NCBI RefSeq assembly: GCF_000265295.1
Contig: NC_018002.1
Location: 1,736,001 to 1,800,000 of the forward strand
Length of the DNA stretch: 64,000 bases
Reading direction: 5' to 3'
DNA from: Sulfurospirillum barnesii SES-3
Lineage (GTDB): Bacteria; Campylobacterota; Campylobacteria; Campylobacterales; Sulfurospirillaceae
Position numbers and translations under genes: made by a program. Below, one piece after another: positions 1 to 64,000 of this stretch; position 1 is the first letter of the stretch, and each line of letters opens with the position of its first letter. The notes beneath the pieces were generated by a model. It saw only the letters and a list, made by a program, of their open reading frames with translations, was not told the origin of the DNA and searched no databases.

Positions 1-1660
1 CTCCAATTTAGACCACAAGGTTGAAAATTTTAGCTCTACAGGTTTTGGTGTTGGCATTGGGCACACACGGTGGGCAACACACGGTAAACCCACAGAAGCA
101 AATGCGCATCCACATTGGGGGCAATTTTCTTATATTATTCACAACGGAATTATTGAAAATTACAAAGAGATTAAAGACGAACTTCTCAAAGATGGCATCA
201 CATTTTTAAGCCAAACCGATACCGAAGTTGCCGTGCATCTTTTTGAAAAAAATGTAAGAGAATTGGGAGATTGTTTTAAAGCGTTTGAAAAAACCATTGC
301 CTCCTTGCATGGGGCATATGCCATTTTACTGATTACCAAAAAAGAGCCCGATGTTATCTTCTTTGCAAAAAATGCCGTTCCTTTACTGCTTGGAAAGAGC
401 AGTGAGGGTGAGGTCTATTTTAGCTCTTCAGACGCACCCCTTATTGGTTTAGCAAAAGAGGTGGTTTACCTAGAAGATGCTCAGTACGGTTGGGCAAAGA
501 ATCAAGACATCACCCTTTTAAAAGAGCATGTTCAACAACAGCTTGATTTCAAACCCCTTATCCACGATAAACTCTCAGCCCAAAAAGATGGGTACCGTTA
601 TTTTATGGAAAAAGAGATTTACGAGCAGTCCGTGGTGGTTGGTGAAACTTTAATGGGGCGCATTAAAGAAAATAGAGTTATTTTGGATGAACTGTGTGGT
701 TTTGATTTTAGCAGAATCGATGCGATTAAAATTTGTGCGTGTGGTACCAGCTACCATGCCGCTTTGAGTGCATCTTATATGTTTGAACGCCTCTCAAAAA
801 TTCGCTGTAATGTTGAAATTGCCAGTGAATTTCGCTACAAAGAGCCTTTGTTAGATCCAAAAACCCTTTTTATTGTTATCTCACAAAGTGGTGAAACCGC
901 CGATACCCTTGAAGCCTTAAAAATGGCAAAAAAAAGCGGTATGCCAACCCTTGCGATTTGCAACGTCGATAACTCTTCTATCGTACGAACCGCTGATGCA
1001 ACCATTTTAACACGTGCAGGCATTGAAAAAGGGGTGGCAAGTACGAAAGCGTTTGCCACACAAGTGGTCACCTTGTGGCTTTTAAGCCTTTTTGTAGGAA
1101 CAGCTAAAAACACCCTTGATGAAGAGATTCTTAAAAGTGAAATTCGAGCCCTTTTACATATTCCTTTGGTTTTAAAAGTAAATGAAGCCAAACATGAAAA
1201 AATTCGCCGCCTCTCCAAACGCTATTTACATGGGCATGGTTTCTTCTTTATTGGCCGTGATGTTTTTTATCCTCTTGCCCTTGAAGGAGCATTGAAGCTT
1301 AAAGAGATTAGCTATTTACACGCAGAGGGCTACCCTGCAGGAGAGATGAAACACGGTCCCATTGCCCTTGCTGATAGCGAACTTTTCACTATTGCGCTCA
1401 TGCCAAAAAATCTTTTATATGACAAAATGAAAAGCAATGTTGAGGAGCTAGGGGCTAGAGATTCAACACTCTTAGTGATTAGTCCAGAGCCTTTTGAATT
1501 AGCCGATGATTTTATTAAGACACAAGCGCATTCACATATGATGGGTGAATTTTTTGAGATGATGCTTATGACCCAATTACTAGCACTTGAAATTTCCATT
1601 CGTTTAGGTAACGATGTCGATATGCCACGCAATCTTGCCAAAAGCGTGACGGTAGAGTAA
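1..1660 (+). CDS. glmS: Glutamine-fructose-6-phosphate aminotransferase, 3' part
   Basis: This enzyme makes glucosamine-6-phosphate from fructose-6-phosphate and glutamine, the first step towards UDP-GlcNAc for peptidoglycan and lipid A. The frame is open from base 2, so about 60 N-terminal residues including the catalytic Cys lie outside the window; roughly 552 residues remain. The glutaminase-domain motif HTRWATHG is read near base 60 and HNGIIEN near 140. Two SIS sugar-isomerase domains follow, with CGTSYHA, SQSGETADT and EGALKLKEISY. The protein ends in the family signature DMPRNLAKSVTVE. Known family; partial only because of the window edge. It is followed at once by a diguanylate cyclase gene. 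Confidence 0.97.
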   Translation, partial: SNLDHKVENFSSTGFGVGIGHTRWATHGKPTEANAHPHWGQFSYIIHNGIIENYKEIKDELLKDGITFLSQTDTEVAVHLFEKNVRELGDCFKAFEKTIASLHGAYAILLITKKEPDVIFFAKNAVPLLLGKSSEGEVYFSSSDAPLIGLAKEVVYLEDAQYGWAKNQDITLLKEHVQQQLDFKPLIHDKLSAQKDGYRYFMEKEIYEQSVVVGETLMGRIKENRVILDELCGFDFSRIDAIKICACGTSYHAALSASYMFERLSKIRCNVEIASEFRYKEPLLDPKTLFIVISQSGETADTLEALKMAKKSGMPTLAICNVDNSSIVRTADATILTRAGIEKGVASTKAFATQVVTLWLLSLFVGTAKNTLDEEILKSEIRALLHIPLVLKVNEAKHEKIRRLSKRYLHGHGFFFIGRDVFYPLALEGALKLKEISYLHAEGYPAGEMKHGPIALADSELFTIALMPKNLLYDKMKSNVEELGARDSTLLVISPEPFELADDFIKTQAHSHMMGEFFEMMLMTQLLALEISIRLGNDVDMPRNLAKSVTVE

Positions 1661-1691
1661 TCTAAAATCTTTTACATGTAAGGATGTGCGC

Positions 1692-3524
1692 ATGCAAAAA
1701 AGGCTTTCATGGGTTATTGTTGGAACGATTTTTATCTCATTTATGCTTTTATTGGTTATTTACATTCTCTCCATGCGTAGCTTTTGGATTAAGGGTGCTG
1801 AAGAAAAGGCTGCTGTCATTGCAGAGTTGGTTCAAGATGGTCTTAGTGCGCATATGCTTAGTGGAACGATGGATCAGCGGGAGTTTTTTTTAAACAAAAT
1901 TGCTTCAGCAAAAGGAATTGACTCCTTATGGATTGTGCGAAGCCCCTCTGTCATTGAACAGTTTGGTAAAGGCTTTAATAATGAAACCCCTCGTGATGAA
2001 ATTGATCATGAGGTGTTAAAAACAAGTACTTCTTACAAAAAAGTGATCGAGTCTTCCCAAAGCGCAAAGCTAAGAGTCAGTGCGCCTTATGTCGCCAAAG
2101 AGCATGCTACGCCAAACTGTATGGCATGTCACAATGCCAAAGAGGGTGAAGTCTTAGGGCTTGTGAGTATGGTGTTTGATATTGCTGAGATACGCACTGA
2201 TGGTATTATTACTTCTTTGGTGGTGTTAGGATTTTCCCTCATCATTATGCTCTTTGTGTTTATGAGTATTAACCACTCTATGAAACCATTAATGGCGCTC
2301 TTTGATTCTATCAATTACGTTATGAATAAAGCACAAATGGGAGACTATACCCGAAGGGTTCGGGTGGAGGGGAAGAACAAAGATTGTGAAAATGTAGCGC
2401 TTTGGATCAACTCTTTATTGGCAAAACTTGAATCTTCTTTGATGGATATTGAAACAACGATTAGAAAATTTTTGTTTGTTGCCCCTTCGCATCAACACGA
2501 CCCGCTTCTTGAGGCACAAACGATTGTGCATGAACTCTCGGATATTTATCAATTTAAACGCACCATCGAATTTGATGAATCCAAAGAAGATGTTTACAAT
2601 CGCATGGGAACCATTTTAATGGATACCTTTGAGCTCAAAGATTTTGCACTGATTGAATCAGGCAAACACGCGATTAGCCCACGCATTGTTTTTGATGCCA
2701 TGCAAACCCAAAAAAGCCCCCATGCCACATGCAGAGCTTTGCGTACCAAACAATCAGTCTATTCGGATCAGTTTAAACACATTTGCGAAACCTGTGCACA
2801 CGTTGCCCCTCATTATGTCTGCATTCCTTATGTAATCAGTGATGAATTTGAACTGCTCTTAAGTGCTACGGCTTCTTCAAAAGAAGAGCTAGAGCGTATT
2901 AAAGAAAAACTGCCTTTAATTCAAAACTACATTGATGGGGCACGCCCTGAGTTGGTAAGTAAAGATTTGATGCAAATTTTAAAAATTTCCTCAACTACCG
3001 ATGCACTTACAGGTCTTTATAACCGTAAATATTTGGACGAATACATCGAAAAAGCGCTTGCTCAAGCCAAACGCAATGGGATTGTTTATGGGGTTTTAAT
3101 GATTGATATTGACTACTTTAAAATGGTCAATGACACCTACGGACATGATGTTGGCGATAAAGCCATTAAAGCACTCTCTAAAATTTTACAAGAGAGCATT
3201 CGAGAAGCGGACACGGCATTTCGTTTTGGAGGAGAAGAGTTTTTGGTTCTTTTGTATCAATGTGAAAAGAGTATGATTGAAAGTATTGCGCATAAGATAC
3301 GCATAAAATTTGAGAAAACTCCCATTCAAGCCAACAATGGCAATAGTTTTTATAAAACGCTCAGCGTAGGTGTATCTATTTTCCCAAACCATTCAGACTC
3401 TATCTGGAAATGCATTAAATTTGCAGATATTGCGCTTTACAACGCCAAAGAGCAAGGGCGTAATTGTGTAAAGATTTTTGATGAAACAATGCTTGAGGGC
3501 AAAGAGATGAAAAGCGACTACTAA
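1692..3524 (+). CDS. Membrane diguanylate cyclase with periplasmic CxxCH haem-type sensor and Cys-rich GAF-like domain
   Basis: Predicted to make c-di-GMP. Residues ~8-28 form a membrane segment. A periplasmic domain follows with CMACH at residues 143-147, a c-type haem attachment motif in a DUF3365/Tll0287-like setting. A second membrane segment (~165-190) leads into a HAMP-like stretch. A GAF-like region carries conserved cysteines, including CETC. The C-terminal GGDEF domain has an intact GGEEF at ~513 and an inhibitory-site RxxD five residues before it, so product inhibition is likely. The start is the ATG at 1692, eight bases after AAGG; an upstream in-frame GTG at 1686 is too close to that site. 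Inference: activity responds to redox state or a haem ligand. Downstream genes are close but functionally different. Confidence 0.88.
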   Translation: MQKRLSWVIVGTIFISFMLLLVIYILSMRSFWIKGAEEKAAVIAELVQDGLSAHMLSGTMDQREFFLNKIASAKGIDSLWIVRSPSVIEQFGKGFNNETPRDEIDHEVLKTSTSYKKVIESSQSAKLRVSAPYVAKEHATPNCMACHNAKEGEVLGLVSMVFDIAEIRTDGIITSLVVLGFSLIIMLFVFMSINHSMKPLMALFDSINYVMNKAQMGDYTRRVRVEGKNKDCENVALWINSLLAKLESSLMDIETTIRKFLFVAPSHQHDPLLEAQTIVHELSDIYQFKRTIEFDESKEDVYNRMGTILMDTFELKDFALIESGKHAISPRIVFDAMQTQKSPHATCRALRTKQSVYSDQFKHICETCAHVAPHYVCIPYVISDEFELLLSATASSKEELERIKEKLPLIQNYIDGARPELVSKDLMQILKISSTTDALTGLYNRKYLDEYIEKALAQAKRNGIVYGVLMIDIDYFKMVNDTYGHDVGDKAIKALSKILQESIREADTAFRFGGEEFLVLLYQCEKSMIESIAHKIRIKFEKTPIQANNGNSFYKTLSVGVSIFPNHSDSIWKCIKFADIALYNAKEQGRNCVKIFDETMLEGKEMKSDY

Positions 3525-3528
3525 GAGC

Positions 3529-4401
3529 ATGAAATTTTACCGTGTGTATATTGAACTCACTAATATCTGTGGGCTAAAATGCAGCTTTTGCCCACCGAAA
3601 ACTTTACCAACGCACACCATGTCGCTTGCATTTTTTGAACATATTTTAACCGAGCTAAAACCTTATACCAAAGAGATTGCTTATCATATTGTGGGCGACC
3701 CACTGACGTTATCGCATCTGAAAAAGTATTTGGATAAAAGCTATGATTATGGATTTAAAGTGATGCTGACAACCAGTGGCTACTATTTAAACAACCACTC
3801 TTTAGAAACCTTATTGCATCCTGCAATTAAACAAATAAATATTTCACTCAATAGCTTTAATAAAAATACAATGCCACTCTCCTTTGATGCCTATATGGAC
3901 GCAGTTGTAAACCTCTGTGATGCTAAAATAGCAAGGAATAAAGAACTTTTTATTAACCTTCGTTTATGGAATATAGACGAAGCACACAGTGAAGAAGCGT
4001 TTAATACACAGCTTTTTGCTTACCTTGAAACGCACTTTAAATGTACGTTACATGTAAACACCCTGTATGAAAAAAATATGCGCTCCATCAGACTTGCAGA
4101 AAAAATACGCTTGCACTTTGATGACTACTTTGAATGGCCTAGTTTATCTTCAGACCACGCTTCTCAGGGACGTTGTTTAGGGCTTTCTTCACACTTTGGA
4201 ATTCTTGCCAATGGCAGTGTTGTACCGTGCTGTTTGGATAAAGATGCGTGTATCTCTTTGGGAAATTTACAGGAACATTCATTGCATTCTATTTTAAATG
4301 CTCCTCGAACACGAGCCATCATCGAAGGATTTAAAGAGGATAAAGCTGTTGAGATTTTGTGTCAAAAATGTACTTACAAAAACCGTTTTAAGGAGCAGTA
4401 G
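3529..4401 (+). CDS. Radical SAM/SPASM domain protein
   Basis: A 290-residue protein with the radical SAM [4Fe-4S] motif C14-x3-C18-x2-C21 near the N-terminus. Its C-terminal SPASM-like region contains VVPCCLD, a LGN motif and a final CxxC, which would bind an auxiliary Fe-S cluster. Family members reductively cleave S-adenosylmethionine; SPASM members often modify peptides or act in cofactor maturation. No precursor peptide gene is seen beside it, so the substrate is unknown. It starts four bases after the cyclase stop and ends directly against the HIT gene (stop then ATG), so the two are probably co-transcribed. Confidence 0.85.
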   Translation: MKFYRVYIELTNICGLKCSFCPPKTLPTHTMSLAFFEHILTELKPYTKEIAYHIVGDPLTLSHLKKYLDKSYDYGFKVMLTTSGYYLNNHSLETLLHPAIKQINISLNSFNKNTMPLSFDAYMDAVVNLCDAKIARNKELFINLRLWNIDEAHSEEAFNTQLFAYLETHFKCTLHVNTLYEKNMRSIRLAEKIRLHFDDYFEWPSLSSDHASQGRCLGLSSHFGILANGSVVPCCLDKDACISLGNLQEHSLHSILNAPRTRAIIEGFKEDKAVEILCQKCTYKNRFKEQ

Positions 4402-4776
4402 ATGGCAAATAAACTTTACGAAAATGAGATTTTTTATATTGAGAAAGAAGAGGCTACTATTCCATGGGTCAAAATTTTTCCACACAAAGCCTATAAAGAA
4501 CTCAGTGACTGTGACCCTATAACACAACAAGCCCTTCTTCATGCGATGCTCTGCGTTGAAGAGGTTATGAAAACATATTATAGTCCTAAAAAAATCAATA
4601 TCGCTCTGTTTGGAAATTACGTACCTCATCTTCATATTCACATTATGGCTCGCTTTGAAGATGACTCACATTTTCCAGAATCGATGTGGGGAGTCAAACA
4701 ACGAGAAGGAAGACTGTGGCTTCCTCCCTTTGAAGATTTCGTGACACTTTTATGTAAAAAACTTTCGAAGCCTTAG
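4402..4776 (+). CDS. HIT family nucleotide-binding protein
   Basis: A 124-residue protein with the histidine-triad signature H76-x-H78-x-H80 (HLHIHIMA) that gives the family its name. HIT proteins hydrolyse or transfer nucleotidyl groups from dinucleoside polyphosphates or AMP conjugates in the cytoplasm. The ATG follows the radical SAM stop codon directly, which suggests translational coupling. The exact substrate cannot be read from sequence. Length is normal for bacterial HIT proteins. Confidence 0.88.
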   Translation: MANKLYENEIFYIEKEEATIPWVKIFPHKAYKELSDCDPITQQALLHAMLCVEEVMKTYYSPKKINIALFGNYVPHLHIHIMARFEDDSHFPESMWGVKQREGRLWLPPFEDFVTLLCKKLSKP

Positions 4777-4845
4777 GAGTTTTGGTAAAATTTAATCTCC
4801 CTTTTGCTAAGCTTTAGCCTTAAAATTAAATTAAAAAGAGTGTGA

Positions 4846-6147
4846 ATGAAAAAATGCTATCTCGCCTTGTCTTTCCTGCTTTCAACCTATGCCTTTGGTG
4901 CCAATTTACACTACTCTTTAATTCAAAAAGAGAGTGGTCAAAAAGAGGAAAGCACCTTGTTGGTTATTGGAGGAATTCATGGGGACGAGCCAGGTGGCTA
5001 TTTTGCACCCATGCTCTTAGCCAAATATTACACCATTGTACGGGGTAACTTGTGGATTGTCCCTAACGTAAATTTTGACAGTATTGTTCAAAACAAACGA
5101 GGTATTTATGGTGATATGAACCGAAAATTTGCCACGATTGATGCTAAGGACAAAGATTTTGAAATCGTCACGGATATTAAAAAACTTATTCTTGACCCAC
5201 GTGTTGATTTAACCCTTAACCTTCATGATGGGCATGGCTTTTACAGAACCAAAACCATTGATAAAAATTTCAATCCTAAAGCATGGGGTCAAGCCACGAT
5301 TATTGATCAGCAAACCATTCCCAATGCAAAATATGGTAATTTAGCTCACATTGCTCAAAAGGTCAATCAAGAAACCAATATTGATTTAATTGAAGATGTG
5401 CATGAATTTAACGTCAAAAATACTAATACCAAAGACAAAGATAAGGCGATGCAACAAAGCCTTACCTATTTTTCAATTAAAAACAACAAACCTGCTTTTG
5501 CGATTGAAACCAGTAAGAACATTACTGAACTTTCACACAAAGTGTTTTACCAGCTCAAAACTATTGAAAAATTTATGCATGAAATGAATATTGAATTTTC
5601 ACGCTCTTTTGAACTCAGCGAAGCAAATATTCAAACCCTTTTAGCAGATGTTGGAAGCTTAGAAATTCCTCCTACAAAAATTATGCTTGAGCTCTCAAAC
5701 CTTAAACCATACATACGTTTTTTTCCCATAAATAAAGAAACGTTTCACTACAAAAGTGATAATCCCCTTGTAGCCGTTCTAAAAGAAAAAGATGAGTATA
5801 AAATTATGAATGGCAACAAGCTTATTTCTACGCTTAAAGCCGACATGATGGAGTTTGATGACTCTTTAGATGAAATCAACCTGCTCCTTGATGGGGAAAA
5901 AGCACGTGCCAAAATTGGCTCTCTTATTTATACCCATAAAAGTTTTGAAATAGCACCCATTCAAGGCTATCGAATCAATGTTATTGGGTATTCTAAAGAG
6001 GGGGTTATCAGTGAAGATGGCATTGAAATAGAACCAAGTGCATTGATGAAATCCTATGCCATTGATAAACAAGAGCGTACCTATATGGTTCATTTTTATA
6101 AAGATAAAAAATTTTGCGGTATGATAAACATTCAATTTAAACCATAA
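4846..6147 (+). CDS. csd4: Periplasmic M14-family murein DL-carboxypeptidase, Csd4/Pgp1-like
   Basis: A 433-residue exported peptidase with an N-terminal signal sequence (residues 1-19). The match to the Csd4 (H. pylori) and Pgp1 (C. jejuni) family is recognised from GGIHGDEPGG, YGDMNRKF, NLHDGHGFYR and WGQ. These enzymes trim peptidoglycan tripeptides to dipeptides and are needed for helical cell shape. Predicted zinc ligands are H45, E48 and H127. In H. pylori Csd4 the first ligand is Gln46, so this protein keeps the standard M14 histidine. The C-terminal half carries the extra domains of the Csd4 type. The ATG at 4846 leads straight into the signal peptide. Confidence 0.9.
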   Translation: MKKCYLALSFLLSTYAFGANLHYSLIQKESGQKEESTLLVIGGIHGDEPGGYFAPMLLAKYYTIVRGNLWIVPNVNFDSIVQNKRGIYGDMNRKFATIDAKDKDFEIVTDIKKLILDPRVDLTLNLHDGHGFYRTKTIDKNFNPKAWGQATIIDQQTIPNAKYGNLAHIAQKVNQETNIDLIEDVHEFNVKNTNTKDKDKAMQQSLTYFSIKNNKPAFAIETSKNITELSHKVFYQLKTIEKFMHEMNIEFSRSFELSEANIQTLLADVGSLEIPPTKIMLELSNLKPYIRFFPINKETFHYKSDNPLVAVLKEKDEYKIMNGNKLISTLKADMMEFDDSLDEINLLLDGEKARAKIGSLIYTHKSFEIAPIQGYRINVIGYSKEGVISEDGIEIEPSALMKSYAIDKQERTYMVHFYKDKKFCGMINIQFKP

Positions 6148-6168
6148 ACCTTTTCGTGAAGGGAATCC

Positions 6169-7401
6169 ATGCAAACCTATATTGGAAGACAGCCTATTTT
6201 TAACAAAGAGGGCGAATGCCTTGCGTATGAACTTTTATACCGTTCGTGTGAAGTCAATAACAGCGCAAAATTTACAGACAATGCCAAAGCCACAGCACGC
6301 GTTATTGTCAATCTTATTCATACAATAGGCTTTCCTTCCATTATTGGTACAAAAAAAGGTTACATTAATCTTGATGAATCCATGCTCTTTAGTGATGCCC
6401 TGCTTTTATTACCTAAAGAGCAGTTTGGCTTTGAAATTTTAGAATACACTGCTATAACACAACCGCTCATTGAACGTATAGCAGAACTTCATGCCAAAGG
6501 ATACACCTTTTCATTGGATGATTTTGATTGCAGCGAAGCAATGCTTGAAGCCTATACACCTATTTTCCCTTATATTGATACTATTAAAGTGGATATTCAA
6601 GCTGTTGGTCTTCACAATCTACACAGTTCTCTTGAAAAATTAGCCCCGTATAAAATTGCCTTACTGGCTGAAAAAATTGAAACGCAAGAAGAGTTTACAG
6701 CATGTTTAAATTATGATTTTCACTTGTTTCAAGGCTACTTTTTCGAAAAACCTATTATTTTAAGTGGTCAAAAGATAGAACCTAATACCATTAGCGCTAT
6801 TAACCTGATTAATTGCATGCAAGAAAATGATGATATTGCTTTTATTTCAAATAAATTTTCAACCTGCCCTGATCTTGTTTATAACCTTTTACGCCATGTC
6901 AATTCAGGGGCATACCATTTCAAGCAAAAAATTACGTCAATTACACAAATGATCACCCTTCTAGGCTCACATAAAATTCTTTCATGGCTAGGACTTTTTC
7001 TTTATGGAGCAGCACATGAACGCCCTTTTAGCGAAGAACTCTTTAATAATGCCAAATTTCGTGCCAAAGTAATGGAAGAATTGATGCTGACATGTAAAAA
7101 GCCAGAACTTGCCAATAAGGCGTTTCTAACAGGCAGTCTCTCTTTAATTGATGCATATTTGAATATTTCAATGCTAGAATTTTTAAACTACACCCAATTA
7201 GATGATGAGATTAAAACCGCACTTCTTTTTCATGAAGGATTTTTGGGTGAGCTTTTAAATATTGCAACGCATATGAACCACAATATAACCAGTAAAGCAT
7301 CCTTTAAGATAGGAAATCAAGAACCTTGCTTTACCATGGAACAACTCTACGAAGCGTGCCACAAAGCCCTTCTGTTTGTCGAAGAAACCGCACACGCATA
7401 A
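6169..7401 (+). CDS. EAL-HDOD (YuxH-type) signalling protein, degenerate EAL domain
   Basis: A 410-residue cytoplasmic protein. Residues 1-~200 form an EAL-like domain starting IGRQPIF, with ELL in place of EAL, LDDFD, AEKIET and FQGYFFEKP. The C-terminal ~200 residues are an HDOD domain (LLRHVNSGAYHF..ITSITQMITLLG). In this architecture the EAL part usually lacks full phosphodiesterase chemistry and acts as a regulator, for example CdgJ-type control of motility. It starts 21 bases after csd4, behind AAGGGA. Function inferred: c-di-GMP-linked regulation. No TTACATGTAA lies in the gene, but a one-mismatch copy is at 7089 and an exact copy follows the stop at 7405. Confidence 0.85.
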   Translation: MQTYIGRQPIFNKEGECLAYELLYRSCEVNNSAKFTDNAKATARVIVNLIHTIGFPSIIGTKKGYINLDESMLFSDALLLLPKEQFGFEILEYTAITQPLIERIAELHAKGYTFSLDDFDCSEAMLEAYTPIFPYIDTIKVDIQAVGLHNLHSSLEKLAPYKIALLAEKIETQEEFTACLNYDFHLFQGYFFEKPIILSGQKIEPNTISAINLINCMQENDDIAFISNKFSTCPDLVYNLLRHVNSGAYHFKQKITSITQMITLLGSHKILSWLGLFLYGAAHERPFSEELFNNAKFRAKVMEELMLTCKKPELANKAFLTGSLSLIDAYLNISMLEFLNYTQLDDEIKTALLFHEGFLGELLNIATHMNHNITSKASFKIGNQEPCFTMEQLYEACHKALLFVEETAHA

Positions 7402-7414
7402 CCTTTACATGTAA

Positions 7415-8326
7415 CTATAAAAAAGGAGCAATAAACAGGAGCGTTCCCATACATGCTAGGGTTTGTAAAGTAATAATAGAAGCCATAAGTGAAACATCGC
7501 CACCTAGCTCCCTTGCTAAAATATACGATGAAATAGCCGTTGGCATAGAGCCAAATAAAATAGCAATGCTAAGATGTATCCCACTCAATCCGCACAAAAG
7601 ACCAATACCATATGCCAATAAGGGAAACAGCAATAATTTTGCAACACTTGACACCACTAACTCTTTTTTTGCCACTTTAAGATACCGAAGTTCCAAACCA
7701 ACACCCACCGATAAAAGACCAATGGGAAGAGCAGCATTGCTTAAAAGAGAGAGTGTTTTAAGGGTAAAAAGAGGCAATTCCCATCCGCTTAAATTAATCA
7801 TCACACCCAGAGCACAGGCACCAATCAAGGGATTTTTAATGATCGTTTTTAAAAAGGCGAGTAAAGAGAAGCGCCCATTACGGGTATAAAAAGCAAATAC
7901 GCCAATACACAAAACATTGATAAAAGGAATTGCAAATGCCATCACAATTGCACTTAAAACCAAACCCTCATCTCCATATGCCGTATCCACAAATGCTAAT
8001 AAAACATAGGAATTAAAACGAATACCTCCTTGCACAATGGAAGTAAATGCTTTAGCCTCAAAATGCAAAAGAGTATTTAAAAAAAGCAGTAGCACTAAAA
8101 CCGCAACAATGCTTAATAACGTGGTTAAAACAAGAGGAGCGGTGTAAGCTAATTCCAATTTGGCAACAGAGAGTTTATACACTAAAAGAGCAGGCATCAG
8201 GACATAATACGTAAAGCGGTCGGCAAGAGGCCAAAAATCGGTGGAGGGAAATTTCATATGTCTAAAGGTGTACCCAATAGCAACAATCAAACAAATAGGT
8301 AATAATGAATTCAATACGTATGTCAT
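7415..8326 (-). CDS. AEC (auxin efflux carrier) family transporter
   Basis: A 303-residue membrane protein with about ten hydrophobic segments and the AEC-family feel of repeated halves (YVLMPALLVYKL near the start, AILFGSMPTAISSYILARELGGD near the end). Family members export or exchange small carboxylic acids or amino acids; the substrate cannot be assigned. It lies three bases after the SUI1 gene on the same strand and converges with the EAL-HDOD gene, the two stops being only 14 bases apart with a TTACATGTAA element between them. Confidence 0.88.
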   Translation of the reverse strand: MTYVLNSLLPICLIVAIGYTFRHMKFPSTDFWPLADRFTYYVLMPALLVYKLSVAKLELAYTAPLVLTTLLSIVAVLVLLLFLNTLLHFEAKAFTSIVQGGIRFNSYVLLAFVDTAYGDEGLVLSAIVMAFAIPFINVLCIGVFAFYTRNGRFSLLAFLKTIIKNPLIGACALGVMINLSGWELPLFTLKTLSLLSNAALPIGLLSVGVGLELRYLKVAKKELVVSSVAKLLLFPLLAYGIGLLCGLSGIHLSIAILFGSMPTAISSYILARELGGDVSLMASIITLQTLACMGTLLFIAPFL

Positions 8327-8329
8327 TCT

Positions 8330-8668
8330 TTAAGCCTTAAAACGAAATCCCTCATTTTGTAAAATGGATTTGAGTTTTTCACGACATTCGCCTTGAAATT
8401 CCAACCACTCTTCTTTACATGTACCACCACTGCCTAATTTCTTTTTGACCAAAGAACACAGTTGCGTCAAAGCCTCTTTTGCTAGAAAAAAAGGTCCGAC
8501 AATAGAGACAGGTTTACCTTGACGTTTTTCCATTTTAAGCACTAACAAATGCTTTGCAGGCTCTTTGAGTACTACGGGTCTTGAAGAGGTTTTCACCTCT
8601 TCAAACTGCCAAGCGCTATCGTTGTCTAAAGTGCTCCCTAGGCTAAAAGGGGTGTTTTTAACGGCCAT
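8330..8668 (-). CDS. SUI1/YciH-type translation initiation factor homologue
   Basis: A 112-residue protein with the SUI1/eIF1 fold signature LGSGGTCKEEWLEFQGECREKLKSIL (shown in part; conserved GSGGT..E..iEfQGd) near the C-terminus. Bacterial YciH is thought to affect start-codon fidelity at the ribosome. The start chosen is MAVKNTPF at 8668, behind a GAGAG element. A longer in-frame start at 8689 would lie further inside the ABC-F gene. Even so, the gene overlaps the end of the ABC-F gene by 11 bases, suggesting translational coupling of two ribosome-linked proteins. It contains a one-mismatch copy of the decamer (8415). Confidence 0.85.
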   Translation of the reverse strand: MAVKNTPFSLGSTLDNDSAWQFEEVKTSSRPVVLKEPAKHLLVLKMEKRQGKPVSIVGPFFLAKEALTQLCSLVKKKLGSGGTCKEEWLEFQGECREKLKSILQNEGFRFKA

Positions 8669-10253
8669 ACGTCTCTCTAAAAGCTTCATAATCGCCTTTA
8701 AAATCTGTCATTGTGCCATCAGGATGTAACTCGATAATGCGATTAGCAAATGCATCAATCAGCTCTCTATCGTGTGTCACACAAATAACATTACCTGAAA
8801 ATTTAAATAATCCCTCACCCAAAGCAATAATCGCTTCCAAATCAAGGTGGTTATTTGGCTCATCAAGAACAAGAAAATTGCCTTTTTCTAGCATCATTTT
8901 TGAAAGTCCAATACGGTGTTTTTCACCACCGCTGAGCTGACTCACACTTTTTTTCTGCTCTTCACCAGAAAAAAGCATACGCCCTAAACACTTTCGAATT
9001 TCATCTAAATCTTTTTTTGCATCATACTGCTGTAACCATTCAAAAAGTTGTAAATCACCCGTAATCATATCGGTGGTGTTTTGAGGAAAATAACTCGGAA
9101 TAATCGTTGCACCCCATTTTATGGTACCTGCATCTTTTTCCAATTGTTCCATAATAATATTACACAGTGTTGTTTTACCCACACCATTATGACCAATGAG
9201 TGCAATTTTATCGCCTTTTTCAACTTTAAAACTAATGCTATGAAGTACCTTTTGATCCCCATAACTCTTCTCAATCCCCTCGACTTCTAAGACTTCATTG
9301 CCAATATCACGCCCCGCACGAAACACAATACTCGGATCTCGTCTGGAAGAAGTTTGAATATCAGCAATATCCAATTTTTCAAGACGTTTTTGACGAGACG
9401 TTGCTTGTTTTGCTTTAGACGCATTGGCTGAAAAGCGGCGAACAAAGGCTTCAAGCTCCTCTTTCTCTTTGAGCTTCTTGTCTCTGTCCATCTCTTGTTG
9501 TTTGGCGATTAAATTCGCCGCCAAATACCACTCATCGTAGTTACCTGTAAATTCACGAATCTTTTTAAAATCCACATCAAGGATGTTGGTAACAACCGCA
9601 TTTAAAAAGTGTCTATCGTGAGAGATAACCACCATGGTTCCCTCATGGCGAATGAGTTGCTCTTCTAACCATGAAATGGCTTCCAAATCAAGGTTGTTCG
9701 TAGGCTCATCCAAAAAGAGGACATCGGGTTTTGGGTAAAGCACTTGTGCTAATAAAATTTTAAACTTATCGCCACCTGTGAGTTCACTCATTAAACTCTC
9801 ATGCATGGAGACGGGAAAACCTAAAGAGGCAAGGATTTTTTCAATATTTACATCCACTTCATACGTTGGGTCTTCTTCGGCACAAATAATTTCAAGTTCT
9901 GCCAAACGGTCATTGACTTTATCATCATCAAAATCGCCCGTAGCGTAAAGATGCTCTTTCTCTTTAATCGCATCATACAAACGCTTATTACCGTACATAA
10001 CGGCATCTTTTAAGGTGTAATCTTCAAACGCATACTGATTTTGTCCCAAAACCCCTACTCTTAAACCATTTTCAATCGAAATATTACCGCTGGTTGCCTC
10101 TATCTGACGGGATAAAATTTTTAAAAAAGTGGTTTTACCTGCGCCATTGGCACCAATTAAACCATAACGCTTCCCTTTATCCAATTTTAAATTGATATTT
10201 TCAAACAATAATTGATGCGAAAAACGCATCGTAAGGTTGTTAACTTCTACCAT
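8658..10253 (-). CDS. ybiT: ABC-F subfamily ATPase, YbiT-like
   Basis: A 531-residue soluble protein with two ABC ATPase domains and no membrane segments. Walker A motifs are GANGAGKTT (~40) and GHNGVGKTT (~350); the signature motifs are LTGGD and LSGGE; Walker B is LFLDEPTNNLDLE and LVLDEPNNHLDLE. The basic linker between domains (~245-305, rich in K/R) is the ABC-F P-site tRNA interaction motif region. Family knowledge: ABC-F proteins bind the ribosomal E site and relieve stalled or hibernating states. The N-terminus (MVEVNNLTMRF) resembles YbiT rather than EttA. It heads a leftward operon with the SUI1 and AEC genes. Confidence 0.92.
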   Translation of the reverse strand: MVEVNNLTMRFSHQLLFENINLKLDKGKRYGLIGANGAGKTTFLKILSRQIEATSGNISIENGLRVGVLGQNQYAFEDYTLKDAVMYGNKRLYDAIKEKEHLYATGDFDDDKVNDRLAELEIICAEEDPTYEVDVNIEKILASLGFPVSMHESLMSELTGGDKFKILLAQVLYPKPDVLFLDEPTNNLDLEAISWLEEQLIRHEGTMVVISHDRHFLNAVVTNILDVDFKKIREFTGNYDEWYLAANLIAKQQEMDRDKKLKEKEELEAFVRRFSANASKAKQATSRQKRLEKLDIADIQTSSRRDPSIVFRAGRDIGNEVLEVEGIEKSYGDQKVLHSISFKVEKGDKIALIGHNGVGKTTLCNIIMEQLEKDAGTIKWGATIIPSYFPQNTTDMITGDLQLFEWLQQYDAKKDLDEIRKCLGRMLFSGEEQKKSVSQLSGGEKHRIGLSKMMLEKGNFLVLDEPNNHLDLEAIIALGEGLFKFSGNVICVTHDRELIDAFANRIIELHPDGTMTDFKGDYEAFRETYGR

Positions 10254-10350
10254 TATTCTCTCTTTAATTTTTTCTAAGATTATACCTTTTTGGTGCTTTC
10301 ATAAGGCTTTGCATAAAAGACAAATACCCACTTTTTTCTTTAAAAAATGT

Positions 10351-10356
10351 TACAAT
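10351..10356 (+). promoter_or_regulatory. Predicted -10 box of the GGDEF-EAL gene
   Basis: TACAAT lies 37 bases before the ATG at 10393, in the divergent gap between the ABC-F gene and the GGDEF-EAL gene. No convincing -35 box is seen, which is common in Campylobacterota sigma-70 promoters. Confidence 0.45.
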
Positions 10357-10392
10357 GCCTTAACCATCTTTTCTAAGCAAGGAATTGTACGT

Positions 10393-12669
10393 ATGGCAAT
10401 TATTAAGAAAAATATTTGGTTTATCTTTTATGTTTTATCTTTGATTGCTACTCTCTTATTTGCTACAGTATGTTATGCGACATGGAATAATGCTTACCTC
10501 AAACATCAAACTGCACAAGAAAATATCGTGGAACTTATGGCAAATGCAACGCATTCGCTCTTCAACACGTACGAACGCCTTACCGATATTTTGGGTATTG
10601 GGCTTTTAGAAAACAATTTACACAACATTCAAAATCATGTTCAACCACTTATTGATAATCCTGAAATGATTGCCCTTGGTATTACCACCCCAAAAGGCAA
10701 ATTTATTTATGCTACTTCAGATAAAGACCCAACAAATATTCCCAATCTTCTTGAACTTCCACAAACCCGTGACTCTTTTTTACAAGCTCTGGCTTCTGAT
10801 GGAATGGTTTTTGGACGTGTCTATTTTTCACCTCCTTTACAAAAATGGGGGATGCCTATTCGAAAAACGATTCGCAATGAAGCAGGTGAAGCACAGTTTG
10901 TTATTACCACCGTTCTCAAACATACCAGTACTTTTGATGCACTTTTAAGTGCCTTAAAGCATCGTCACTATCTCAACCTCTCTGTGATTCGAGACCATGA
11001 CCTTTATTACCAATACCATTCAAATGGTCATCAAGATTACGAACGTGTTTATAATGCTCCCTTTTCTAAAGAAACCATGGAAAAACTCTTTACAACTGTT
11101 TTTGATACCCATGGCATCACACCTAAGGAACTAAAAAGCAATCAACTGCTTGTTTCTACGTTATATCAACAAGGTGAAAAAGGCTATTACCTCGCTTCTT
11201 TAAAATATAACAATACCTATCACCTTTGGATACTTTCGCAAACACCCCTGAGTCTTATAGTCAAAGAGTTTGTCCAAAAATCTTCTCTTTACTTACTTAT
11301 TTTTTTAGGGATAGGAAGTATTTTCTTCTACCTTTTTCGTATCATCGCTAAAGCAGAAGAGGAGCGCAGAAAAGAGCTTTTTGAACAAGCCACTCACGAT
11401 CAGCTCACCCTACTGCCTAATCGCTACTACCTTAAACAGTGTGTTCAACAATGGATTCATAAAGATGGCCCTGCTTTTAGCATGATTTATGTTGATATGG
11501 ATCATTTTAAAACGGTGAATGATAGTTTTGGGCATCATTATGGTGATTATGTTCTGATACAAATTGCTAAACGTCTAAATGCCATTATGCCACCGCACTC
11601 TCTTATTGTTCGCTATGGCGGTGATGAGTTCGTTCTGCTTGTCTTGATTACCAAACATGAAGAACTTATGCATTTTGCCTCAAAACTTATTGAGACACTT
11701 TCTGAACCATACGTCATTACGCAACTGCATTTTAACCTTGGTGCAAGCGTGGGAATCGCTTGTTATCCTGAGCACGGTCATACGATTGACATGCTCCTTC
11801 GAGCTTCTGATATTGCAATGTATGAATCAAAAAAAATTAAGAACAGTGCGCACATTTTTGCCAGTGAAATGCAAGAGGGGTTTTTAAAAAACATTACCAT
11901 TGAACAAGAATTACGAAAAGCAATTAGCAACCATGAACTTTTTATGGTTTATCAACCGCAAATTACCGCAGAGGGTTTTTATTATGGAGCTGAAGCTCTT
12001 ATTCGATGGAATAGCCCGCTGCTAGGAAATGTTCCTCCCGATCATTTTATTCCTCTAGCAGAAGCTTCAGGTCTTATGCTAAAAATTGGTCGGCTTATCG
12101 TTGAAATGGTCTGCAACGATGTCAATGAATTGCATCAAAAACTCCAACACCCTTTTCATGTTTCGATTAATATCTCTGTACGCCAATTTATGGATCCTCA
12201 TTTTTTAGAACATATGCTTCATGTTTTCAAGAAAACACAAACACAGTATCTCAATATCACCCTTGAGGTAACCGAGAATCTTTTTATTGAAGATTTGCAC
12301 TATATTTTGCCTTTGTTGCATCAAATCCGAGATATGGGAATTGAGATTTCTATGGACGATTTTGGCACAGGCTACTCTTCGTTAAGTATGCTACGTCAAT
12401 TACCGATTAATGAGCTTAAAATTGATAAAAGTTTTGTTGATACCATTGCCCATGATGTTGCCTCTGCAAAAATGATTCAAAACATCATCACGATTGGTAA
12501 AAATCTTAATATGCATCTCTTAGCAGAAGGGGTTGAGACAAAAGAACAAAAAGATATTCTTACGACCTTTGGCTGTGATCGCTTTCAAGGGTATTATTTT
12601 TCAAAGCCACTCCCAAAAGAGGAGCTTTTTCACTTTTTTTCAAAACACCCCTTTACATGTAAAGAATAA
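10393..12669 (+). CDS. Membrane GGDEF-EAL protein with periplasmic sensor domain
   Basis: A 758-residue bifunctional c-di-GMP protein. A membrane segment (~10-30) is followed by a ~260-residue periplasmic sensor region of dCache/CHASE type and a second membrane segment (~300-320). The GGDEF domain has an intact GGDEF at ~409-413 (RYGGDEF). The EAL domain has intact EAL (~533), DDFGTGYSS, KIDKSF and AEGVET, so both synthesis and hydrolysis motifs are present. The start is the ATG at 10393 with AAGGA upstream; an open extension to 10237 crosses into the ABC-F gene and has no ribosome site. The last codons contain a TTACATGTAA copy (12653). Confidence 0.92.
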   Translation: MAIIKKNIWFIFYVLSLIATLLFATVCYATWNNAYLKHQTAQENIVELMANATHSLFNTYERLTDILGIGLLENNLHNIQNHVQPLIDNPEMIALGITTPKGKFIYATSDKDPTNIPNLLELPQTRDSFLQALASDGMVFGRVYFSPPLQKWGMPIRKTIRNEAGEAQFVITTVLKHTSTFDALLSALKHRHYLNLSVIRDHDLYYQYHSNGHQDYERVYNAPFSKETMEKLFTTVFDTHGITPKELKSNQLLVSTLYQQGEKGYYLASLKYNNTYHLWILSQTPLSLIVKEFVQKSSLYLLIFLGIGSIFFYLFRIIAKAEEERRKELFEQATHDQLTLLPNRYYLKQCVQQWIHKDGPAFSMIYVDMDHFKTVNDSFGHHYGDYVLIQIAKRLNAIMPPHSLIVRYGGDEFVLLVLITKHEELMHFASKLIETLSEPYVITQLHFNLGASVGIACYPEHGHTIDMLLRASDIAMYESKKIKNSAHIFASEMQEGFLKNITIEQELRKAISNHELFMVYQPQITAEGFYYGAEALIRWNSPLLGNVPPDHFIPLAEASGLMLKIGRLIVEMVCNDVNELHQKLQHPFHVSINISVRQFMDPHFLEHMLHVFKKTQTQYLNITLEVTENLFIEDLHYILPLLHQIRDMGIEISMDDFGTGYSSLSMLRQLPINELKIDKSFVDTIAHDVASAKMIQNIITIGKNLNMHLLAEGVETKEQKDILTTFGCDRFQGYYFSKPLPKEELFHFFSKHPFTCKE

Positions 12670-12690
12670 GACCTCATTTTTAAACAAACT

Positions 12691-12720
12691 TGTTGTAAAA
12701 TTGTCACCATTTTTACAACA
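12691..12720 (+). terminator. Inverted repeat after the GGDEF-EAL gene, probable terminator
   Basis: Perfect 10-bp stem (TGTTGTAAAA with its complement) and a 10-base loop, 22 bases after the stop. The following GTTTT gives a short U-rich tail. Confidence 0.5.
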
Positions 12721-12762
12721 GTTTTATACTTAAACTCTACCATTTTTTTTTCGGAGCATCGA

Positions 12763-15297
12763 TTGAAATATTTCAAATATGTCCTACTTTCTATGGTTAT
12801 CACATCCCTTGTACACGTTTTCTTATGGACAAGAGGTGGTGATAAAATTGTCACGTCACCGCAAATTGGTGATAAAATAGAATCCCTCTCCTACACGCCT
12901 TATCGAGGATTTGAAAAAGCACCTAAAAGCGATGAAGAGATTGCTAAGGATATGAAAATTATCGAGCAAACTGCACGAAAAGTGCGAACCTACGCCATTG
13001 ATGATGCGAAAAGGGTTTTAAGTAATTTAGCAGACAACAAACTCAAAGTCGATATAGGTCTTTGGCTCTCAGGCGATAAGGGTGCCAATGAGTATGAAAT
13101 TGAAACTTTATTTGAACTAACCAAACTGTATTACCCTAAAATCGCTTCTATTATTGTAGGTAATGAGGTTTTGCTTCGTGCTGACTTGAGCCCTGAAGAA
13201 CTCATAGCCTATATTGACCGTGTTTCAAAACGCACCCGTATTCCTGTGACAACGGCAGAAGTACAACATGTTTGGCTCACCAACAAAGAGCTAGCACGTC
13301 ACGTCGATTTCATTAATGTCCATATCTTACCCTATTGGGAAAAAATTCCTATCGAACAGACCTTAGCTTTTGCCAAAGAAAAATACGATGCGATTGCAGC
13401 AATGTATCCTAAAAAGCCTATTACCATCGGAGAGTTTGGATGGCCAAGCAGTGGATACAATAATGAAAAAGCAGAAGCCACACTGACCAATCAAATTGCA
13501 GCCATCACTGGCTTTTTAGAGATGGCAAATGCTGAGAAATGGAGCTACAACATTGTTGAAGCGTTCGATCAGCCATGGAAAGGTGTGCATGAGGGAAGTG
13601 TTGGACCTTATTGGGGACTTTTTGATATTAACAAACAACCTAAATTTCATTTTATTAAGCAAACTGTTCTGAATCCTCTTTGGCGTTATCAAATGGCAGG
13701 CGCTGTCTTCTTTGGTTTACTCCTCACTTTTTTTGGTCTTCGTAATCAAAGGGTTAATTTTGCACATGCCATTACGTATAGCTTTGCGGCACAAGCTATG
13801 GGCTTTGGTATAGCTATGGCAGCAACCTATCCGTTTATTTATTACATGAACTTTGGTATGTGGGTCATGTGGACCATGGGTATTTTTCTGATGATTCCAT
13901 TGGTGATTATCACCCTAGCTAAAATTAATGAGCTTTTTAAATGCACCTTAGGAATCGCACCAAAACGTCTGGCTCCTCTTAATCTTAAATCCGAACATGT
14001 TCCATTTGTTTCTATTCATGTTCCTGCCTACAAAGAACAACCCCATGTACTGATTGAAACACTTGATTCGCTTGCAAAACTTACGTACACAAACTATGAA
14101 GTATTGGTTGTTATCAATAACACAACAGAAGAGTTTTATTGGAAACCCATTGAAGAGCATTGTGCCAAATTGGGTGAAAAATTTGTCTTTTTAAACATTA
14201 CATGTAAAGGATTTAAAGCAGGAGCACTCAATGAAGCCCTTAAATACACCAATGAAAAAGCAGAGATTCTAGCAGTTATTGATGCTGATTATGTGGTGGG
14301 TGAAAACTGGCTTATTGATTTAGTTCCTCTTTTTGATGACCCAAAAGTAGCCCTTGTTCAAGCACCGCAAGACCACCGTGATGGCAATGAATCGCTTATT
14401 AAACAAGCAATGAACGCAGAATATGCGGGATTCTTTGACATTGGTATGGTTGAGAGAAATGAAGAAAATGCAATTGTCGCACATGGCACGATGCTGATGG
14501 CACGCCTTTCAGCCATGCATGAAGTGGGGGATTGGACAACGTATACTATTGTGGAAGATTCAGAACTAGGACTTCGCCTTTTTGAAGCAGGCTATACCGC
14601 ACATTATACCAACAGACGTTATGGATGGGGATTACTCCCTGATACGGTAGAAGCCTTTCGAACGCAGCGCCACCGATGGGCGTATGGTGCCATTCAAATT
14701 TTAAAACATCATTGGAGACGTTTTCTACCCTCTTCTAAAACATTAACGCCTTACCAAAAATACCATTTTGTAGCGGGGTGGTTCTTTTGGCTTTCCGATG
14801 CCTTTGGTGCGATGACTGCTTTTTTAAATATTTTCTGGGTTCCATTTATCATCTTTGTAGGAGTCACCATTCCTACCCTTCCATTAACACTGCCCATTGT
14901 TGTAGCCTTTTTGGTCAATATTTTACACGCTTCTATTTTGTATCGAACGCGGGTCAAAATGGGCATAAAAGAGACGGTATTAAGCGCTATTGCGTCTATG
15001 AGTCTGCAATTGGTTATTTTTAAAGCGGTGTACGATGGTTTTGTTAAAGATGGTCTTCCTTTTAAACGCACCGAAAAAGGTGGAAATACAAAAAAAACCA
15101 ATACCAATCCTATCCGTCATGAGATGATTTTAGCAACCCTGCTTACTATCTCCTTTTTTGCTCTTTATTTTACAAACTATACACGCATTACTGAAATTTA
15201 TGTTTTTTCCTTTACGCTTTTAATTCAAAGTATCCCTTATTACTCTGCTATTGTTCTACGCATTATCGAACTTCAATCCCTAAAACCTAAAAAGTAG
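12763..15297 (+). CDS. GH17-GT2 fusion protein, NdvB-like beta-glucan synthase
   Basis: An 844-residue membrane protein. After a membrane anchor, residues ~45-310 form a glycoside hydrolase family 17-like domain (IVGNEVLLR, GEFGWPSSG). Two or more membrane segments follow, then a family 2 glycosyltransferase (~400-650) with DADYVV, VEDSELGLRL and QRHRWAYGA, corresponding to the D, D, TED and QxxRW motifs. More membrane helices end the protein. Pseudomonas NdvB has this architecture and makes cyclic beta-1,3-glucans linked to biofilm drug tolerance. The start is TTG at 12763, six bases after CGGAG, since no in-frame ATG precedes the anchor. The product is inferred, not proven. Confidence 0.83.
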   Translation: MKYFKYVLLSMVITSLVHVFLWTRGGDKIVTSPQIGDKIESLSYTPYRGFEKAPKSDEEIAKDMKIIEQTARKVRTYAIDDAKRVLSNLADNKLKVDIGLWLSGDKGANEYEIETLFELTKLYYPKIASIIVGNEVLLRADLSPEELIAYIDRVSKRTRIPVTTAEVQHVWLTNKELARHVDFINVHILPYWEKIPIEQTLAFAKEKYDAIAAMYPKKPITIGEFGWPSSGYNNEKAEATLTNQIAAITGFLEMANAEKWSYNIVEAFDQPWKGVHEGSVGPYWGLFDINKQPKFHFIKQTVLNPLWRYQMAGAVFFGLLLTFFGLRNQRVNFAHAITYSFAAQAMGFGIAMAATYPFIYYMNFGMWVMWTMGIFLMIPLVIITLAKINELFKCTLGIAPKRLAPLNLKSEHVPFVSIHVPAYKEQPHVLIETLDSLAKLTYTNYEVLVVINNTTEEFYWKPIEEHCAKLGEKFVFLNITCKGFKAGALNEALKYTNEKAEILAVIDADYVVGENWLIDLVPLFDDPKVALVQAPQDHRDGNESLIKQAMNAEYAGFFDIGMVERNEENAIVAHGTMLMARLSAMHEVGDWTTYTIVEDSELGLRLFEAGYTAHYTNRRYGWGLLPDTVEAFRTQRHRWAYGAIQILKHHWRRFLPSSKTLTPYQKYHFVAGWFFWLSDAFGAMTAFLNIFWVPFIIFVGVTIPTLPLTLPIVVAFLVNILHASILYRTRVKMGIKETVLSAIASMSLQLVIFKAVYDGFVKDGLPFKRTEKGGNTKKTNTNPIRHEMILATLLTISFFALYFTNYTRITEIYVFSFTLLIQSIPYYSAIVLRIIELQSLKPKK

Positions 15298-15318
15298 TGG
15301 CTTTTGCCACCACTTTTT
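15289..15318 (+). terminator. Terminator overlapping the stop of the glucan synthase gene
   Basis: A hairpin with a GTGGC/GCCAC core, extended on both sides with one mismatch, a TTTT loop and a trailing T run. The TAG stop sits in its left arm. Confidence 0.75.
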
Positions 15319-15378
15319 AGCACAAGTGTGTAAAAAAAGATATGCCTAAAAAGCATATTTTTGTTTTTCACGTTTTGT

Positions 15379-15407
15379 TTGACACCCTTAGAGAGTAAGC
15401 TTATAAT
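15379..15407 (+). promoter_or_regulatory. Consensus sigma-70 promoter of the response regulator gene
   Basis: TTGACA (15379-15384), exactly 17 bases, then TATAAT (15402-15407). Both hexamers are perfect, unusual for this clade where -35 boxes are weak. It lies 69 bases before the chosen start codon. Confidence 0.8.
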
Positions 15408-15476
15408 AGATGTAGCTTTGTGCTTTAACATACGAAACTAACTATTATTTTATGAATCTAAGTGAGATGGGTTACG

Positions 15477-16136
15477 ATGAAAATGCTACTACTCGAAGAT
15501 GATATATTACTGAATACTGCCATTACACATTATCTAAGCTCTATTGGACATGCCATAACATCGGTACGTGATGGAAATGTTTGTTTAAATGTACTTCAAA
15601 CCAAAACATTTGACCTTTTAATCTTTGACATTAATGTTCCCAATATTGATGGGCTTAGCATTATTGAAAAACTCCATGCTATGAAAAAAATGGTTCCTGT
15701 TATCTTTATTTCAACACTGATTGATATTGAAGATATTACAAGAGCTTTTGAACTGGGTTGTTTCGATTATTTAAAAAAACCTTTTCATCTTAAAGAGTTG
15801 GGACTTAGAATCAATAAAATCGCACAAAGTAAACCTATAACGCTCTGTCACAAAAGACTCTCAAAATGCTATAGCTATAATTCAGAGACAATGGCGCTTT
15901 ATTTTAATGATACTCCTGAAGTGCTCTCTAAACGACAACTAAAAATTATTGATTTTTTAGCGCACAACAAAGGTTTTGTGTGTAGTTATGAAATGTTTAT
16001 GGAACATGTATGGGATGATGTAGATGTGGATATTCCAACGATTAGAGCTGAAATAAACCGTTTAAAACACCTATTAAAGGAAGATTTTATAGTAAACATA
16101 AGGGGAATAGGTTATATGGTAAAACGCTCAGAATAG
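15477..16136 (+). CDS. OmpR/PhoB-type response regulator, orphan
   Basis: A 219-residue two-component regulator. The receiver domain has the acidic pair in LLLEDD, the phospho-acceptor Asp in LIFDINVPNIDG and the conserved Lys in LKKPF. The C-terminal winged helix ends with RGIGYMVKR. No histidine kinase gene is nearby, so it is an orphan here. A longer GTG start at 15462 exists but has no ribosome site; ATG 15477 with upstream GAG was chosen. It is read from a consensus promoter and lies 72 bases before the AOR gene, which makes AOR a candidate target; that link is inference only. Confidence 0.88.
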   Translation: MKMLLLEDDILLNTAITHYLSSIGHAITSVRDGNVCLNVLQTKTFDLLIFDINVPNIDGLSIIEKLHAMKKMVPVIFISTLIDIEDITRAFELGCFDYLKKPFHLKELGLRINKIAQSKPITLCHKRLSKCYSYNSETMALYFNDTPEVLSKRQLKIIDFLAHNKGFVCSYEMFMEHVWDDVDVDIPTIRAEINRLKHLLKEDFIVNIRGIGYMVKRSE

Positions 16137-16208
16137 TTAGGCTATTTTGGCGCTATTTTTTTAGAATACTATTACAACATAAAACAAAACTTTAACAAAG
16201 GAGTTAAT

Positions 16209-17945
16209 ATGGCTGATCTAATTTATCGTGTCAACATGACCAATCTTAGTTTTAAAATTGAAGAGGTTCCTGCTCAGTGGTTAGGGCTTGGTGGCCGTGC
16301 GCTCACCTCAACTATTGTTGCACAAGAGGTCGATCCAGAGTGTCATCCTCTAGGCCCCAATAATAAACTTGTTTTTGCCCCTGGACTTCTTTCAGGAACA
16401 TCTGCATCTAATTCAGGTCGTAACTCCTGTGGCGCTAAAAGCCCTTTGACAGGTGGTATTAAAGAATCAAACGTTGGTGGTACGAGTGCGGGTATTATGT
16501 CAAAACTTGGTGTTAAAGCATTGATTATTGAGGGTATGCCTAAAAATGAGAATGTTTTTTATCAATTACATGTAACCAAAAATAAAGTTGAGTTTATTGA
16601 AGTGCCTGAGCTTGTAGGGCTTGATAACTACGCTGTTTTAGATGCAATCGCTGCAAAATATGACAAAAAAGTAGCCGTTATGACCATTGGTCGTGTAGGT
16701 GAAATGCGTATGAACCTTGCGAATATCTCTGTTAAAGATCCTGGCGGAAAACTCAGAAGTCATGGCCGTGGCGGTCTGGGTGCTGTTATGGGTTCTAAAA
16801 AAATTAAATGTATCACGGTGGATGCTGAAAACTATAAAGAAGTCACCATTGCTGATCCTGAAAAATTCAAAGAAGCCAGTAAAGTTTTCACCAAAGCGCT
16901 TCAAGAAAATCCTATCAGTGGAGAGGGGTTACCTGCATTTGGTACCAACGTTCTAGTTAACATCCTTAACGAAGCAGGTGGTCTTCCAACCCGTAACTTT
17001 AGAGCTGGAAATTGGGAATTTGCTGAGAATATTTGTGGTGAAACCATGGCAGAAAATATTAAAGCAAGAGGTGGAAAAACAACCCATGGTTGTCACGCAG
17101 GTTGTGTTATCCAATGTTCACAAGTTTATAACGACAAAGATGGCAATTACCTCACATCAGGCTTTGAATACGAGACCATTTGGGCACTTGGTGCAAACTT
17201 TGGTATTAAAGATTTAGATTTAATCGCCAAAATGGATGGATTAATGGATGATTTGGGTGTAGATTCTATCGAAACAAGCGTCACATTAGGACTTGCAGTG
17301 GATGCGGGTATTTTAGCGTACGGTGATGGCGAAAAAGCGTATGAGCTTTTATCAAAAGATTTACCAAATGGTACAGCAATGGGTCGTATTATTGGTAGTG
17401 GCACCCATATTTTAGGAAAAATTTATGGTTTAGTGCGTGTTCCAACCGTTAAAGGTCAAGGTATTCCAGCGTATGAGCCACGTGCGGTAAAAGGTCAAGG
17501 TATCACCTATGCGACCTCAACCATGGGCGCAGATCATACTTCAGGGTACGCTGTTGCCACCAACATCCTTAACAGCGGTGGTCATGTTGATCCACTCAAA
17601 AAAGAAGGACAAGTTGATCTTGCACGAAATCTTCAAATTGCAACTGCAGCGGTTGATAGTACAGGTATGTGTATCTTTGTTGCCTTCCCAGCCCTTGATG
17701 ATCCAAAATGTTTACCTGCCTTAGTTGATATGATCAATGCACGCTTTGGATGTACTCTTACAATCGATGATGTGGTCAATTTAGGTAAAACTATTCTTAA
17801 AACTGAACATGAATTTAACATCAAAGCGGGTCTTAACAGTGCGGACGATAGACTACCTGAATTTATGAAATATGAAGTACTACCTCCACACAATGTGGTT
17901 TGGGACTTCACAGGAGAAGAAATTGATGCGTTCTGGAATTTTTGA
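16209..17945 (+). CDS. aor: Aldehyde:ferredoxin oxidoreductase family tungsto/molybdo-pterin enzyme
   Basis: A 578-residue cytoplasmic enzyme with the AOR N-terminal domain (LGGRALTSTIVAQEV, GTSASNSGRNSCGAKSPLTGG) and the C-terminal AOR domains. The family oxidises aldehydes to acids, or runs in reverse, using a bis-pterin W or Mo cofactor and one [4Fe-4S] cluster. Likely cluster ligands are C295, C299 and C303 (HGCHAGCVIQC) plus C488 (TGMCIFV). The C-x3-C-x3-C spacing differs from C-x2-C-x3-C of Pyrococcus AOR and is closer to the YdhV-like branch. AAAGGAG precedes the ATG at 16209. It is coupled (TGATG) to a MoaD-like gene, supporting a dedicated cofactor module. Contains one TTACATGTAA (16566). 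Confidence 0.92.
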   Translation: MADLIYRVNMTNLSFKIEEVPAQWLGLGGRALTSTIVAQEVDPECHPLGPNNKLVFAPGLLSGTSASNSGRNSCGAKSPLTGGIKESNVGGTSAGIMSKLGVKALIIEGMPKNENVFYQLHVTKNKVEFIEVPELVGLDNYAVLDAIAAKYDKKVAVMTIGRVGEMRMNLANISVKDPGGKLRSHGRGGLGAVMGSKKIKCITVDAENYKEVTIADPEKFKEASKVFTKALQENPISGEGLPAFGTNVLVNILNEAGGLPTRNFRAGNWEFAENICGETMAENIKARGGKTTHGCHAGCVIQCSQVYNDKDGNYLTSGFEYETIWALGANFGIKDLDLIAKMDGLMDDLGVDSIETSVTLGLAVDAGILAYGDGEKAYELLSKDLPNGTAMGRIIGSGTHILGKIYGLVRVPTVKGQGIPAYEPRAVKGQGITYATSTMGADHTSGYAVATNILNSGGHVDPLKKEGQVDLARNLQIATAAVDSTGMCIFVAFPALDDPKCLPALVDMINARFGCTLTIDDVVNLGKTILKTEHEFNIKAGLNSADDRLPEFMKYEVLPPHNVVWDFTGEEIDAFWNF

Positions 17946-18172
17946 TGCACGTTTTTGTTAAACTTTTTGCTCAATACCGAGAAGGTCGCTTTAAAGCAGA
18001 GCAAAAAGAATATCCCGAAGGTACAACCGCACAAACGGTCATAGATACACTTGATCTTGAGAGTGTATCGCCTTTGGGTGTGTTAATGGCAAATGGGAGA
18101 CATGTTGATGTATCGTATGTGCTACAAGAGGGCGATGAAATCGCTCTCTTTCCAAAAGTGGGTGGAGGTTAA
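17945..18172 (+). CDS. MoaD/ThiS family sulfur-carrier protein
   Basis: A 75-residue ubiquitin-fold protein ending in VGGG, the C-terminal Gly-Gly needed for adenylation and thiocarboxylation by an E1-like enzyme. In molybdopterin synthesis MoaD supplies the dithiolene sulfur. The ATG at 17945 overlaps the AOR stop (TGATG), so the two are translationally coupled. Inference: it provides sulfur for the AOR pterin cofactor, acting with the MoeB-like protein at 18511. It could instead be the general MoaD of the cell; no moaE is present in this window. Confidence 0.88.
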   Translation: MHVFVKLFAQYREGRFKAEQKEYPEGTTAQTVIDTLDLESVSPLGVLMANGRHVDVSYVLQEGDEIALFPKVGGG

Positions 18173-18447
18173 TGCTCTTCTTTTAAGCCTGAGAGAAGTC
18201 TGTACGAACCAGGCGTTCCTGGAGGCAAAAGAGCTACCCTATCCCCTTCCTTTAAAAGGGTTTCTTTCGAACTAACCGTATGGTTTAAAAAGACTGCTTC
18301 AACATCACTTTGTTTCAAGCCCAATGAATCAATCAAATCAACCACGCGTGTTTTATCATCAATCATCCATTGTGCATCCAAATAAGGGATCCCTTTTTGT
18401 GCCAATTTTTCACGTAAAAAGGAAAAAGCATTGAGTATAATATACAT
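18169..18447 (-). CDS. Second MoaD/ThiS-like protein with PPGTPG tail
   Basis: A 92-residue protein on the strand opposite to its neighbours. Its middle and end (VEAVFLNHTVSSKETLLKEG, then DRVALLPPGTPG) fit the MoaD/ThiS beta-grasp fold, but it lacks a terminal Gly-Gly and ends after a 12-residue tail. Similar tails with PPGTPG followed by YR occur in MoaD-like proteins near AOR genes in anaerobes (recalled, not searched). Start: ATG 18447 with GGAG seven bases before it; the ATG at 18453 is too close to that site. Its stop overlaps the stop of the first MoaD gene, and it diverges from the MoeB-like gene. A role in tungsten or molybdenum cofactor handling is inferred from position. Confidence 0.75.
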   Translation of the reverse strand: MYIILNAFSFLREKLAQKGIPYLDAQWMIDDKTRVVDLIDSLGLKQSDVEAVFLNHTVSSKETLLKEGDRVALLPPGTPGSYRLLSGLKEEH

Positions 18448-18510
18448 CGTCATTCTCCGCTACTATCAAGATAAAGTCTTGTCCATATTATAGCTTAGAA
18501 AGGAAACATT

Positions 18511-19296
18511 ATGGAGCGTTTAGATTTTTTACGTACACATTTAGAAGAAGGTTTTTTACCTTTAAAAACAAGTTTTGAAGCCATGAAACGCTTTACATGT
18601 AACTTTCGTGACATCGAAGAGGAAGCACTTAAGGCAGGTATTTTACCCCTGCGCTACAAACGCAACCAAAAGACCATTTCCACACAAGAACAATACACAT
18701 TATTTCAATCGCATGTGGTAATTATTGGCTGTGGCGGCTTAGGCGGATTTGTGAGTGAGATGCTCACACGTATTGGTATTGGAAGATTAACCCTCATTGA
18801 TGGTGATGTTTTTGAGGAGCATAATCTCAATCGTCAAAATTTTTCAACCACAAAAACACTTGGACGCTTTAAAGCAGAAGTTGTAAAAGAGAATCTTGAA
18901 GCCATTAATCCTGCCTTACATGTAAAGGCTATCAGCCGTTTTTTTGATCCACATAGCGATACTGTTTTACTCAAAGATGCCGATGTTGTTGTTGATGCAC
19001 TGGATAATCCAGATCTAAAATGCGCCCTTGCCGACCTGACTCAAGAAGAGCATAAAGCATTTGTGCATGGAGCTATTGCAGGGTATTACAGTCAGTTTGC
19101 GAGTTGTACGCCGCTTCATCATCTCTACAAAGAGAAAGGAGATGGTGTTGAAAAAAAATCAGGCAATCCCTCCTTTACTGTTTGCTTTGCCGCTGCTATT
19201 CAAAGCACTGAAGTCATCAAACTACTCTTAGGGAAACCTCACTTACAAGCCCCTTTGATGGGAGATTTATGGGAATATGAGCTAATTTCGCTATAA
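18511..19296 (+). CDS. MoeB/ThiF/HesA family E1-like adenylyltransferase
   Basis: A 261-residue protein with the nucleotide-binding signature VIIGCGGLGGFVSEMLTRIGIG, the LIDGD stretch, EEHNLNRQ and the adenylation-site DALDN and GAIAGYY segments. Family members adenylate the C-terminal Gly of MoaD/ThiS proteins. About 60 extra N-terminal residues precede the core. The zinc-binding CxxC pair of MoeB is not evident. With AOR and two MoaD-like genes directly upstream, a role in cofactor sulfuration is the best inference. AGGAAAC precedes the ATG. The gene holds two TTACATGTAA copies (18593, 18916). Confidence 0.88.
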   Translation: MERLDFLRTHLEEGFLPLKTSFEAMKRFTCNFRDIEEEALKAGILPLRYKRNQKTISTQEQYTLFQSHVVIIGCGGLGGFVSEMLTRIGIGRLTLIDGDVFEEHNLNRQNFSTTKTLGRFKAEVVKENLEAINPALHVKAISRFFDPHSDTVLLKDADVVVDALDNPDLKCALADLTQEEHKAFVHGAIAGYYSQFASCTPLHHLYKEKGDGVEKKSGNPSFTVCFAAAIQSTEVIKLLLGKPHLQAPLMGDLWEYELISL

Positions 19297-19318
19297 TCGC
19301 ACAAAAACGAGGAAGTGC

Positions 19319-20536
19319 ATGCAACGATTTAAAGAGGCTTTTTTCACCTTTCATACACTTTGCTTTGGGATGATTTTAGCGGCTGTATTGATCAGCTACT
19401 TTCATCTCTTGCCCAATTATCTCTACTACTTTGTTTGGCAAAGCACCTTTCTCTTTTTGTTTATTTCCCTTGCATTGAGTCTTTATTTTAACAAGAGTAA
19501 ACTTTTCGTTTTACTGCTTTTTCCTCTTTTTTTTACACTTTGTTTGGCATTTCCCAATACCTTATTTTCAAAACTCAGTGTCTCTGCTTTTTGGCATATT
19601 GCTCCACTAATAAGCGCCTTTGGCTATTTACTGATTTATGCCTTGCAAGAGCGTGGACTTTTTAGCAGTTTTGGAGCCCTTCGCACAAGCGTGGGTGTTT
19701 TCATGCTTATCCTTGGCTATATGGGGCTCAATGCTTTTTCACCTTCACTAGAACAAGCACTGGATACGCCCATTTTACATGTAAGCCTTCAAGGATTAAG
19801 CAAAGCCAGTGATTTTATTCTTATCATGTCGTTTATTGCTCTGCTTTTTATTTTTTTAATTTCCCTTCTTTTTGAAACACAAAGCCAAAAAGCTCCTTTT
19901 TGGATGCTCCTTGCACAAATGATGCCCTACCTTTTTTTACAAGACAGTAATGCTTTTGTACTCTTCGCCCTTGTTAGTACACTCATTGCTATTACCGCAC
20001 TGATTCACGATGCGTATCGCATGGCATACATTGACACACTCACAGGAATTCCTTCAAGAAGAGCTTTAGAAGAGCGTTTTTTACGTTTAGGTTCTTCGTA
20101 TCTTATTGCTATGGTTGACATTGATTTTTTTAAAAAATTTAACGATACGTTTGGACATGATATTGGCGATGATGTCTTAAAATTAGTTGCAAAAGAGTTA
20201 ACACACGTTAAAAATGGAGGAAAAGCCTTTCGTTATGGTGGCGAAGAATTTACTATTTTGTTTAGTGGGAAGAAAAAAGAAGAGTGTATTATGGCATTAG
20301 AAGAGGTGCGAGAAGCCATCTTCCGCAGAGGCTTTGTCATTCGTGATAAAAATCGCCCTCTAAAACCTCCAAAAACAGGACAAAAACAAGCACCGCTTAA
20401 AAAAGAGCGCCTTTCTGTCAGTATTGGTGTGGCACTTTCTCAAAAAGGAAAGACACCTTATGATAGTATTAAAGAAGCTGATGCAGCCCTTTACAAAGCA
20501 AAGGAGAGTGGAAGAAACTGCCTAATTTGTGCATAA
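19319..20536 (+). CDS. Membrane diguanylate cyclase (GGEEF)
   Basis: A 405-residue protein. The N-terminal ~230 residues contain about seven hydrophobic segments and no recognised sensor fold. The C-terminal GGDEF domain starts at DTLTGIPSRRALEE and has intact FRYGGEEF. It has no RxxD inhibitory site in the usual place (KNGG instead), so product inhibition through that site is unlikely. A TATAAT at 19292, inside the end of the MoeB-like gene, may be its promoter. One TTACATGTAA copy (19775) lies in the membrane part. The signal it senses is unknown. Confidence 0.9.
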   Translation: MQRFKEAFFTFHTLCFGMILAAVLISYFHLLPNYLYYFVWQSTFLFLFISLALSLYFNKSKLFVLLLFPLFFTLCLAFPNTLFSKLSVSAFWHIAPLISAFGYLLIYALQERGLFSSFGALRTSVGVFMLILGYMGLNAFSPSLEQALDTPILHVSLQGLSKASDFILIMSFIALLFIFLISLLFETQSQKAPFWMLLAQMMPYLFLQDSNAFVLFALVSTLIAITALIHDAYRMAYIDTLTGIPSRRALEERFLRLGSSYLIAMVDIDFFKKFNDTFGHDIGDDVLKLVAKELTHVKNGGKAFRYGGEEFTILFSGKKKEECIMALEEVREAIFRRGFVIRDKNRPLKPPKTGQKQAPLKKERLSVSIGVALSQKGKTPYDSIKEADAALYKAKESGRNCLICA

Positions 20537-20549
20537 TTTATGCACAAAT
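20525..20549 (+). repeat. 25-bp perfect palindrome across the cyclase stop codon
   Basis: Two 12-base arms around a single central T, beginning ATTTGTGCATAA. It spans the TAA stop of the cyclase and ends 17 bases before the predicted -10 box of the next gene. Possible roles are a terminator without a long T run, or an operator for the small gene at 20603. Confidence 0.6.
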
Positions 20550-20565
20550 ACACTCTCAATTGTGC

Positions 20566-20571
20566 TACAAT
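20566..20571 (+). promoter_or_regulatory. Predicted -10 box of the small CxxC gene
   Basis: TACAAT, 32 bases before the ATG at 20603; AAGGAG lies six bases before that ATG. Confidence 0.45.
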
Positions 20572-20602
20572 GTGACGAAAAAAGTCTTCTAAGGAGCGTC
20601 AC

Positions 20603-20818
20603 ATGGACACGAACTCACTTAAATGCTCACTTATGGAATGTAAAGCACGCTTACGTGACGTTGACAAAATGAGTTTAGAAGAATTAGAAGAGTATGCAAC
20701 CCGTTGTGCTACGTGTGGCAATTGGATTTTAAAAGACCATGCTATTGCTAATCAAACCTATCTTAAAATTTCAACAAAATGGGCTGAAAAATTTAATCAA
20801 TCTTTATTGGACACATAA
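20603..20818 (+). CDS. Small hypothetical protein with a CxxC motif
   Basis: A 71-residue soluble, charged protein with four cysteines before residue 40: two in the first fifteen residues and a CATC pair near residue 35. No family is recognised. A good ribosome site (AAGGAG), its own predicted -10 box and hairpins on both sides make it a likely real single-gene unit. The cysteines suggest metal binding or thiol chemistry; that is a guess. Confidence 0.72.
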   Translation: MDTNSLKCSLMECKARLRDVDKMSLEELEEYATRCATCGNWILKDHAIANQTYLKISTKWAEKFNQSLLDT

Positions 20819-20825
20819 CTAAACG

Positions 20826-20853
20826 TGAAAGGAGCTTTTACAAACTCCTTTCA
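20826..20853. terminator. Bidirectional terminator between the CxxC gene and dapD
   Basis: Perfect 9-bp stem TGAAAGGAG / CTCCTTTCA with a 10-base loop, between two convergent genes. Confidence 0.7.
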
Positions 20854-20860
20854 AAATAAA

Positions 20861-22078
20861 TCAGTGCAACTCACTGTTAAGTTTTATTTCTCGTTTGCTA
20901 CGTGTTGCAATAATCATCCCATTAACACTGTTTTGGCGGAAATGAATGCCATGAAGACCTGAAAGTTCTAAGCCTTTAAAAAACACCATCTCTTCTTTGC
21001 CTGCTTTTTTAAGCTTTACTTTTGGATTGGCTTCGACAATTTTGGCAAGCTCACTGGCACTTACGCCAATTTTTGTTCCCTCTAAAATTGCAATACCCGC
21101 ATCCACAATACAGCCATCTCCTAAAGGAATACCTGTGACTGAATTTGCACCTAAAAGCGTGTTCTCACCAATGCTCACAGGATTGCCATTGGTACCACTG
21201 AGTACGCCTAAAATACTTGCACCACCACCAACATCACTGCCCCGACCTACGACAACTGAAGAACTAATACGTCCTTCAACCATTACAGCACCTGTGGTGC
21301 CTGCATTGAAGTTCACGTAACTCGCACCTGGCATAATGGTAGTACCCGCATGTAACTGCGCACCCATTCTTACTTTGCTAGTATCTAAAATACGTGTATT
21401 ATCCGCTGGAATAATATGCGATAAAAAGCGTGGAAATTTATCAACAGACTCAATCAGTGGATATTCACCCATCAGTTTCATCTCAATCTCATGCTCTCTA
21501 AGCCATGCAAGCTCAATAGGCTGACCAAAAGACCATGCCACATTTTCCAACACACCAAACGCACCCGTTAAATCAACTGTTCGAAGCGCTGCCTTACCTG
21601 TAGAGAGTGCATAGAGTTTCAAATAGACCGCCTCAGGACTTAAAGGCTTATCATCTTCAAATAAAAAGACAATGCGATACTCTTTTTTCAATTTTTCAGT
21701 CTGAGCAATCCAATCAAGTGTTTTAATCACTTGAACATTTTTATGCGCATCGCCAAAGGCAAGATTTAAGTAGGGAGTAAAGGCATTCATAGCATTTCTC
21801 ACAAACTTTTTTTTCACATCATAAACAAACTCACTGCTCGTAAAATCAACATCCACACCGCTGGCTTGCAATGCTGCAATAAAAATAGCCGCACTTCCAA
21901 AATTTTCATTCCAGTTAACAACAGGAAAACTGGCTTGAAGAATCTTTTCAGGGTTTAGTTGCCCTCTATCCACCCGTGCAATACCAAATGCAATCGGTCT
22001 TCTATACCCCTCTTGTGATTCAATTTCACTTACCAATGCTGCAAAATCAGCTTCATCAATACTCACACGTACTGCCAT
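20861..22078 (-). CDS. dapD: Tetrahydrodipicolinate N-succinyltransferase, long form
   Basis: A 405-residue enzyme of the succinylase branch of lysine and meso-diaminopimelate synthesis. The C-terminal half shows the left-handed beta-helix hexapeptide repeats (PGASYVNFNAGTTGAVMVEGRISSS in part, GENTLLGANSVTGIPLGD). The N-terminal ~200 residues are the extra domain typical of epsilonproteobacterial DapD, which explains the length versus ~275 in E. coli. GGAGG stands before the ATG at 22078. It is followed downstream by a shared terminator and preceded by mrp on the same strand. Confidence 0.93.
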   Translation of the reverse strand: MAVRVSIDEADFAALVSEIESQEGYRRPIAFGIARVDRGQLNPEKILQASFPVVNWNENFGSAAIFIAALQASGVDVDFTSSEFVYDVKKKFVRNAMNAFTPYLNLAFGDAHKNVQVIKTLDWIAQTEKLKKEYRIVFLFEDDKPLSPEAVYLKLYALSTGKAALRTVDLTGAFGVLENVAWSFGQPIELAWLREHEIEMKLMGEYPLIESVDKFPRFLSHIIPADNTRILDTSKVRMGAQLHAGTTIMPGASYVNFNAGTTGAVMVEGRISSSVVVGRGSDVGGGASILGVLSGTNGNPVSIGENTLLGANSVTGIPLGDGCIVDAGIAILEGTKIGVSASELAKIVEANPKVKLKKAGKEEMVFFKGLELSGLHGIHFRQNSVNGMIIATRSKREIKLNSELH

Positions 22079-22115
22079 GACCCCTCCTTTAATGACAATT
22101 TATAAACCATATGAC

Positions 22116-23240
22116 TTATTTGCTTGAACACGCACTGGGGCTACCATTCACACCCATGGTTGGCTGAATTGCCTCGTTGCTTACCCCACCCTCTTCATTG
22201 ACTTTTTCAATGCACTCCCAAAGTTTACGTGCTGATTCTTGGTAGCGCTTAGCGGTTTCACTGCTTGGATGGAAAAACGTCACAGGTTTTCCTGCATCAC
22301 CACCCTCACGTACGGCTGGCTCTATTGGAATTTCACCTATAACAATTGTATTAAACTTCTCCGCCAAAGGCTTTGTGGTTCCCTTACCGAAGATATCATA
22401 CTCTTTATTCGTCTCAGGGCAGATAAATCCACTCATATTTTCCATGATTCCTGCAATAGGAATGTGTAATTTTTGGAACATGTCTAAGCTTCGCTCGGTA
22501 TCATCAAGCGCAACTTGCTGAGGCGTTGTTACACAAATACCCGTTGTAACAGGCACACTTTGTGCTAAAGTCAGCTGTGCATCACCTGTTCCTGGAGGCA
22601 TATCGATAAAAAGAACATCCAAATCGCTCCATAAAATATCACGCAAGAGCTGCTCAATGGCTTTCATAATCATTGCTCCTCTCCAGATGAGTGACTGACC
22701 ACCCTCCATTAAAGAGCCCATACTCATCATCTCAACCCCGTATGCAACAATTGGCTTTACTTTTTGACCCACAATCTCAGGATGTGTATCAACCACGCCC
22801 ATCATACGAGGCACATTAGGTCCATAAATATCAGCATCCAATAAACCTACTTTTTTGCCCTGACTTGCAAGCGCAATGGCTAAGTTAACGGTGGTGGTGG
22901 TTTTACCAACACCTCCTTTTCCTGAGCTTACCATCACAAAATTTTTAATGTGTGGAGCCATATTTTTACCCGATTGTGAGTTGCTTTTTTCAACAGGAGG
23001 TTTTGGTTGTTTGACAACAACATCTATGCGCCCTGCCCCTAAATCTTTAATAGCTTTTTCAATCGAAGCTTTTAATTCCTCAGCCACTTCTTTACTTGAA
23101 GAGACAATTTCGGTCTCAACATAAACATTATTCTCTGATACTTCAATGGCTTTTACAAATCCAAAAGTCACAATATCTTTTTCAAAACCTGGGTACTTGA
23201 CCCTACAAAGCGCTTCTTGAACTCTCTCTTTATTTAACAT
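22116..23240 (-). CDS. mrp: Mrp/ApbC-type Fe-S cluster carrier ATPase
   Basis: A 374-residue cytoplasmic P-loop NTPase that carries [4Fe-4S] clusters to target proteins. The N-terminal ~90 residues are a MIP18/DUF59-like domain. The deviant Walker A is SSGKGGVGKTTTT, followed by DADIYGPN and the MPPGTGD loop. The C-x2-C of many ApbC proteins is not in the expected ENMSGF.C form: only one Cys follows ENMSGFIC. The start is ATG 23240 with GAGG six bases upstream; a longer reading to 23306 runs through the divergent promoter region. It is adjacent to dapD with a 37-base gap. Confidence 0.92.
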   Translation of the reverse strand: MLNKERVQEALCRVKYPGFEKDIVTFGFVKAIEVSENNVYVETEIVSSSKEVAEELKASIEKAIKDLGAGRIDVVVKQPKPPVEKSNSQSGKNMAPHIKNFVMVSSGKGGVGKTTTTVNLAIALASQGKKVGLLDADIYGPNVPRMMGVVDTHPEIVGQKVKPIVAYGVEMMSMGSLMEGGQSLIWRGAMIMKAIEQLLRDILWSDLDVLFIDMPPGTGDAQLTLAQSVPVTTGICVTTPQQVALDDTERSLDMFQKLHIPIAGIMENMSGFICPETNKEYDIFGKGTTKPLAEKFNTIVIGEIPIEPAVREGGDAGKPVTFFHPSSETAKRYQESARKLWECIEKVNEEGGVSNEAIQPTMGVNGSPSACSSK

Positions 23241-23310
23241 TTTTAACCTCACTTGCTTTAAGTAGTGGCGGAATTTAACACAAAAAAGATAAAAAAAAGC
23301 TTTCAAAATG

Positions 23311-23316
23311 TATAAT
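23311..23316 (+). promoter_or_regulatory. Predicted -10 box of the ispDF operon
   Basis: TATAAT, 29 bases before the start of ispDF, in the divergent gap with mrp. Confidence 0.55.
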
Positions 23317-23345
23317 ATCGCAACACTTCAGAAAAAGGACAAAGT

Positions 23346-24470
23346 TTGCCCGAATTAACCCTTATTGTGTTGGGAGCTGGAAGTTCATCACGCTTTAACC
23401 AACGTGTTAAAAAGCAGTGGTTACGCATTGAAGAGACGCCATTGTGGCTTTTTGCAACCCAAAACCTTCAACATCTTTTCCCTTTTACTCAAGTCATTGT
23501 GACAACAAGCCCAGATGAAACCTTTTACGCACAAAAATTTAGTAATACTATTCACTTTGTAGAAGGCGGTAAAAGTAGACAAGAATCTTTACACAATGCC
23601 CTTTTACATGTAAACACACCCTACGTCTTAGTCAGCGACAGTGCACGTCCGTGTATCGATCAAGCGATGCTTGTACGCCTCTTAGCTGAAATGGAAAATG
23701 CTGACATCGTTGTGCCTTATGTCCCCGTCGTTGACACCGTGGTTTTTGAAGAGGCAACCATTGATAGAGATGCTGTAAAGCGTATTCAAACCCCTCAACT
23801 CTCCCGTACAGAATCTTTAAGAAAAGCACTAGAAACAAAGATCACATACACGGATGATAGCAGTGCCATTAAAGCATTAGGGGGCAAGGTTGCGTATGTC
23901 TTAGGCAGTGAACGAGCAAAAAAACTTACATGTAAAGAAGATCTTCACGACATGGCTTGCCTTAAAGCACCTAGCACGCATGCTTTTGTAGGTTATGGAT
24001 TTGATGTTCACGCCTACGAAGAGGGCAAAGCCATGATGCTAGGAGGCATTTGCGTCCATGACACAATTGGCTTTAAGGCACACTCCGATGGTGATGTTGC
24101 CATTCATGCACTTATTGATGCGCTTTTAGGGGCAGCAGGAGCAGGCGATATTGGTGAGCTTTTCCCAGACAATGATCCACGCTATAAAAATATTGATTCT
24201 AAAACATTACTCAAGGAGGTGTGTGCCTTTATTCATAAAGTAGGCTTTGACATTAGCCATTGTGATATTGCCATCATGGCGGAATTCCCAAGGCTTAGCC
24301 CTTTTAAGGATGCCATACGTTTTTGCCTTGCTGACATTATGGAGCTCTCCCCGATTCATGTCAATGTTAAAGCAACCACGACAGAAAAATTAGGTTTTGT
24401 CGGTCGAAAAGAAGGTGTCGCCGTCAGTGCGACTGCTACATTACATTATTATGATTGGACACATGTATGA
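23346..24470 (+). CDS. ispDF: Bifunctional IspD-IspF, isoprenoid (MEP) pathway
   Basis: A 374-residue fusion of 2-C-methyl-D-erythritol 4-phosphate cytidylyltransferase (residues 1-~210; LGAGSSSRF and the substrate-binding SDSARPC) and MECDP synthase (~215-374; GYGFDVHAYEEG, KAHSDGDVAIHALIDALLGAAGAGDIG). The fusion is typical of Campylobacterota. The start is TTG at 23346 behind AAGGAC; no earlier ATG fits. Its stop overlaps the next ATG (ATGA), so it is coupled to the HP1021-type regulator. It holds two TTACATGTAA copies (23604, 23926). Confidence 0.95.
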   Translation: MPELTLIVLGAGSSSRFNQRVKKQWLRIEETPLWLFATQNLQHLFPFTQVIVTTSPDETFYAQKFSNTIHFVEGGKSRQESLHNALLHVNTPYVLVSDSARPCIDQAMLVRLLAEMENADIVVPYVPVVDTVVFEEATIDRDAVKRIQTPQLSRTESLRKALETKITYTDDSSAIKALGGKVAYVLGSERAKKLTCKEDLHDMACLKAPSTHAFVGYGFDVHAYEEGKAMMLGGICVHDTIGFKAHSDGDVAIHALIDALLGAAGAGDIGELFPDNDPRYKNIDSKTLLKEVCAFIHKVGFDISHCDIAIMAEFPRLSPFKDAIRFCLADIMELSPIHVNVKATTTEKLGFVGRKEGVAVSATATLHYYDWTHV

Positions 24471-25354
24471 AGATTTTAATTGTCGAAAATGAAATTTATC
24501 TTGCCCAAAGTATTGCCTCCAAACTAATGGAAATCGGACATTTATGTGAAATTAGTACCAGTATTAAAGATGCCTTAAAAGATGAAAAATACGATGCCGT
24601 ACTTCTTTCGACGAATATTTCAGGTCAAAATTTTTACCCTGTCATTGAAAAGCACCGTAACTCTATTATTATTTTAATGATTTCTTACATTAGCAATGAC
24701 ACAGTGACAAACCCTATTAAAGCAGGGGCGTGTGATTACATTCAAAAGCCTTTTATGATTGAAGAGCTTATGCGCAAACTAAGACATCTCAATGATTTTA
24801 AAAATCTTAAAAAAGAGAATGAAACCTATAAAGAGTATGTCACAAACCTCTTTGCCAGTGCCCAATTAGAACCCATTGACAAAAAAACAAAATTCCCTCT
24901 TTTAATTAAAACAAATTTTCAAAAACATGCCGATGCATTGGTCTTTCACTACGCACAAATGAGCAATGAAACCTTTACCTTTATTTCGCTTACACAAGGC
25001 AATGCCTTCGAAAAAATCACACGTGCAAACAACGATGAACTCTTATATGTGATTGATTTACAAAACTTAAAACGCAGTGAAAAAATAAAAGCATACACTG
25101 TATTAGAAGGTAAACGTGCGATTATTTGCAGTACAGACCCTAATGAAGAGAGTACATTTTCTGTCCTTGAAATCAATACTGAAAGTAAAGTTTTAGATCA
25201 AGGTGATGTGTTAAGTATTGATGAATATGTCAAATACGTTATTTATCATTTTCAAAATAAATTTCCCGATACAGAACTCTCAAAAAAATTAGGAATTTCT
25301 CGTAAAAGCTTATGGGAAAAAAGGAAAAAATATGGAATCAACAAGAAAAAATAA
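24467..25354 (+). CDS. HP1021/Cj1608-type atypical response regulator
   Basis: A 295-residue regulator. The receiver-like N-terminus starts KILIVENE, but the residue at the phospho-acceptor position (48) is Ser in VLLSTNIS, while the Lys in IQKPF remains. The C-terminus is a Fis-like helix-turn-helix (ELSKKLGISRKSLWEKRKK). In H. pylori and C. jejuni the homologue is an orphan, phosphorylation-independent regulator that binds oriC and many promoters and responds to redox state. Gene order with ispDF, the ATP-sulfurylase-like gene and pgpA is the same as around Cj1608. Two cysteines, one at residue 27 and one near 90, could serve redox sensing. The ATG overlaps the ispDF stop. Confidence 0.9.
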   Translation: MKILIVENEIYLAQSIASKLMEIGHLCEISTSIKDALKDEKYDAVLLSTNISGQNFYPVIEKHRNSIIILMISYISNDTVTNPIKAGACDYIQKPFMIEELMRKLRHLNDFKNLKKENETYKEYVTNLFASAQLEPIDKKTKFPLLIKTNFQKHADALVFHYAQMSNETFTFISLTQGNAFEKITRANNDELLYVIDLQNLKRSEKIKAYTVLEGKRAIICSTDPNEESTFSVLEINTESKVLDQGDVLSIDEYVKYVIYHFQNKFPDTELSKKLGISRKSLWEKRKKYGINKKK

Positions 25355-26522
25355 TCAACTCTATCTTGATAATGAATTTTTAGCCACACTTGCCCTTGCC
25401 AAAGAGGGTATTTTATACCCTGTAGACAAGCTTATGAATCAAGCCGAAGCACAGGAAGTTGAAGAGAGTGGCTATTACAAAGGTAAGCCCTTTCCTTTTC
25501 CTTTTATTATTGCACCAGCGGGTGAAAAAAACAGAGAAACCCTTGAAAAGGCTCAAAAAGGGGAAACTTTAGACTTATTTGTTGATGGTAAAAACAGAGG
25601 TTTTATCATTGTAGAAGAAGTGTTTAAAATTGATAAGAAGCGACGGATTGAACAGCTTTTTGGAACGTATGACCTCTCTAACCCTGAAACGCAAATCTTT
25701 CTTAAGCGCTTGGGTGATTATGCCATATGCGGCGAATATGAAGTATGGTTTGATGATATTAAACAAATAAAAAATAAAATTGAAGCAGCAAAACAAGAGC
25801 TTGATGCTAAAAATGTTGCTGCAATTATGATCAATGCCAACCCCTTTCACCGTGCCCACGAAAGGGTTATTCGTATGACACTTGAGAAGTATGATTTATT
25901 GGTTATTTTCTTACTAAAACCTTATAAACAAGATATACTCTCTTATGATTTACGCCTTAGGACATTACAATATTTTGTAGAAAATTATCTTCCAAAAAAT
26001 AGAGTAGTGATTGTTCCTTTTGAAAATACCTACCTCTTTTCAAGCTATAAAAATGCTATTTTAGACAGTATCTGTGCTTCAAATTATGGATGCAATAAGC
26101 TGATTTTAGGACAACACCACAGTGGTATTGGCGCCTATTATGACAAAAATGAGATGAAATCCTTGTTGGATCAATACAGTGACCTTGCCATTGAAATTGA
26201 AATTATTGCTGAATTTGTCTATTGCGATGAGTGTAAAACCTTGGTCAGCACAAATACCTGCCCACATGGTGCACACCATCACATTAAATACCATTCAAAA
26301 TCCTTGCTAGAAATTTTAAAACTAGGCATGCTTCCTCCTGCTATTTTTATGCGAAAAGATATTTCGGCGATGCTTTTGAGTGAATTGTTTAAACACCGTT
26401 TTGACAATATCAGCAGAATTTACGATGCCATTTTCCCTAACAATGGACTTCTTGAAAACCATGATGAAAAAGATTTTTACCTTGAGCTCATGCGTTTGCA
26501 CCAAACCACATCACTTACATAG
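25332..26522 (+). CDS. ATP-sulfurylase-like nucleotidyltransferase (Cj1609-type)
   Basis: A 396-residue protein with an N-terminal PUA-like part and a catalytic HIGH-type nucleotidyltransferase core: NANPFHRAHERVIR (~165) matches the ATP sulfurylase Q.RNP.H..HE motif in weakened form, and LGQHHSGIGAYY follows. A Cys pair and CPHG (~300) resemble the zinc-binding site of dissimilatory ATP sulfurylases. It overlaps the regulator gene by 23 bases. Whether it really makes APS is unclear, as no APS kinase or reductase gene is near. The same position in Campylobacter is annotated sulfate adenylyltransferase. Confidence 0.8.
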   Translation: MESTRKNNQLYLDNEFLATLALAKEGILYPVDKLMNQAEAQEVEESGYYKGKPFPFPFIIAPAGEKNRETLEKAQKGETLDLFVDGKNRGFIIVEEVFKIDKKRRIEQLFGTYDLSNPETQIFLKRLGDYAICGEYEVWFDDIKQIKNKIEAAKQELDAKNVAAIMINANPFHRAHERVIRMTLEKYDLLVIFLLKPYKQDILSYDLRLRTLQYFVENYLPKNRVVIVPFENTYLFSSYKNAILDSICASNYGCNKLILGQHHSGIGAYYDKNEMKSLLDQYSDLAIEIEIIAEFVYCDECKTLVSTNTCPHGAHHHIKYHSKSLLEILKLGMLPPAIFMRKDISAMLLSELFKHRFDNISRIYDAIFPNNGLLENHDEKDFYLELMRLHQTTSLT

Positions 26523-26529
26523 GAACCGT

Positions 26530-27003
26530 ATGCGCCCAAATATTTTTTTAACCTTTTTCTACTCTGGACTCTCTCCCAAAGCATCAGGTACAGCAGGTTC
26601 TCTACTGGCTTTGGGCATGGGTGTTGGTATTATTAATTATATTTCCATGGAAACCCTTGTCTTACTTACGATTCTCTTTAGTTTGGTTGGTATTAAAGAA
26701 ATCAATACTTATGAAGCAAAAAGTGGCAATCACGATGACAAACGCATTGTAATTGATGAAGTGGTTGGAATGTGGATTGCGCTGATTTTAAGCTCGTCTA
26801 CACCCATTCAAATTGCTCTAAGTTTTATATTTTTTCGTCTTTTTGATATTTGGAAACCCTCGGTTATTGGAAGAATTGATCGTAATATTCAAGGGGGACT
26901 TGGGGTCATGGGAGATGATATGGTAGCAGGTGTTCTTGCTGGAATTTGTAGTGCTGGTGTTTTTCAACTTATGGGTATCGCTCAAAACGCTCTCTTAAAT
27001 TAA
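26530..27003 (+). CDS. pgpA: Phosphatidylglycerophosphatase A
   Basis: A 157-residue inner-membrane enzyme that dephosphorylates phosphatidylglycerol phosphate. It shows FYSGLSPKASGTAGSLLAL, the acidic DDKRIVIDEVVGMWIAL stretch and DDMVAGVLAG, all PgpA motifs. The start is ATG 26530 with AGGAAC upstream; an open extension back to 26380 lies inside the previous gene in another frame. It is the last gene of the ispDF block. Confidence 0.92.
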   Translation: MRPNIFLTFFYSGLSPKASGTAGSLLALGMGVGIINYISMETLVLLTILFSLVGIKEINTYEAKSGNHDDKRIVIDEVVGMWIALILSSSTPIQIALSFIFFRLFDIWKPSVIGRIDRNIQGGLGVMGDDMVAGVLAGICSAGVFQLMGIAQNALLN

Positions 27004-27015
27004 AAAATTACTTTT

Positions 27016-27042
27016 TTATCACAGATAAGCCATAAGTGATAA
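27016..27042. terminator. Inverted repeat after pgpA
   Basis: TTATCAC and GTGATAA separated by 13 bases, 13 bases after the pgpA stop. Either a weak terminator or an operator of the YceI gene. Confidence 0.35.
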
Positions 27043-27117
27043 GAAACTATACTTTTTTATTAAAGTTCTTTCGTCAATATGCGGAAGAACTTAGATTTAT
27101 TAAAAAAGGATACGCCG

Positions 27118-27684
27118 ATGAAATCTTTTCTTAAGCTCACGCTTGCCTTCTTCCTTAGTCTCTCTTTTGCGCATGCTAAAGAGTTTGTTACCGATGTTAC
27201 CCATTCGCATGTCGGCTTTTCTGTCAAACATATGATGATCTCAAATGTCAAAGGGAATTTCAACGCCTATACCAGTGAAATTGAGTTTGACGCAGAAAAA
27301 AAAGTTTTTACAAAACTCAATGCCAAAATTGATGCTTCTTCCATTGATACAGGGGTTACTAAACGCGATGAGCATCTTCGAAGTGCCGACTTTTTTGATG
27401 TTGAAAAATTTAAAACCATTGAGTTTGTTATGACAGCCATGAAAGAGAATAAAATCTATGGCAAGTTGACCATGCACGGTGTCACAAAAGATATTGTCTT
27501 AAGCTCACAAATCCACGGTCTTGTAAAAGATTTTCAAGGTAACCAAAGAATCGGCTTTAGCTTAGAAGGCAAACTAAATCGCAAAGATTTTGGTCTTACA
27601 TGGAATAAAATTTTAGAAGGTGGTGGGCTTACCGTTGATGATATGGTAAACCTTTCCATAGAAATTGAAGCCATCGCTTTATAA
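27118..27684 (+). CDS. YceI family periplasmic lipid-binding-type protein
   Basis: A 188-residue exported protein with a signal peptide (residues 1-20, cleaved near AHA-KE). The YceI lipocalin-like beta-barrel is recognised from THSHVGFSVKHMMISNVKGNF near the N-terminus and KRDEHLRSADFFDVEKFK in the middle. Family members bind polyisoprenoid-type lipids. The start is ATG 27118 behind AAAAGGA; an earlier in-frame start at 27079 would spoil the signal peptide. It converges with the YigZ gene and overlaps it by six bases. Confidence 0.9.
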   Translation: MKSFLKLTLAFFLSLSFAHAKEFVTDVTHSHVGFSVKHMMISNVKGNFNAYTSEIEFDAEKKVFTKLNAKIDASSIDTGVTKRDEHLRSADFFDVEKFKTIEFVMTAMKENKIYGKLTMHGVTKDIVLSSQIHGLVKDFQGNQRIGFSLEGKLNRKDFGLTWNKILEGGGLTVDDMVNLSIEIEAIAL

Positions 27685-28266
27685 AACGCTAAACCCCTCT
27701 CTTTCAAACAAAGAAGCGAAATCCAAAAACTCTTTTTTTTGGGCTTCGCTTATCTCAAGTTTCCACACCACTCCATCGCTTTCAAACAAACGCTCTTTTA
27801 CATGTAACGTATGCTGTAATGCATAATGCTCAAAACGAGGAACCAAAGGATAAGCTGTTTTACATGTAAGGATTTCTTTAAAGACAAAAGGAGTCAGGGT
27901 TGCAGCGGCAATCACCTCTTTGGCACTGCTTCCATACGCTCTAACCAACCCACCTGTTCCTAATTTAATTCCCCCAAAATAACGCACAATCAATAAGCCC
28001 ACTTCAACCAATTCAACCCCACGCATGACATTTAAAACAGGAGGACCAGAAGTGCCTTTGGGTTCACCATCATCGGAGTTGTTCTCAACAATTTGGCGAA
28101 ACTCATTAAAATAGCGCTTTGCCCAGACAATATGTGCGGCTTTGGGGTGCTCATTTTTAAGCGTTACATGTAAAGATTCCATCGCATCTATAGGGCACAA
28201 AAAAGCATGAAATGTTGATTTTTTTTCCTCTATTGTTGTAAAAAAAAGCTGATGAACCGTTTGCAC
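27679..28266 (-). CDS. YigZ/IMPACT family protein
   Basis: A 195-residue protein with the UPF0029/IMPACT core: SDDGEPKGTSGPPVLNVM and VRYFGGIKLGTGGLVRAYG. The family is linked to translation control, but its biochemical role is uncertain. GTG at 28266 is used as start because no ATG precedes the conserved region. Notable: three exact TTACATGTAA copies (27798, 27859, 28164) in under 600 bases, the densest cluster in the window; two encode Leu-His-Val and one Leu-Thr-Cys-Lys. Confidence 0.88.
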   Translation of the reverse strand: MQTVHQLFFTTIEEKKSTFHAFLCPIDAMESLHVTLKNEHPKAAHIVWAKRYFNEFRQIVENNSDDGEPKGTSGPPVLNVMRGVELVEVGLLIVRYFGGIKLGTGGLVRAYGSSAKEVIAAATLTPFVFKEILTCKTAYPLVPRFEHYALQHTLHVKERLFESDGVVWKLEISEAQKKEFLDFASLFEREGFSVL

Positions 28267-28463
28267 TCAAAATACCCCATCTCAATTAAATACAATAAAC
28301 TTTACACAGAAAAATATCTTTTATCTTCACTAAAAAAATTTAATCAAGATTATAACACTTTAATGGCGATGAAAGGAATGGCTATAAAAAGTTTTTCATT
28401 TATTTTAGCCCCTAAGTGCTCCCAATTTACTTTGGAGAGTTCTGCATAGAGTCTCTTATAACG

Positions 28464-29102
28464 CTAAATTTTACTATCAATAATTCTACCATTTTCAATT
28501 GCTACAACTTTTTGAGCCAACATCTGGGTATCCATTATGTTATGTGTTACATAAACGATTGTCAGCTCTAGCTTTTGATGCAACATTTTTAGCTCATTCC
28601 TAATCTCTTCTGCTGTCTTAGAATCCAAACTGGAAAGTGGCTCGTCTAGTAGCAATACTTTTGGCTTTGTAATAATTGCCCGAGCAATTCCAACCCTTTG
28701 TCTCTCTCCGCCACTAAGGTTTTTAGGATACCGTGTTGCTAAATGAGAGATTTTAAGCATCTGTAGCATTTGATTCACTTCGTTATGGATATTTTCCTTA
28801 CGATACTTTTTTGCCCTTAATCCAAAAGCGATATTCTCAAAAACATTCAAATTGGGGAAAAGATGAATGTCTTGATGCAAGTAACCCATCTCCCTCTTTT
28901 GAGTCGGCACACCATTAAAAAGCTTGCCATCAATGTAGAGCTTGCCATGATGTTCTATAAATCCAGCCAAAACATTTAGGATTGTACTTTTCCCAGCCCC
29001 TGAATGTCCCATGATGACAACAAATTCACCTCTTTTAATGCTAAGGTTCACATCTTTTAAACAAAAGTCTGTTTCAACATTCTCTAATTGTACATAGCCC
29101 AT
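28464..29102 (-). CDS. ABC transporter ATP-binding protein, nitrate/sulfonate/taurine type
   Basis: A 212-residue ATPase with Walker A GHSGAGKST, signature [14 protein letters not shown] and Walker B LLLDEPLSSLD. It powers the importer formed with the next two genes. MGYVQLENV at 29102 is the likely start; an in-frame ATG at 29114 overlaps the permease end. Third gene of a leftward operon (binding protein, permease, ATPase). The substrate is not determined: the family includes nitrate, sulfonate, taurine and thiamine-precursor importers. Confidence 0.88.
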   Translation of the reverse strand: MGYVQLENVETDFCLKDVNLSIKRGEFVVIMGHSGAGKSTILNVLAGFIEHHGKLYIDGKLFNGVPTQKREMGYLHQDIHLFPNLNVFENIAFGLRAKKYRKENIHNEVNQMLQMLKISHLATRYPKNLSGGERQRVGIARAIITKPKVLLLDEPLSSLDSKTAEEIRNELKMLHQKLELTIVYVTHNIMDTQMLAQKVVAIENGRIIDSKI

Positions 29103-29104
29103 AC

Positions 29105-29851
29105 TCATCTCCACTGTGCCGTTGTAACCGCTTCTATCTTGTAAATCAATCGCTCAAAACCAAAACTCATAATCGCCAATGTTATTAATCCAACCATGAT
29201 AATATCAATCCGAATTAAACTCTCAGCATTAATCATCAATGCGCCTATGCCTGTTGGTATTGCAAACATTTCAGCCGCTAAAACTGTCTTCCAAACCATA
29301 CCCGCCTCAAGTCGCAATCCTGTAAAAATAGAAGGAGATGCAAGAGGAAGAATGATTTTAAAAAAAATGTAAAATTTTGAAGCGCCTAAGGATTTTGCAG
29401 TATTAATGAACGCTTGTGGAGTTTCTTTAATCCCCAGTAGCGTTGCATAAGCGACGGGGAAAAAAGCACAGATAAAAATGAGCACTATGGGTAGCATTTC
29501 ACTAATGCCAATCCAAAGCATCATCAAAGGCAACCATCCTAGCGTTGGTATAGGAAGCAACATACTTATAAGTGGTTTTAGGGAAATTTCAATCGTTTTA
29601 TATAGCCCCATTAAAGAACCTACGATAATTCCCAACAACCCTCCGATAAAATACCCCACAACAACCCTCATGAAAGAATCCATAAGATTAGGTACCAAAA
29701 TCCCACCTTTAATAAGATGGTACGCTTCCATGAGCACTTGAGAAAAGGAAGGAAGCATGGGAGAATGAGCCAATCTTCCTGCAATCTCCCAAATAATAAT
29801 GCAAATAACGATAGGACTTTTTAGTAAAAGATAGTGTGCTATTTTCATCAT
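29105..29851 (-). CDS. ABC transporter permease, SsuC/TauC-like
   Basis: A 248-residue inner-membrane protein with about six helices and the permease EAA-like loop around SLGASKFYIFFKIILPLASPSIFTGLR. It forms the channel for the binding protein at 29852. Its ATG directly follows the binding-protein stop and its own stop overlaps the ATPase start region, so the three genes are tightly coupled. Confidence 0.88.
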   Translation of the reverse strand: MMKIAHYLLLKSPIVICIIIWEIAGRLAHSPMLPSFSQVLMEAYHLIKGGILVPNLMDSFMRVVVGYFIGGLLGIIVGSLMGLYKTIEISLKPLISMLLPIPTLGWLPLMMLWIGISEMLPIVLIFICAFFPVAYATLLGIKETPQAFINTAKSLGASKFYIFFKIILPLASPSIFTGLRLEAGMVWKTVLAAEMFAIPTGIGALMINAESLIRIDIIMVGLITLAIMSFGFERLIYKIEAVTTAQWR

Positions 29852-30835
29852 TTATTTGTCTAAAACGAGAATCTCTTTTGCGTCAAATGATTCTCTAATA
29901 AAACCATATTGCGCCATTTTATCAATCACTTCCTGCACTGCCTCGACGGAAATATCGGAGGTGAGAATCAAATTTTCTATAGAACCTTTAGCGATTTGGG
30001 GAGTGACGCTCAAGTCAATGCTTGGAGACTTTGTTTCTGCCTTGATTCTATCTTGATACACATTCAAATTTTTAGCTACGATTTTTGAGGCTTCATTGTT
30101 ATCTTGATTGATTTCATCAATCGCTTGTTGATTGATTTTTTTGATTTTTTCTATCGTTTTAGGATACTGCTTTACCATGCTATCCGAAACAACGATAACA
30201 CTTCCTTGAAGATCTTTCCAAAGTTCTTGGCTCTTCACCAGCATCTTCATCCCTGGTAAACTTGCCGCAAGCGTGACAAAGTGTTCTGGAACAATGATGG
30301 CATCAACAAGACCTGCTTGGAGCGACATTATTTGCTTAGAGGCATTCATGGTTACAAAGTTTTTTTGCACCTTTGTTTTATCAAAATTCCCTTTTTCAAT
30401 CAATACTTCCTGAATAAAACTTGTTACAGTGCCCTTAGGACCTACGGCTATCTTTACGCCGTCCTTTTCAAGATCTTGAAGTGTTTTGATTTTAGACGCA
30501 TTGACAACCACTCCGTAACCATCTTTATGTGTGCCTGCAATAATCTTTATTGGCACGCCACCATTCGCATAGGTACTGATGGCTGGAACAAGACACATAT
30601 ACGCCACATCAAAATGCTCTTTGGCAAAAGCAGTAGCAACTCCAGCACCACTGACATAAACTTTGACATCTGTGATATGAATACCATTTTCCTCAAATAA
30701 ACCTTTTGCCTCACCGTAATAGTATGAAGTAGCATGACTGGTATATTCTACCGCAAAGCGTAAATCTGTTTTTTCTCCCTCATTTGCCATCACCATTGAC
30801 GCTATAAAAACAAGCAAAAAAAGCACTCTTTTCAT
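29852..30835 (-). CDS. Periplasmic substrate-binding protein, NMT1/SsuA-like
   Basis: A 327-residue exported protein with a signal peptide (1-17, MKRVLFLLVFIASMVMA). It has the NMT1/SsuA-type order: YYGEAKGLFEENGI, GHKDGYGVV-like hinge and VAVGPKG-type second lobe (here IAVGPKGTVTSFIQEVL). First gene of the operon; AGGAGA precedes the ATG. It probably binds an oxoanion or sulfonate, but which one is unknown. No sulfonate mono-oxygenase gene is beside it. Confidence 0.86.
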   Translation of the reverse strand: MKRVLFLLVFIASMVMANEGEKTDLRFAVEYTSHATSYYYGEAKGLFEENGIHITDVKVYVSGAGVATAFAKEHFDVAYMCLVPAISTYANGGVPIKIIAGTHKDGYGVVVNASKIKTLQDLEKDGVKIAVGPKGTVTSFIQEVLIEKGNFDKTKVQKNFVTMNASKQIMSLQAGLVDAIIVPEHFVTLAASLPGMKMLVKSQELWKDLQGSVIVVSDSMVKQYPKTIEKIKKINQQAIDEINQDNNEASKIVAKNLNVYQDRIKAETKSPSIDLSVTPQIAKGSIENLILTSDISVEAVQEVIDKMAQYGFIRESFDAKEILVLDK

Positions 30836-30913
30836 TTTTTTCTTCTCCTAAGATATTAAACTTCTTGTATAACCTAATACAAATTTCACCAAAAAAAATC
30901 TCAAACCTTATGC

Positions 30914-31731
30914 TTACATAACACTCTTTGTATGATAAAAAACTTTAAATGCGGAAATGCTCAAAATGATACCCAAGAGAAACACCAACACCTCAGAATT
31001 GACCCATTTCAGTAAAATTGCACCCATAATGGAGCCTACCAATGATCCCAAAATCATCCATATCACAAAGGATTTATGCATTAACATTTGCCTAAATTGA
31101 TCACTTTGGGAATAACGGAAAAAGGCTACAAGCATCGTTGGTAAGCTAATGCACAAAGAGAGATTACCTGCTACTTTGGCGTCCAAACCATACAAAATCA
31201 TGATGGTTGGAATGATAAACTCCCCTCCTGCCACACCTAAAATGGCAGCAATCGCACCTATAAAAAATCCTGCAACACTGCCACTCACATACAATACCAA
31301 AGAAGAAGCAAAAAGAGGGGGATGAGACAAGCTTCCATGCCCCCACCTAGTAACAGCATACCCATAGCCAATGCCACCAATACAACCAAAATAATTCGAT
31401 GCAACACTTTGTCGTTGATAGTGCATACATAATGCGCCCCAGCATAGGCTCCCACAAGACTTCCTGCTAAAACATTGATAATAACATCATAATGCATCAC
31501 CACACTCTCTAGCCCTATCACATTAGAGCGTGCAATAAACGAACTTAGAACAACCGATAAAGAGGTTATTTTATTGATAATAATGGCAACAACGGTGCTA
31601 AAACCAAAAAAACCCACCAACAAAGGAAGTCGAAACTCAGCACCGCCTAGCCCTATCAACCCGCCTAAACTTCCAACCAAAAGTCCTCCCAAAAAGGAAA
31701 GTGATAATTTTTTTTGGGCGTACGTTTGCAT
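30914..31731 (-). pseudogene. TauE/SafE family exporter gene with a frameshift
   Basis: The two halves of one TauE/SafE permease lie in different frames. The N-terminal half (MQTYAQKKLSLSFLGG.., with the family GLIGLGGAEFRLPLL motif) begins at 31731, and its frame runs out at 31285. The C-terminal half (from PLFASSLVLYVSGSVAG, with GVAGGEFIIP) is readable down to 30914. The frames meet at a run of five G (31317-31321, + strand); one more G would restore a continuous ~272-residue protein. TauE/SafE proteins export sulfite or organosulfur compounds. It starts one base after modC, as the last gene of the mod operon. Either a real recent mutation or a sequencing error. Confidence 0.8.
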
Positions 31732-31732
31732 G

Positions 31733-32605
31733 TTATCGACCTTTTTTAATGATAGGCGCAAACGCTTTGGTGCTGACACTAATCACATCGCCTACATGTA
31801 AGCCCTCTACCTCATCCTCATCAACCACCACTTCGACGATGCTATGCCCAATCCCAATCGTCGCTACATAAATCACATCGCGTTTTTCAATCAAAAGTAT
31901 CTCGCCCTCAAAGGAGAATTTACTCGAGCTACTGTGGGGCATAAAAACCTCTTTAGGGCTACCTTGCGCAAAACTCTTTCCCTCTTTTATCCATAACACC
32001 TTATCGGAGAGCTTAAACACCTCACTACGGTCATGCGACACCATCAAAGAAGCAAGGTTGAAAAGTTCATGGGTTTTACGAAGCTCATCTTGCAAGCGTG
32101 AACGGGTGAGCGCATCAAGCGCAGAGAGAGGCTCATCGAGCAGTAAAACACGAGGCTCTTGTGCAATGGCACGCGCCAATGCGATGCGTTGCCGCTGCCC
32201 TCCTGAGAGCGTACTTGGCATTCTATCTTGAAGGACTAAAATACCCATCACCTCCAAGATAGACTGTGCTTTGATTTTATCTTTAGAGCTTTGGGCAAAC
32301 AAAAGGTTATCCAAAACACTCATATGCTCAAACAAAGCATAGTTTTGAAACACAAATCCAACACGGCGTTTTTGAGGGGGTAGATTGATGTGTGCACTTG
32401 CATCAAACCATGTTTCTCCATCCATCACAATCGTACCACTATCTGGCACTTCAAGCCCTGCAATCATGCGAAGAAGCGTTGTTTTACCGATGCCTGATTC
32501 TCCAAAAACCGTCCAAAATTCCCCTTTTGAGACTTTACATGTAACATCAAAATCAATCACACCATAAGCGCCTTGAAGCTTTTTTTGCACCGATACTTCA
32601 AGCAT
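31733..32605 (-). CDS. modC: Molybdate ABC transporter ATP-binding protein
   Basis: A 290-residue ATPase. Walker A is GESGIGKTT, signature LSGGQRQRIALARA, Walker B LLLDEPLSALD. The C-terminal ~60 residues hold a Mop/TOBE-like oxyanion-binding stretch (VEGLHVGDVISVSTKAF). It energises molybdate (or tungstate) uptake with ModB. Its start overlaps the modB end by eight bases. One exact TTACATGTAA (32535) and one single-mismatch copy (31792) lie in it. Confidence 0.92.
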   Translation of the reverse strand: MLEVSVQKKLQGAYGVIDFDVTCKVSKGEFWTVFGESGIGKTTLLRMIAGLEVPDSGTIVMDGETWFDASAHINLPPQKRRVGFVFQNYALFEHMSVLDNLLFAQSSKDKIKAQSILEVMGILVLQDRMPSTLSGGQRQRIALARAIAQEPRVLLLDEPLSALDALTRSRLQDELRKTHELFNLASLMVSHDRSEVFKLSDKVLWIKEGKSFAQGSPKEVFMPHSSSSKFSFEGEILLIEKRDVIYVATIGIGHSIVEVVVDEDEVEGLHVGDVISVSTKAFAPIIKKGR

Positions 32606-33299
32606 TGAAACTTCCTTTGACCTCTTGTCCTAACTTTTGATACACCAGCCACAATACAAAAAAAGAAAAAGCAAATAAGATAAGCGAATAAGCGTGAGCG
32701 GCCGAATAATTAAGCGCTTCAACTTCATTGTAAATGGCAATCGAAGCCACTTTTGTCTCCCCATCAATATTACCCCCAATCATCAAAACAACCCCAAATT
32801 CACCGACTGTATGGGCAAAAGAGATAATCCCACCTGTAATAAGTGAGGGCTTCATAGCAGGTAACATCACGGCAAAAAGCGTTTGAAGTTTACTTTTTCC
32901 CATCGTGTAAGCCGCTTCGATTTGAAAGGTGTCTATGTTTTTAAAACCATTCATCAAAGGGTGCACCATAAAAGGAAAACTAAAAATAATCGAGCCAATG
33001 ACCAAACCATCAAAATGAAAGGCTAATTGATGCCCGAAAATATCGTTCCAAAATGAACCTAAAAAGCCATTTTTACTAAACGCCAAAAGAAAATAAAATC
33101 CTAAAACGGAAGGCGGAAGCACCAAAGGCATGGCGATAGCCGCCTCATAAAGGGGTTTGTAACGCATTTTAGCAAAGACCAGTGCGTACGCAACAGGAAT
33201 ACCCACAAGAAACAGACACACCGTTGTCAAAAATGCCAACTTTAAGGTCAAGATAAAGGGTTCCCAAAAAACGGGACTTAACAGTGCTTCGATGCTCAT
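32598..33299 (-). CDS. modB: Molybdate ABC transporter permease
   Basis: A 233-residue inner-membrane protein with five or six helices. It shows AMPLVLPPSVLGFYFLLAF and the EAA loop region (EAAYTMGKSKLQTLFAVMLPAMKPSLI), both ModB/CysT features, and VGEFGVVLMIGGNI. The ATG overlaps the mop stop (ATGA), so translation is coupled. Confidence 0.93.
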   Translation of the reverse strand: MSIEALLSPVFWEPFILTLKLAFLTTVCLFLVGIPVAYALVFAKMRYKPLYEAAIAMPLVLPPSVLGFYFLLAFSKNGFLGSFWNDIFGHQLAFHFDGLVIGSIIFSFPFMVHPLMNGFKNIDTFQIEAAYTMGKSKLQTLFAVMLPAMKPSLITGGIISFAHTVGEFGVVLMIGGNIDGETKVASIAIYNEVEALNYSAAHAYSLILFAFSFFVLWLVYQKLGQEVKGSFNA

Positions 33300-33691
33300 G
33301 CAATAACCTCCAGCGAAACTTCCGTGGCTTTAATGAGGACTTCAACCTCATCCCCTACTTCAAGGGCTAATTGCGCTATGGCGTGTGTGGTAACGATGGA
33401 GGCAATGACATCACTCTCCACACCTACGAGTATGCGTGAAAGCAGTGCCCCTTTTTTCAGCTCTTTTACACACCCTTTGAAACGGTTGGAAAAACTAATT
33501 GCTCCGCAAAGATTTTTAGCAAGTCCTACCTCTGTCTCTTTAAATAAAACTCGACAGACACTTCCTACATGTAAAGAAGAGGGAAGCTCCAGCGTAATGG
33601 CGGTGAGCTTTTTTCCCTCTTTATCCAAAACGATGCGAGCGATGCCCTCAACGCTTTCAATGGATTGGATGGTTGCTTCAATGCTATTCAT
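33296..33691 (-). CDS. Double Mop/TOBE-domain protein
   Basis: A 131-residue soluble protein made of two molybdenum-pterin-binding-type repeats, ~1-60 and ~65-131; the second contains GALLSRILVGVESDVIASIVTTHAIAQLALEVGDEVEVLIKATEV-type Mop sequence (read in part: SRILV, VIASIVT, GDEVEVLIKATEV). Such di-Mop proteins bind molybdate or tungstate and may store it or act as regulator domain without DNA-binding part. It lacks the ModE winged helix. It starts inside the end of modA (overlap eight bases) and is coupled to modB. Confidence 0.82.
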   Translation of the reverse strand: MNSIEATIQSIESVEGIARIVLDKEGKKLTAITLELPSSLHVGSVCRVLFKETEVGLAKNLCGAISFSNRFKGCVKELKKGALLSRILVGVESDVIASIVTTHAIAQLALEVGDEVEVLIKATEVSLEVIA

Positions 33692-34436
33692 TGGGCAATA
33701 CAAAACCGTATTTTTTAAAAATAGCGCGTGCCTGAGGTGTTGCGACAAATATTTCAAATTTTTGTGCAACAGGATTATCTTTACCTTTGTGAAGTAGAGC
33801 ATAACCTTGAATGATGTCATTATGCCAATTGCCAGGCATGAGATAAAAATTACCCTCTTTGGTCATCGCATCTGCAATACCCAGTGAAAGCGGTAAAATA
33901 CCAATTTCCGCTGCACCACTATGGATAAATTGCGCCGCTTGTGAAACATTTTCGCCAAGAACAAGCCTATCTTTGAACGCATCGTAATACGCTTGAGATT
34001 TAAGTGCATTGACTGCTGCTACGCCATAAGGGGCATGAGAAGGATCAGCTATTGCCACTTTTTTAACCTTAGCATCCAAAAGTGCTTGCATCCCTTTACT
34101 AACATCAATACCACTATCTTTACGAGCCCAAAGTCCTATGCGACCATAGGCGTAAGGTTTTGGTTGTGTTGCGGTTAAACCTTGAGCTTCTAGTTTTTGC
34201 ACATAGCCCATGTCGGCAGCAAAATAGAGATTATAAGGCGCACCATTCACGATTTGCGTGTAAGCTTTACCCGTTGAACCAAATGCAATGGAGACTTTAT
34301 CACCTGGATTTTCTTTTTCAAATAAGGCTTGCATCTCTTTAAACGCATACACCAAATTCGCCGCAGCCGTTATCTTAACTTCCCCTGCAAGCAAACTTGC
34401 AACCAAAACCACACTCGCCATCAAAATTTTCAACAT
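33684..34436 (-). CDS. modA: Periplasmic molybdate-binding protein
   Basis: A 250-residue exported protein with a signal peptide (1-17) and the ModA pattern ITAAANLVYAFKEMQALFEKENPG, FGSTGKAYTQIVNGAPYNLYFAAD and ADPSHAPYGVAA. It captures molybdate, perhaps tungstate, for ModBC. First gene of the leftward operon modA-mop-modB-modC-tauE. AAGGAG precedes the ATG, and palindromic elements lie just upstream (34465-34536). The AOR gene in this window gives the cell a use for the metal. Confidence 0.93.
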   Translation of the reverse strand: MLKILMASVVLVASLLAGEVKITAAANLVYAFKEMQALFEKENPGDKVSIAFGSTGKAYTQIVNGAPYNLYFAADMGYVQKLEAQGLTATQPKPYAYGRIGLWARKDSGIDVSKGMQALLDAKVKKVAIADPSHAPYGVAAVNALKSQAYYDAFKDRLVLGENVSQAAQFIHSGAAEIGILPLSLGIADAMTKEGNFYLMPGNWHNDIIQGYALLHKGKDNPVAQKFEIFVATPQARAIFKKYGFVLPNE

Positions 34437-34464
34437 CTACACTCCTTATATAGTAAAGATACAT

Positions 34465-34536
34465 AACGCTAGCGTTTAGAAAATTGACGTCAACGCTTTT
34501 TGAAAGTATATCGTTATTACCTTAAGTGTTATATCG
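34465..34536 (-). promoter_or_regulatory. Candidate operator region of the mod operon
   Basis: Upstream of modA lie a perfect 12-bp palindrome AACGCTAGCGTT (34465-34476), a perfect 10-bp palindrome TTGACGTCAA (34484-34493) and two direct TATATCG repeats 23 bp apart (34507-34513, 34530-34536). The last two read CGATATA towards modA, like the CGNTATA half-site described for E. coli ModE. Binding by a ModE-like regulator is inferred; none is encoded here. Confidence 0.45.
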
Positions 34537-34649
34537 CTTTATGCTTCATTTTTCATCATAAACGGCAAAGTGGCTATTTTAGCCATTTTCAAAGGGAAAT
34601 TTTAAGAGAATTTAACTAAAATAAGCCAAATTTATTTCAAAAGAGTCGT

Positions 34650-35564
34650 ATGCCTAAAAAATTTTTATCACTCTTATGGGGTGCATGCTTAATCAGTAGT
34701 AGCCTAAGCGCAAATTATCTTGATAAAGAGACAGCCGATAGAATCCGCAAAAATACCGACGCTATTATTGCCAAAGATTTAAATACCAAAGAATTAATTT
34801 TTTCCAAAGATGAGCAAAAAATAAACCAACCTGCTAGCCTTACAAAAATTATGACCGCTATATTGGCGATAGAAAGTGGCAGGATGAACGATATTGTAAC
34901 TATCACACGAGAGATGATTCAAGTAGAACCTACCAAAGCAGGCCTTAGAATTGGAGAAAAATTTTACTTAAGAGATTTGGTCAAAGCAGCGATGGTCATG
35001 TCAGCCAATGATGCAGCGATGAGCATTGGTGTCTATTTGGGTGATGGTAATGTTGAAAACTTTGTTGTAAAAATGAATAAAAAAGCCAAAGCCATGGGCA
35101 TGAAAAACACTAATTTTACCAATCCCTGTGGCTTTGACATTGGAAACCACTACTCCACCGCACTAGACCTTTTAAAAATGAGTGAATATGCTATTAAAAA
35201 TAACCAATTTAATGAAATGGCGAAACTCAAACGTCACGATTTTACTGCTATAAACACCAAACGTGCCTATGCCGCATACACACACAATAAACTTCTTAAT
35301 AACTACAAATACGCTGTTGGCATCAAAACAGGCTATACCCAAAAAGCAGGTCCTTGTTTAATAGCAAGAGCTAAAAACGGTAACAAAGATGTTTTAGTCG
35401 TTATGCTAAACTCCGAACAGCGATGGAAAGATATTCGCACTATTTTTGAAGACGTCCTACCTCAAATCACAGAAAATAGAGCCGTAGCACCCACAAAAAA
35501 AATTGTAACACCTAAGCAAAAAGCCCCTAAAAAAACACAAAAAAAGAAAACACAAAACGCTTAG
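34650..35564 (+). CDS. dacA: D-alanyl-D-alanine carboxypeptidase, DacA/PBP5-like
   Basis: A 304-residue exported S11 peptidase. After a signal peptide (1-21) it has the three penicillin-binding motifs: S63-x-x-K66 (SLTK), S118-x-N120 (SAN) and K226-T-G228. It removes the terminal D-Ala from peptidoglycan pentapeptides, upstream of Csd4-type trimming. The C-terminal tail is Lys/Pro/Gln-rich instead of having the PBP5 amphipathic anchor domain. AAAAGAG precedes the ATG. A hairpin with a TTACATGTAA loop follows the stop. Confidence 0.9.
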   Translation: MPKKFLSLLWGACLISSSLSANYLDKETADRIRKNTDAIIAKDLNTKELIFSKDEQKINQPASLTKIMTAILAIESGRMNDIVTITREMIQVEPTKAGLRIGEKFYLRDLVKAAMVMSANDAAMSIGVYLGDGNVENFVVKMNKKAKAMGMKNTNFTNPCGFDIGNHYSTALDLLKMSEYAIKNNQFNEMAKLKRHDFTAINTKRAYAAYTHNKLLNNYKYAVGIKTGYTQKAGPCLIARAKNGNKDVLVVMLNSEQRWKDIRTIFEDVLPQITENRAVAPTKKIVTPKQKAPKKTQKKKTQNA

Positions 35565-35587
35565 TCTCTTTACATGTAAAAGAGACT
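35563..35587 (+). terminator. Hairpin after dacA containing the iterated palindrome
   Basis: 9-bp stem AGTCTCTTT / AAAGAGACT whose 7-base loop is the centre of TTACATGTAA. No T run follows. The left part of the element (35565-35582) is repeated exactly at 37885-37902 beyond the restriction genes. Confidence 0.5.
35565..35582. repeat. 18-bp direct repeat, left copy, beside the restriction genes
   Basis: TCTCTTTACATGTAAAAG; identical to 37885-37902. Contains the iterated palindrome. Confidence 0.75.
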
Positions 35588-35672
35588 GGGTAGATCATTA
35601 TGATACGCTGCCACAGAAAACAGATCTCAAATTTCATATTGAAATATTTTTTACATCAAAATTTTCTTTGGT

Positions 35673-35678
35673 TATAAT
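35673..35678 (+). promoter_or_regulatory. Predicted -10 box of the restriction-modification genes
   Basis: TATAAT, 40 bases before the methyltransferase ATG; a second TATACT at 35696 is also possible. Confidence 0.4.
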
Positions 35679-35717
35679 GAGAGAAAATAAAATTTATACT
35701 ATAAGCAAAGGGTGTTT

Positions 35718-36845
35718 ATGACACGTATCATGCAATGCCAATCCATCTATAAAACCATTGATTTATTTTGTGGGATTGGTGGAATTAGAAAAGGGTTTGA
35801 ATTAGCTCATGGCTTTAAAAATATCCTTTCTGCTGAAATTGATCCCTATGCTTGCAAGACTTATGAACATTTGTACGGTGAAAATCCAAAAAATGATGTC
35901 ACAAGTGAGTCATTTAAAGAGAGAGTAAAACAATCTGCTTATGATATTTTATTAGCTGGTTTCCCCTGCCAATCCTTTTCAATCGCTGGAGATAAAAAAG
36001 GATTTCAAGATACAACCAGAGGGACACTCTTTTTTCATGTAGCAAACATCATCAAAGAAACAAAACCCAAAGCCTTTTTACTTGAAAATGTAGAAGGTCT
36101 TTATAGACATGACAAAGGCAAGACATTTAAAATAATTATTGATACTCTGGCTAAAGAGCTAAATTATAAACTTGTTGGAGTCAATGAGCTTGATAATGGC
36201 GAACTAAACTATAACTCTGAATCGTTTTTGAGAAAAACCATTGATTTTGGCTTACCTCAAAAAAGAATTAGAACGTATATTGTCGGCTTTTCTAATAAGA
36301 CTATTCCTCATAACTATCAATTACAACCTTTGCCTCTAAAATCAAAAAAAGTGATTTTTAAAAACCTCTATGACGTATTAGAAAAAGATGTCTCAGCTAA
36401 ATATTATTTATCTGAACAATACATTAAGACGCTTGAAAAACACAAAGAAAATCATAAATCAAAAGGAAATGGCTTTGGTTTCAAAATTGTTAACAATGGA
36501 GACAACCCAATAGCAAATACACTTCTGGCAACAGGGGGTAGTGGGAAAGAAAGAAATTTGGTCGTACAAGAAAAGCCTGAATATTACGGGCAAATGTTTG
36601 GAAGTAAACAATCCCCCATCAATAATCAAGGTATAAGAGTTATGACACCCACAGAATGGGCAAGGCTTCAAGGGTTTAAAGATTACGCTTTTATAAAAAA
36701 TGGAATGGATACTTTCTCCTTTCCAAAAGAAGTAAGCGAAACCCAGCAATACAAGCAACTAGGCAACAGTGTTTCCATTCCTGTGATTGAAGAATTAGCT
36801 CGCTATATTTACCACACATTAGAGGAAGTGAAAAGTGGGCTTTAA
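35718..36845 (+). CDS. DNA (cytosine-5-)-methyltransferase, type II
   Basis: A 375-residue C5 methyltransferase. Motif I is DLFCGIGGIRKGFE, motif IV GFPCQSFSIAG with the catalytic Cys84, motif VI LLENVEGL, motif VIII QKRIRTYIVGF, and motifs IX-X ARLQGF and QLGNSVSIPVIE. The recognition site cannot be read from sequence alone; the partner resembles HpaII, suggesting CCGG. ATG 35718 was chosen over a GTG six bases earlier. The end overlaps the nuclease gene by 11 bases. The region is visibly richer in A+T than its neighbours, a sign of transfer, and contains no TTACATGTAA. Confidence 0.93.
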   Translation: MTRIMQCQSIYKTIDLFCGIGGIRKGFELAHGFKNILSAEIDPYACKTYEHLYGENPKNDVTSESFKERVKQSAYDILLAGFPCQSFSIAGDKKGFQDTTRGTLFFHVANIIKETKPKAFLLENVEGLYRHDKGKTFKIIIDTLAKELNYKLVGVNELDNGELNYNSESFLRKTIDFGLPQKRIRTYIVGFSNKTIPHNYQLQPLPLKSKKVIFKNLYDVLEKDVSAKYYLSEQYIKTLEKHKENHKSKGNGFGFKIVNNGDNPIANTLLATGGSGKERNLVVQEKPEYYGQMFGSKQSPINNQGIRVMTPTEWARLQGFKDYAFIKNGMDTFSFPKEVSETQQYKQLGNSVSIPVIEELARYIYHTLEEVKSGL

Positions 36846-37884
36846 TAAAGGAGAATGGTCAGAGTTATATACATTTTTGTATTTACTAGAAAATTCTAAT
36901 TTAGTTATAGTTGATGAGAACTTGCAAGTTATAAATAATAAATTATTTAAGATATTAGAAATCATTTTAGCTGATAAAAAGTATGAAATTCAACCAAATC
37001 AAATAATAAAGTTATGCAACAATCGAGAAGGAAAAAACTATACTATTAGTGATTTATCAAAGCAAAGTAAAATCCTACTATCAAAAATAGTAGCCCATAA
37101 AAGTGCAAATGGCTCTTTTGAAATTGATGAAATTTCCTCTTTTATCAATGATTTTTTTGATGGGAAAAAACCAAAAGGAGCCTCCAATGTCAAAGGAGAT
37201 TTGGAAGCGAATGTGGCAGATAATCGCCTCAATGTATGTGTCAATTTGAAATATAATATCAAATCAAGTTTAGGCGCTTCAGCAACACTGCTCAATGCTT
37301 CTAACCATACAAATTTCATCTACGAACTCACCAATATTAATGATAATATTATGGATGCTAATAATGCCATTCATACACACAACAAATTATTAGACAGATG
37401 CATCTTTTTAAATCAAAATAATGTCACGATTAACTTTGTAAAAGTAGAAAGTACTACTTTGGATTATAATTTGAAATTAGTAGATTCTAATTTAGGAATC
37501 TTCTTAGCAGAAATGCTTTATTTATCCTATCTAAAAAATGAAAAAAACATTAAAAAACTAATAAATTTCATCTCAAAAAATCAAGATGAATACTCCTTTT
37601 ATGAAAAGAAAGTGGGTGATTTTGCAAATGCTGTGACATTTGGTATGAGGGCAAGTGAAAAATGGAATGGTACCAATGAAGTCAATGGAGGCATAATCCT
37701 TGTTACCAAAACAGGGGATGTCTATTTGCTTGATTTAATCTATTTTAAAAACTGTGTCGATAAATATTTGATTGATAATATTAAACTAGACAGTCCAAGT
37801 TCAAGCCATTATGGTATGTTTGATATTTATAAAGAAAACGGAAGATACTTTTTCAAACTCAATCTACAAATTAGATTCAAATAA
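36835..37884 (+). CDS. Restriction endonuclease, HpaII family (probable)
   Basis: A 349-residue protein whose start (GFNKGEWSELYTFLYLLEN) resembles the HpaII restriction enzyme family (RE_HpaII). Later features are a region with NVKGDLEANV and a C-terminal block ending in a FDIYKENGRYFFKLNLQIRF-type segment. It starts with GTG inside the methyltransferase end, the usual arrangement for a type II pair. Strongly A+T-rich. If correct, it cuts CCGG and its partner protects it. Assignment rests on recall of the family; the catalytic residues were not confirmed. Confidence 0.72.
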   Translation: MGFNKGEWSELYTFLYLLENSNLVIVDENLQVINNKLFKILEIILADKKYEIQPNQIIKLCNNREGKNYTISDLSKQSKILLSKIVAHKSANGSFEIDEISSFINDFFDGKKPKGASNVKGDLEANVADNRLNVCVNLKYNIKSSLGASATLLNASNHTNFIYELTNINDNIMDANNAIHTHNKLLDRCIFLNQNNVTINFVKVESTTLDYNLKLVDSNLGIFLAEMLYLSYLKNEKNIKKLINFISKNQDEYSFYEKKVGDFANAVTFGMRASEKWNGTNEVNGGIILVTKTGDVYLLDLIYFKNCVDKYLIDNIKLDSPSSSHYGMFDIYKENGRYFFKLNLQIRFK

Positions 37885-37902
37885 TCTCTTTACATGTAAA
37901 AG
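37885..37902. repeat. 18-bp direct repeat, right copy, beside the restriction genes
   Basis: Identical to 35565-35582; begins at the base after the nuclease stop codon and runs into the terminator stem. Confidence 0.75.
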
Positions 37903-37929
37903 CGTGCTTGCCCAAACAAGCACGCTTTT
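37898..37929. terminator. Strong bidirectional terminator
   Basis: Perfect 13-bp stem with a CCCAAA loop, flanked by A and T runs, between the nuclease gene and proC, which converge. It begins within the right-hand TTACATGTAA copy. Confidence 0.85.
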
Positions 37930-37934
37930 ACTCT

Positions 37935-38681
37935 TTACTTACTCATCCCTTTTGCTCTCTCATACGAGGCTTCCATCGCTTTGATGAAGCTGTCTCGCAC
38001 TTTGCCCTCTTCAAGTTTGGCATAACCTGCCGCTGTTGTACCAGCAGGGGACATCACTTTATCTTTTAAGATGGCAGGATGTTCACTTTTGAGCACTTCG
38101 CCCACACCTTCAAAGAGTGTTGCGATGTATTGGTAGGTAATCTCTCGCTTCATTCCTAGATTGACAGCACCATCGCTTAGGGCTTCAGCCACCAAAGCAA
38201 TCCATGCAGGAGCGCAACTGGCAATGCCCATGGCAATGTCAAGCTCTTTTTCACTCTCTAACCAAAAACATCGTCCAATGGAGCTTAAAACGTCTATGGC
38301 TTCATCTTTTAATGCTATATCACCGCACAAAGAGGTGGCTGATTTACGTACAAGCGCTGCCATGTTGGGCATAGAGCGAATGTAGTGCTTTGCCATAATA
38401 CCCGATTTGAGTTTTTCCAAACTCACCCCTGCCATAATGGAAATCACACCCTCCGCTATTCCTTTGGTTTTAAGGGTAGCAAAAGACTGAGGTTTAATCG
38501 CTAAAATCACCAAATACCCCTCCAAAGGAGGAATCTCGCTTACTATTTTAATCGTAGGATAAAGTGTTTGAAGCTCGTGTGCTCGTGTGGGATAGGCTTC
38601 AACAACGGTAATATCGTTTACATGTAAGCCTTGAAGCATCGCTCCACCCATATTGCCAGCACCAATGAGAAGTAATTTCAT
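37935..38681 (-). CDS. proC: Pyrroline-5-carboxylate reductase
   Basis: A 248-residue NAD(P)H-dependent enzyme making proline from pyrroline-5-carboxylate. It has the N-terminal Rossmann motif LIGAGNMGGAML, KPQ in the cofactor region (AIKPQSF), RSMPNMAALV and the C-terminal signature VMSPAGTTAAGYAKLEEG. The ATG at 38681 starts directly at the Rossmann strand; an upstream extension to 38762 is non-homologous and crosses the promoter of the next operon. One TTACATGTAA (38618). Confidence 0.95.
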   Translation of the reverse strand: MKLLLIGAGNMGGAMLQGLHVNDITVVEAYPTRAHELQTLYPTIKIVSEIPPLEGYLVILAIKPQSFATLKTKGIAEGVISIMAGVSLEKLKSGIMAKHYIRSMPNMAALVRKSATSLCGDIALKDEAIDVLSSIGRCFWLESEKELDIAMGIASCAPAWIALVAEALSDGAVNLGMKREITYQYIATLFEGVGEVLKSEHPAILKDKVMSPAGTTAAGYAKLEEGKVRDSFIKAMEASYERAKGMSK

Positions 38682-38747
38682 GAGATAATCCTTGTTTTTA
38701 AAAATTATAACCAAAGTAGCGTTACACTTTGTTAATAAAGGGCGTTG

Positions 38748-38753
38748 TATAAT
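38748..38753 (+). promoter_or_regulatory. Predicted -10 box of the RND efflux operon
   Basis: TATAAT preceded by TG, 28 bases before the ATG at 38782; GGAG lies seven bases before that ATG. Confidence 0.5.
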
Positions 38754-38781
38754 TAACACCACTTTATCTTTTGGAGAATGA

Positions 38782-40158
38782 ATGAACCTACCCTGTAAGC
38801 TCTTAGCCTGTTGTAGTATGGCATTGCTTTTTCAAGGCTGTATTGCTCCAACGCCCCCCGTGCCACCGACACAAAAACCCTTAGAGGCGCACTTAGACCC
38901 GTGGTGGCAAGAGTTAAATGATACCCATTTAAACACTCTTGTAAACACGGTTATCACAGAAAATTTAAGCCTTCAAATGGCACAACAACGTGTGCTTCAA
39001 GCCTATGCAACCCTTGAAAACAAAAAAGCCAGTAACTTTCCTAGCGCCTCACTCTCAGGGGCAAAAGCGCATCAAGATGAACTAAAAGGCGTTGAATCCA
39101 AAAAAGAGAGTTACACAGCAACCCTCAGCGCTTCGTATGAGGTTGATTTGTTTGGCAAAAGAAGCGATGCGATTGAAGCCCAAAATGCCTCGTTTCGATC
39201 AAGTCAAGAAGCTTTACATGTAACGGGCATTAGCCTTGTGGCAGAACTGGCTAATGCCTGGTACACGCTAGGGTACAAACAAGAGAGTCTAGCCCTTTTA
39301 GAAGAGCAATTTAAGGTGGCAAACACCATTTTAACGCTCACAAAACTGAGCCGTCAAAACGGAACCAATTCCATCACCGATGTCTGGCAACAAGAACAAT
39401 ACATTAAAAATTTAGAAGCACAAAAAATCACACTCATGGGTGATATTGAAACGCAAAAACGTGCCATTAACCTCTTGCTAGGACGCTCCGCGCTTGATAC
39501 GTTGGACGTCGCAAAAGAGGCAAAACTCATTGCGCTTCCACCGCAACCTGATGTGGGCATTCCTGCGAGCAAATTACTGGCACGTCCCGATGTAAGGCAA
39601 GCCTTTTTTACACTGGAATCCTCTAACTATTCCCTCTCAGAAGCGATTAAAAACCAATACCCTAGCCTTAATCTCTCACTCAACACGGTTGCAAGTGCCA
39701 CGCATTTTGCCAACCTTTTAGATACGATTATCGCCACAGCAACGGCAACGCTTGGGGGCACACTGTTTGATGCAGGAGCGAAAGAAGATTTGGTCAAAAA
39801 AGCCCTTTTCCTCTCCAAAGAGTCCTCACTTTCTTACAAACAAACTCTGCTTGAAGCGTTTAAAGAGGTGCAAGATGCCCTTGAAAATGAAAAAACCCAA
39901 ACCATTTACCTTCACCACTTAGATGAACGCATTGCCTTAGCGAAGGTTATTTTAGAACGCCAACAAGCCAAATACCGTTTTGGAATGGTAGGATACTTAA
40001 GCGTACTCAATGCGCAAGAGAGCTTACAAGAATTAGAACAAACCCGCCTTTCAAAACAACTCGACCTACTCAAATACCGCATTGCCCTGCACCGTTCTTT
40101 AGCAGGAGGCATGATGGAGTACGATGTTATCAACGAATGGAGAAATTATGATCGCTAA
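38782..40158 (+). CDS. Outer-membrane efflux lipoprotein, TolC/NodT-like
   Basis: A 458-residue protein with a lipoprotein signal (LLFQGC, lipobox Cys at ~20) and the two OEP repeats of TolC-like channels with long helices (SLQMAQQRVLQAYATLENKKAS; ALENEKTQTIYLHHLDERIALAKVILERQQAKYRFG in part). It would form the outer-membrane duct for the adaptor and pump encoded next. Overlaps the adaptor gene by 11 bases. One TTACATGTAA (39214). Confidence 0.9.
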   Translation: MNLPCKLLACCSMALLFQGCIAPTPPVPPTQKPLEAHLDPWWQELNDTHLNTLVNTVITENLSLQMAQQRVLQAYATLENKKASNFPSASLSGAKAHQDELKGVESKKESYTATLSASYEVDLFGKRSDAIEAQNASFRSSQEALHVTGISLVAELANAWYTLGYKQESLALLEEQFKVANTILTLTKLSRQNGTNSITDVWQQEQYIKNLEAQKITLMGDIETQKRAINLLLGRSALDTLDVAKEAKLIALPPQPDVGIPASKLLARPDVRQAFFTLESSNYSLSEAIKNQYPSLNLSLNTVASATHFANLLDTIIATATATLGGTLFDAGAKEDLVKKALFLSKESSLSYKQTLLEAFKEVQDALENEKTQTIYLHHLDERIALAKVILERQQAKYRFGMVGYLSVLNAQESLQELEQTRLSKQLDLLKYRIALHRSLAGGMMEYDVINEWRNYDR

Positions 40159-41329
40159 AAAAACCATCCTTAACCTCAGCGCTTCTGTGCTGATTATTAT
40201 CATAGGGGTACTTATCACCAAATACCTTTTAAACTCTGCCCCACAAGCACAAAAACAAGCCCGCCCTCAAACGGGAACTATCGTTGAAACCGTGCAATTA
40301 ACACCCACATCTAAAGCGGTGAGCATTCCGCTTATTGGTACCCTTGAGGCTGCTCAAAAAACAACACTGAGCAGTAAGGTTTCTGGCAAGATTATTCAGA
40401 CGCATCCTAATTTTATGCTAGGAAGCATCGTCAAAAAAGGTGAACTTTTAGCGCAAATTGACCCCATCGATTATCAAGCCGCACTCGATCAAATCAAAGC
40501 ACAGCTCCTCTCCGCCAAAGCGAGTGAAACCATAGAGATGGGACAGCAAGAGAGTGCTAAAAAAGAGTTAGAACTCTCAGGAGAAAGCCCCACCGCACTC
40601 AGTCGCTCTTTAATGCTACGAGAACCACAATTGGCACAAGTAAGAGCCTCCATTGCGCAATTAGAAGCCTCCTATATAACCGCACTTAATAACCTTAAAG
40701 AAACCACCATTAAAGCACCTTATGATGGGGTTATTGTGAGCAAATCTGCTGAACTTGGAGCCTATGTGAGTGCACAAAGCAGCATTGTGGAGCTTGTTTC
40801 TACCGATACGTTTTGGATGAGTACAACCCTTCCTTTAGCCTATTTAAAGTTTTTTGACACCCACAACACAGAAGCACTCCTAAACACCAAAGTCACACTC
40901 TTTGCAGAGAAAAAACCTTTACATGTAAAAGCACGTATCTTGAAGCTTTTACCAGAACTGGATAGCACCACCAAACAAGCCAAATTACTCATTGCCATTG
41001 ATGATCCCCTAGGACTGCATACTCAAAATAAAGAAAAACGTGCACTGCTCTTAGGCGCTACCCTTGAAGCAACCCTTCAAGCCAAAGCCTATGAGAATAT
41101 TATCAGCCTACCCGCTTCGATGCTACGCTCTAACAATACCGTATGGGTCATGGATAAAAATAATACTTTACAGATTAAACCTGTGAATGTTCTCTTTAAA
41201 AATCCCAATGAAGTGCTTATTTCTGAGGGGATTGAAGCACAAGATCGCATTATTTCTACCTATCTTAGTGCACCTGTTGCAGGCATGAAACTCCTTGAAC
41301 TTTCAGCGCTTAAGGAAAAAGGGAAATAA
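40148..41329 (+). CDS. RND efflux periplasmic adaptor (membrane fusion protein)
   Basis: A 393-residue protein with an N-terminal membrane anchor and the lipoyl/hairpin/beta-barrel order of HlyD-type adaptors: SKVSGKIIQTHPNFMLGSIVKKGELLAQID near 85, a coiled-coil hairpin, then ETTIKAPYDGVIVSKSAELGAYV. ATG 40148 lies in the end of the previous gene. Its stop overlaps the pump ATG. One TTACATGTAA (40919). Confidence 0.9.
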   Translation: MIAKKTILNLSASVLIIIIGVLITKYLLNSAPQAQKQARPQTGTIVETVQLTPTSKAVSIPLIGTLEAAQKTTLSSKVSGKIIQTHPNFMLGSIVKKGELLAQIDPIDYQAALDQIKAQLLSAKASETIEMGQQESAKKELELSGESPTALSRSLMLREPQLAQVRASIAQLEASYITALNNLKETTIKAPYDGVIVSKSAELGAYVSAQSSIVELVSTDTFWMSTTLPLAYLKFFDTHNTEALLNTKVTLFAEKKPLHVKARILKLLPELDSTTKQAKLLIAIDDPLGLHTQNKEKRALLLGATLEATLQAKAYENIISLPASMLRSNNTVWVMDKNNTLQIKPVNVLFKNPNEVLISEGIEAQDRIISTYLSAPVAGMKLLELSALKEKGK

Positions 41330-44300
41330 TGCAAAAAGAGCCCAATTCATTCATTGCTTGGCTGGTGAAAAATAAGGTCACTGCCAATATTTTAATGCTT
41401 ATCTTTTTAGTCGGTGGCGTGTATATGTCACTTTATATTAAAAAAGAGGTTTTCCCCGAATTTGATCTGGACATGGTCACCATCAGTGTTGCTTATCCTG
41501 GTGCCAGTCCTGAAGAGGTGGAACAAGGCATTGTGCTCTCCATTGAAGAAGAGATTCGAAGCATTGAGGGCGTTAAAGAAGTGACGGCTACGGCAAAAGA
41601 GGGTGTCGCTTCGGTTATTGCAGAATTACACGAAAAAGGGAATAAAAACAGAACCTATCAAGACATTCAACAAGCCATCGACAGCATTACCACCTTTCCT
41701 GAAGATGCCGAAAAGCCTGTTATTTCCATGAGCTCTCGTAAGCGTCGGGTGGTTTCTTTGGCAATTATGGGTGAGGGTGAGCCATTGGTGCTTCGAGAGC
41801 TTGCAGAAATCGTGCGAGAACGTCTGCTTCAAAGCTCAGGTATTTCACAAGTGGAGCTTGTGGGTGCTCGTAATTATGAGGTTGAAATAGCACTGGATAG
41901 AGTGGTACTGGAACGCTATGGACTTTCCATGCAAAATGTTTCAGATATTATTGCCAAAGAGTCTGTTGAGCTCTCAGGTGGCAACATCAAAAGCAATGCA
42001 GGCGATATACTCCTTCGTGTCAAAACACGAAAAATAAAAGCAGCTGATTTTGAGACACTCCCTATTTTAACAACACCTCTAGGAGCAACGGTACGTTTAG
42101 GTGAAATTGCGACCATAAAAGACACCTTTGTGGATGATTCTATCTTTTTTACGTACAATAACAAGCCTGCTATTGAAATTGAGGTTTACCGCTTAGGAGA
42201 TGAAACACCTAAAAGCGTCTCACAAGCGACCAAAAAGGTCGTAGAAGAGATAACGCAAGAATTACCCTCTGCTTACGCACTTCAAATCAATGATGACAAC
42301 TCAGAGGTATACAACGCACGGCTTGAGCTCTTACTGAAAAATGGCATGATTGGACTGGTTTTAGTTCTACTCATTTTGGGTGCTTTTTTAGAGTTTAAAC
42401 TTGCGTTTTGGGTAGCACTGGGTGTTCCAACTTCCTTTTTGGGTTCACTGCTTTTCTTAGAGTATTTTGGTGTTTCCATCAATATGATTTCCATGTTTGC
42501 GTTTATTTTAGCCTTAGGTATTGTGGTGGATGATGCGATTATTGTCGGAGAAAACATTTACGAATACAAACAACGGGGCATGAACTACATAGAAGCGGCT
42601 ATTCAAGGAACCAAAGATGTTGCCATCCCTGTCACGTTTAGTATTTTAACCAATATTGTTGCTTTTCTACCGCTGATGTTTATTCCTGGTATTTTTGGAA
42701 AAACATTTTTTCCTATTGCTATTGTTGTCGCAACCGTTTTTGCTATTTCGTGGATTGAGGCCATTCTCATTTTGCCAGCACACCTTGCGTTTAAACAAAC
42801 AACAAAAAAAGGCTCCATTCTTCATACCATTGAGATACAACAGCAAAAAGTAGCACGCTCTTTTGATCGTTTTGTAGAGAAGGTGTATCAGCCTTTTTTA
42901 CTCTTTTGTATGCGCAATCGCTACCCCACGCTTGTGATGGGATTTGCCATCTTAATCGTTGTTTTAGCCTATGCAAAAAGTGGAAGACTCGGCTTTGAGA
43001 TGATGCCACGCATTGAATCCAACCGTGCGGTTGTCTATGCCACGATGCCCATTGGAACACCCCAAAGTGTTATGCAAATGGTCAATCAACAAATAATTGC
43101 CTCAGGCTTAAAAACCATAGAGACCCTTAATGAAGAAGGGCTCAATCAAGGTTATAAAAGTAAAATCAACGAAAACGAAATTCAAGTGACTTTTTATCTG
43201 CTGGAGGGAGAAATTCGAAACATATCGACCAGTGATTTTAATGATTTGTGGCGAAAAACATTGGGAAAAATTGCGGGCATAGAATCTTTAGTCTTTAAAA
43301 AAGATATTGGAGGACCTGGTGGGGGAAAAGCAGCGTTGACCCTTGAGCTAAGTCACCGAGATACCGCTCTTTTAGAAGCGGCGGCACAAGAACTCGCCGA
43401 TGTACTCAAAAGCTTTTCCATTACCAAAGATGTGGATGATGGTATTTCTACAGGAAAGCGCCAAATTGACTTTGAACTTTTACCTCTGGGGCAAAAGCTA
43501 GGGCTTACTGCTTATGAAATCGCACGTCAAGTACGCTACACGACCTATGGCAAAGAGGCTATTCGTGAACAACAAGGACGCAATGAAGTCAAAATCATGG
43601 TACGTCAAACAGAAAATGAACGTAACAGTGAAGCCATTATTGATGATATTAAAATCAAAACACCCAGCGGTGGCTTTGTAAGACTAGGTGATGTTGCCAA
43701 GCGCATTGAAGGCAATGCTTATACCAAAATTTCAAGACGTGAGGGTAAACGCATTATCAATGTCACCGCCAATGTGGAGCCTGAACGTGATACCCCTCAA
43801 CTTATTAGCTCTTTAGATACTGATTTTATTCCAAAGCTTCAACAAAAATACCCCGAACTTCAAATTTCCTATCAGGGACGTCAAGCAGAAACCAAAGAGA
43901 GTAGCCGAAGTTTAATCTCAAGTTTTCTGTTGGTCTTAGCCGTTCTTTACATTATGCTTGCCATTCCTTTTGCAAGTTACACACAGCCTTTAATTATTAT
44001 GATTGCTATTCCCTTTGGAATTATCGGAGCTTTTTTAGGGCATATGCTCTTAGGATATAGCCTAAGTATGGTCAGTATTTTAGGGGTGGTAGCGCTGTGT
44101 GGTGTGGTCGTTAATGATACTTTGGTCATGGTTGATTACGCTAATACCATGAGAAAAGAGGGGCATAAAGCATTTGAAGCCATTATTCTTGCAGCTACAA
44201 GACGCTTTAGGCCTATTTTTCTCACCACCGCCACCACATTTGGTGGTCTTGCACCGATGATTTATGAAACCTCTATCCAAGCTAAATTTATGATTCCTAT

Positions 44301-44424
44301 GGCAATTTCGCTAGGATATGGTATTTTATTTTCAACACTCATTTCCTTGATTTTTGTACCCGCACTTTATATTATGTTAGAAGATATTAAAGCCTTGTTT
44401 CAGCCTTCGCATTCCAACGCATAA
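41329..44424 (+). CDS. RND family efflux pump, inner-membrane subunit
   Basis: A 1031-residue AcrB/MexB-type pump with twelve predicted helices and two large periplasmic loops. Family marks: VFPEFDLDMVTISVAYPGASPEEVEQ in loop 1, GIVVDDAIIVGEN in helix 4 with the paired Asp of the proton relay, and GVVVNDTLVMVDYAN in helix 10. It exports drugs, detergents or similar compounds using the proton gradient; substrates are unknown. It forms a tripartite operon with the two preceding genes. Confidence 0.93.
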   Translation: MQKEPNSFIAWLVKNKVTANILMLIFLVGGVYMSLYIKKEVFPEFDLDMVTISVAYPGASPEEVEQGIVLSIEEEIRSIEGVKEVTATAKEGVASVIAELHEKGNKNRTYQDIQQAIDSITTFPEDAEKPVISMSSRKRRVVSLAIMGEGEPLVLRELAEIVRERLLQSSGISQVELVGARNYEVEIALDRVVLERYGLSMQNVSDIIAKESVELSGGNIKSNAGDILLRVKTRKIKAADFETLPILTTPLGATVRLGEIATIKDTFVDDSIFFTYNNKPAIEIEVYRLGDETPKSVSQATKKVVEEITQELPSAYALQINDDNSEVYNARLELLLKNGMIGLVLVLLILGAFLEFKLAFWVALGVPTSFLGSLLFLEYFGVSINMISMFAFILALGIVVDDAIIVGENIYEYKQRGMNYIEAAIQGTKDVAIPVTFSILTNIVAFLPLMFIPGIFGKTFFPIAIVVATVFAISWIEAILILPAHLAFKQTTKKGSILHTIEIQQQKVARSFDRFVEKVYQPFLLFCMRNRYPTLVMGFAILIVVLAYAKSGRLGFEMMPRIESNRAVVYATMPIGTPQSVMQMVNQQIIASGLKTIETLNEEGLNQGYKSKINENEIQVTFYLLEGEIRNISTSDFNDLWRKTLGKIAGIESLVFKKDIGGPGGGKAALTLELSHRDTALLEAAAQELADVLKSFSITKDVDDGISTGKRQIDFELLPLGQKLGLTAYEIARQVRYTTYGKEAIREQQGRNEVKIMVRQTENERNSEAIIDDIKIKTPSGGFVRLGDVAKRIEGNAYTKISRREGKRIINVTANVEPERDTPQLISSLDTDFIPKLQQKYPELQISYQGRQAETKESSRSLISSFLLVLAVLYIMLAIPFASYTQPLIIMIAIPFGIIGAFLGHMLLGYSLSMVSILGVVALCGVVVNDTLVMVDYANTMRKEGHKAFEAIILAATRRFRPIFLTTATTFGGLAPMIYETSIQAKFMIPMAISLGYGILFSTLISLIFVPALYIMLEDIKALFQPSHSNA

Positions 44425-44445
44425 AGAAGAGATTCGTCTCTTCTT
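44424..44445 (+). terminator. Terminator of the RND operon
   Basis: Perfect 9-bp stem AAGAAGAGA / TCTCTTCTT with a TTCG tetraloop, beginning at the stop codon of the pump gene. Confidence 0.75.
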
Positions 44446-44472
44446 AACACTTTTACATGTAAAGGATATTTT

Positions 44473-45264
44473 ATGGCATTATCATTTTCTATTATTTCAA
44501 TTTCACTGCCGCAACCTTTTGCACGTCACGAGATAGAAACAAGGTTGGAGTGTGTGTTAAAAAAAGGAATTGAAAAAGCATTCTATACACAAGATCATAA
44601 TCGCTACCTTGTGTATACCCAATTTAATGTCCTAAGCTTTATTCACTGGGAGAAAGCGGACATCATCAAAGCGCTGGAAAAACTAGGAATCAAAGAAGCC
44701 TCTAGTTTTGAGCAACACTGTCTTTATCAAGACTATCCCATTCTTATTGACCCCACTTTAGAGTTTACATGTAAGATCAGCAATGAACACATTCTTCTTA
44801 AAGAAGCCCTACCCTTATATCTCATCATCATTGCATTAGTTATCTCACAAAGCGTCGGTTTAGAAAAATACGAACAAGATTTAGAAGTGCATTTTGGTAA
44901 AAGTCAAGCCTTGCTTGATCTCACCAAAAGTTATACCTTTTTCAAACGCTCCAAATTGGTTGAGTTTACACGCAATCTCATCTCCATCCAACACGGCATG
45001 GTCAGTGAGCTTTTTTTACTCGACAAACCCAATATTTTATGGGACAATGAAGAGGCAGAAAAGATTTACAATACCCTCTCTTCTACCCTTGAGCTTAAAG
45101 ACCGTTTTGAGATTATTGAACATAAGCTCAACCATCTCAAAGAGAATATCGCAATGGCACTGGATTTGTTTAATCATAAACACAGCGAAGTACTCGAGTG
45201 GATTATTATTATTTTAATTGGTGTTGAAATTGTTATGGGGCTGATTGAATTTTTCAACCATTAA
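44473..45264 (+). CDS. RMD1/YagE family (DUF155) protein
   Basis: A 263-residue protein. The C-terminal helix pair HKHSEVLEWIIIILIGVEIVMGLIEFF is the hallmark of the RMD1/DUF155 family, with one membrane segment at the very end. Yeast and human homologues act in mitochondrial translation; the bacterial role is unknown. The ribosome site AAAGGA is formed by the right arm of a TTACATGTAA copy (44453) just before the gene; another copy is inside (44765). Confidence 0.82.
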   Translation: MALSFSIISISLPQPFARHEIETRLECVLKKGIEKAFYTQDHNRYLVYTQFNVLSFIHWEKADIIKALEKLGIKEASSFEQHCLYQDYPILIDPTLEFTCKISNEHILLKEALPLYLIIIALVISQSVGLEKYEQDLEVHFGKSQALLDLTKSYTFFKRSKLVEFTRNLISIQHGMVSELFLLDKPNILWDNEEAEKIYNTLSSTLELKDRFEIIEHKLNHLKENIAMALDLFNHKHSEVLEWIIIILIGVEIVMGLIEFFNH

Positions 45265-45488
45265 TGCGTTTTAACCAGCTTATGAACCAGCTTACGCACC
45301 ATAGGAACAACCACTAAAATCGTAGGAAATGCTATAAAGTAAGTCCTCCAAAAAGCACGAAACCATAGAGTGAAAAAATTCTCCACCCATCCAACATTAA
45401 TCAGTGTAATCACACACGACATTAACGTTGTCATAAATAAAGACATCAAAAATGCAAACAAAACAAACTCATACTTTTTTGGAATCAC
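45261..45488 (-). CDS. DUF2798 family small membrane protein
   Basis: A 75-residue protein with two membrane segments and the DUF2798 pattern (FAFLMSLFMTTLMS..TLWFRAFWRTYFIAFPTILVVVPMVRKLV, read in part). No function known. It converges with the RMD1 gene, overlapping by four bases, and diverges from the receiver-PAS gene. Confidence 0.78.
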   Translation of the reverse strand: MIPKKYEFVLFAFLMSLFMTTLMSCVITLINVGWVENFFTLWFRAFWRTYFIAFPTILVVVPMVRKLVHKLVKTH

Positions 45489-45603
45489 TCTTTATCCTTT
45501 GTCATTAGAATACCTTCTATTTTAATCTCTTTTTTTTAACAATTTTTTAATACATGCTTGAACATTCTTCCACGATTATACGCTAGGAAACCCTAAAAGA
45601 GAG

Positions 45604-45609
45604 TATAAT
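45604..45609 (+). promoter_or_regulatory. Predicted -10 box of the receiver-PAS gene
   Basis: TATAAT 25 bases before the ATG at 45634; AGGA lies nearby as ribosome site. Confidence 0.5.
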
Positions 45610-45633
45610 GAAGTGTGACTTTTCTGCTAGGAA

Positions 45634-46488
45634 ATGAAAATGATTGAGACAAGTGAAGCCCTTTTAAAAACTAAAAAAATAGATACTTTTTTCGTCCTTT
45701 TAGTTGCGCAAGATGGTTCAACATTCTTGCCCTTACTTGAAAACCTTTTTTCCAATATTTTTATTGCAAGCACTCAAGCAGAAAGTCTGGAACTTTTTGA
45801 TACACATCCTATTGATTTGGTGATTATTGACACCCAAGCTAGTCGCTATCATTGGTTAACTCTGGTACATCAATTTCGTTTGAAAGTATATGATATATCC
45901 ATTGCTTTAATCGTCGATATGCTTACATGTAATGATACCGATAGCTTTATATTAGCAGATGTAACATCCCATTTTTTCAAACCCCTCAACCCAAAAATTA
46001 TAAATTTTGAATTGCACGATTTGATGCATAAAATTTATCTCAAAAAAGAGAGCAAAATTTTTCAAGACTTAAAAGAACGTCGAAAAATTCAAAGTTTGGC
46101 ATTCTACACCATTCGAAGAATTATTGAAGAGATTCCCTCCCCCATTTTTGCCTACAATGCCAATGAAAAAATACTCTTTTACAATAAAAATATCATAGAA
46201 CTTTTTGAAATAAAACAACGCACTATTCCTGAAATGATGCACGTATGGAATATTGAAGATTTATTTGAAAACCTTCAAAAAGAGGCTCATTTTGGCTCTT
46301 TAAATCATGGAAAATCGTTTCATTTACACTATGTATATGCTCATCAAGAAACACAAAAAATTTTTATTCCAACCAAATTTAGTATTGCACTTGAAAATGA
46401 TGAAGAGCCATTTGATGTCATTGTCCTGACTGATATTACGCCATTACTCTTGCAAAACGAGCTTTTCTCAACACTCTATAAAGGATAA
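45634..46488 (+). CDS. Receiver-like plus PAS domain protein without output domain
   Basis: A 284-residue cytoplasmic protein. Residues ~15-130 look like a response-regulator receiver: VIIDTQA carries an Asp at the phospho-acceptor position and HFFKPL the Lys, but the N-terminal acidic pair is weak (LLVAQDG). A linker helix and a PAS domain (~165-280; IPSPIFAYNANEKILFYNKN) follow. No kinase, GGDEF or DNA-binding domain is present, so it may be a sensor partner for another protein. One TTACATGTAA (45923). Confidence 0.72.
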   Translation: MKMIETSEALLKTKKIDTFFVLLVAQDGSTFLPLLENLFSNIFIASTQAESLELFDTHPIDLVIIDTQASRYHWLTLVHQFRLKVYDISIALIVDMLTCNDTDSFILADVTSHFFKPLNPKIINFELHDLMHKIYLKKESKIFQDLKERRKIQSLAFYTIRRIIEEIPSPIFAYNANEKILFYNKNIIELFEIKQRTIPEMMHVWNIEDLFENLQKEAHFGSLNHGKSFHLHYVYAHQETQKIFIPTKFSIALENDEEPFDVIVLTDITPLLLQNELFSTLYKG

Positions 46489-46586
46489 ATTAACTCTTAA
46501 TTTTCCATACTAGATAGTTTTTGTCTTGTTTTATTAATTAAAATAAATTATCATTCACATAAATTTTAACTATAAAAAGGACTCAC

Positions 46587-46988
46587 ATGAAAAAAACCAT
46601 CTTAATGGATAAATACCCTGTTTTCAATCTTACCATTGATAAAAGTGAATGTAAATATACAACAATGCAAGCCATCATAGAAGATTTATGCGCTAAAATT
46701 GAAGCACATCCTATCGCAAAATTTATTGCTATTTTTGACCATTATGCGCATACTAAAAATATTAATGGCGAAATTGCCCCTGAAATTTTAGATGCAAAAA
46801 ATATCGTTTTCTGTTTTGGCGCAGCCATTCCAAACTCAAAAATTTTAGCCGTTCGCCCTCGTTCTATTGGTTTATGTGAAACCAAAGATCAGTTCGTTAT
46901 TGACTTTTTAGAAGCCCCAAAAGAAGAGCTCCATGCGCTTATGGAAACATGGGCAAAATCACTTGTAAACGCCTGCATCAAGGAATAA
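46587..46988 (+). CDS. Conserved hypothetical protein of the cytochrome bd locus
   Basis: A 133-residue soluble protein with no domain I can name with certainty. It has a mixed alpha/beta pattern with IDKSECKYTTMQAIIEDLCAKI and FIAIFDHYAHT near the N-terminal half, and NIVFCFGAAIPN later. AAAGG precedes the ATG. It is three bases upstream of the DUF4492 gene and thus probably first in the cyd operon. Its role in bd oxidase assembly is only inferred. Confidence 0.75.
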   Translation: MKKTILMDKYPVFNLTIDKSECKYTTMQAIIEDLCAKIEAHPIAKFIAIFDHYAHTKNINGEIAPEILDAKNIVFCFGAAIPNSKILAVRPRSIGLCETKDQFVIDFLEAPKEELHALMETWAKSLVNACIKE

Positions 46989-46991
46989 AAA

Positions 46992-47207
46992 ATGCATTTT
47001 TTCCGCACGTTTTTCATCCTCTACAAAGAGGGATTTGCAAACCTTAGGTTGGGAAAAACCTTGTGGAAAATTGTTCTTTTAAAACTGCTTATTATGTTGG
47101 TCGTGTTTAAATTTTTCTTCTTTAGCACGACCCTTCATACCCACTTTTTAGACGACACCGCTCGTAGCAATTACGTTTTAGACAATCTTATTAAGGAGAC
47201 ACCATGA
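46992..47207 (+). CDS. DUF4492 family small membrane protein
   Basis: A 71-residue protein with one membrane segment (~25-48). The family regularly precedes cydA in Campylobacterota and Bacteroidetes, so a part in cytochrome bd biogenesis is likely but unproven. Its stop overlaps the cydA ATG (ATGA), a strong coupling sign. Confidence 0.82.
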   Translation: MHFFRTFFILYKEGFANLRLGKTLWKIVLLKLLIMLVVFKFFFFSTTLHTHFLDDTARSNYVLDNLIKETP

Positions 47208-48733
47208 GTGAACTCTCTTCGGTCGATTGGAGCAGAGCCCAATTTGCGCTTACTGCCATCTACCATTTTTTATTTGTACCCCTAACATTAGGACTTAGTT
47301 TTATCATTGCTATTATGGAGACACTTTATCTCAAAACTGGCGATAAGCATTGGAAAAAAATCACCCAATTTTGGATGAGCCTTTTTGCGATCAATTTTGC
47401 AATTGGTGTCGCAACAGGGCTTATTATGGAGTTTGAATTTGGAACCAACTGGGCAAATTATTCGTGGTTTGTCGGCGATATTTTCGGCGCACCTTTAGCC
47501 ATTGAGGGTATTTTAGCCTTTTTTATGGAATCCACCTTTTTTGCGGTCATGTTCTTTGGCTGGAATAAGGTCAGCCCCAAATTCCACCTGCTCTCTACGT
47601 GGTTGGTTGCCATTGGCTCAAACCTTTCCGCCTTTTGGATTTTAGTCGCCAATGGTTGGATGCAATACCCTGTAGGCATGCATTTCAACCCCGCCACAGC
47701 TCGTAACGAAATGGAAAATTTCTTTGATGTTGCCCTCTCCCCTGTAGCGGTTATAAAATTTTTACACACTGTTGCCAGTGGCTATGTCATTGGAGCTTTA
47801 TTTGTGGTGGGTATTTCGGCATGGTTTTTGCTCAAAAAGAAAGAGCTACTTTTTGCCAAACGCAGTATGGTGGTAGGAGCAACCTTTGGGCTTATCACCT
47901 CACTTTTCTTAGCCTTCAGTGGCGATGAAAGTGCCTATCAGGTCACCCAACACCAACCCGCAAAACTCGCTGCCATGGAAGGACTCTACAAAGGAGAATC
48001 CAGAGCAGGGCTCATTGCTTTTGGTATTTTAAATCCTAACAAACAACTCGGCGATAATGAACCTGAGTTTTTAGGTGACATTGAAATTCCTTATATGCTC
48101 TCCTTATTAGGTCACCGTCATGTCGATGCCTTTGTGGCTGGACTAGAAGATTTGGTCTATGGCAATCCTTTACACAATATTCCCTCTGCTAGTGAGCGCA
48201 TCGCCAATGGAAAAATTGCCTTACAAGCGCTCAGTGATTTTAGAGAGGCAAAAAAAATGGGAGATGCCCCAAAGATGAAAGAAAATGAGGCGATTTTACA
48301 AACGCATATGAAAGATTTTGGCTATGGTTATTTTGAAAAACCTGAACAAATTATCCCACCCATTGCCCTTTCCTTTTACAGTTTTCATATCATGGTCTCT
48401 TTGGGCATGTGGTTTATCGCTCTCTTTGCACTGGTTCTCTTTTTTATATTTAAACGTGATATTACACGCTATCCTTTAGTCCTTTATGCGGCATTGTGGA
48501 GCATTCCCTTAGGCTACATTGCAGCAGAAGCAGGATGGATTGTGGCAGAAGTGGGCAGACAACCGTGGGCGATTCAAGATTTGATGCCAACACACATCGC
48601 CGCAACCCATTTAGGTGGAGGCAATGTCGCCCTCTCATTTACACTCTTTGCCATTTTATTTACCGTGCTCCTCATTGCGGAGATAAAAATTATGCTCAGG
48701 CAAATTTCCAAAGGCTTTGAGGGAGGTCATTGA
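47204..48733 (+). CDS. cydA: Cytochrome bd ubiquinol oxidase subunit I
   Basis: A 509-residue inner-membrane subunit that binds haems b558, b595 and d and oxidises quinol to reduce oxygen. The haem-ligand His is in YHFLFVPLTLG, the GDESAYQVTQHQPAKLAAMEG region starts a long quinol (Q) loop similar in length to E. coli, and EVGRQPWAIQ carries the GRQPW motif. High-affinity oxidases suit microaerobic life. ATG overlaps the DUF4492 stop; its stop overlaps cydB. Confidence 0.95.
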   Translation: MSELSSVDWSRAQFALTAIYHFLFVPLTLGLSFIIAIMETLYLKTGDKHWKKITQFWMSLFAINFAIGVATGLIMEFEFGTNWANYSWFVGDIFGAPLAIEGILAFFMESTFFAVMFFGWNKVSPKFHLLSTWLVAIGSNLSAFWILVANGWMQYPVGMHFNPATARNEMENFFDVALSPVAVIKFLHTVASGYVIGALFVVGISAWFLLKKKELLFAKRSMVVGATFGLITSLFLAFSGDESAYQVTQHQPAKLAAMEGLYKGESRAGLIAFGILNPNKQLGDNEPEFLGDIEIPYMLSLLGHRHVDAFVAGLEDLVYGNPLHNIPSASERIANGKIALQALSDFREAKKMGDAPKMKENEAILQTHMKDFGYGYFEKPEQIIPPIALSFYSFHIMVSLGMWFIALFALVLFFIFKRDITRYPLVLYAALWSIPLGYIAAEAGWIVAEVGRQPWAIQDLMPTHIAATHLGGGNVALSFTLFAILFTVLLIAEIKIMLRQISKGFEGGH

Positions 48734-49863
48734 TGTTTGAATTACTCTCTTTTTTACAACTGCAACAGTTGTGGTGGATGATAGTCAGTCTTTTAGCAGG
48801 TCTCTTTGTCTTTTTAATGTTCATTCAAGGCGGACAAACACTGCTTTTTAGTCTGCCTGAAAATGAAGTAGAAAAAAGTATGCTCATTAACTCCTTAGGA
48901 CGCAAATGGGAGCTTGGCTTTACCACGCTTGTGCTCTTTGGTGGAGCGCTTTTTGCGGCATTTCCTCTTTTTTATGCGACCAGTTTTGGGGGAGCCTATT
49001 GGGTATGGCTTGCCATTTTATTTTGTTTTATCATTCAAGCGGTGAGTTATGAGTACCGCAAAAAAGAGAACAACTTTTTGGGTCAAAAAACCTATGAAAT
49101 GTTCTTGTACATTAACGGCTCATTGGGTGTGATTTTACTCGGTGTTGCGCTAAGTACGCTTTTTAGTGGCGCTTCTTTTCATTTAGATGAAAATTTCTTT
49201 GTGCAATGGGATACAAATCTTCGAGGGCTTGAAGCGCTTTTTATCCCTCAAAACTACCTTTTAGCCTTCTCTCTTTTCTTTTTAGCACGTCTGAGTGCTG
49301 GGCTTTATTTTCTCAGCAACATCAACCACGCTTCTTTACATGTAAGAATTCAAAAGATGCTTTTGAAAAATACCTTGCTCTTTTTGCCGTTCTTTTTGGG
49401 CTTTTTGGCGTGGATTTTTCTCAAAGATGGCTTTGCGTACGATGCCTCAGGTGTCGTGCATATCGAAGCCTACAAATACCTAAGCAACCTTCTCGCCTTG
49501 CCTTTAGTCGCCGTGATGATTCTGCTAGGCGTGGTGTTGGTGCTTGTAGCGCTTTATCTAGGGATTTTTAGAGCCAATGTTCATGGGATTAAAGTAATGG
49601 GCGTGGGAATTGTCCTTGCGGTGATGGGTATCTTTTTGCTCTTAGGATTGAACAACACAGCATTTTACCCCTCTTTGAGTGCACTTCAAAGCTCACTCAC
49701 TATCGAGAATTCAAGCGGGAGTCACTACACCCTCACCGCCATGAGTTATGTTGCCCTTATCATTCCCTTTGTCCTTGCCTATATCACCTATGCATGGTAT
49801 GCGATGGATAAAAAAGATATTGATGAAGCGGAGATACGTGATGCTTCAGAGCACCACTACTAA
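48733..49863 (+). CDS. cydB: Cytochrome bd ubiquinol oxidase subunit II
   Basis: A 376-residue membrane subunit with about eight helices and CydB-type segments (LQQLWWMIVSLLAGLFVFLMF at the start; FIQGGQTLLF). It pairs with CydA. The ATG at 48733 shares a base with the cydA stop TGA. One TTACATGTAA (49336). Followed nine bases later by a tiny ORF. Confidence 0.93.
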   Translation: MFELLSFLQLQQLWWMIVSLLAGLFVFLMFIQGGQTLLFSLPENEVEKSMLINSLGRKWELGFTTLVLFGGALFAAFPLFYATSFGGAYWVWLAILFCFIIQAVSYEYRKKENNFLGQKTYEMFLYINGSLGVILLGVALSTLFSGASFHLDENFFVQWDTNLRGLEALFIPQNYLLAFSLFFLARLSAGLYFLSNINHASLHVRIQKMLLKNTLLFLPFFLGFLAWIFLKDGFAYDASGVVHIEAYKYLSNLLALPLVAVMILLGVVLVLVALYLGIFRANVHGIKVMGVGIVLAVMGIFLLLGLNNTAFYPSLSALQSSLTIENSSGSHYTLTAMSYVALIIPFVLAYITYAWYAMDKKDIDEAEIRDASEHHY

Positions 49864-49872
49864 GGAGATTTT

Positions 49873-49974
49873 ATGGATTACACAAGCGCACTCATCTGGC
49901 TTGCATGCTGGCCCGTACTGATTTATGCAACCTATAAACTGATTGTTTTTACCGTTAAAAAATTAGAAGCATAA
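49873..49974 (+). CDS. 33-residue membrane ORF, CydX-like candidate
   Basis: ATG GAT TAC ... reads MDYTSALIWLACWPVLIYA and ends KKLEA. AAGGAG stands seven bases before the ATG. One membrane helix (~6-27) with a short charged tail fits CydX/CbdX subunits, which stabilise bd oxidase haems and are usually encoded right after cydB. The conserved CydX motif (WYF..WILG) is not clearly present, so homology is not shown; position, size and topology are the evidence. Confidence 0.7.
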   Translation: MDYTSALIWLACWPVLIYATYKLIVFTVKKLEA

Positions 49975-49977
49975 TGC

Positions 49978-50002
49978 CATGAGGCAGTTTACCTGCCTCA
50001 TG
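49978..50002. terminator. Terminator hairpin of the cyd operon
   Basis: Perfect 10-bp stem CATGAGGCAG / CTGCCTCATG with a TTTAC loop, four bases after the small ORF, between convergent genes. No T run follows. Confidence 0.6.
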
Positions 50003-50027
50003 AATAGCAACACCAAATCACACCATC

Positions 50028-51119
50028 TTATTCTCTCAAATAGGCATTCCTAGCTGCTTGCATTTGAAGTTGCTTCATGCTATCAGAAATATTGGTGTCA
50101 TTTTGATACGCATTTTTTGATAGCTCTAACATGCTTATCTCCAAAGTATCATGGTACATGCTTTCAAGAAAGGCTTCTTCTTCCTCTTTAGAAACAATAT
50201 CAAGAGTGTCAATGCTATAGTTTTGTAACTTTGTACTGTCATTTAACTTAGAGTTTTTTTCAAGCAAGTCTTTGTGAAATTCTTCCATATCTACAATAAC
50301 TTTTTGACGGTAATCTTTTCCAAAATCATCACGCAAACCTTCTTCAAGGCTAATTGTTCCATCAAGGTCTTCATCCATTTTGAGCGTATGCTCTAACTCT
50401 TTGTCCAAACTGTTTTCAAACTGAAGGTAATGCGTATCAGTCGCCGTACGGTTTGTTTGAACGTGAGATTCTGCCTCTTTATCTGCAAAAAGCGATGGGG
50501 AAGTACGTCCTAATTCTTGATAGTTTTCCCCTGTGTTAAAGTTGATTTTTACTATTTTTTGACCAATATAATCGTAGTCACTTTGTCGTTCAAACCCAAT
50601 TTTCAGCGTTTTTGCTTCATCGCCCTCCACCAATCCATTGCCATCGAGGTCTGATTTGGCGTAGTTTCGATCAATGTTAATATTGTGCACCCAACCTGCA
50701 ACAAAGCCTTCCACTTCACCATTAAGACGCAAAACTCCATCATCACGTTCAAAAAAGTTGTTAGCGCCATGAAATTTTTCTTTCAGTTGATTAATACGTG
50801 TTTGCGAAAGCTCCAGCGTCATATAGTTTGTACTGTTTTGGGGATCACGTATGACCACAAGGCGATTGGGCTCATTTTTTGTACCATTAGAATGGCTCAC
50901 ATACGTCTGCTTGGATGTGTCAGCAACAATCTTTTCGTTAATAAGTTCTTCTTGAGAAAGTTCCTTAAAGTGAATTGCCAACGAGGTATAAACATCACCG
51001 CTTGTCACTACTTTGGTTGGTTCTTTCTTGAGTGCTTCTAGTTCATTAACCGTATGATGCACTCTTGGTGTTTTATAAGCTTCTGTTTGAGACATAAAAG
51101 ATGAAATGGAAGTAGCCAC
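50028..51119 (-). CDS. EF-hand-type predicted calcium-binding protein
   Basis: A 363-residue, acidic, soluble protein with no signal peptide seen. Two 12-residue loops fit the EF-hand consensus: DLDGNGLVEGDE (157-168) and DEDLDGTISLEE (249-260). The rest is not recognised. GTG at 51119 with GAGGGGGA before it is the start. The lack of a signal peptide leaves its location open; it could be cytoplasmic or exported by a type I or flagellar-type route. It stands alone between hairpins. Confidence 0.7.
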   Translation of the reverse strand: MATSISSFMSQTEAYKTPRVHHTVNELEALKKEPTKVVTSGDVYTSLAIHFKELSQEELINEKIVADTSKQTYVSHSNGTKNEPNRLVVIRDPQNSTNYMTLELSQTRINQLKEKFHGANNFFERDDGVLRLNGEVEGFVAGWVHNINIDRNYAKSDLDGNGLVEGDEAKTLKIGFERQSDYDYIGQKIVKINFNTGENYQELGRTSPSLFADKEAESHVQTNRTATDTHYLQFENSLDKELEHTLKMDEDLDGTISLEEGLRDDFGKDYRQKVIVDMEEFHKDLLEKNSKLNDSTKLQNYSIDTLDIVSKEEEEAFLESMYHDTLEISMLELSKNAYQNDTNISDSMKQLQMQAARNAYLRE

Positions 51120-51195
51120 AAATCCCCCTCACGATAATACATATTGCTACATATCGGCTCGTAAAAGAAAAAATAAACAAGGCAGATACACTGCC

Positions 51196-51594
51196 TCATT
51201 GCTTAATCGAATAAACACTCTCTTTTACCCCAGCATACACCACCACAATTTCCACAGGCTCATCCCCTTCATTGACACCATAATGCCATGTGTCCACCAC
51301 TTCAATAATCGCATCGCCTGCTTTTAAAATCAAGGTTTTATTCTCATCACTGACCACTTTGAGCGTACCCTTCACCATATAGCCCACATTGATAATAGGA
51401 TGCTGATGCATCGGAAGTGTGGTATGCGGTGGAATCGTAATTTTTAAGACTGAAATCTCAGGCGCTTCTTTAGGATACGCAGGCAAAGGAGCACCATTCC
51501 AACTGGTGTGAGACTTTACAAGGGTTTGAGACACAACATCCTGTGCCACACTAATAGAAATGATAAAAAAACACAACAAGAACACTTTTTTCAT
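51196..51594 (-). CDS. Exported cupin-domain protein
   Basis: A 132-residue protein with a signal peptide (1-17). The cupin motifs are HTTLPMHQHPIINVGYMVKG and DAIIEVVDTWHYGVNEG, giving His and Glu candidates for a metal site. Periplasmic single-cupin proteins have diverse or unknown roles. A GGCAG/CTGCC inverted repeat overlaps its stop. Co-directional with the P-type ATPase 18 bases upstream, so perhaps one unit. Confidence 0.82.
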   Translation of the reverse strand: MKKVFLLCFFIISISVAQDVVSQTLVKSHTSWNGAPLPAYPKEAPEISVLKITIPPHTTLPMHQHPIINVGYMVKGTLKVVSDENKTLILKAGDAIIEVVDTWHYGVNEGDEPVEIVVVYAGVKESVYSIKQ

Positions 51595-51611
51595 CGTAGA
51601 CCTTTTTTATG

Positions 51612-54317
51612 CTATTGGTAGCATGATTTTATTTTACATGTAACACGTTTTTCTACTTCCATCACAAGGTAGATAACAAAACTTGATGCCAAAACAATGC
51701 CCCACTCAAAAGCCCCCAATGGCGCACTGTTAAAAATCTGATTCATCCATGGCATATAGGTAAAAAGAAGCTGTAAAAAGCTCATCAGCAATACACCATA
51801 AATCGCATACAGATTGCTAAAAACACCGATTTCAAACATCGAATAGCGCAATGAACGGCAGTTGAAAAGATAAAACATTTCTCCAAAAACAAATATATTA
51901 ACCACCACCGTACGGGCTACCGTTTCGCCCAAACTCTCGACCAAATAGAAAAAAGCACCAAAAGCATGCACAACCAATAAAAAAGCAACCATCACCACTT
52001 TGCGCAGCAAATCATTCGTTAAAATGGGCTCTTTTGGATTTCGAGGTGCTCTTTGCATTAAAAAGTGCTCTTTATGCTCATACGCCAATGTAATACCAAG
52101 AAAAATGGCAGTGGACATATTAATCCACAAAATCTGAACAGGTAAGATGGGCAGTAAAACCCCTGCAAAAATTGTACATAAAATAATCAACCCCTCACCA
52201 ACACTGGTCGGAAGCGTCCATGTAATAAATTTAATAATATTGTCAAAAACACCCCGTCCCTCTTCGATGGCGTCTTTGATGGTTAAAAAATTATCATCCG
52301 TTAAAATCATATCCGCAGACTCTTTGGCAACCTCTGTTCCTGTGATGCCCATCGCAATGCCAATGTTGGCTTGCCTAAGAGCAGGTGCGTCATTGACTCC
52401 ATCGCCTGTCATCGCAACAATATGCCCATTGGCTTGTAGCGCCCTCACCAAACGAAGCTTTTGCTCAGGTGCAATACGTGCAAAAACATTCACATACCCC
52501 AACATCTCCCGCAACGTATGTTCATCTAAGGTCTCTATCTCCTTGCCCGTTAAAACAGCTTTTTTTTCATCCAACACAATGCCAATTTCATGCGCAATGG
52601 CTTTTGCGGTCATAGCATGGTCACCCGTAATCATCTTAACACCAATACCTGCCTCGTAACAACTCTTAATCGACTCTTTAACGCCAATGCGAGGGGGATC
52701 CATCATGCCCTGAAGACCTAAGAAAATCAATCCCTTTTCAAAATGGTGGTGCCCAAGTGAGTCTATTTTCTCCTCAAAAAAACACTTTGCAAAGGCTAAA
52801 ATACGAAGCCCTTGCGATGCCATAGCATCGGCATGCATGACAATCGTCTCTTTATCAATGGGAACAATCTGTGCATGCGCATCCATCATGCTCTCACAAC
52901 GCTCCAATATCTTCTCCACAGAGCCTTTAGCATAGGCAAAATGAAGATTTTTCTCCTGCAACGATTGATAGGAAATTGCCATATATTGGTATTCTGATTC
53001 AAAAGCAAGGGTATCCACACGTTCAAACTCACGCATTAAGCCCTCATCATGAATGCCACCCTTTTTAGCCGAAACAATCAACGCCCCCTCCGTAGGGTCT
53101 CCTTCAATGATATAGCTATGCGCTACTTTCACATGACGTGCCGTGCTGCATAAAACTCCTGAAACAAGCATCTCATAAAGTGCACTTTCTTTTTGAGGAA
53201 CAAAAGGAATTCCCTCCGCTAAAATCTCCCCTTTTGGCTCATACCCACTGCCACTAAGGGCATAAAAAGAACCTCCTGCGTACATTTGAGTCACGCTCAT
53301 GGCATTTTGTGTTAAGGTACCTGTTTTATCGGAGCAAATGACCGTAATACTGCCTAATGTCTCCACCGCTGGGAGTTTTCGAATAATGGCATTTTTGAGT
53401 GCCATTTGTGCTACACCTATGGCTAAAATAATGGTCATCGCCGCAGGCAATCCCTCAGGAATTGCCCCCACAGCCAATGCCACCGATGCCATAAACATCG
53501 CCTCACTCTCCTCTCCTCGCAACACACCCACCAAAAAAGTAATGATGGCCATCACGACAATGGCATACAAAACCTGTAAGGAAAAAGAGGCGATTTTTTG
53601 CGTTAAAGGCGTTTGAAGTACCTCCGCAGACGAGATAAGCGCATTGATTTTACCTATTTGTGTCGCATCCCCTACTTCAACCACCACCCCAATGCCATGC
53701 CCATATGTCACCAGCGTTGAAGCAAAAAGCATCGTCGTACGATCGGCTAAAAGTGTCTCTTGTGGTAAAATGCCAACTTGCTTTTCAACAGAAATTGACT
53801 CTCCCGTCAATAAAGCTTCATCCACCTGCAATGTTTTAGCATACAGCAGTTTTAAATCAGCAGGAACTTTATCGCCTGAATAGAGGATAACCACATCGCC
53901 AACCACCAACTCTTGCGCATCGACAAGCACTTTTTGTCCCTCACGCAACACCGTAATGCTATTTTTGCTCATTTTAGAGAGTGCTTCAATGGCTTTGAGC
54001 GCCTTCGCTTCTTGAATGTACCCAATCAATGCGTTCACAAAGACAACCGCAAAAATAACCCCACAATCCACCCACTCTTCAAGCAATGCCGTTATCACAC
54101 ACGCTAGGAGTAAAATGTAAATGAGCGGTTGATGAAATTGAAGCAGAAAAAGCCTCCATGCAGGAAGATTCTTCTGTTGGGTCAAGTTATTTACCCCGTA
54201 CGTCTCACGCCTTTTTTCAATCTCATCAAAGCGTAAACCAACAGCTTCTTCCACATCCAATTGCGCTAAAACGTCTTTTGAGCTTAGCGTATGCCAGAAT
54301 CTTTTTTCTGCTTCCAT
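51612..54317 (-). CDS. P-type cation-transporting ATPase, P2 type
   Basis: A 901-residue pump. It has an N-terminal cation-ATPase domain, TGES in the actuator domain, PEGLP in helix 4, the phosphorylated Asp in CSDKTGTLTQNA, and MTGDGVNDAPALR. Helix 6 reads LWINMSTAIFLG, lacking the Asp found in Ca2+ pumps at this point, so the ion is uncertain. The start is ATG 54317 behind AGGAG; a longer reading to 54371 overlaps the Sel1 gene. The Sel1 gene ends eight bases upstream. One TTACATGTAA (51634) near the C-terminus. Confidence 0.9.
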   Translation of the reverse strand: MEAEKRFWHTLSSKDVLAQLDVEEAVGLRFDEIEKRRETYGVNNLTQQKNLPAWRLFLLQFHQPLIYILLLACVITALLEEWVDCGVIFAVVFVNALIGYIQEAKALKAIEALSKMSKNSITVLREGQKVLVDAQELVVGDVVILYSGDKVPADLKLLYAKTLQVDEALLTGESISVEKQVGILPQETLLADRTTMLFASTLVTYGHGIGVVVEVGDATQIGKINALISSAEVLQTPLTQKIASFSLQVLYAIVVMAIITFLVGVLRGEESEAMFMASVALAVGAIPEGLPAAMTIILAIGVAQMALKNAIIRKLPAVETLGSITVICSDKTGTLTQNAMSVTQMYAGGSFYALSGSGYEPKGEILAEGIPFVPQKESALYEMLVSGVLCSTARHVKVAHSYIIEGDPTEGALIVSAKKGGIHDEGLMREFERVDTLAFESEYQYMAISYQSLQEKNLHFAYAKGSVEKILERCESMMDAHAQIVPIDKETIVMHADAMASQGLRILAFAKCFFEEKIDSLGHHHFEKGLIFLGLQGMMDPPRIGVKESIKSCYEAGIGVKMITGDHAMTAKAIAHEIGIVLDEKKAVLTGKEIETLDEHTLREMLGYVNVFARIAPEQKLRLVRALQANGHIVAMTGDGVNDAPALRQANIGIAMGITGTEVAKESADMILTDDNFLTIKDAIEEGRGVFDNIIKFITWTLPTSVGEGLIILCTIFAGVLLPILPVQILWINMSTAIFLGITLAYEHKEHFLMQRAPRNPKEPILTNDLLRKVVMVAFLLVVHAFGAFFYLVESLGETVARTVVVNIFVFGEMFYLFNCRSLRYSMFEIGVFSNLYAIYGVLLMSFLQLLFTYMPWMNQIFNSAPLGAFEWGIVLASSFVIYLVMEVEKRVTCKIKSCYQ

Positions 54318-54325
54318 GAACGCTC

Positions 54326-55009
54326 CTAATACCACCTTTGATTTGCTTTTACAATCTCTGCATTTTTGCACCCACTTACCTCACCTAATTCGCATGCGTT
54401 TTTAAATGCTTCAAAGGCTTTTTTTTCATTTTGGCTTACCCCTTGCCCATAATAATACATCTCACCTAAACGTGAACATGCATGCGCCACACCCACATCA
54501 CACGCCCTTTGATAGTAAATTGCTGCGTCCACAAAATTTTCATCCTGTTCGTAGCGTAAGGCTAAATAATCACAACTACTGCCCACACCATAGTTACACG
54601 CCCTATCGTGATAATCCACTGCTTGTTGCAAATCTTCTCCTACCCCTGCGCCATTTTCGTACATCAACGCCACACTCGCACACCCTTCCCCGTCGCCTAG
54701 GATACACGCTCGCTCATACCACTGAAGTGCTAAAGAGAGATTTTTCCCAGCATGTCCGCTTTCATACATATACCCCACATTGGCACACCCAAGTCCTAGT
54801 CCTAGCTCACAAGCTCGTGTGTATAACGCTTTGGCACGTGAAAAACTCTGCAAAACCCCATCGCCTGAGTGGTACATGGCGCCTAAGGCGACACACGCTT
54901 TAGCATCACCCCTATCGCATGCATTTTGCAGTGCACTTTCTCGCTCAAAATCAAGCCCATACACCAGTGTTGTCATAACAATTGCTATCATAAAAAAGTA
55001 TTTTTTCAT
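54326..55009 (-). CDS. Exported Sel1-like repeat protein, Hcp family
   Basis: A 227-residue protein with a signal peptide (1-~18) and about five to six Sel1-like repeats of 36 residues, each with a Cys pair such as ACELGLGLGCANVGYMYESG and ACDVGVAHACSRLGEMYYYG. The pattern matches the cysteine-rich proteins (HcpA type) of Helicobacter and relatives, which form disulfide-linked helical hairpins in the periplasm or outside. Role unknown. MKKYFF at 55009 is a better signal-peptide start than the ATG two codons earlier. Confidence 0.87.
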   Translation of the reverse strand: MKKYFFMIAIVMTTLVYGLDFERESALQNACDRGDAKACVALGAMYHSGDGVLQSFSRAKALYTRACELGLGLGCANVGYMYESGHAGKNLSLALQWYERACILGDGEGCASVALMYENGAGVGEDLQQAVDYHDRACNYGVGSSCDYLALRYEQDENFVDAAIYYQRACDVGVAHACSRLGEMYYYGQGVSQNEKKAFEAFKNACELGEVSGCKNAEIVKANQRWY

Positions 55010-55048
55010 GTGCATTCCTTGTCATTATTTGACTGATTATATTACAAT

Positions 55049-55867
55049 ATGGCTATGAAACCAACAAAAACAACCATCATCGCTTATGAAAAAGCTCCCT
55101 TTGTGCAGATTCGCCAAACCCTTCAAAGTGAGAGAGCATACGAAACCCATGCCCACACGACGCTTTCCATTGGTTTCATGGTAGAAGGAGAAACCTCGTT
55201 TCAAACACCATCTGGCGCATTTCTTTTACAACAAGGCGCATTAGCGGTGATTCCACCTTTGATGCAGCACGCCTGCAATCCCCTAGCACATCAAGCTCGA
55301 AGTTACGTGATGGTCTATTTTGAGCCTGCATTTTGCGCACGCCTTCAATCACACTTGTTTCATCAGCCTACTACCGAGCTCTTAGCTCTTAAAAATCCTC
55401 TTATCTATCACCAAGAACTCTATGAGGAATTTGTCACCCTTATAGATGCGCTCATTTGTGGCTATGAGCCTTTACATGTAAAGGCACTCGAACAATGGTT
55501 AGAGCGCTTTTTATGGCTCTACACACAAAATGTTTTGCCCACAACACCCGCTCCTACCTTGCAATCCATAGCGCATTTTTTAACACAACGTCTGGATGAA
55601 ACACCCAGCCTTCAAGACTTAGCAAAGCGCTTTTCCTACAACCCTTATGTGCTCTTACGTCATTTTAAAAAAGCCTATGGCACAACCCCAAAACGCTACG
55701 CTTTACAGCTTAAAATAGAACTTGCTAAAAAATTGCTCCAAGAAGGAATGCCCGCTTCTTTGTGTGCGCATTATTGTGGATTTGTGGATCAAAGCCATTT
55801 TCAGCGCTTCTTCAAACGCCACACCGCACTCACCCCAAAAGAGTACCACGTCAATTTTGTACAATAA
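55049..55867 (+). CDS. AraC family transcriptional regulator
   Basis: A 272-residue regulator with an N-terminal cupin ligand-binding domain (THAHTTLSIGFMVEGETSF) and a C-terminal double helix-turn-helix (LQDLAKRFSYNPYVLLRHFKKAYGTTPKRYALQLK). The second helix region includes CGFVDQSHFQRFFKRHTALTPKEY. It is read together with the LysE exporter 45 bases downstream and probably controls it. One TTACATGTAA inside (55472) and one between the two genes (55891). Confidence 0.9.
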   Translation: MAMKPTKTTIIAYEKAPFVQIRQTLQSERAYETHAHTTLSIGFMVEGETSFQTPSGAFLLQQGALAVIPPLMQHACNPLAHQARSYVMVYFEPAFCARLQSHLFHQPTTELLALKNPLIYHQELYEEFVTLIDALICGYEPLHVKALEQWLERFLWLYTQNVLPTTPAPTLQSIAHFLTQRLDETPSLQDLAKRFSYNPYVLLRHFKKAYGTTPKRYALQLKIELAKKLLQEGMPASLCAHYCGFVDQSHFQRFFKRHTALTPKEYHVNFVQ

Positions 55868-55912
55868 TTTTTTTCATCTTTTCCCTATGCTTACATGTAA
55901 AAAAGGTAGGCA

Positions 55913-56530
55913 ATGTTTGGCAGTGAATTTTTAACGCTTACGAGTATCTATTTTCTTGCACTTCTAAGCCCAGGGCAAGATTTTTTTCTGATTATGAAAC
56001 ATGCGCTCACGCATGGGTATCAAAAAGCATGGTGGGTCTGTTTGGGAGTGGCAAGCGGTAATGCATTCTACATCACCCTTGCGTATATGGGGCATCATGC
56101 CCTAACGCAGTTTCCTATCGTGATGGTGGTCATTGAAGCAGGTGGAGCGTGTTTTTTACTCTATTTGGGTATTTTGCTTTTATTATCCAAAAAACAACAC
56201 GTAGAAACATCCTTACATGTAAAAACAAGGCTCGCCTCAAAACTCTTCTTTCAAGGCTTGTTCTCAGCACTGTTAAACCCTAAAAATATTCTCTTTTATT
56301 TTTCACTGCTTTTTACCATTATTAAACCTGAACAGCTTTTACATGTAAAGATTTTTTACGCTTTTTGGATGATTGGACTTTTGCTTCTTTGGGATGGTTT
56401 TGTGGCATTTTTATTTGGCAATACCAAAGCTTTGAAGCTTCTGCCTTATGTGCATTATATTCAAAAAATGATTGGTGTTTTTTTCATTCTCTTCGCACTT
56501 CATCTCTTTGTAACGGGGTTCGCCAAATAA
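55913..56530 (+). CDS. LysE/RhtB family amino-acid exporter
   Basis: A 205-residue membrane protein with six predicted helices and the LysE start LALLSPGQDFFLIMKHALTHGYQKAWWVCLGVASGN. Family members export amino acids or homoserine-type compounds; this substrate is unknown. The upstream AraC gene suggests inducible expression. Its 3' end overlaps the convergent lipocalin gene by 47 bases. Two TTACATGTAA copies (56213, 56339). Confidence 0.88.
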   Translation: MFGSEFLTLTSIYFLALLSPGQDFFLIMKHALTHGYQKAWWVCLGVASGNAFYITLAYMGHHALTQFPIVMVVIEAGGACFLLYLGILLLLSKKQHVETSLHVKTRLASKLFFQGLFSALLNPKNILFYFSLLFTIIKPEQLLHVKIFYAFWMIGLLLLWDGFVAFLFGNTKALKLLPYVHYIQKMIGVFFILFALHLFVTGFAK

Positions 56531-57008
56531 TCTTTTCTGTATCAAACCCCAAATAATTGGCATAAGAGAGCAAACGGCTAAGGACATCTTCGTCTATCGT
56601 TGGGGTACGTGAGAGAATCCAAAAATAGCGTTTGCTCGGCTCACTCACCATCGCATACGAATAATCCTCCGCCACATCCACAATCCAATAATCCCCATAA
56701 AAAGGCCAAAAGAAGGTGACTTTAAGCTTAGCCCTACTCACCTCATCCACCACTTTTGCCCGACCGTATGCCACGTTCTTTTTCTGTGTCGCACGCTTGA
56801 AACAGCTATTTTCAACCCCTATCATCCCATCGTCTCGTAGCGTATAAAAGGCTTCTACCTCATCACATCCTCGCTCAAAGGAGTGGTCAAACCGTGCGAT
56901 TTCATACCACCTGCCAAGGTAACGCTCCATGTCTACGGAAGGAACCGTAGGCAATTCATATGCAAAAGCATTCAAAAAAACAAGCGCCATAAGCCATAAT
57001 TTATGCAT
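56484..57008 (-). CDS. Lipocalin (Blc-type)
   Basis: A 174-residue exported protein with a signal peptide (1-16) and the lipocalin signature YLGRWYEIARFDHSFERGC at ~30, then VAYGRAKV and FWPFYGDYWIVDVAEDYSYAMVSEP. Blc-type lipocalins carry lysophospholipids or fatty acids. No lipobox is present, so it seems to be soluble in the periplasm. It directly follows the RND/MMPL gene (stop and start adjoin), suggesting a shared lipid-transport role. Confidence 0.9.
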   Translation of the reverse strand: MHKLWLMALVFLNAFAYELPTVPSVDMERYLGRWYEIARFDHSFERGCDEVEAFYTLRDDGMIGVENSCFKRATQKKNVAYGRAKVVDEVSRAKLKVTFFWPFYGDYWIVDVAEDYSYAMVSEPSKRYFWILSRTPTIDEDVLSRLLSYANYLGFDTEKIIWRTPLQRDEVRRE

Positions 57009-59486
57009 TTATACCTCTTTTTTTGTATACCCAAAAGGTTTAAAAAGCAACACCAAAAGCGGTGAAAAAAGCAAATCTGAGATGATAGCTATCATCAACA
57101 CAATCACCGTTAAAAGCCCAAAAATCAGCGTTGGAATAAAGTTGGATGTCACCATGACCAAAAAGCCTACAATGGTGGCAAGTGAGTAGTAAAACATCCC
57201 AAACGCAATACTTCCATGGGCTCTGTGCATGGATGCGACGTAGTTGCCATCAAGGGCGAGTTCTTCTCTAAAGCGGTAGTAGTAGTGAATAGTATTGTCC
57301 ACCGTAATGCCAAGCGCAATGGAGGCTATGGTAATGCTCATCATATCCAGCGGAATATTAAACACCCCCATAATGCCAAAAATGACACTCACAGGCACCA
57401 TATTAACCGTCATCGCCAACAACGCTACTTTGAGGGAACGGAATAAAAACAAAAACATCGAACCCAAACTTAATACCGCTAAACCAAGGGTGGAAATTTG
57501 AGACGAAAAGAGCGATTGGAGCATGTTGTTGTAAAGTACCATCATTCCTACCAGTTTGTAATCCTCTTGTGGCAGGCCTACGGTTGTTTGTAATTCGTTT
57601 TGAATTTTCTCCAAAAGTTCTGAGCGTCTTAAATTCGGATTAGAATCCACCATGCGCACCACAAAACGTGCCTCATCGTGCTCGATGTTCACATAAGGCG
57701 TTAAAATGACTTTTTTATAGACCTCAGGAAGCTCATTGTAAAGCAGTGCCAACTCAAAGGTGTCAAAATCTTTCCCCTCTTTTAAAATGCGCCCTACTTT
57801 AGAGAGTGTACCCAAAGAGGAAACATTTCCCACTTCTGGCAAAGACTCCAAATAATCATGCACCTTTAAAATGGTCTGCATTTTTTGCGCAGTAAACCAG
57901 TACTGAGCTTCAGCATTTTTCTCTTCAAATTCGGCTTCAAACTCATCAAGCACACCCTTGTCTTTGCCTTGTGCAACATCCACTTTAGGCAGACGTACGA
58001 CAATTTCAAGCGGCGTGGTTCCGCCTAGTTCATTGTCGATTTTTTGCATCCCTTTGTAAATTTCCGTGCTCTCTTTAAAATAGTTAATAAAACTGTTCTC
58101 CACCACCAAACGGCTCACCCCAAAAAGGCTAAACAGCGCAATAAGTACCACCACACTTAAAATAACCCCACGGCGTTTTTCAACAATACGTGCAAAGGTG
58201 GCATTTAAGGTAAAGGCATTATCAAAAATCATCACAGGCGCCTTTTTCTCCAACAGCATCAGCATCGAAGGAAACAGTAAATAGGTCACAATTAAAGAGA
58301 CACTCACCCCAATGTTCATCATATTTCCAAGGTCGATGATAGGCACAATATCACAGGTCATTAAAGAGCCAAATCCCGCCACAGAGGTTAAAATAACAAA
58401 AACAGAGGGAACACTCATGCGTTTTAAAGTCACACCAATCAGCTCTTGTTGCGTAAAGTGTGGATAAACCTGATACTCTTCTCTGTAACACACAATTAAA
58501 TGAATCACCAAAGAGAGCGTGGTAATGAGTTGCATCGCAATGTAATTGGACGAAATCACCGTAATCTCTAAGCCCAAAAGAGCATTGATGCCCACGGTGA
58601 TGACCACCGCACTAAAGGAAGCAACAATAGGCAAAACCACAAAGCGCACTTGCCTAAAAATAACCCATAAGATAAGAATCATAATAAGTAAAATAGCAAT
58701 GCCATAATTGGCAATATCGCTTTTGACAAAGCTAATCATGTCATCAGCAATCATCATCACGCCACCTAAAAAGAGTTCACCCTCACTTTTAAAGGGAGCC
58801 ATGACCGCTCGAACCCGCTCAATCATCTCATGCGTTTGGTCACGCGTACTATCCCTATAGGCTTTAAAGGCTTGCTTCGCTTCTTCGTACTGCACCTTTT
58901 CTTCTGAGTTCAAAGCTCGCTCTTGCGCTAAAATCATGTACTGATTGCGTTTACTTAAAAGCTCTGTGTACCTGACATCATCTTTGAGATTGAGTAAAAT
59001 CGCTGTCGTTTTAAAATCAGCACTGACAAGATTGTTAGCATACAAAGGGCTGGTGGTGAGCTCTTTTTGGACTAAAGCTTTATCAACACCACTAGACTCA
59101 AGGGTTTGAACATTGCCCACCACATCTTTAATGGGGCGAATAGGACTTTCAAGCAAAGGGACATCCAGAATGGATGTAATACTCTCAACCCCTTCTATGG
59201 TTAAAAGGGCTTCTTTTAACTGAGAAATGCTCGCTAGGGTCGTGTCGCTTAAAAGAGGCTCTTTAGGCGTAAAAGCAATCACCAAATAATCAGGACTCAC
59301 ATAACGCCCATGCACTTCACGGGTGAGTTTTAAGTCTTTATCGTTTTCAAGTAAAAGCGTTTCAGCGGAGGCATCAATGCTTAAATACTGTGCGTAATAG
59401 CCAAAGATACCTGTTAAAAGCGCAACAAACAGAAGGGTTGCTTTAAAATAAGTGGTCACAAAACGGGTGTAAAATGTTATTAACAT
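57009..59486 (-). CDS. RND superfamily exporter, MMPL/HpnN-like
   Basis: An 825-residue inner-membrane protein with two repeats, each having one helix, a large periplasmic domain and about five helices (IANYGIAILLIMILILWVIF; TLGLAVLSLGSMFLFLFRS). Helix motifs such as ITVDNTIHYYYRFREEL are typical of the MMPL/HpnN-type lipid exporters and not of AcrB pumps. No adaptor or TolC gene accompanies it. It lies between an LpxR-like gene and a lipocalin gene, which points to lipid export. Confidence 0.86.
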   Translation of the reverse strand: MLITFYTRFVTTYFKATLLFVALLTGIFGYYAQYLSIDASAETLLLENDKDLKLTREVHGRYVSPDYLVIAFTPKEPLLSDTTLASISQLKEALLTIEGVESITSILDVPLLESPIRPIKDVVGNVQTLESSGVDKALVQKELTTSPLYANNLVSADFKTTAILLNLKDDVRYTELLSKRNQYMILAQERALNSEEKVQYEEAKQAFKAYRDSTRDQTHEMIERVRAVMAPFKSEGELFLGGVMMIADDMISFVKSDIANYGIAILLIMILILWVIFRQVRFVVLPIVASFSAVVITVGINALLGLEITVISSNYIAMQLITTLSLVIHLIVCYREEYQVYPHFTQQELIGVTLKRMSVPSVFVILTSVAGFGSLMTCDIVPIIDLGNMMNIGVSVSLIVTYLLFPSMLMLLEKKAPVMIFDNAFTLNATFARIVEKRRGVILSVVVLIALFSLFGVSRLVVENSFINYFKESTEIYKGMQKIDNELGGTTPLEIVVRLPKVDVAQGKDKGVLDEFEAEFEEKNAEAQYWFTAQKMQTILKVHDYLESLPEVGNVSSLGTLSKVGRILKEGKDFDTFELALLYNELPEVYKKVILTPYVNIEHDEARFVVRMVDSNPNLRRSELLEKIQNELQTTVGLPQEDYKLVGMMVLYNNMLQSLFSSQISTLGLAVLSLGSMFLFLFRSLKVALLAMTVNMVPVSVIFGIMGVFNIPLDMMSITIASIALGITVDNTIHYYYRFREELALDGNYVASMHRAHGSIAFGMFYYSLATIVGFLVMVTSNFIPTLIFGLLTVIVLMIAIISDLLFSPLLVLLFKPFGYTKKEV

Positions 59487-59582
59487 AGCGCAACTTTCGT
59501 ACTAAAATTCATAAGGATTGCGCGTATTTTAGCCTAATTTCGCTTATAGCACCTTACACCCTTTTCTACGTTGATAAAGGGC

Positions 59583-60530
59583 TTAATTCCACTTCCAAAC
59601 AAGGTTCATTCCACCTGTTTTTTCATTGGAAGAGCGTCCCCCTTTATAGTCAATATCAACAGATTTTAGGTAAAAAGAGAGTTGTATTTCATCGTAAAAG
59701 AAATCAAGTGAGACTTTTTCACCGACAATGGCATTCATTTTCTTCAAGCGGTACCCCTTATCAATCGCCTCATCAATGAGATAATAACTCTCTACACCAT
59801 TGTAAAAAGCACCCAAAGAGAGCGCCCATTGAAAACTCTTAGGTGCTTCATGATGGAGCAGTAAACTCTCATTTGCCCCAATATAATTTCCCATCGTAAC
59901 AAAACTTTTCATAGGAACACTGCTAAGACGTAACGCTCCACCAACCAATGCCCCCGTATAAAAAGTACCTACATCCCCACGGACATTTGTACTCACATCA
60001 AAGCTCATATCGCCCAGCGATACAGGCGCTGTTTTATAACCCACCTGATAAGAAGCCCCGTACATCACTTCATCATTCAACTGATATTCCCACCCTTTAG
60101 GCTTACTGTGCCCAATCAAGGAGTGAAACCCTTTTTGTATGCCCTCTGCTTGCGTTGAAGGGCCTACCATTCCCACATTCACACCCGCTTCATGGAAAAA
60201 ATGCTCTGAAGATTTATACGCCAAAAGGTTAATACCCATATAACCAGCATAAGGCAAATCATCTAAATTTTTCGTTTTTCGTTTTTTATCCTCAGGGGTG
60301 AAAATGGCATGCGAGAAAGAAAGAGCAACATTTTTTTGTGGTAAATCAATAAAGGGTAGCACATCAAAAGATGTGGTATCATTCTCCCCCATCCACGTAA
60401 AATAAACCCCATTGGTGTAGTGATGATCTTTGCCTACTAAAGCATCATTTTCCAATACAAGCGATGTGGTATCCGCATACACAAGTGTTACACACGCCAA
60501 CAACATACTTTTTTTTAGCCCATTTATCAT
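59583..60530 (-). CDS. lpxR: LpxR-like lipid A 3'-O-deacylase (outer membrane)
   Basis: A 315-residue outer-membrane beta-barrel of the LpxR (DUF2219) family, with a signal peptide (1-~19) and the family start TTSLVLENDALVGKDHHYTNGVYFTW. The Asn-Asp after Glu in END corresponds to calcium-binding and catalytic residues of LpxR. The chain ends with an aromatic/terminal barrel strand (MNLVWKWN). LpxR removes the 3' acyloxyacyl group from lipid A. Start MINGLKK at 60530 with GGAG upstream. It precedes the RND/MMPL and lipocalin genes. Confidence 0.83.
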   Translation of the reverse strand: MINGLKKSMLLACVTLVYADTTSLVLENDALVGKDHHYTNGVYFTWMGENDTTSFDVLPFIDLPQKNVALSFSHAIFTPEDKKRKTKNLDDLPYAGYMGINLLAYKSSEHFFHEAGVNVGMVGPSTQAEGIQKGFHSLIGHSKPKGWEYQLNDEVMYGASYQVGYKTAPVSLGDMSFDVSTNVRGDVGTFYTGALVGGALRLSSVPMKSFVTMGNYIGANESLLLHHEAPKSFQWALSLGAFYNGVESYYLIDEAIDKGYRLKKMNAIVGEKVSLDFFYDEIQLSFYLKSVDIDYKGGRSSNEKTGGMNLVWKWN

Positions 60531-60663
60531 TCGTTTACTCCACAACAACAATTTTGCGCAAAAGTATAACAAAAATAGCACAAAATGTTCGCTAAGCTCT
60601 TGTAAAACATATGGGGGAAATGCTAACGCAAAGTATCGCAGGGGCGTTTACATGTAAAAGGTT

Positions 60664-61584
60664 TTAGGTATCAAACAGTATTTCATAATTTTTCAGACGA
60701 AAATGTGGCACTATCCCGCTGTTTTCAATAAACATATCAACCTTTTGCTCTGCAAAAAAACCATACCCTTCCACTAAAAGCGTTTGCACCCCTGCCGCAC
60801 ATCCACCTAAAATATCCGTGTGCAAGGTATCTCCCACCATAACAATACGCTCTTTATCAATACCCCACTCCCGTTTTGCACGTGAAAGAGCATACTCAAA
60901 AATCTCAGAAAAAGGCTTACCAATAAAGTGCATATGTGTAAAGAGTGCCTCTTCGCTTAAAAGCGTGTAAAATCCAGGTTCTTTTGAATAGACACCCTGA
61001 CCTCTGGGTGCACTAATATCAGGATTGGCAATCCAAATGGGTTTAGGCTTTACATGTAAAGAGTCTATCCAGCGTTTTTGAAACGATTCACTCCATGAAG
61101 CACTCCCCAAAAACAGAAATCCATCACTTTCCCAAAATGCCTCTTGGGTATGAAACGTATGCAAAAAAGAATGCTCTAAGGTATGCAGATGTGGGGCAAT
61201 AACACCCCATGACGTTTGAGATTCGGGCTTAAAATAGTGCCACAACACCTCACGGCTTGTGATAATTTCAGATGGCTCAAAAATAAAGCCTATCTGTTTA
61301 AAAAAGAGCATTAACTCACTCTTAGGCAAAGAAGCGGAATTTGAGAGAATAAAAAAAGGCTTTTTAGCTTCTCTAAGAGCAGCAATAAACATTTTAGCCC
61401 CCTCAATCGCTCCATTTCCTACATTTAAAACGCCAAAGGCATCTAAAAAAAAGCCATCAGCCTCTTCAAAAAGGGTTTCAAGTCGCTCCACATTCAAACT
61501 CGTTTTTTGGAAATCTGCTTGCAAAAAACGGTGACGCATACGCTCATACGCCTCAAAGGCTGTGTGTGTATCAAGGGTAGGCAT
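60664..61584 (-). CDS. HAD superfamily class IIA hydrolase (TIGR01459 type)
   Basis: A 306-residue phosphatase-like protein. The nucleophile motif is FLDAFGVLN, with the second Asp of DxD replaced as is usual for this subfamily. Motif II is ILSNSA and the C-terminal motif is IVMVGDTLHTDILGGCAAG. Substrates of the group are sugar or nucleotide phosphates and similar. The ATG at 61584 shares a base with the phnE2 stop, so it is coupled to a phosphonate-type importer; a role in releasing phosphate from the imported compound is only an inference. One TTACATGTAA (61050). Confidence 0.85.
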   Translation of the reverse strand: MPTLDTHTAFEAYERMRHRFLQADFQKTSLNVERLETLFEEADGFFLDAFGVLNVGNGAIEGAKMFIAALREAKKPFFILSNSASLPKSELMLFFKQIGFIFEPSEIITSREVLWHYFKPESQTSWGVIAPHLHTLEHSFLHTFHTQEAFWESDGFLFLGSASWSESFQKRWIDSLHVKPKPIWIANPDISAPRGQGVYSKEPGFYTLLSEEALFTHMHFIGKPFSEIFEYALSRAKREWGIDKERIVMVGDTLHTDILGGCAAGVQTLLVEGYGFFAEQKVDMFIENSGIVPHFRLKNYEILFDT

Positions 61585-62399
61585 TATAAAATCGCTTTTC
61601 GAATTTTTGCAGAGAGCGCTTCTGAAAAAATAACCGTTGAGAAAATCAATAAAACAATTAAAATAACCTGTGGCCATGCCAACACACTTAAAGAAGCTTG
61701 CAACTCTAAACCTATCCCTCCAGCACCCACTAAACCTAAGATGGTTGACTCACGAATGTTAATATCCCAACGAAACAGTGAAATCCCAATAAATCCTGGC
61801 AATATCTGTGGGACAATGGCATAATCAATCACTTGAAGCCTGCTAGCCCCTGTGGCACTTAAAGCTTCAATGGGTGTTTTATCCACCTCTTCAATGGCTT
61901 CATACAACAATTTTGCCACAAAACCAATGGAACGCAAGGCAATGGCAATAATACCCGCCAAAAGACCAGGTCCTAAAATAGCCACCAAAAGCAACGCCCA
62001 AATTAAAGAGTTAATAGAACGTGAAGCCACAATAATAAATAAAGCAATAGGACGTACAAACAGAAGCGATGGTGTTGTGGTACGAGCGGCTAAAAACGCC
62101 ACAGGAAAAGCCAATACAATGCCTAAAAGTGTTCCTAGTGTTGCAATATTTAAGGTATCCCACAAAGGCTTAAGCAAGCTTGGAAGATAACTCCAACGAG
62201 GAGGAAACATACGATCTAGTAAATCATAGGCTTGCGTGGGTGCATCGTACACAAAAACCCACATCGTATCTTTAGTCATTTCCTGCCAACACAGTAGAAA
62301 AAAACTAAGACTAAAAAGCCATGAAAACCACCACACCCATGCTTTAAAACGCATACGTTTCTGCCAGAGTTTCTCTGATGTTTCTTTTAAATAAACCAT
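61584..62399 (-). CDS. phnE: Phosphonate-type ABC transporter permease 2
   Basis: A 271-residue permease with about six helices and the PhnE signature RSINSLIWALLLVAILGPGLLAGIIAIALRSIGFVAKLLYEAIEEVDKTPIEALSATGASRLQ (in part: EALSATGAS). It overlaps the other phnE by 13 bases. Two permeases from an old duplication would form a heterodimer with PhnC. Substrate: phosphonate, phosphite or another phosphorus oxyanion. Confidence 0.9.
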   Translation of the reverse strand: MVYLKETSEKLWQKRMRFKAWVWWFSWLFSLSFFLLCWQEMTKDTMWVFVYDAPTQAYDLLDRMFPPRWSYLPSLLKPLWDTLNIATLGTLLGIVLAFPVAFLAARTTTPSLLFVRPIALFIIVASRSINSLIWALLLVAILGPGLLAGIIAIALRSIGFVAKLLYEAIEEVDKTPIEALSATGASRLQVIDYAIVPQILPGFIGISLFRWDINIRESTILGLVGAGGIGLELQASLSVLAWPQVILIVLLIFSTVIFSEALSAKIRKAIL

Positions 62400-63178
62400 T
62401 TTCTTACATACCCCGATACATATTCACATAAAAAAACAATCACAATAATGAGCAATAAAATTGCTGCGGCTGAATCATATTCATAACGATCAATCGCCGT
62501 ATTCAGTGTTGCGCCAATACCGCCAGCGCCTACAATACCAATCACCGCTGATTCTCTAAAATTAATATCAAATCGATACAACCACAACCCAATCAAACGA
62601 GGCATAATCTGTGGGACAATCGCATAATGTAGCGTTTGAAACCATGATGCCCCTGTGGCTCGAATTGCTTCCAGTGGCGCTTTATGAACCCCTTCAATCT
62701 CTTCTGCTAACAACTTTGCTAAAAAGCCAATGGTAGCAAAGCAGAGCGTTAAAAATCCAGCAAATGCTCCAAAACCAAAAAGGGCAACCAAAAAAATAGC
62801 AACAATCACTTCTTGCATCGAGCGTGAAATACTGATAAAAAAACGACACACCGCATAAATACTTTTAGGGCTAATGTTAGAAGCCGCACCAATCCCCACA
62901 GGAATAGACAGTAAAATACCTGCAAGTGTGGATGTGACACTCATCGTAAGGCTTTCAATAATCCCTATCTTAATATCCACCCAGCGTGTTGTAAAATCAG
63001 GATGCATAAAGGCATTAAAAAAACGCCATCCTCTCTGCATCCCTTCTGCCATACGACTCCAATTCACATCAATGCTCAAACTTGCAAGGATTACATAAAC
63101 AAGAAAGGAAGTCCCCAATATCCAACGCCATTTAGCCGTTGGAATAAGATAATGCGGTCTACTCCATTGACGACTCAT
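62387..63178 (-). CDS. phnE: Phosphonate-type ABC transporter permease 1
   Basis: A 263-residue paralogue of the neighbouring permease, with [25 protein letters not shown] and [24 protein letters not shown]. The start at 63178 overlaps the phnC stop by four bases (ATGA). The two permeases share the order and the EAxxATGAS loop that contacts the ATPase. Confidence 0.9.
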
Positions 63179-63999
63179 ACGGCAAGCTCTAGTTTCATTT
63201 CGATACTTTCACTGCTACCTTTGGTGTGTATCTGTTCTTCTTTTTCTGCAGGTGTATGCCACTCTTCTTCCCCATAAATCGTTGTTAAAACCGTTTCACT
63301 CAGCGCATCAGGGGAACCATCAAAAACGATTTTTCCGCCATTGAGTCCAATAATACGATCTGCAAAATTTTGAGCAAGGGGAACATCATGAATATTAATA
63401 ATGGCAGGCAATTGCTGCTCTTTACAAATCTCACGAATCAGGCGCATAATTTGTCTGGATGTTTTAGGATCTAAACTAGCCGTTGGCTCATCAATAAGAA
63501 GCAATTCTGGATTTTGCGCCAATGCACGAGCAATGCCCACACGTTGCTTTTGTCCACCGCTTAGCTCATCAGCACGCTTATTGGTATGCTCTAAAAGCCC
63601 TACACGTTCCAAATAGGCAAAAGCCTTATCAATCTTTTCTTGTGGAAATTGACGAAAAAAAGAGCGCCAAAAAGGGACATACCCTAAGGTTCCTGAGAGC
63701 ACATTTTCCATCACACTTAAACGCTCAACTAAGGCATACTCTTGAAAAATCATACCAATAAGACGACGCTGTTCACGTAGCTTCGAAGAAGAGAGGCCGC
63801 TTAAGACCACACCATTTAACACGATAGAGCCTTGTGTAGGCTCTATCAAACGATTAACGCAACGAATCAGGGTTGATTTTCCAGCCCCTGATGGACCAAT
63901 GAGACCGAGGATTTCTCCTTTTTGAACATTAAAACTTATATCGTCTAAAATGAGACGAGAATTTTTATACGACTTACTGAGATGTTGAATTGAAAGCAT
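63175..63999 (-). CDS. phnC: Phosphonate-type ABC transporter ATP-binding protein
   Basis: A 274-residue ATPase with Walker [10 protein letters not shown], signature [15 protein letters not shown] and Walker [14 protein letters not shown], plus the [22 protein letters not shown] switch region. The start codon is at the right edge of the window (63997-63999), so its ribosome site and any binding-protein gene (phnD) lie outside. First visible gene of the leftward operon phnC-phnE-phnE-HAD. Confidence 0.92.
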
Positions 64000-64000
64000 T

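What the first reader, a model, noticed from the sequence alone, without database searches (positions are those of the whole stretch)
35565..37902. Restriction-modification pair bounded by 18-bp direct repeats carrying the palindrome
The A+T-rich methyltransferase and HpaII-like nuclease genes contain no decamer, yet identical 18-bp sequences TCTCTTTACATGTAAAAG lie on each side (35565-35582 and 37885-37902). This looks like insertion at, or recombination between, copies of the iterated element, with the right copy touching the nuclease stop. The palindromes could act as dispersed homology for gene gain and loss.
Basis: partly seen in the sequence, partly recalled or inferred. Interest (0 to 1): 0.58.

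Follow-up and report, generated by a model that had tools for sequence, protein, structure and literature searches.

The report
Restriction-gene slot bordered by palindromes
A DNA-defence gene pair sits in a chromosomal slot that is empty, or filled with different defence genes, in related bacteria, and each filled slot is bordered by a short palindrome that this group carries about a thousand times per genome.

Summary
Two identical 18-mers flank an intact HpaII-family restriction-modification (RM) pair between dacA and proC. The empty-site test was run on 23 genus genomes with this locus. Four are filled: HpaII RM in the window's genome; a different, NgoPII-family RM in three others, one of which also holds TIR/PDC-M50 defence genes. 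All four carry the palindrome TTACATGTAA on both borders. Of 19 empty sites, the three sister genomes carry exactly one copy, 16 carry none, and none carries two. A ~50-bp leader between the left palindrome and the first RM gene is shared by the HpaII and NgoPII cassettes, so RM genes were probably swapped behind a kept promoter. The best reading is a "minimal mobile element"-like slot, filled by recombination, that opened at one palindrome. The palindrome itself is highly iterated: 1230 copies, against 6 of its reversed control. It is positionally conserved across the genus but has decayed in two lineages. Gene-sized insertions elsewhere also end near it more often than chance under most nulls, but not under the harshest. 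Whether the palindrome drives insertion, or merely shares its preference for gene 3' ends, is open.

The parts
34650..35564 (+). dacA, D-Ala-D-Ala carboxypeptidase; conserved left neighbour of the slot
   Evidence: PF00768 E 9.4e-48; found at this locus in 23 of 24 genus genomes
35565..35582 (.). left 18-bp direct repeat carrying TTACATGTAA
   Evidence: exact match
35629..35680 (+). leader/promoter-like stretch shared with the NgoPII cassettes of other species
   Evidence: 94% over 52 bp with G006; weaker with G004, G015 and G017. Genus-wide search: E 1.1e-16 (G006) and 3.4e-10 (G004), nothing else below 7e-5
35718..36845 (+). C5 cytosine DNA methyltransferase, 375 aa from ATG (GTG start possible at 35712)
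   Evidence: PF00145 E 3.9e-76, TIGR00675 E 1.7e-82
36835..37884 (+). HpaII-family type II restriction endonuclease, 349 aa, overlapping the methyltransferase by 11 bases
   Evidence: PF09561 E 5.9e-71 over the whole profile; PADLOC REase_II E 2.8e-83
37885..37902 (.). right 18-bp direct repeat carrying TTACATGTAA, abutting the nuclease stop
   Evidence: exact match
37900..37927 (.). inverted repeat AAGCGTGCTTG/CAAGCACGCTT followed by T's, probable shared terminator; the GTGCTTG..CAAGCAC stem also follows the element in G005, G003, G022, G004 and G006
   Evidence: read directly and compared
37935..38681 (-). proC, pyrroline-5-carboxylate reductase; conserved right neighbour of the slot
   Evidence: PF14748 E 6.7e-30, NF008839 E 4e-72

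Best explanation
The dacA-proC gap is an exchangeable defence-gene slot, like a minimal mobile element. In the ancestor of this species and its sisters a single palindrome stood between the dacA stop and the terminator shared with proC (shown by three sister genomes). A cassette consisting of palindrome, leader promoter and restriction-modification genes came to lie there, so that a palindrome now stands at each border (shown in four genomes with two unrelated RM families). In this species the HpaII-family genes most likely replaced NgoPII-family genes behind the kept leader (inferred from the shared leader and from its absence in the nearest HpaII relative). Entry and exchange most likely went by homologous recombination in the conserved neighbours and the leader after DNA uptake, with the palindrome serving as the junction or short homology on at least one side (inferred). 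No mobility gene is carried.
For: The same gap holds unrelated cassettes: HpaII RM in G000; NgoPII RM in G015, G004 and G006; ThsB/PDC-M50 genes added in G006. 4 of 4 filled sites have two border palindromes; 3 of 19 empty sites have one; 0 of 19 have two. RE_HpaII occurs in 1 of 24 genus genomes (all 24 are among the 38 searched), and the nearest relative lies in another family of the order (G177: methyltransferase 87%, nuclease 73%), so the acquisition is recent. G004/G006 also show a near-direct repeat at the borders, TCTCTTAAAT(G)CTTTACATGTAA. The leader is shared between different RM families and recurs beside a palindrome ahead of an NgoPII nuclease at another locus in G017. The dacA and proC trees conflict for G000 (100/100 on both sides; sites), so a recombination boundary lies in or near the slot. 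Twin cases elsewhere: a 1103-bp gene in G019 with a palindrome at both ends and one in the empty allele, and a 1576-bp insert in G023.
Against: Only 11 bases are shared by the two borders in G015. Sixteen empty sites have no palindrome. Both copies in G000 sit just after stop codons, where 40-43% of noncoding palindromes of the related genomes sampled lie anyway, so independent gain is possible. The dacA/proC conflict could equally come from import of proC into the sister trio. No strain pair differing only by this insertion was available.
Confidence: 0.58

Rival explanations
1. Site-specific integration: an unknown recombinase or nuclease acts on TTACATGTAA, so a DNA circle or fragment carrying one palindrome integrates at a chromosomal palindrome and leaves two as direct repeats. 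The palindrome would be a genome-wide attachment site.
For: One copy in sister empty sites and two at filled sites. An exact twin in G019/G008 with palindromes 1 and 9 bp from the two breakpoints and one in the empty allele. Breakpoints of 11 close-pair indels lie closer to palindromes than matched random positions (Fisher p 5e-6; 7e-4 with the all-noncoding null).
Against: In most indels only one breakpoint is at a palindrome (both within 30 bp in 1 of 11). No recombinase is carried by the insert. About 70% of palindromes lie inside genes, an odd place for attachment sites. Under the null that puts every breakpoint within 30 bp after a stop, the signal is weak (close pairs at 30 bp P 0.016; cross pairs P 0.15-0.26).
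Confidence: 0.15
2. Coincidence of preference: palindromes accumulate just after stop codons by their own maintenance process, and gene insertions also fall at gene ends, so the borders need not have taken part in the insertion.
For: 40-43% of noncoding palindromes lie within 20 bp after a stop against 13-16% of random noncoding positions in three larger samples of related genomes. In G015 the two borders share only 11 bases. Cross-pair indels show no significant excess under the stop-matched null.
Against: The two G000 copies share 18 bases, seen in only 0.2-0.4% of random pairs. All four filled sites have both borders marked, against 0 of 19 empty sites. G004/G006 borders share about 22 bases. 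Close-pair indels remain enriched at 30 bp (P 0.016) even under the harsh null.
Confidence: 0.2
3. The palindrome is a DNA uptake signal (DUS/USS-like): fragments that carry it are taken up preferentially, so acquired cassettes come bordered by it, and ordinary homologous recombination does the rest. This overlaps with the best explanation and specifies the palindrome's role.
For: Density of one per 2.0 kb, flanking A/T tracts and a CT..AG extension, position at gene ends, strong positional conservation in most genomes and random decay in G009 and G020, and presence of ComEC and DprA families.
Against: ComEC and DprA are also present in the palindrome-poor G009 and G020, so they do not track it. 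It is palindromic, unlike known uptake signals (recalled). Transformation of this genus was not tested, and in the literature listings I saw no report of it.
Confidence: 0.3

Closest known systems
Minimal mobile elements of Neisseria (Saunders and Snyder 2002, cited in PMC3898611)
   Same: A gap between two conserved genes that holds different whole-gene cassettes in different genomes, without mobility genes. The neisserial pheS-pheT slot carries restriction systems (recalled).
   Different: Here each filled slot is bordered on both sides by one genus-wide iterated palindrome, the comparison is between species rather than strains, and recombination as the mechanism is inferred.
dRS3 repeats of Neisseria (PMC3898611, passages read)
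   Same: A short repeat with inverted ends in hundreds of copies, where identical copies have been proposed as the integration or deletion site of a gene (pilC1).
   Different: dRS3 is an intergenic 20-mer targeted by a known prophage integrase; TTACATGTAA lies mostly inside genes and has no known recombinase.
HIP1 of cyanobacteria (PMC4390886, passages read)
   Same: A short palindrome in very high copy in most members of a lineage and at low number in some, with reports linking it to recombination and to precise insertion of a repeat.
   Different: A different sequence (GCGATCGC), in an unrelated phylum. The link to orphan methyltransferases is described there and only a lead with exceptions here.
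HpaII-type restriction-modification system
   Same: C5 methyltransferase plus a nuclease matching the full RE_HpaII profile.
   Different: Recognition sequence not tested; no solved structure matches the nuclease by sequence.

Membership tests
Minimal mobile element | lies between two genes conserved across the group | tested here: met
   dacA found in 23 of 24 genus genomes; proC found beside the slot in the 22 genomes plus G022
Minimal mobile element | different whole-gene cassettes in different genomes | tested here: met
   HpaII RM, NgoPII RM, NgoPII RM with ThsB/PDC-M50 genes, or empty
Minimal mobile element | incorporated solely by homologous recombination, no mobility genes | tested here: inconclusive
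   no mobility ORF in the insert; dacA/proC tree conflict and shared leader fit, but the mechanism was not observed
Highly iterated palindrome (HIP) | palindrome far above chance across the genome | tested here: met
   1230 copies against 6 of the reversed control in G000; 49 to 1496 in the 24 genus genomes
Highly iterated palindrome (HIP) | same sequence as HIP1 (GCGATCGC) | tested here: not met
   TTACATGTAA
Highly iterated palindrome (HIP) | accompanied by an orphan methyltransferase acting on it | tested here: inconclusive
   a 328-333-aa D12-class match accompanies 13 palindrome-rich genomes and is missing in G009 and G020, but G017 and G027 are rich without any D12 match and genus g4 is poor with proteins of similar size
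DNA uptake sequence | enhances uptake or transformation | not testable with these tools
   needs an assay
HpaII restriction-modification system | nuclease matches RE_HpaII, paired with a C5 methyltransferase | tested here: met
HpaII restriction-modification system | recognises CCGG | not testable with these tools
   needs an enzyme assay or methylome
Transposon or integrative element | encodes transposase, integrase or recombinase | tested here: not met
   only the methyltransferase and nuclease on the coding strand; two opposite-strand ORFs of 93-99 aa overlap them

The most novel reading that the evidence does not exclude
TTACATGTAA is a genome-wide recombination or uptake site of this bacterial family, kept in place by an unidentified activity, at which gene cassettes, defence genes among them, are gained and swapped. 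It would be a HIP1-like system tied to gene flow, with natural loss lineages (G009, G020) available for finding the responsible gene.
Probability: 0.27. Interest if true: 0.82.

Novelty: new variant of a known kind. Interest (0 to 1): 0.57.

Why it matters
If right, it links an abundant, unexplained genomic palindrome to the acquisition of defence genes, and gives a test case: one slot, several cassettes, single-copy empty sites in sister species. The palindrome's decay in two nested lineages would let the long-standing question of what maintains highly iterated palindromes be approached genetically outside cyanobacteria.

Tried and rejected
Competence genes as the factor that maintains the palindrome: ComEC and DprA family matches are present in the palindrome-poor G009 and G020 too, so neither discriminates. 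N6_N4 methyltransferases (PF01555): matches in 11 of 24 genus genomes with no evident relation to palindrome number. D12 methyltransferases (PF02086): suggestive inside the genus, with clear exceptions across the family; kept only as a lead.

Absence of the decamer from the RM genes as evidence of foreign origin: about 1.1 expected in 2.3 kb, so not informative alone; the NgoPII nuclease gene carries one inside. A 25-base match of the left spacer to a NapC-like gene in G005 was looked at and left as probable chance. A sequence similar to the left junction in G014 (L030) lies inside a hydrolase-like gene and is not a donor site.

Indel test: the 61-bp threshold at which 11 of 11 close-pair indels score was chosen after seeing the data, so results are given for several distances and nulls. 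Three insertions that interrupt genes and look like insertion sequences were dropped from the count (1 of 3 within 80 bp of a palindrome, 0 of 3 within 61). The 13 deeper cross-pair indels were de-duplicated by hand from the cross-pair rows.

Full report
WHAT IS THERE. The two 18-mers are exact and at the stated coordinates, with no third exact copy in the window. The left one begins on the base after the dacA stop, the right one on the base after the nuclease stop. Between them lie an intact C5 methyltransferase and a nuclease matching the whole RE_HpaII profile, overlapping by 11 bases. After the right copy comes an inverted repeat, AAGCGTGCTTG/CAAGCACGCTT, and then proC on the other strand.

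THE PALINDROME. TTACATGTAA occurs 1230 times in the 2.51-Mb genome; its reversed control occurs 6 times. Across the 24 genus genomes counts run from 49 to 1496; in the other genera of the family sampled in that call, from 7 to 733; in the other families of the order, 0 to 6. The extended consensus is CT-TTACATGTAA-AG with A/T-rich flanks. About 70% of copies lie inside genes. Noncoding copies gather just after stop codons: 40-43% within 20 bp, against 13-16% of random noncoding positions, in the three larger samples. At aligned sites most copies are kept between palindrome-rich genomes (for example 21 of 22, 16 of 18 and 13 of 17), whereas G009 keeps 2 of 18-19 and G020 0-1 of 19-21, with scattered substitutions. 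Something maintains the palindrome, and two lineages have lost that maintenance. Papers: searches for the sequence, for Sulfurospirillum with palindromes and for Sulfurospirillum with DNA uptake gave listings in which I saw no description of it. In PMC4390886 and PMC8865925 I read only passages found by term.

THE EMPTY-SITE TEST. dacA was found in 23 of 24 genus genomes (G007 gave no match). Filled, with a palindrome on both borders: G000 with HpaII RM; G015, G004 and G006 with NgoPII RM (RE_NgoPII E 7.7e-130 in G015). G006 carries three further genes, matching ThsB and the PADLOC candidates PDC-M50A and PDC-M50B. Empty with one palindrome right after dacA, followed by a GTGCTTG..CAAGCAC terminator: G005, G003 and G022. 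Empty with no palindrome: 16 genomes, mostly with another terminator (G015, G004, G006 and G022). No empty site has two. The dacA tree makes G005, G003 and G015 the relatives of G000 (100/100; G022 was not in that tree), so the immediate ancestor probably had one copy.

THE CASSETTE. RE_HpaII occurs in 1 of 24 genus genomes (within the 38). In 397 phylum genomes 13, G000 included, have a match; the nearest relative, in another family, is 87% (methyltransferase) and 73% (nuclease) identical and has no palindrome within its 4 kb. RE_NgoPII occurs in 4 of 24, three of them in this slot. A ~50-bp leader with a TATAAT box between the left palindrome and the first gene is 94% identical over 52 bp between the HpaII cassette of G000 and the NgoPII cassette of G006, weaker in G004 and G015, and recurs beside a palindrome ahead of the NgoPII nuclease at another place in G017. 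A genus-wide search finds it strongly only at this slot (E 1.1e-16 and 3.4e-10; next 7.2e-5). The nearest HpaII relative lacks it (no hit of L203). I infer that HpaII genes replaced NgoPII genes behind a kept leader. G004 and G006 borders share TCTCTTAAAT(G)CTTTACATGTAA; G015 borders share 11 bases.

MOSAICISM. The dacA tree joins G000 to G015, G003 and G005 (100/100). The proC tree joins those three without G000 (100/100). Group-informative sites run 25 for the sisters and 13 against in dacA (3 neither), but 5 for and 25 against in proC. A recombination boundary lies near the slot; which side was imported is unresolved.

IS IT GENERAL? Stretches of 400 kb from two pairs (G014/G023, G019/G008) gave 11 clean, non-disrupting indels of at least 400 bp. 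In 11 of 11 a palindrome lies within 61 bp of a breakpoint (a threshold fixed afterwards), in 8 of 11 within 30 bp, in 6 of 11 within 16 bp; at both breakpoints within 30 bp in 1 of 11. Under a null matched for class and distance after a stop, Fisher p is 5e-6; 13 further cross-pair indels give 4e-4. With all noncoding positions as null: 7e-4, 0.056, and 4e-4 for all 24. With every breakpoint placed within 30 bp after a stop: close pairs P 0.10, 0.016 and under 5e-5 at 16, 30 and 61 bp; the cross set, counted there as 17 rows with some loci twice, P 0.15-0.26. Two cases copy the dacA-proC picture: a 1103-bp membrane-protein gene in G019 and a 1576-bp insert in G023. Gene calls were a simple longest-ORF method, a limit on all these figures.

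WHAT MAINTAINS IT. ComEC and DprA do not discriminate. A D12-class methyltransferase match of 328-333 aa is present in 13 palindrome-rich genomes (G000, G003, G004, G005, G008, G012, G013, G014, G015, G016, G019, G022, G023) and missing in G009 and G020. But G017 (934 copies) and G027 (567) have no D12 match, and genus g4 (7-23 copies in the five counted) has D12 proteins of similar size. It is a lead only.

COMPARISON. The slot meets two of three defining features of a minimal mobile element as stated in PMC3898611 (passages read); the third, incorporation solely by homologous recombination, is inferred. The palindrome behaves like a highly iterated palindrome but is not HIP1. PMC3898611 also describes dRS3 repeats as possible integration or deletion sites, the nearest precedent for iterated repeats bordering a gained gene. 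PMC2397512 (passages) argues that neisserial uptake sequences are scarce in acquired genes, a caution against reading the palindrome as an engine of gene gain.

Noticed in passing
whole genome G000; genus and family: TTACATGTAA is a highly iterated palindrome of much of the family, with near-complete decay in G009 and G020 and low numbers in genus g4.
   Followed up: partly
G000:C1:2225141-2225983: A D12-class adenine methyltransferase of about 331 aa tracks palindrome abundance within the genus, with exceptions (G017, G027, genus g4).
   Followed up: partly
L033 (G006), dacA-proC slot: Between the NgoPII nuclease and methyltransferase lie three genes matching ThsB TIR-like and PADLOC candidates PDC-M50A and PDC-M50B: a compact defence hotspot.
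   Followed up: partly
window 37935-38681 versus 34650-35564: proC and dacA give conflicting trees for this genome, showing a recombination boundary near the slot.
   Followed up: partly
G019:C1 about 1838602-1843147 (L173-L174): Several copies of a hairpin-like repeat, GGGGACAGGCTACTTT...AAAGTAGCCTGTCCCC, carry the palindrome in the loop, between small lipoprotein-like genes; it resembles REP-type elements (recalled).
   Followed up: no
G008 concatenated stretch 103350-105169 and G023 135392-137711: A second slot with insertions at the same site in two species, one of them a HipBA-like pair (by eye), each with a palindrome close to an edge.
   Followed up: no
window 38782-44424: An outer-membrane factor and RND-type efflux cluster follows proC in G000, G005 and G003; in the other genomes compared that DNA has no match, and in G015, G004 and G006 an ABC-transporter operon lies there instead.
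   Followed up: no
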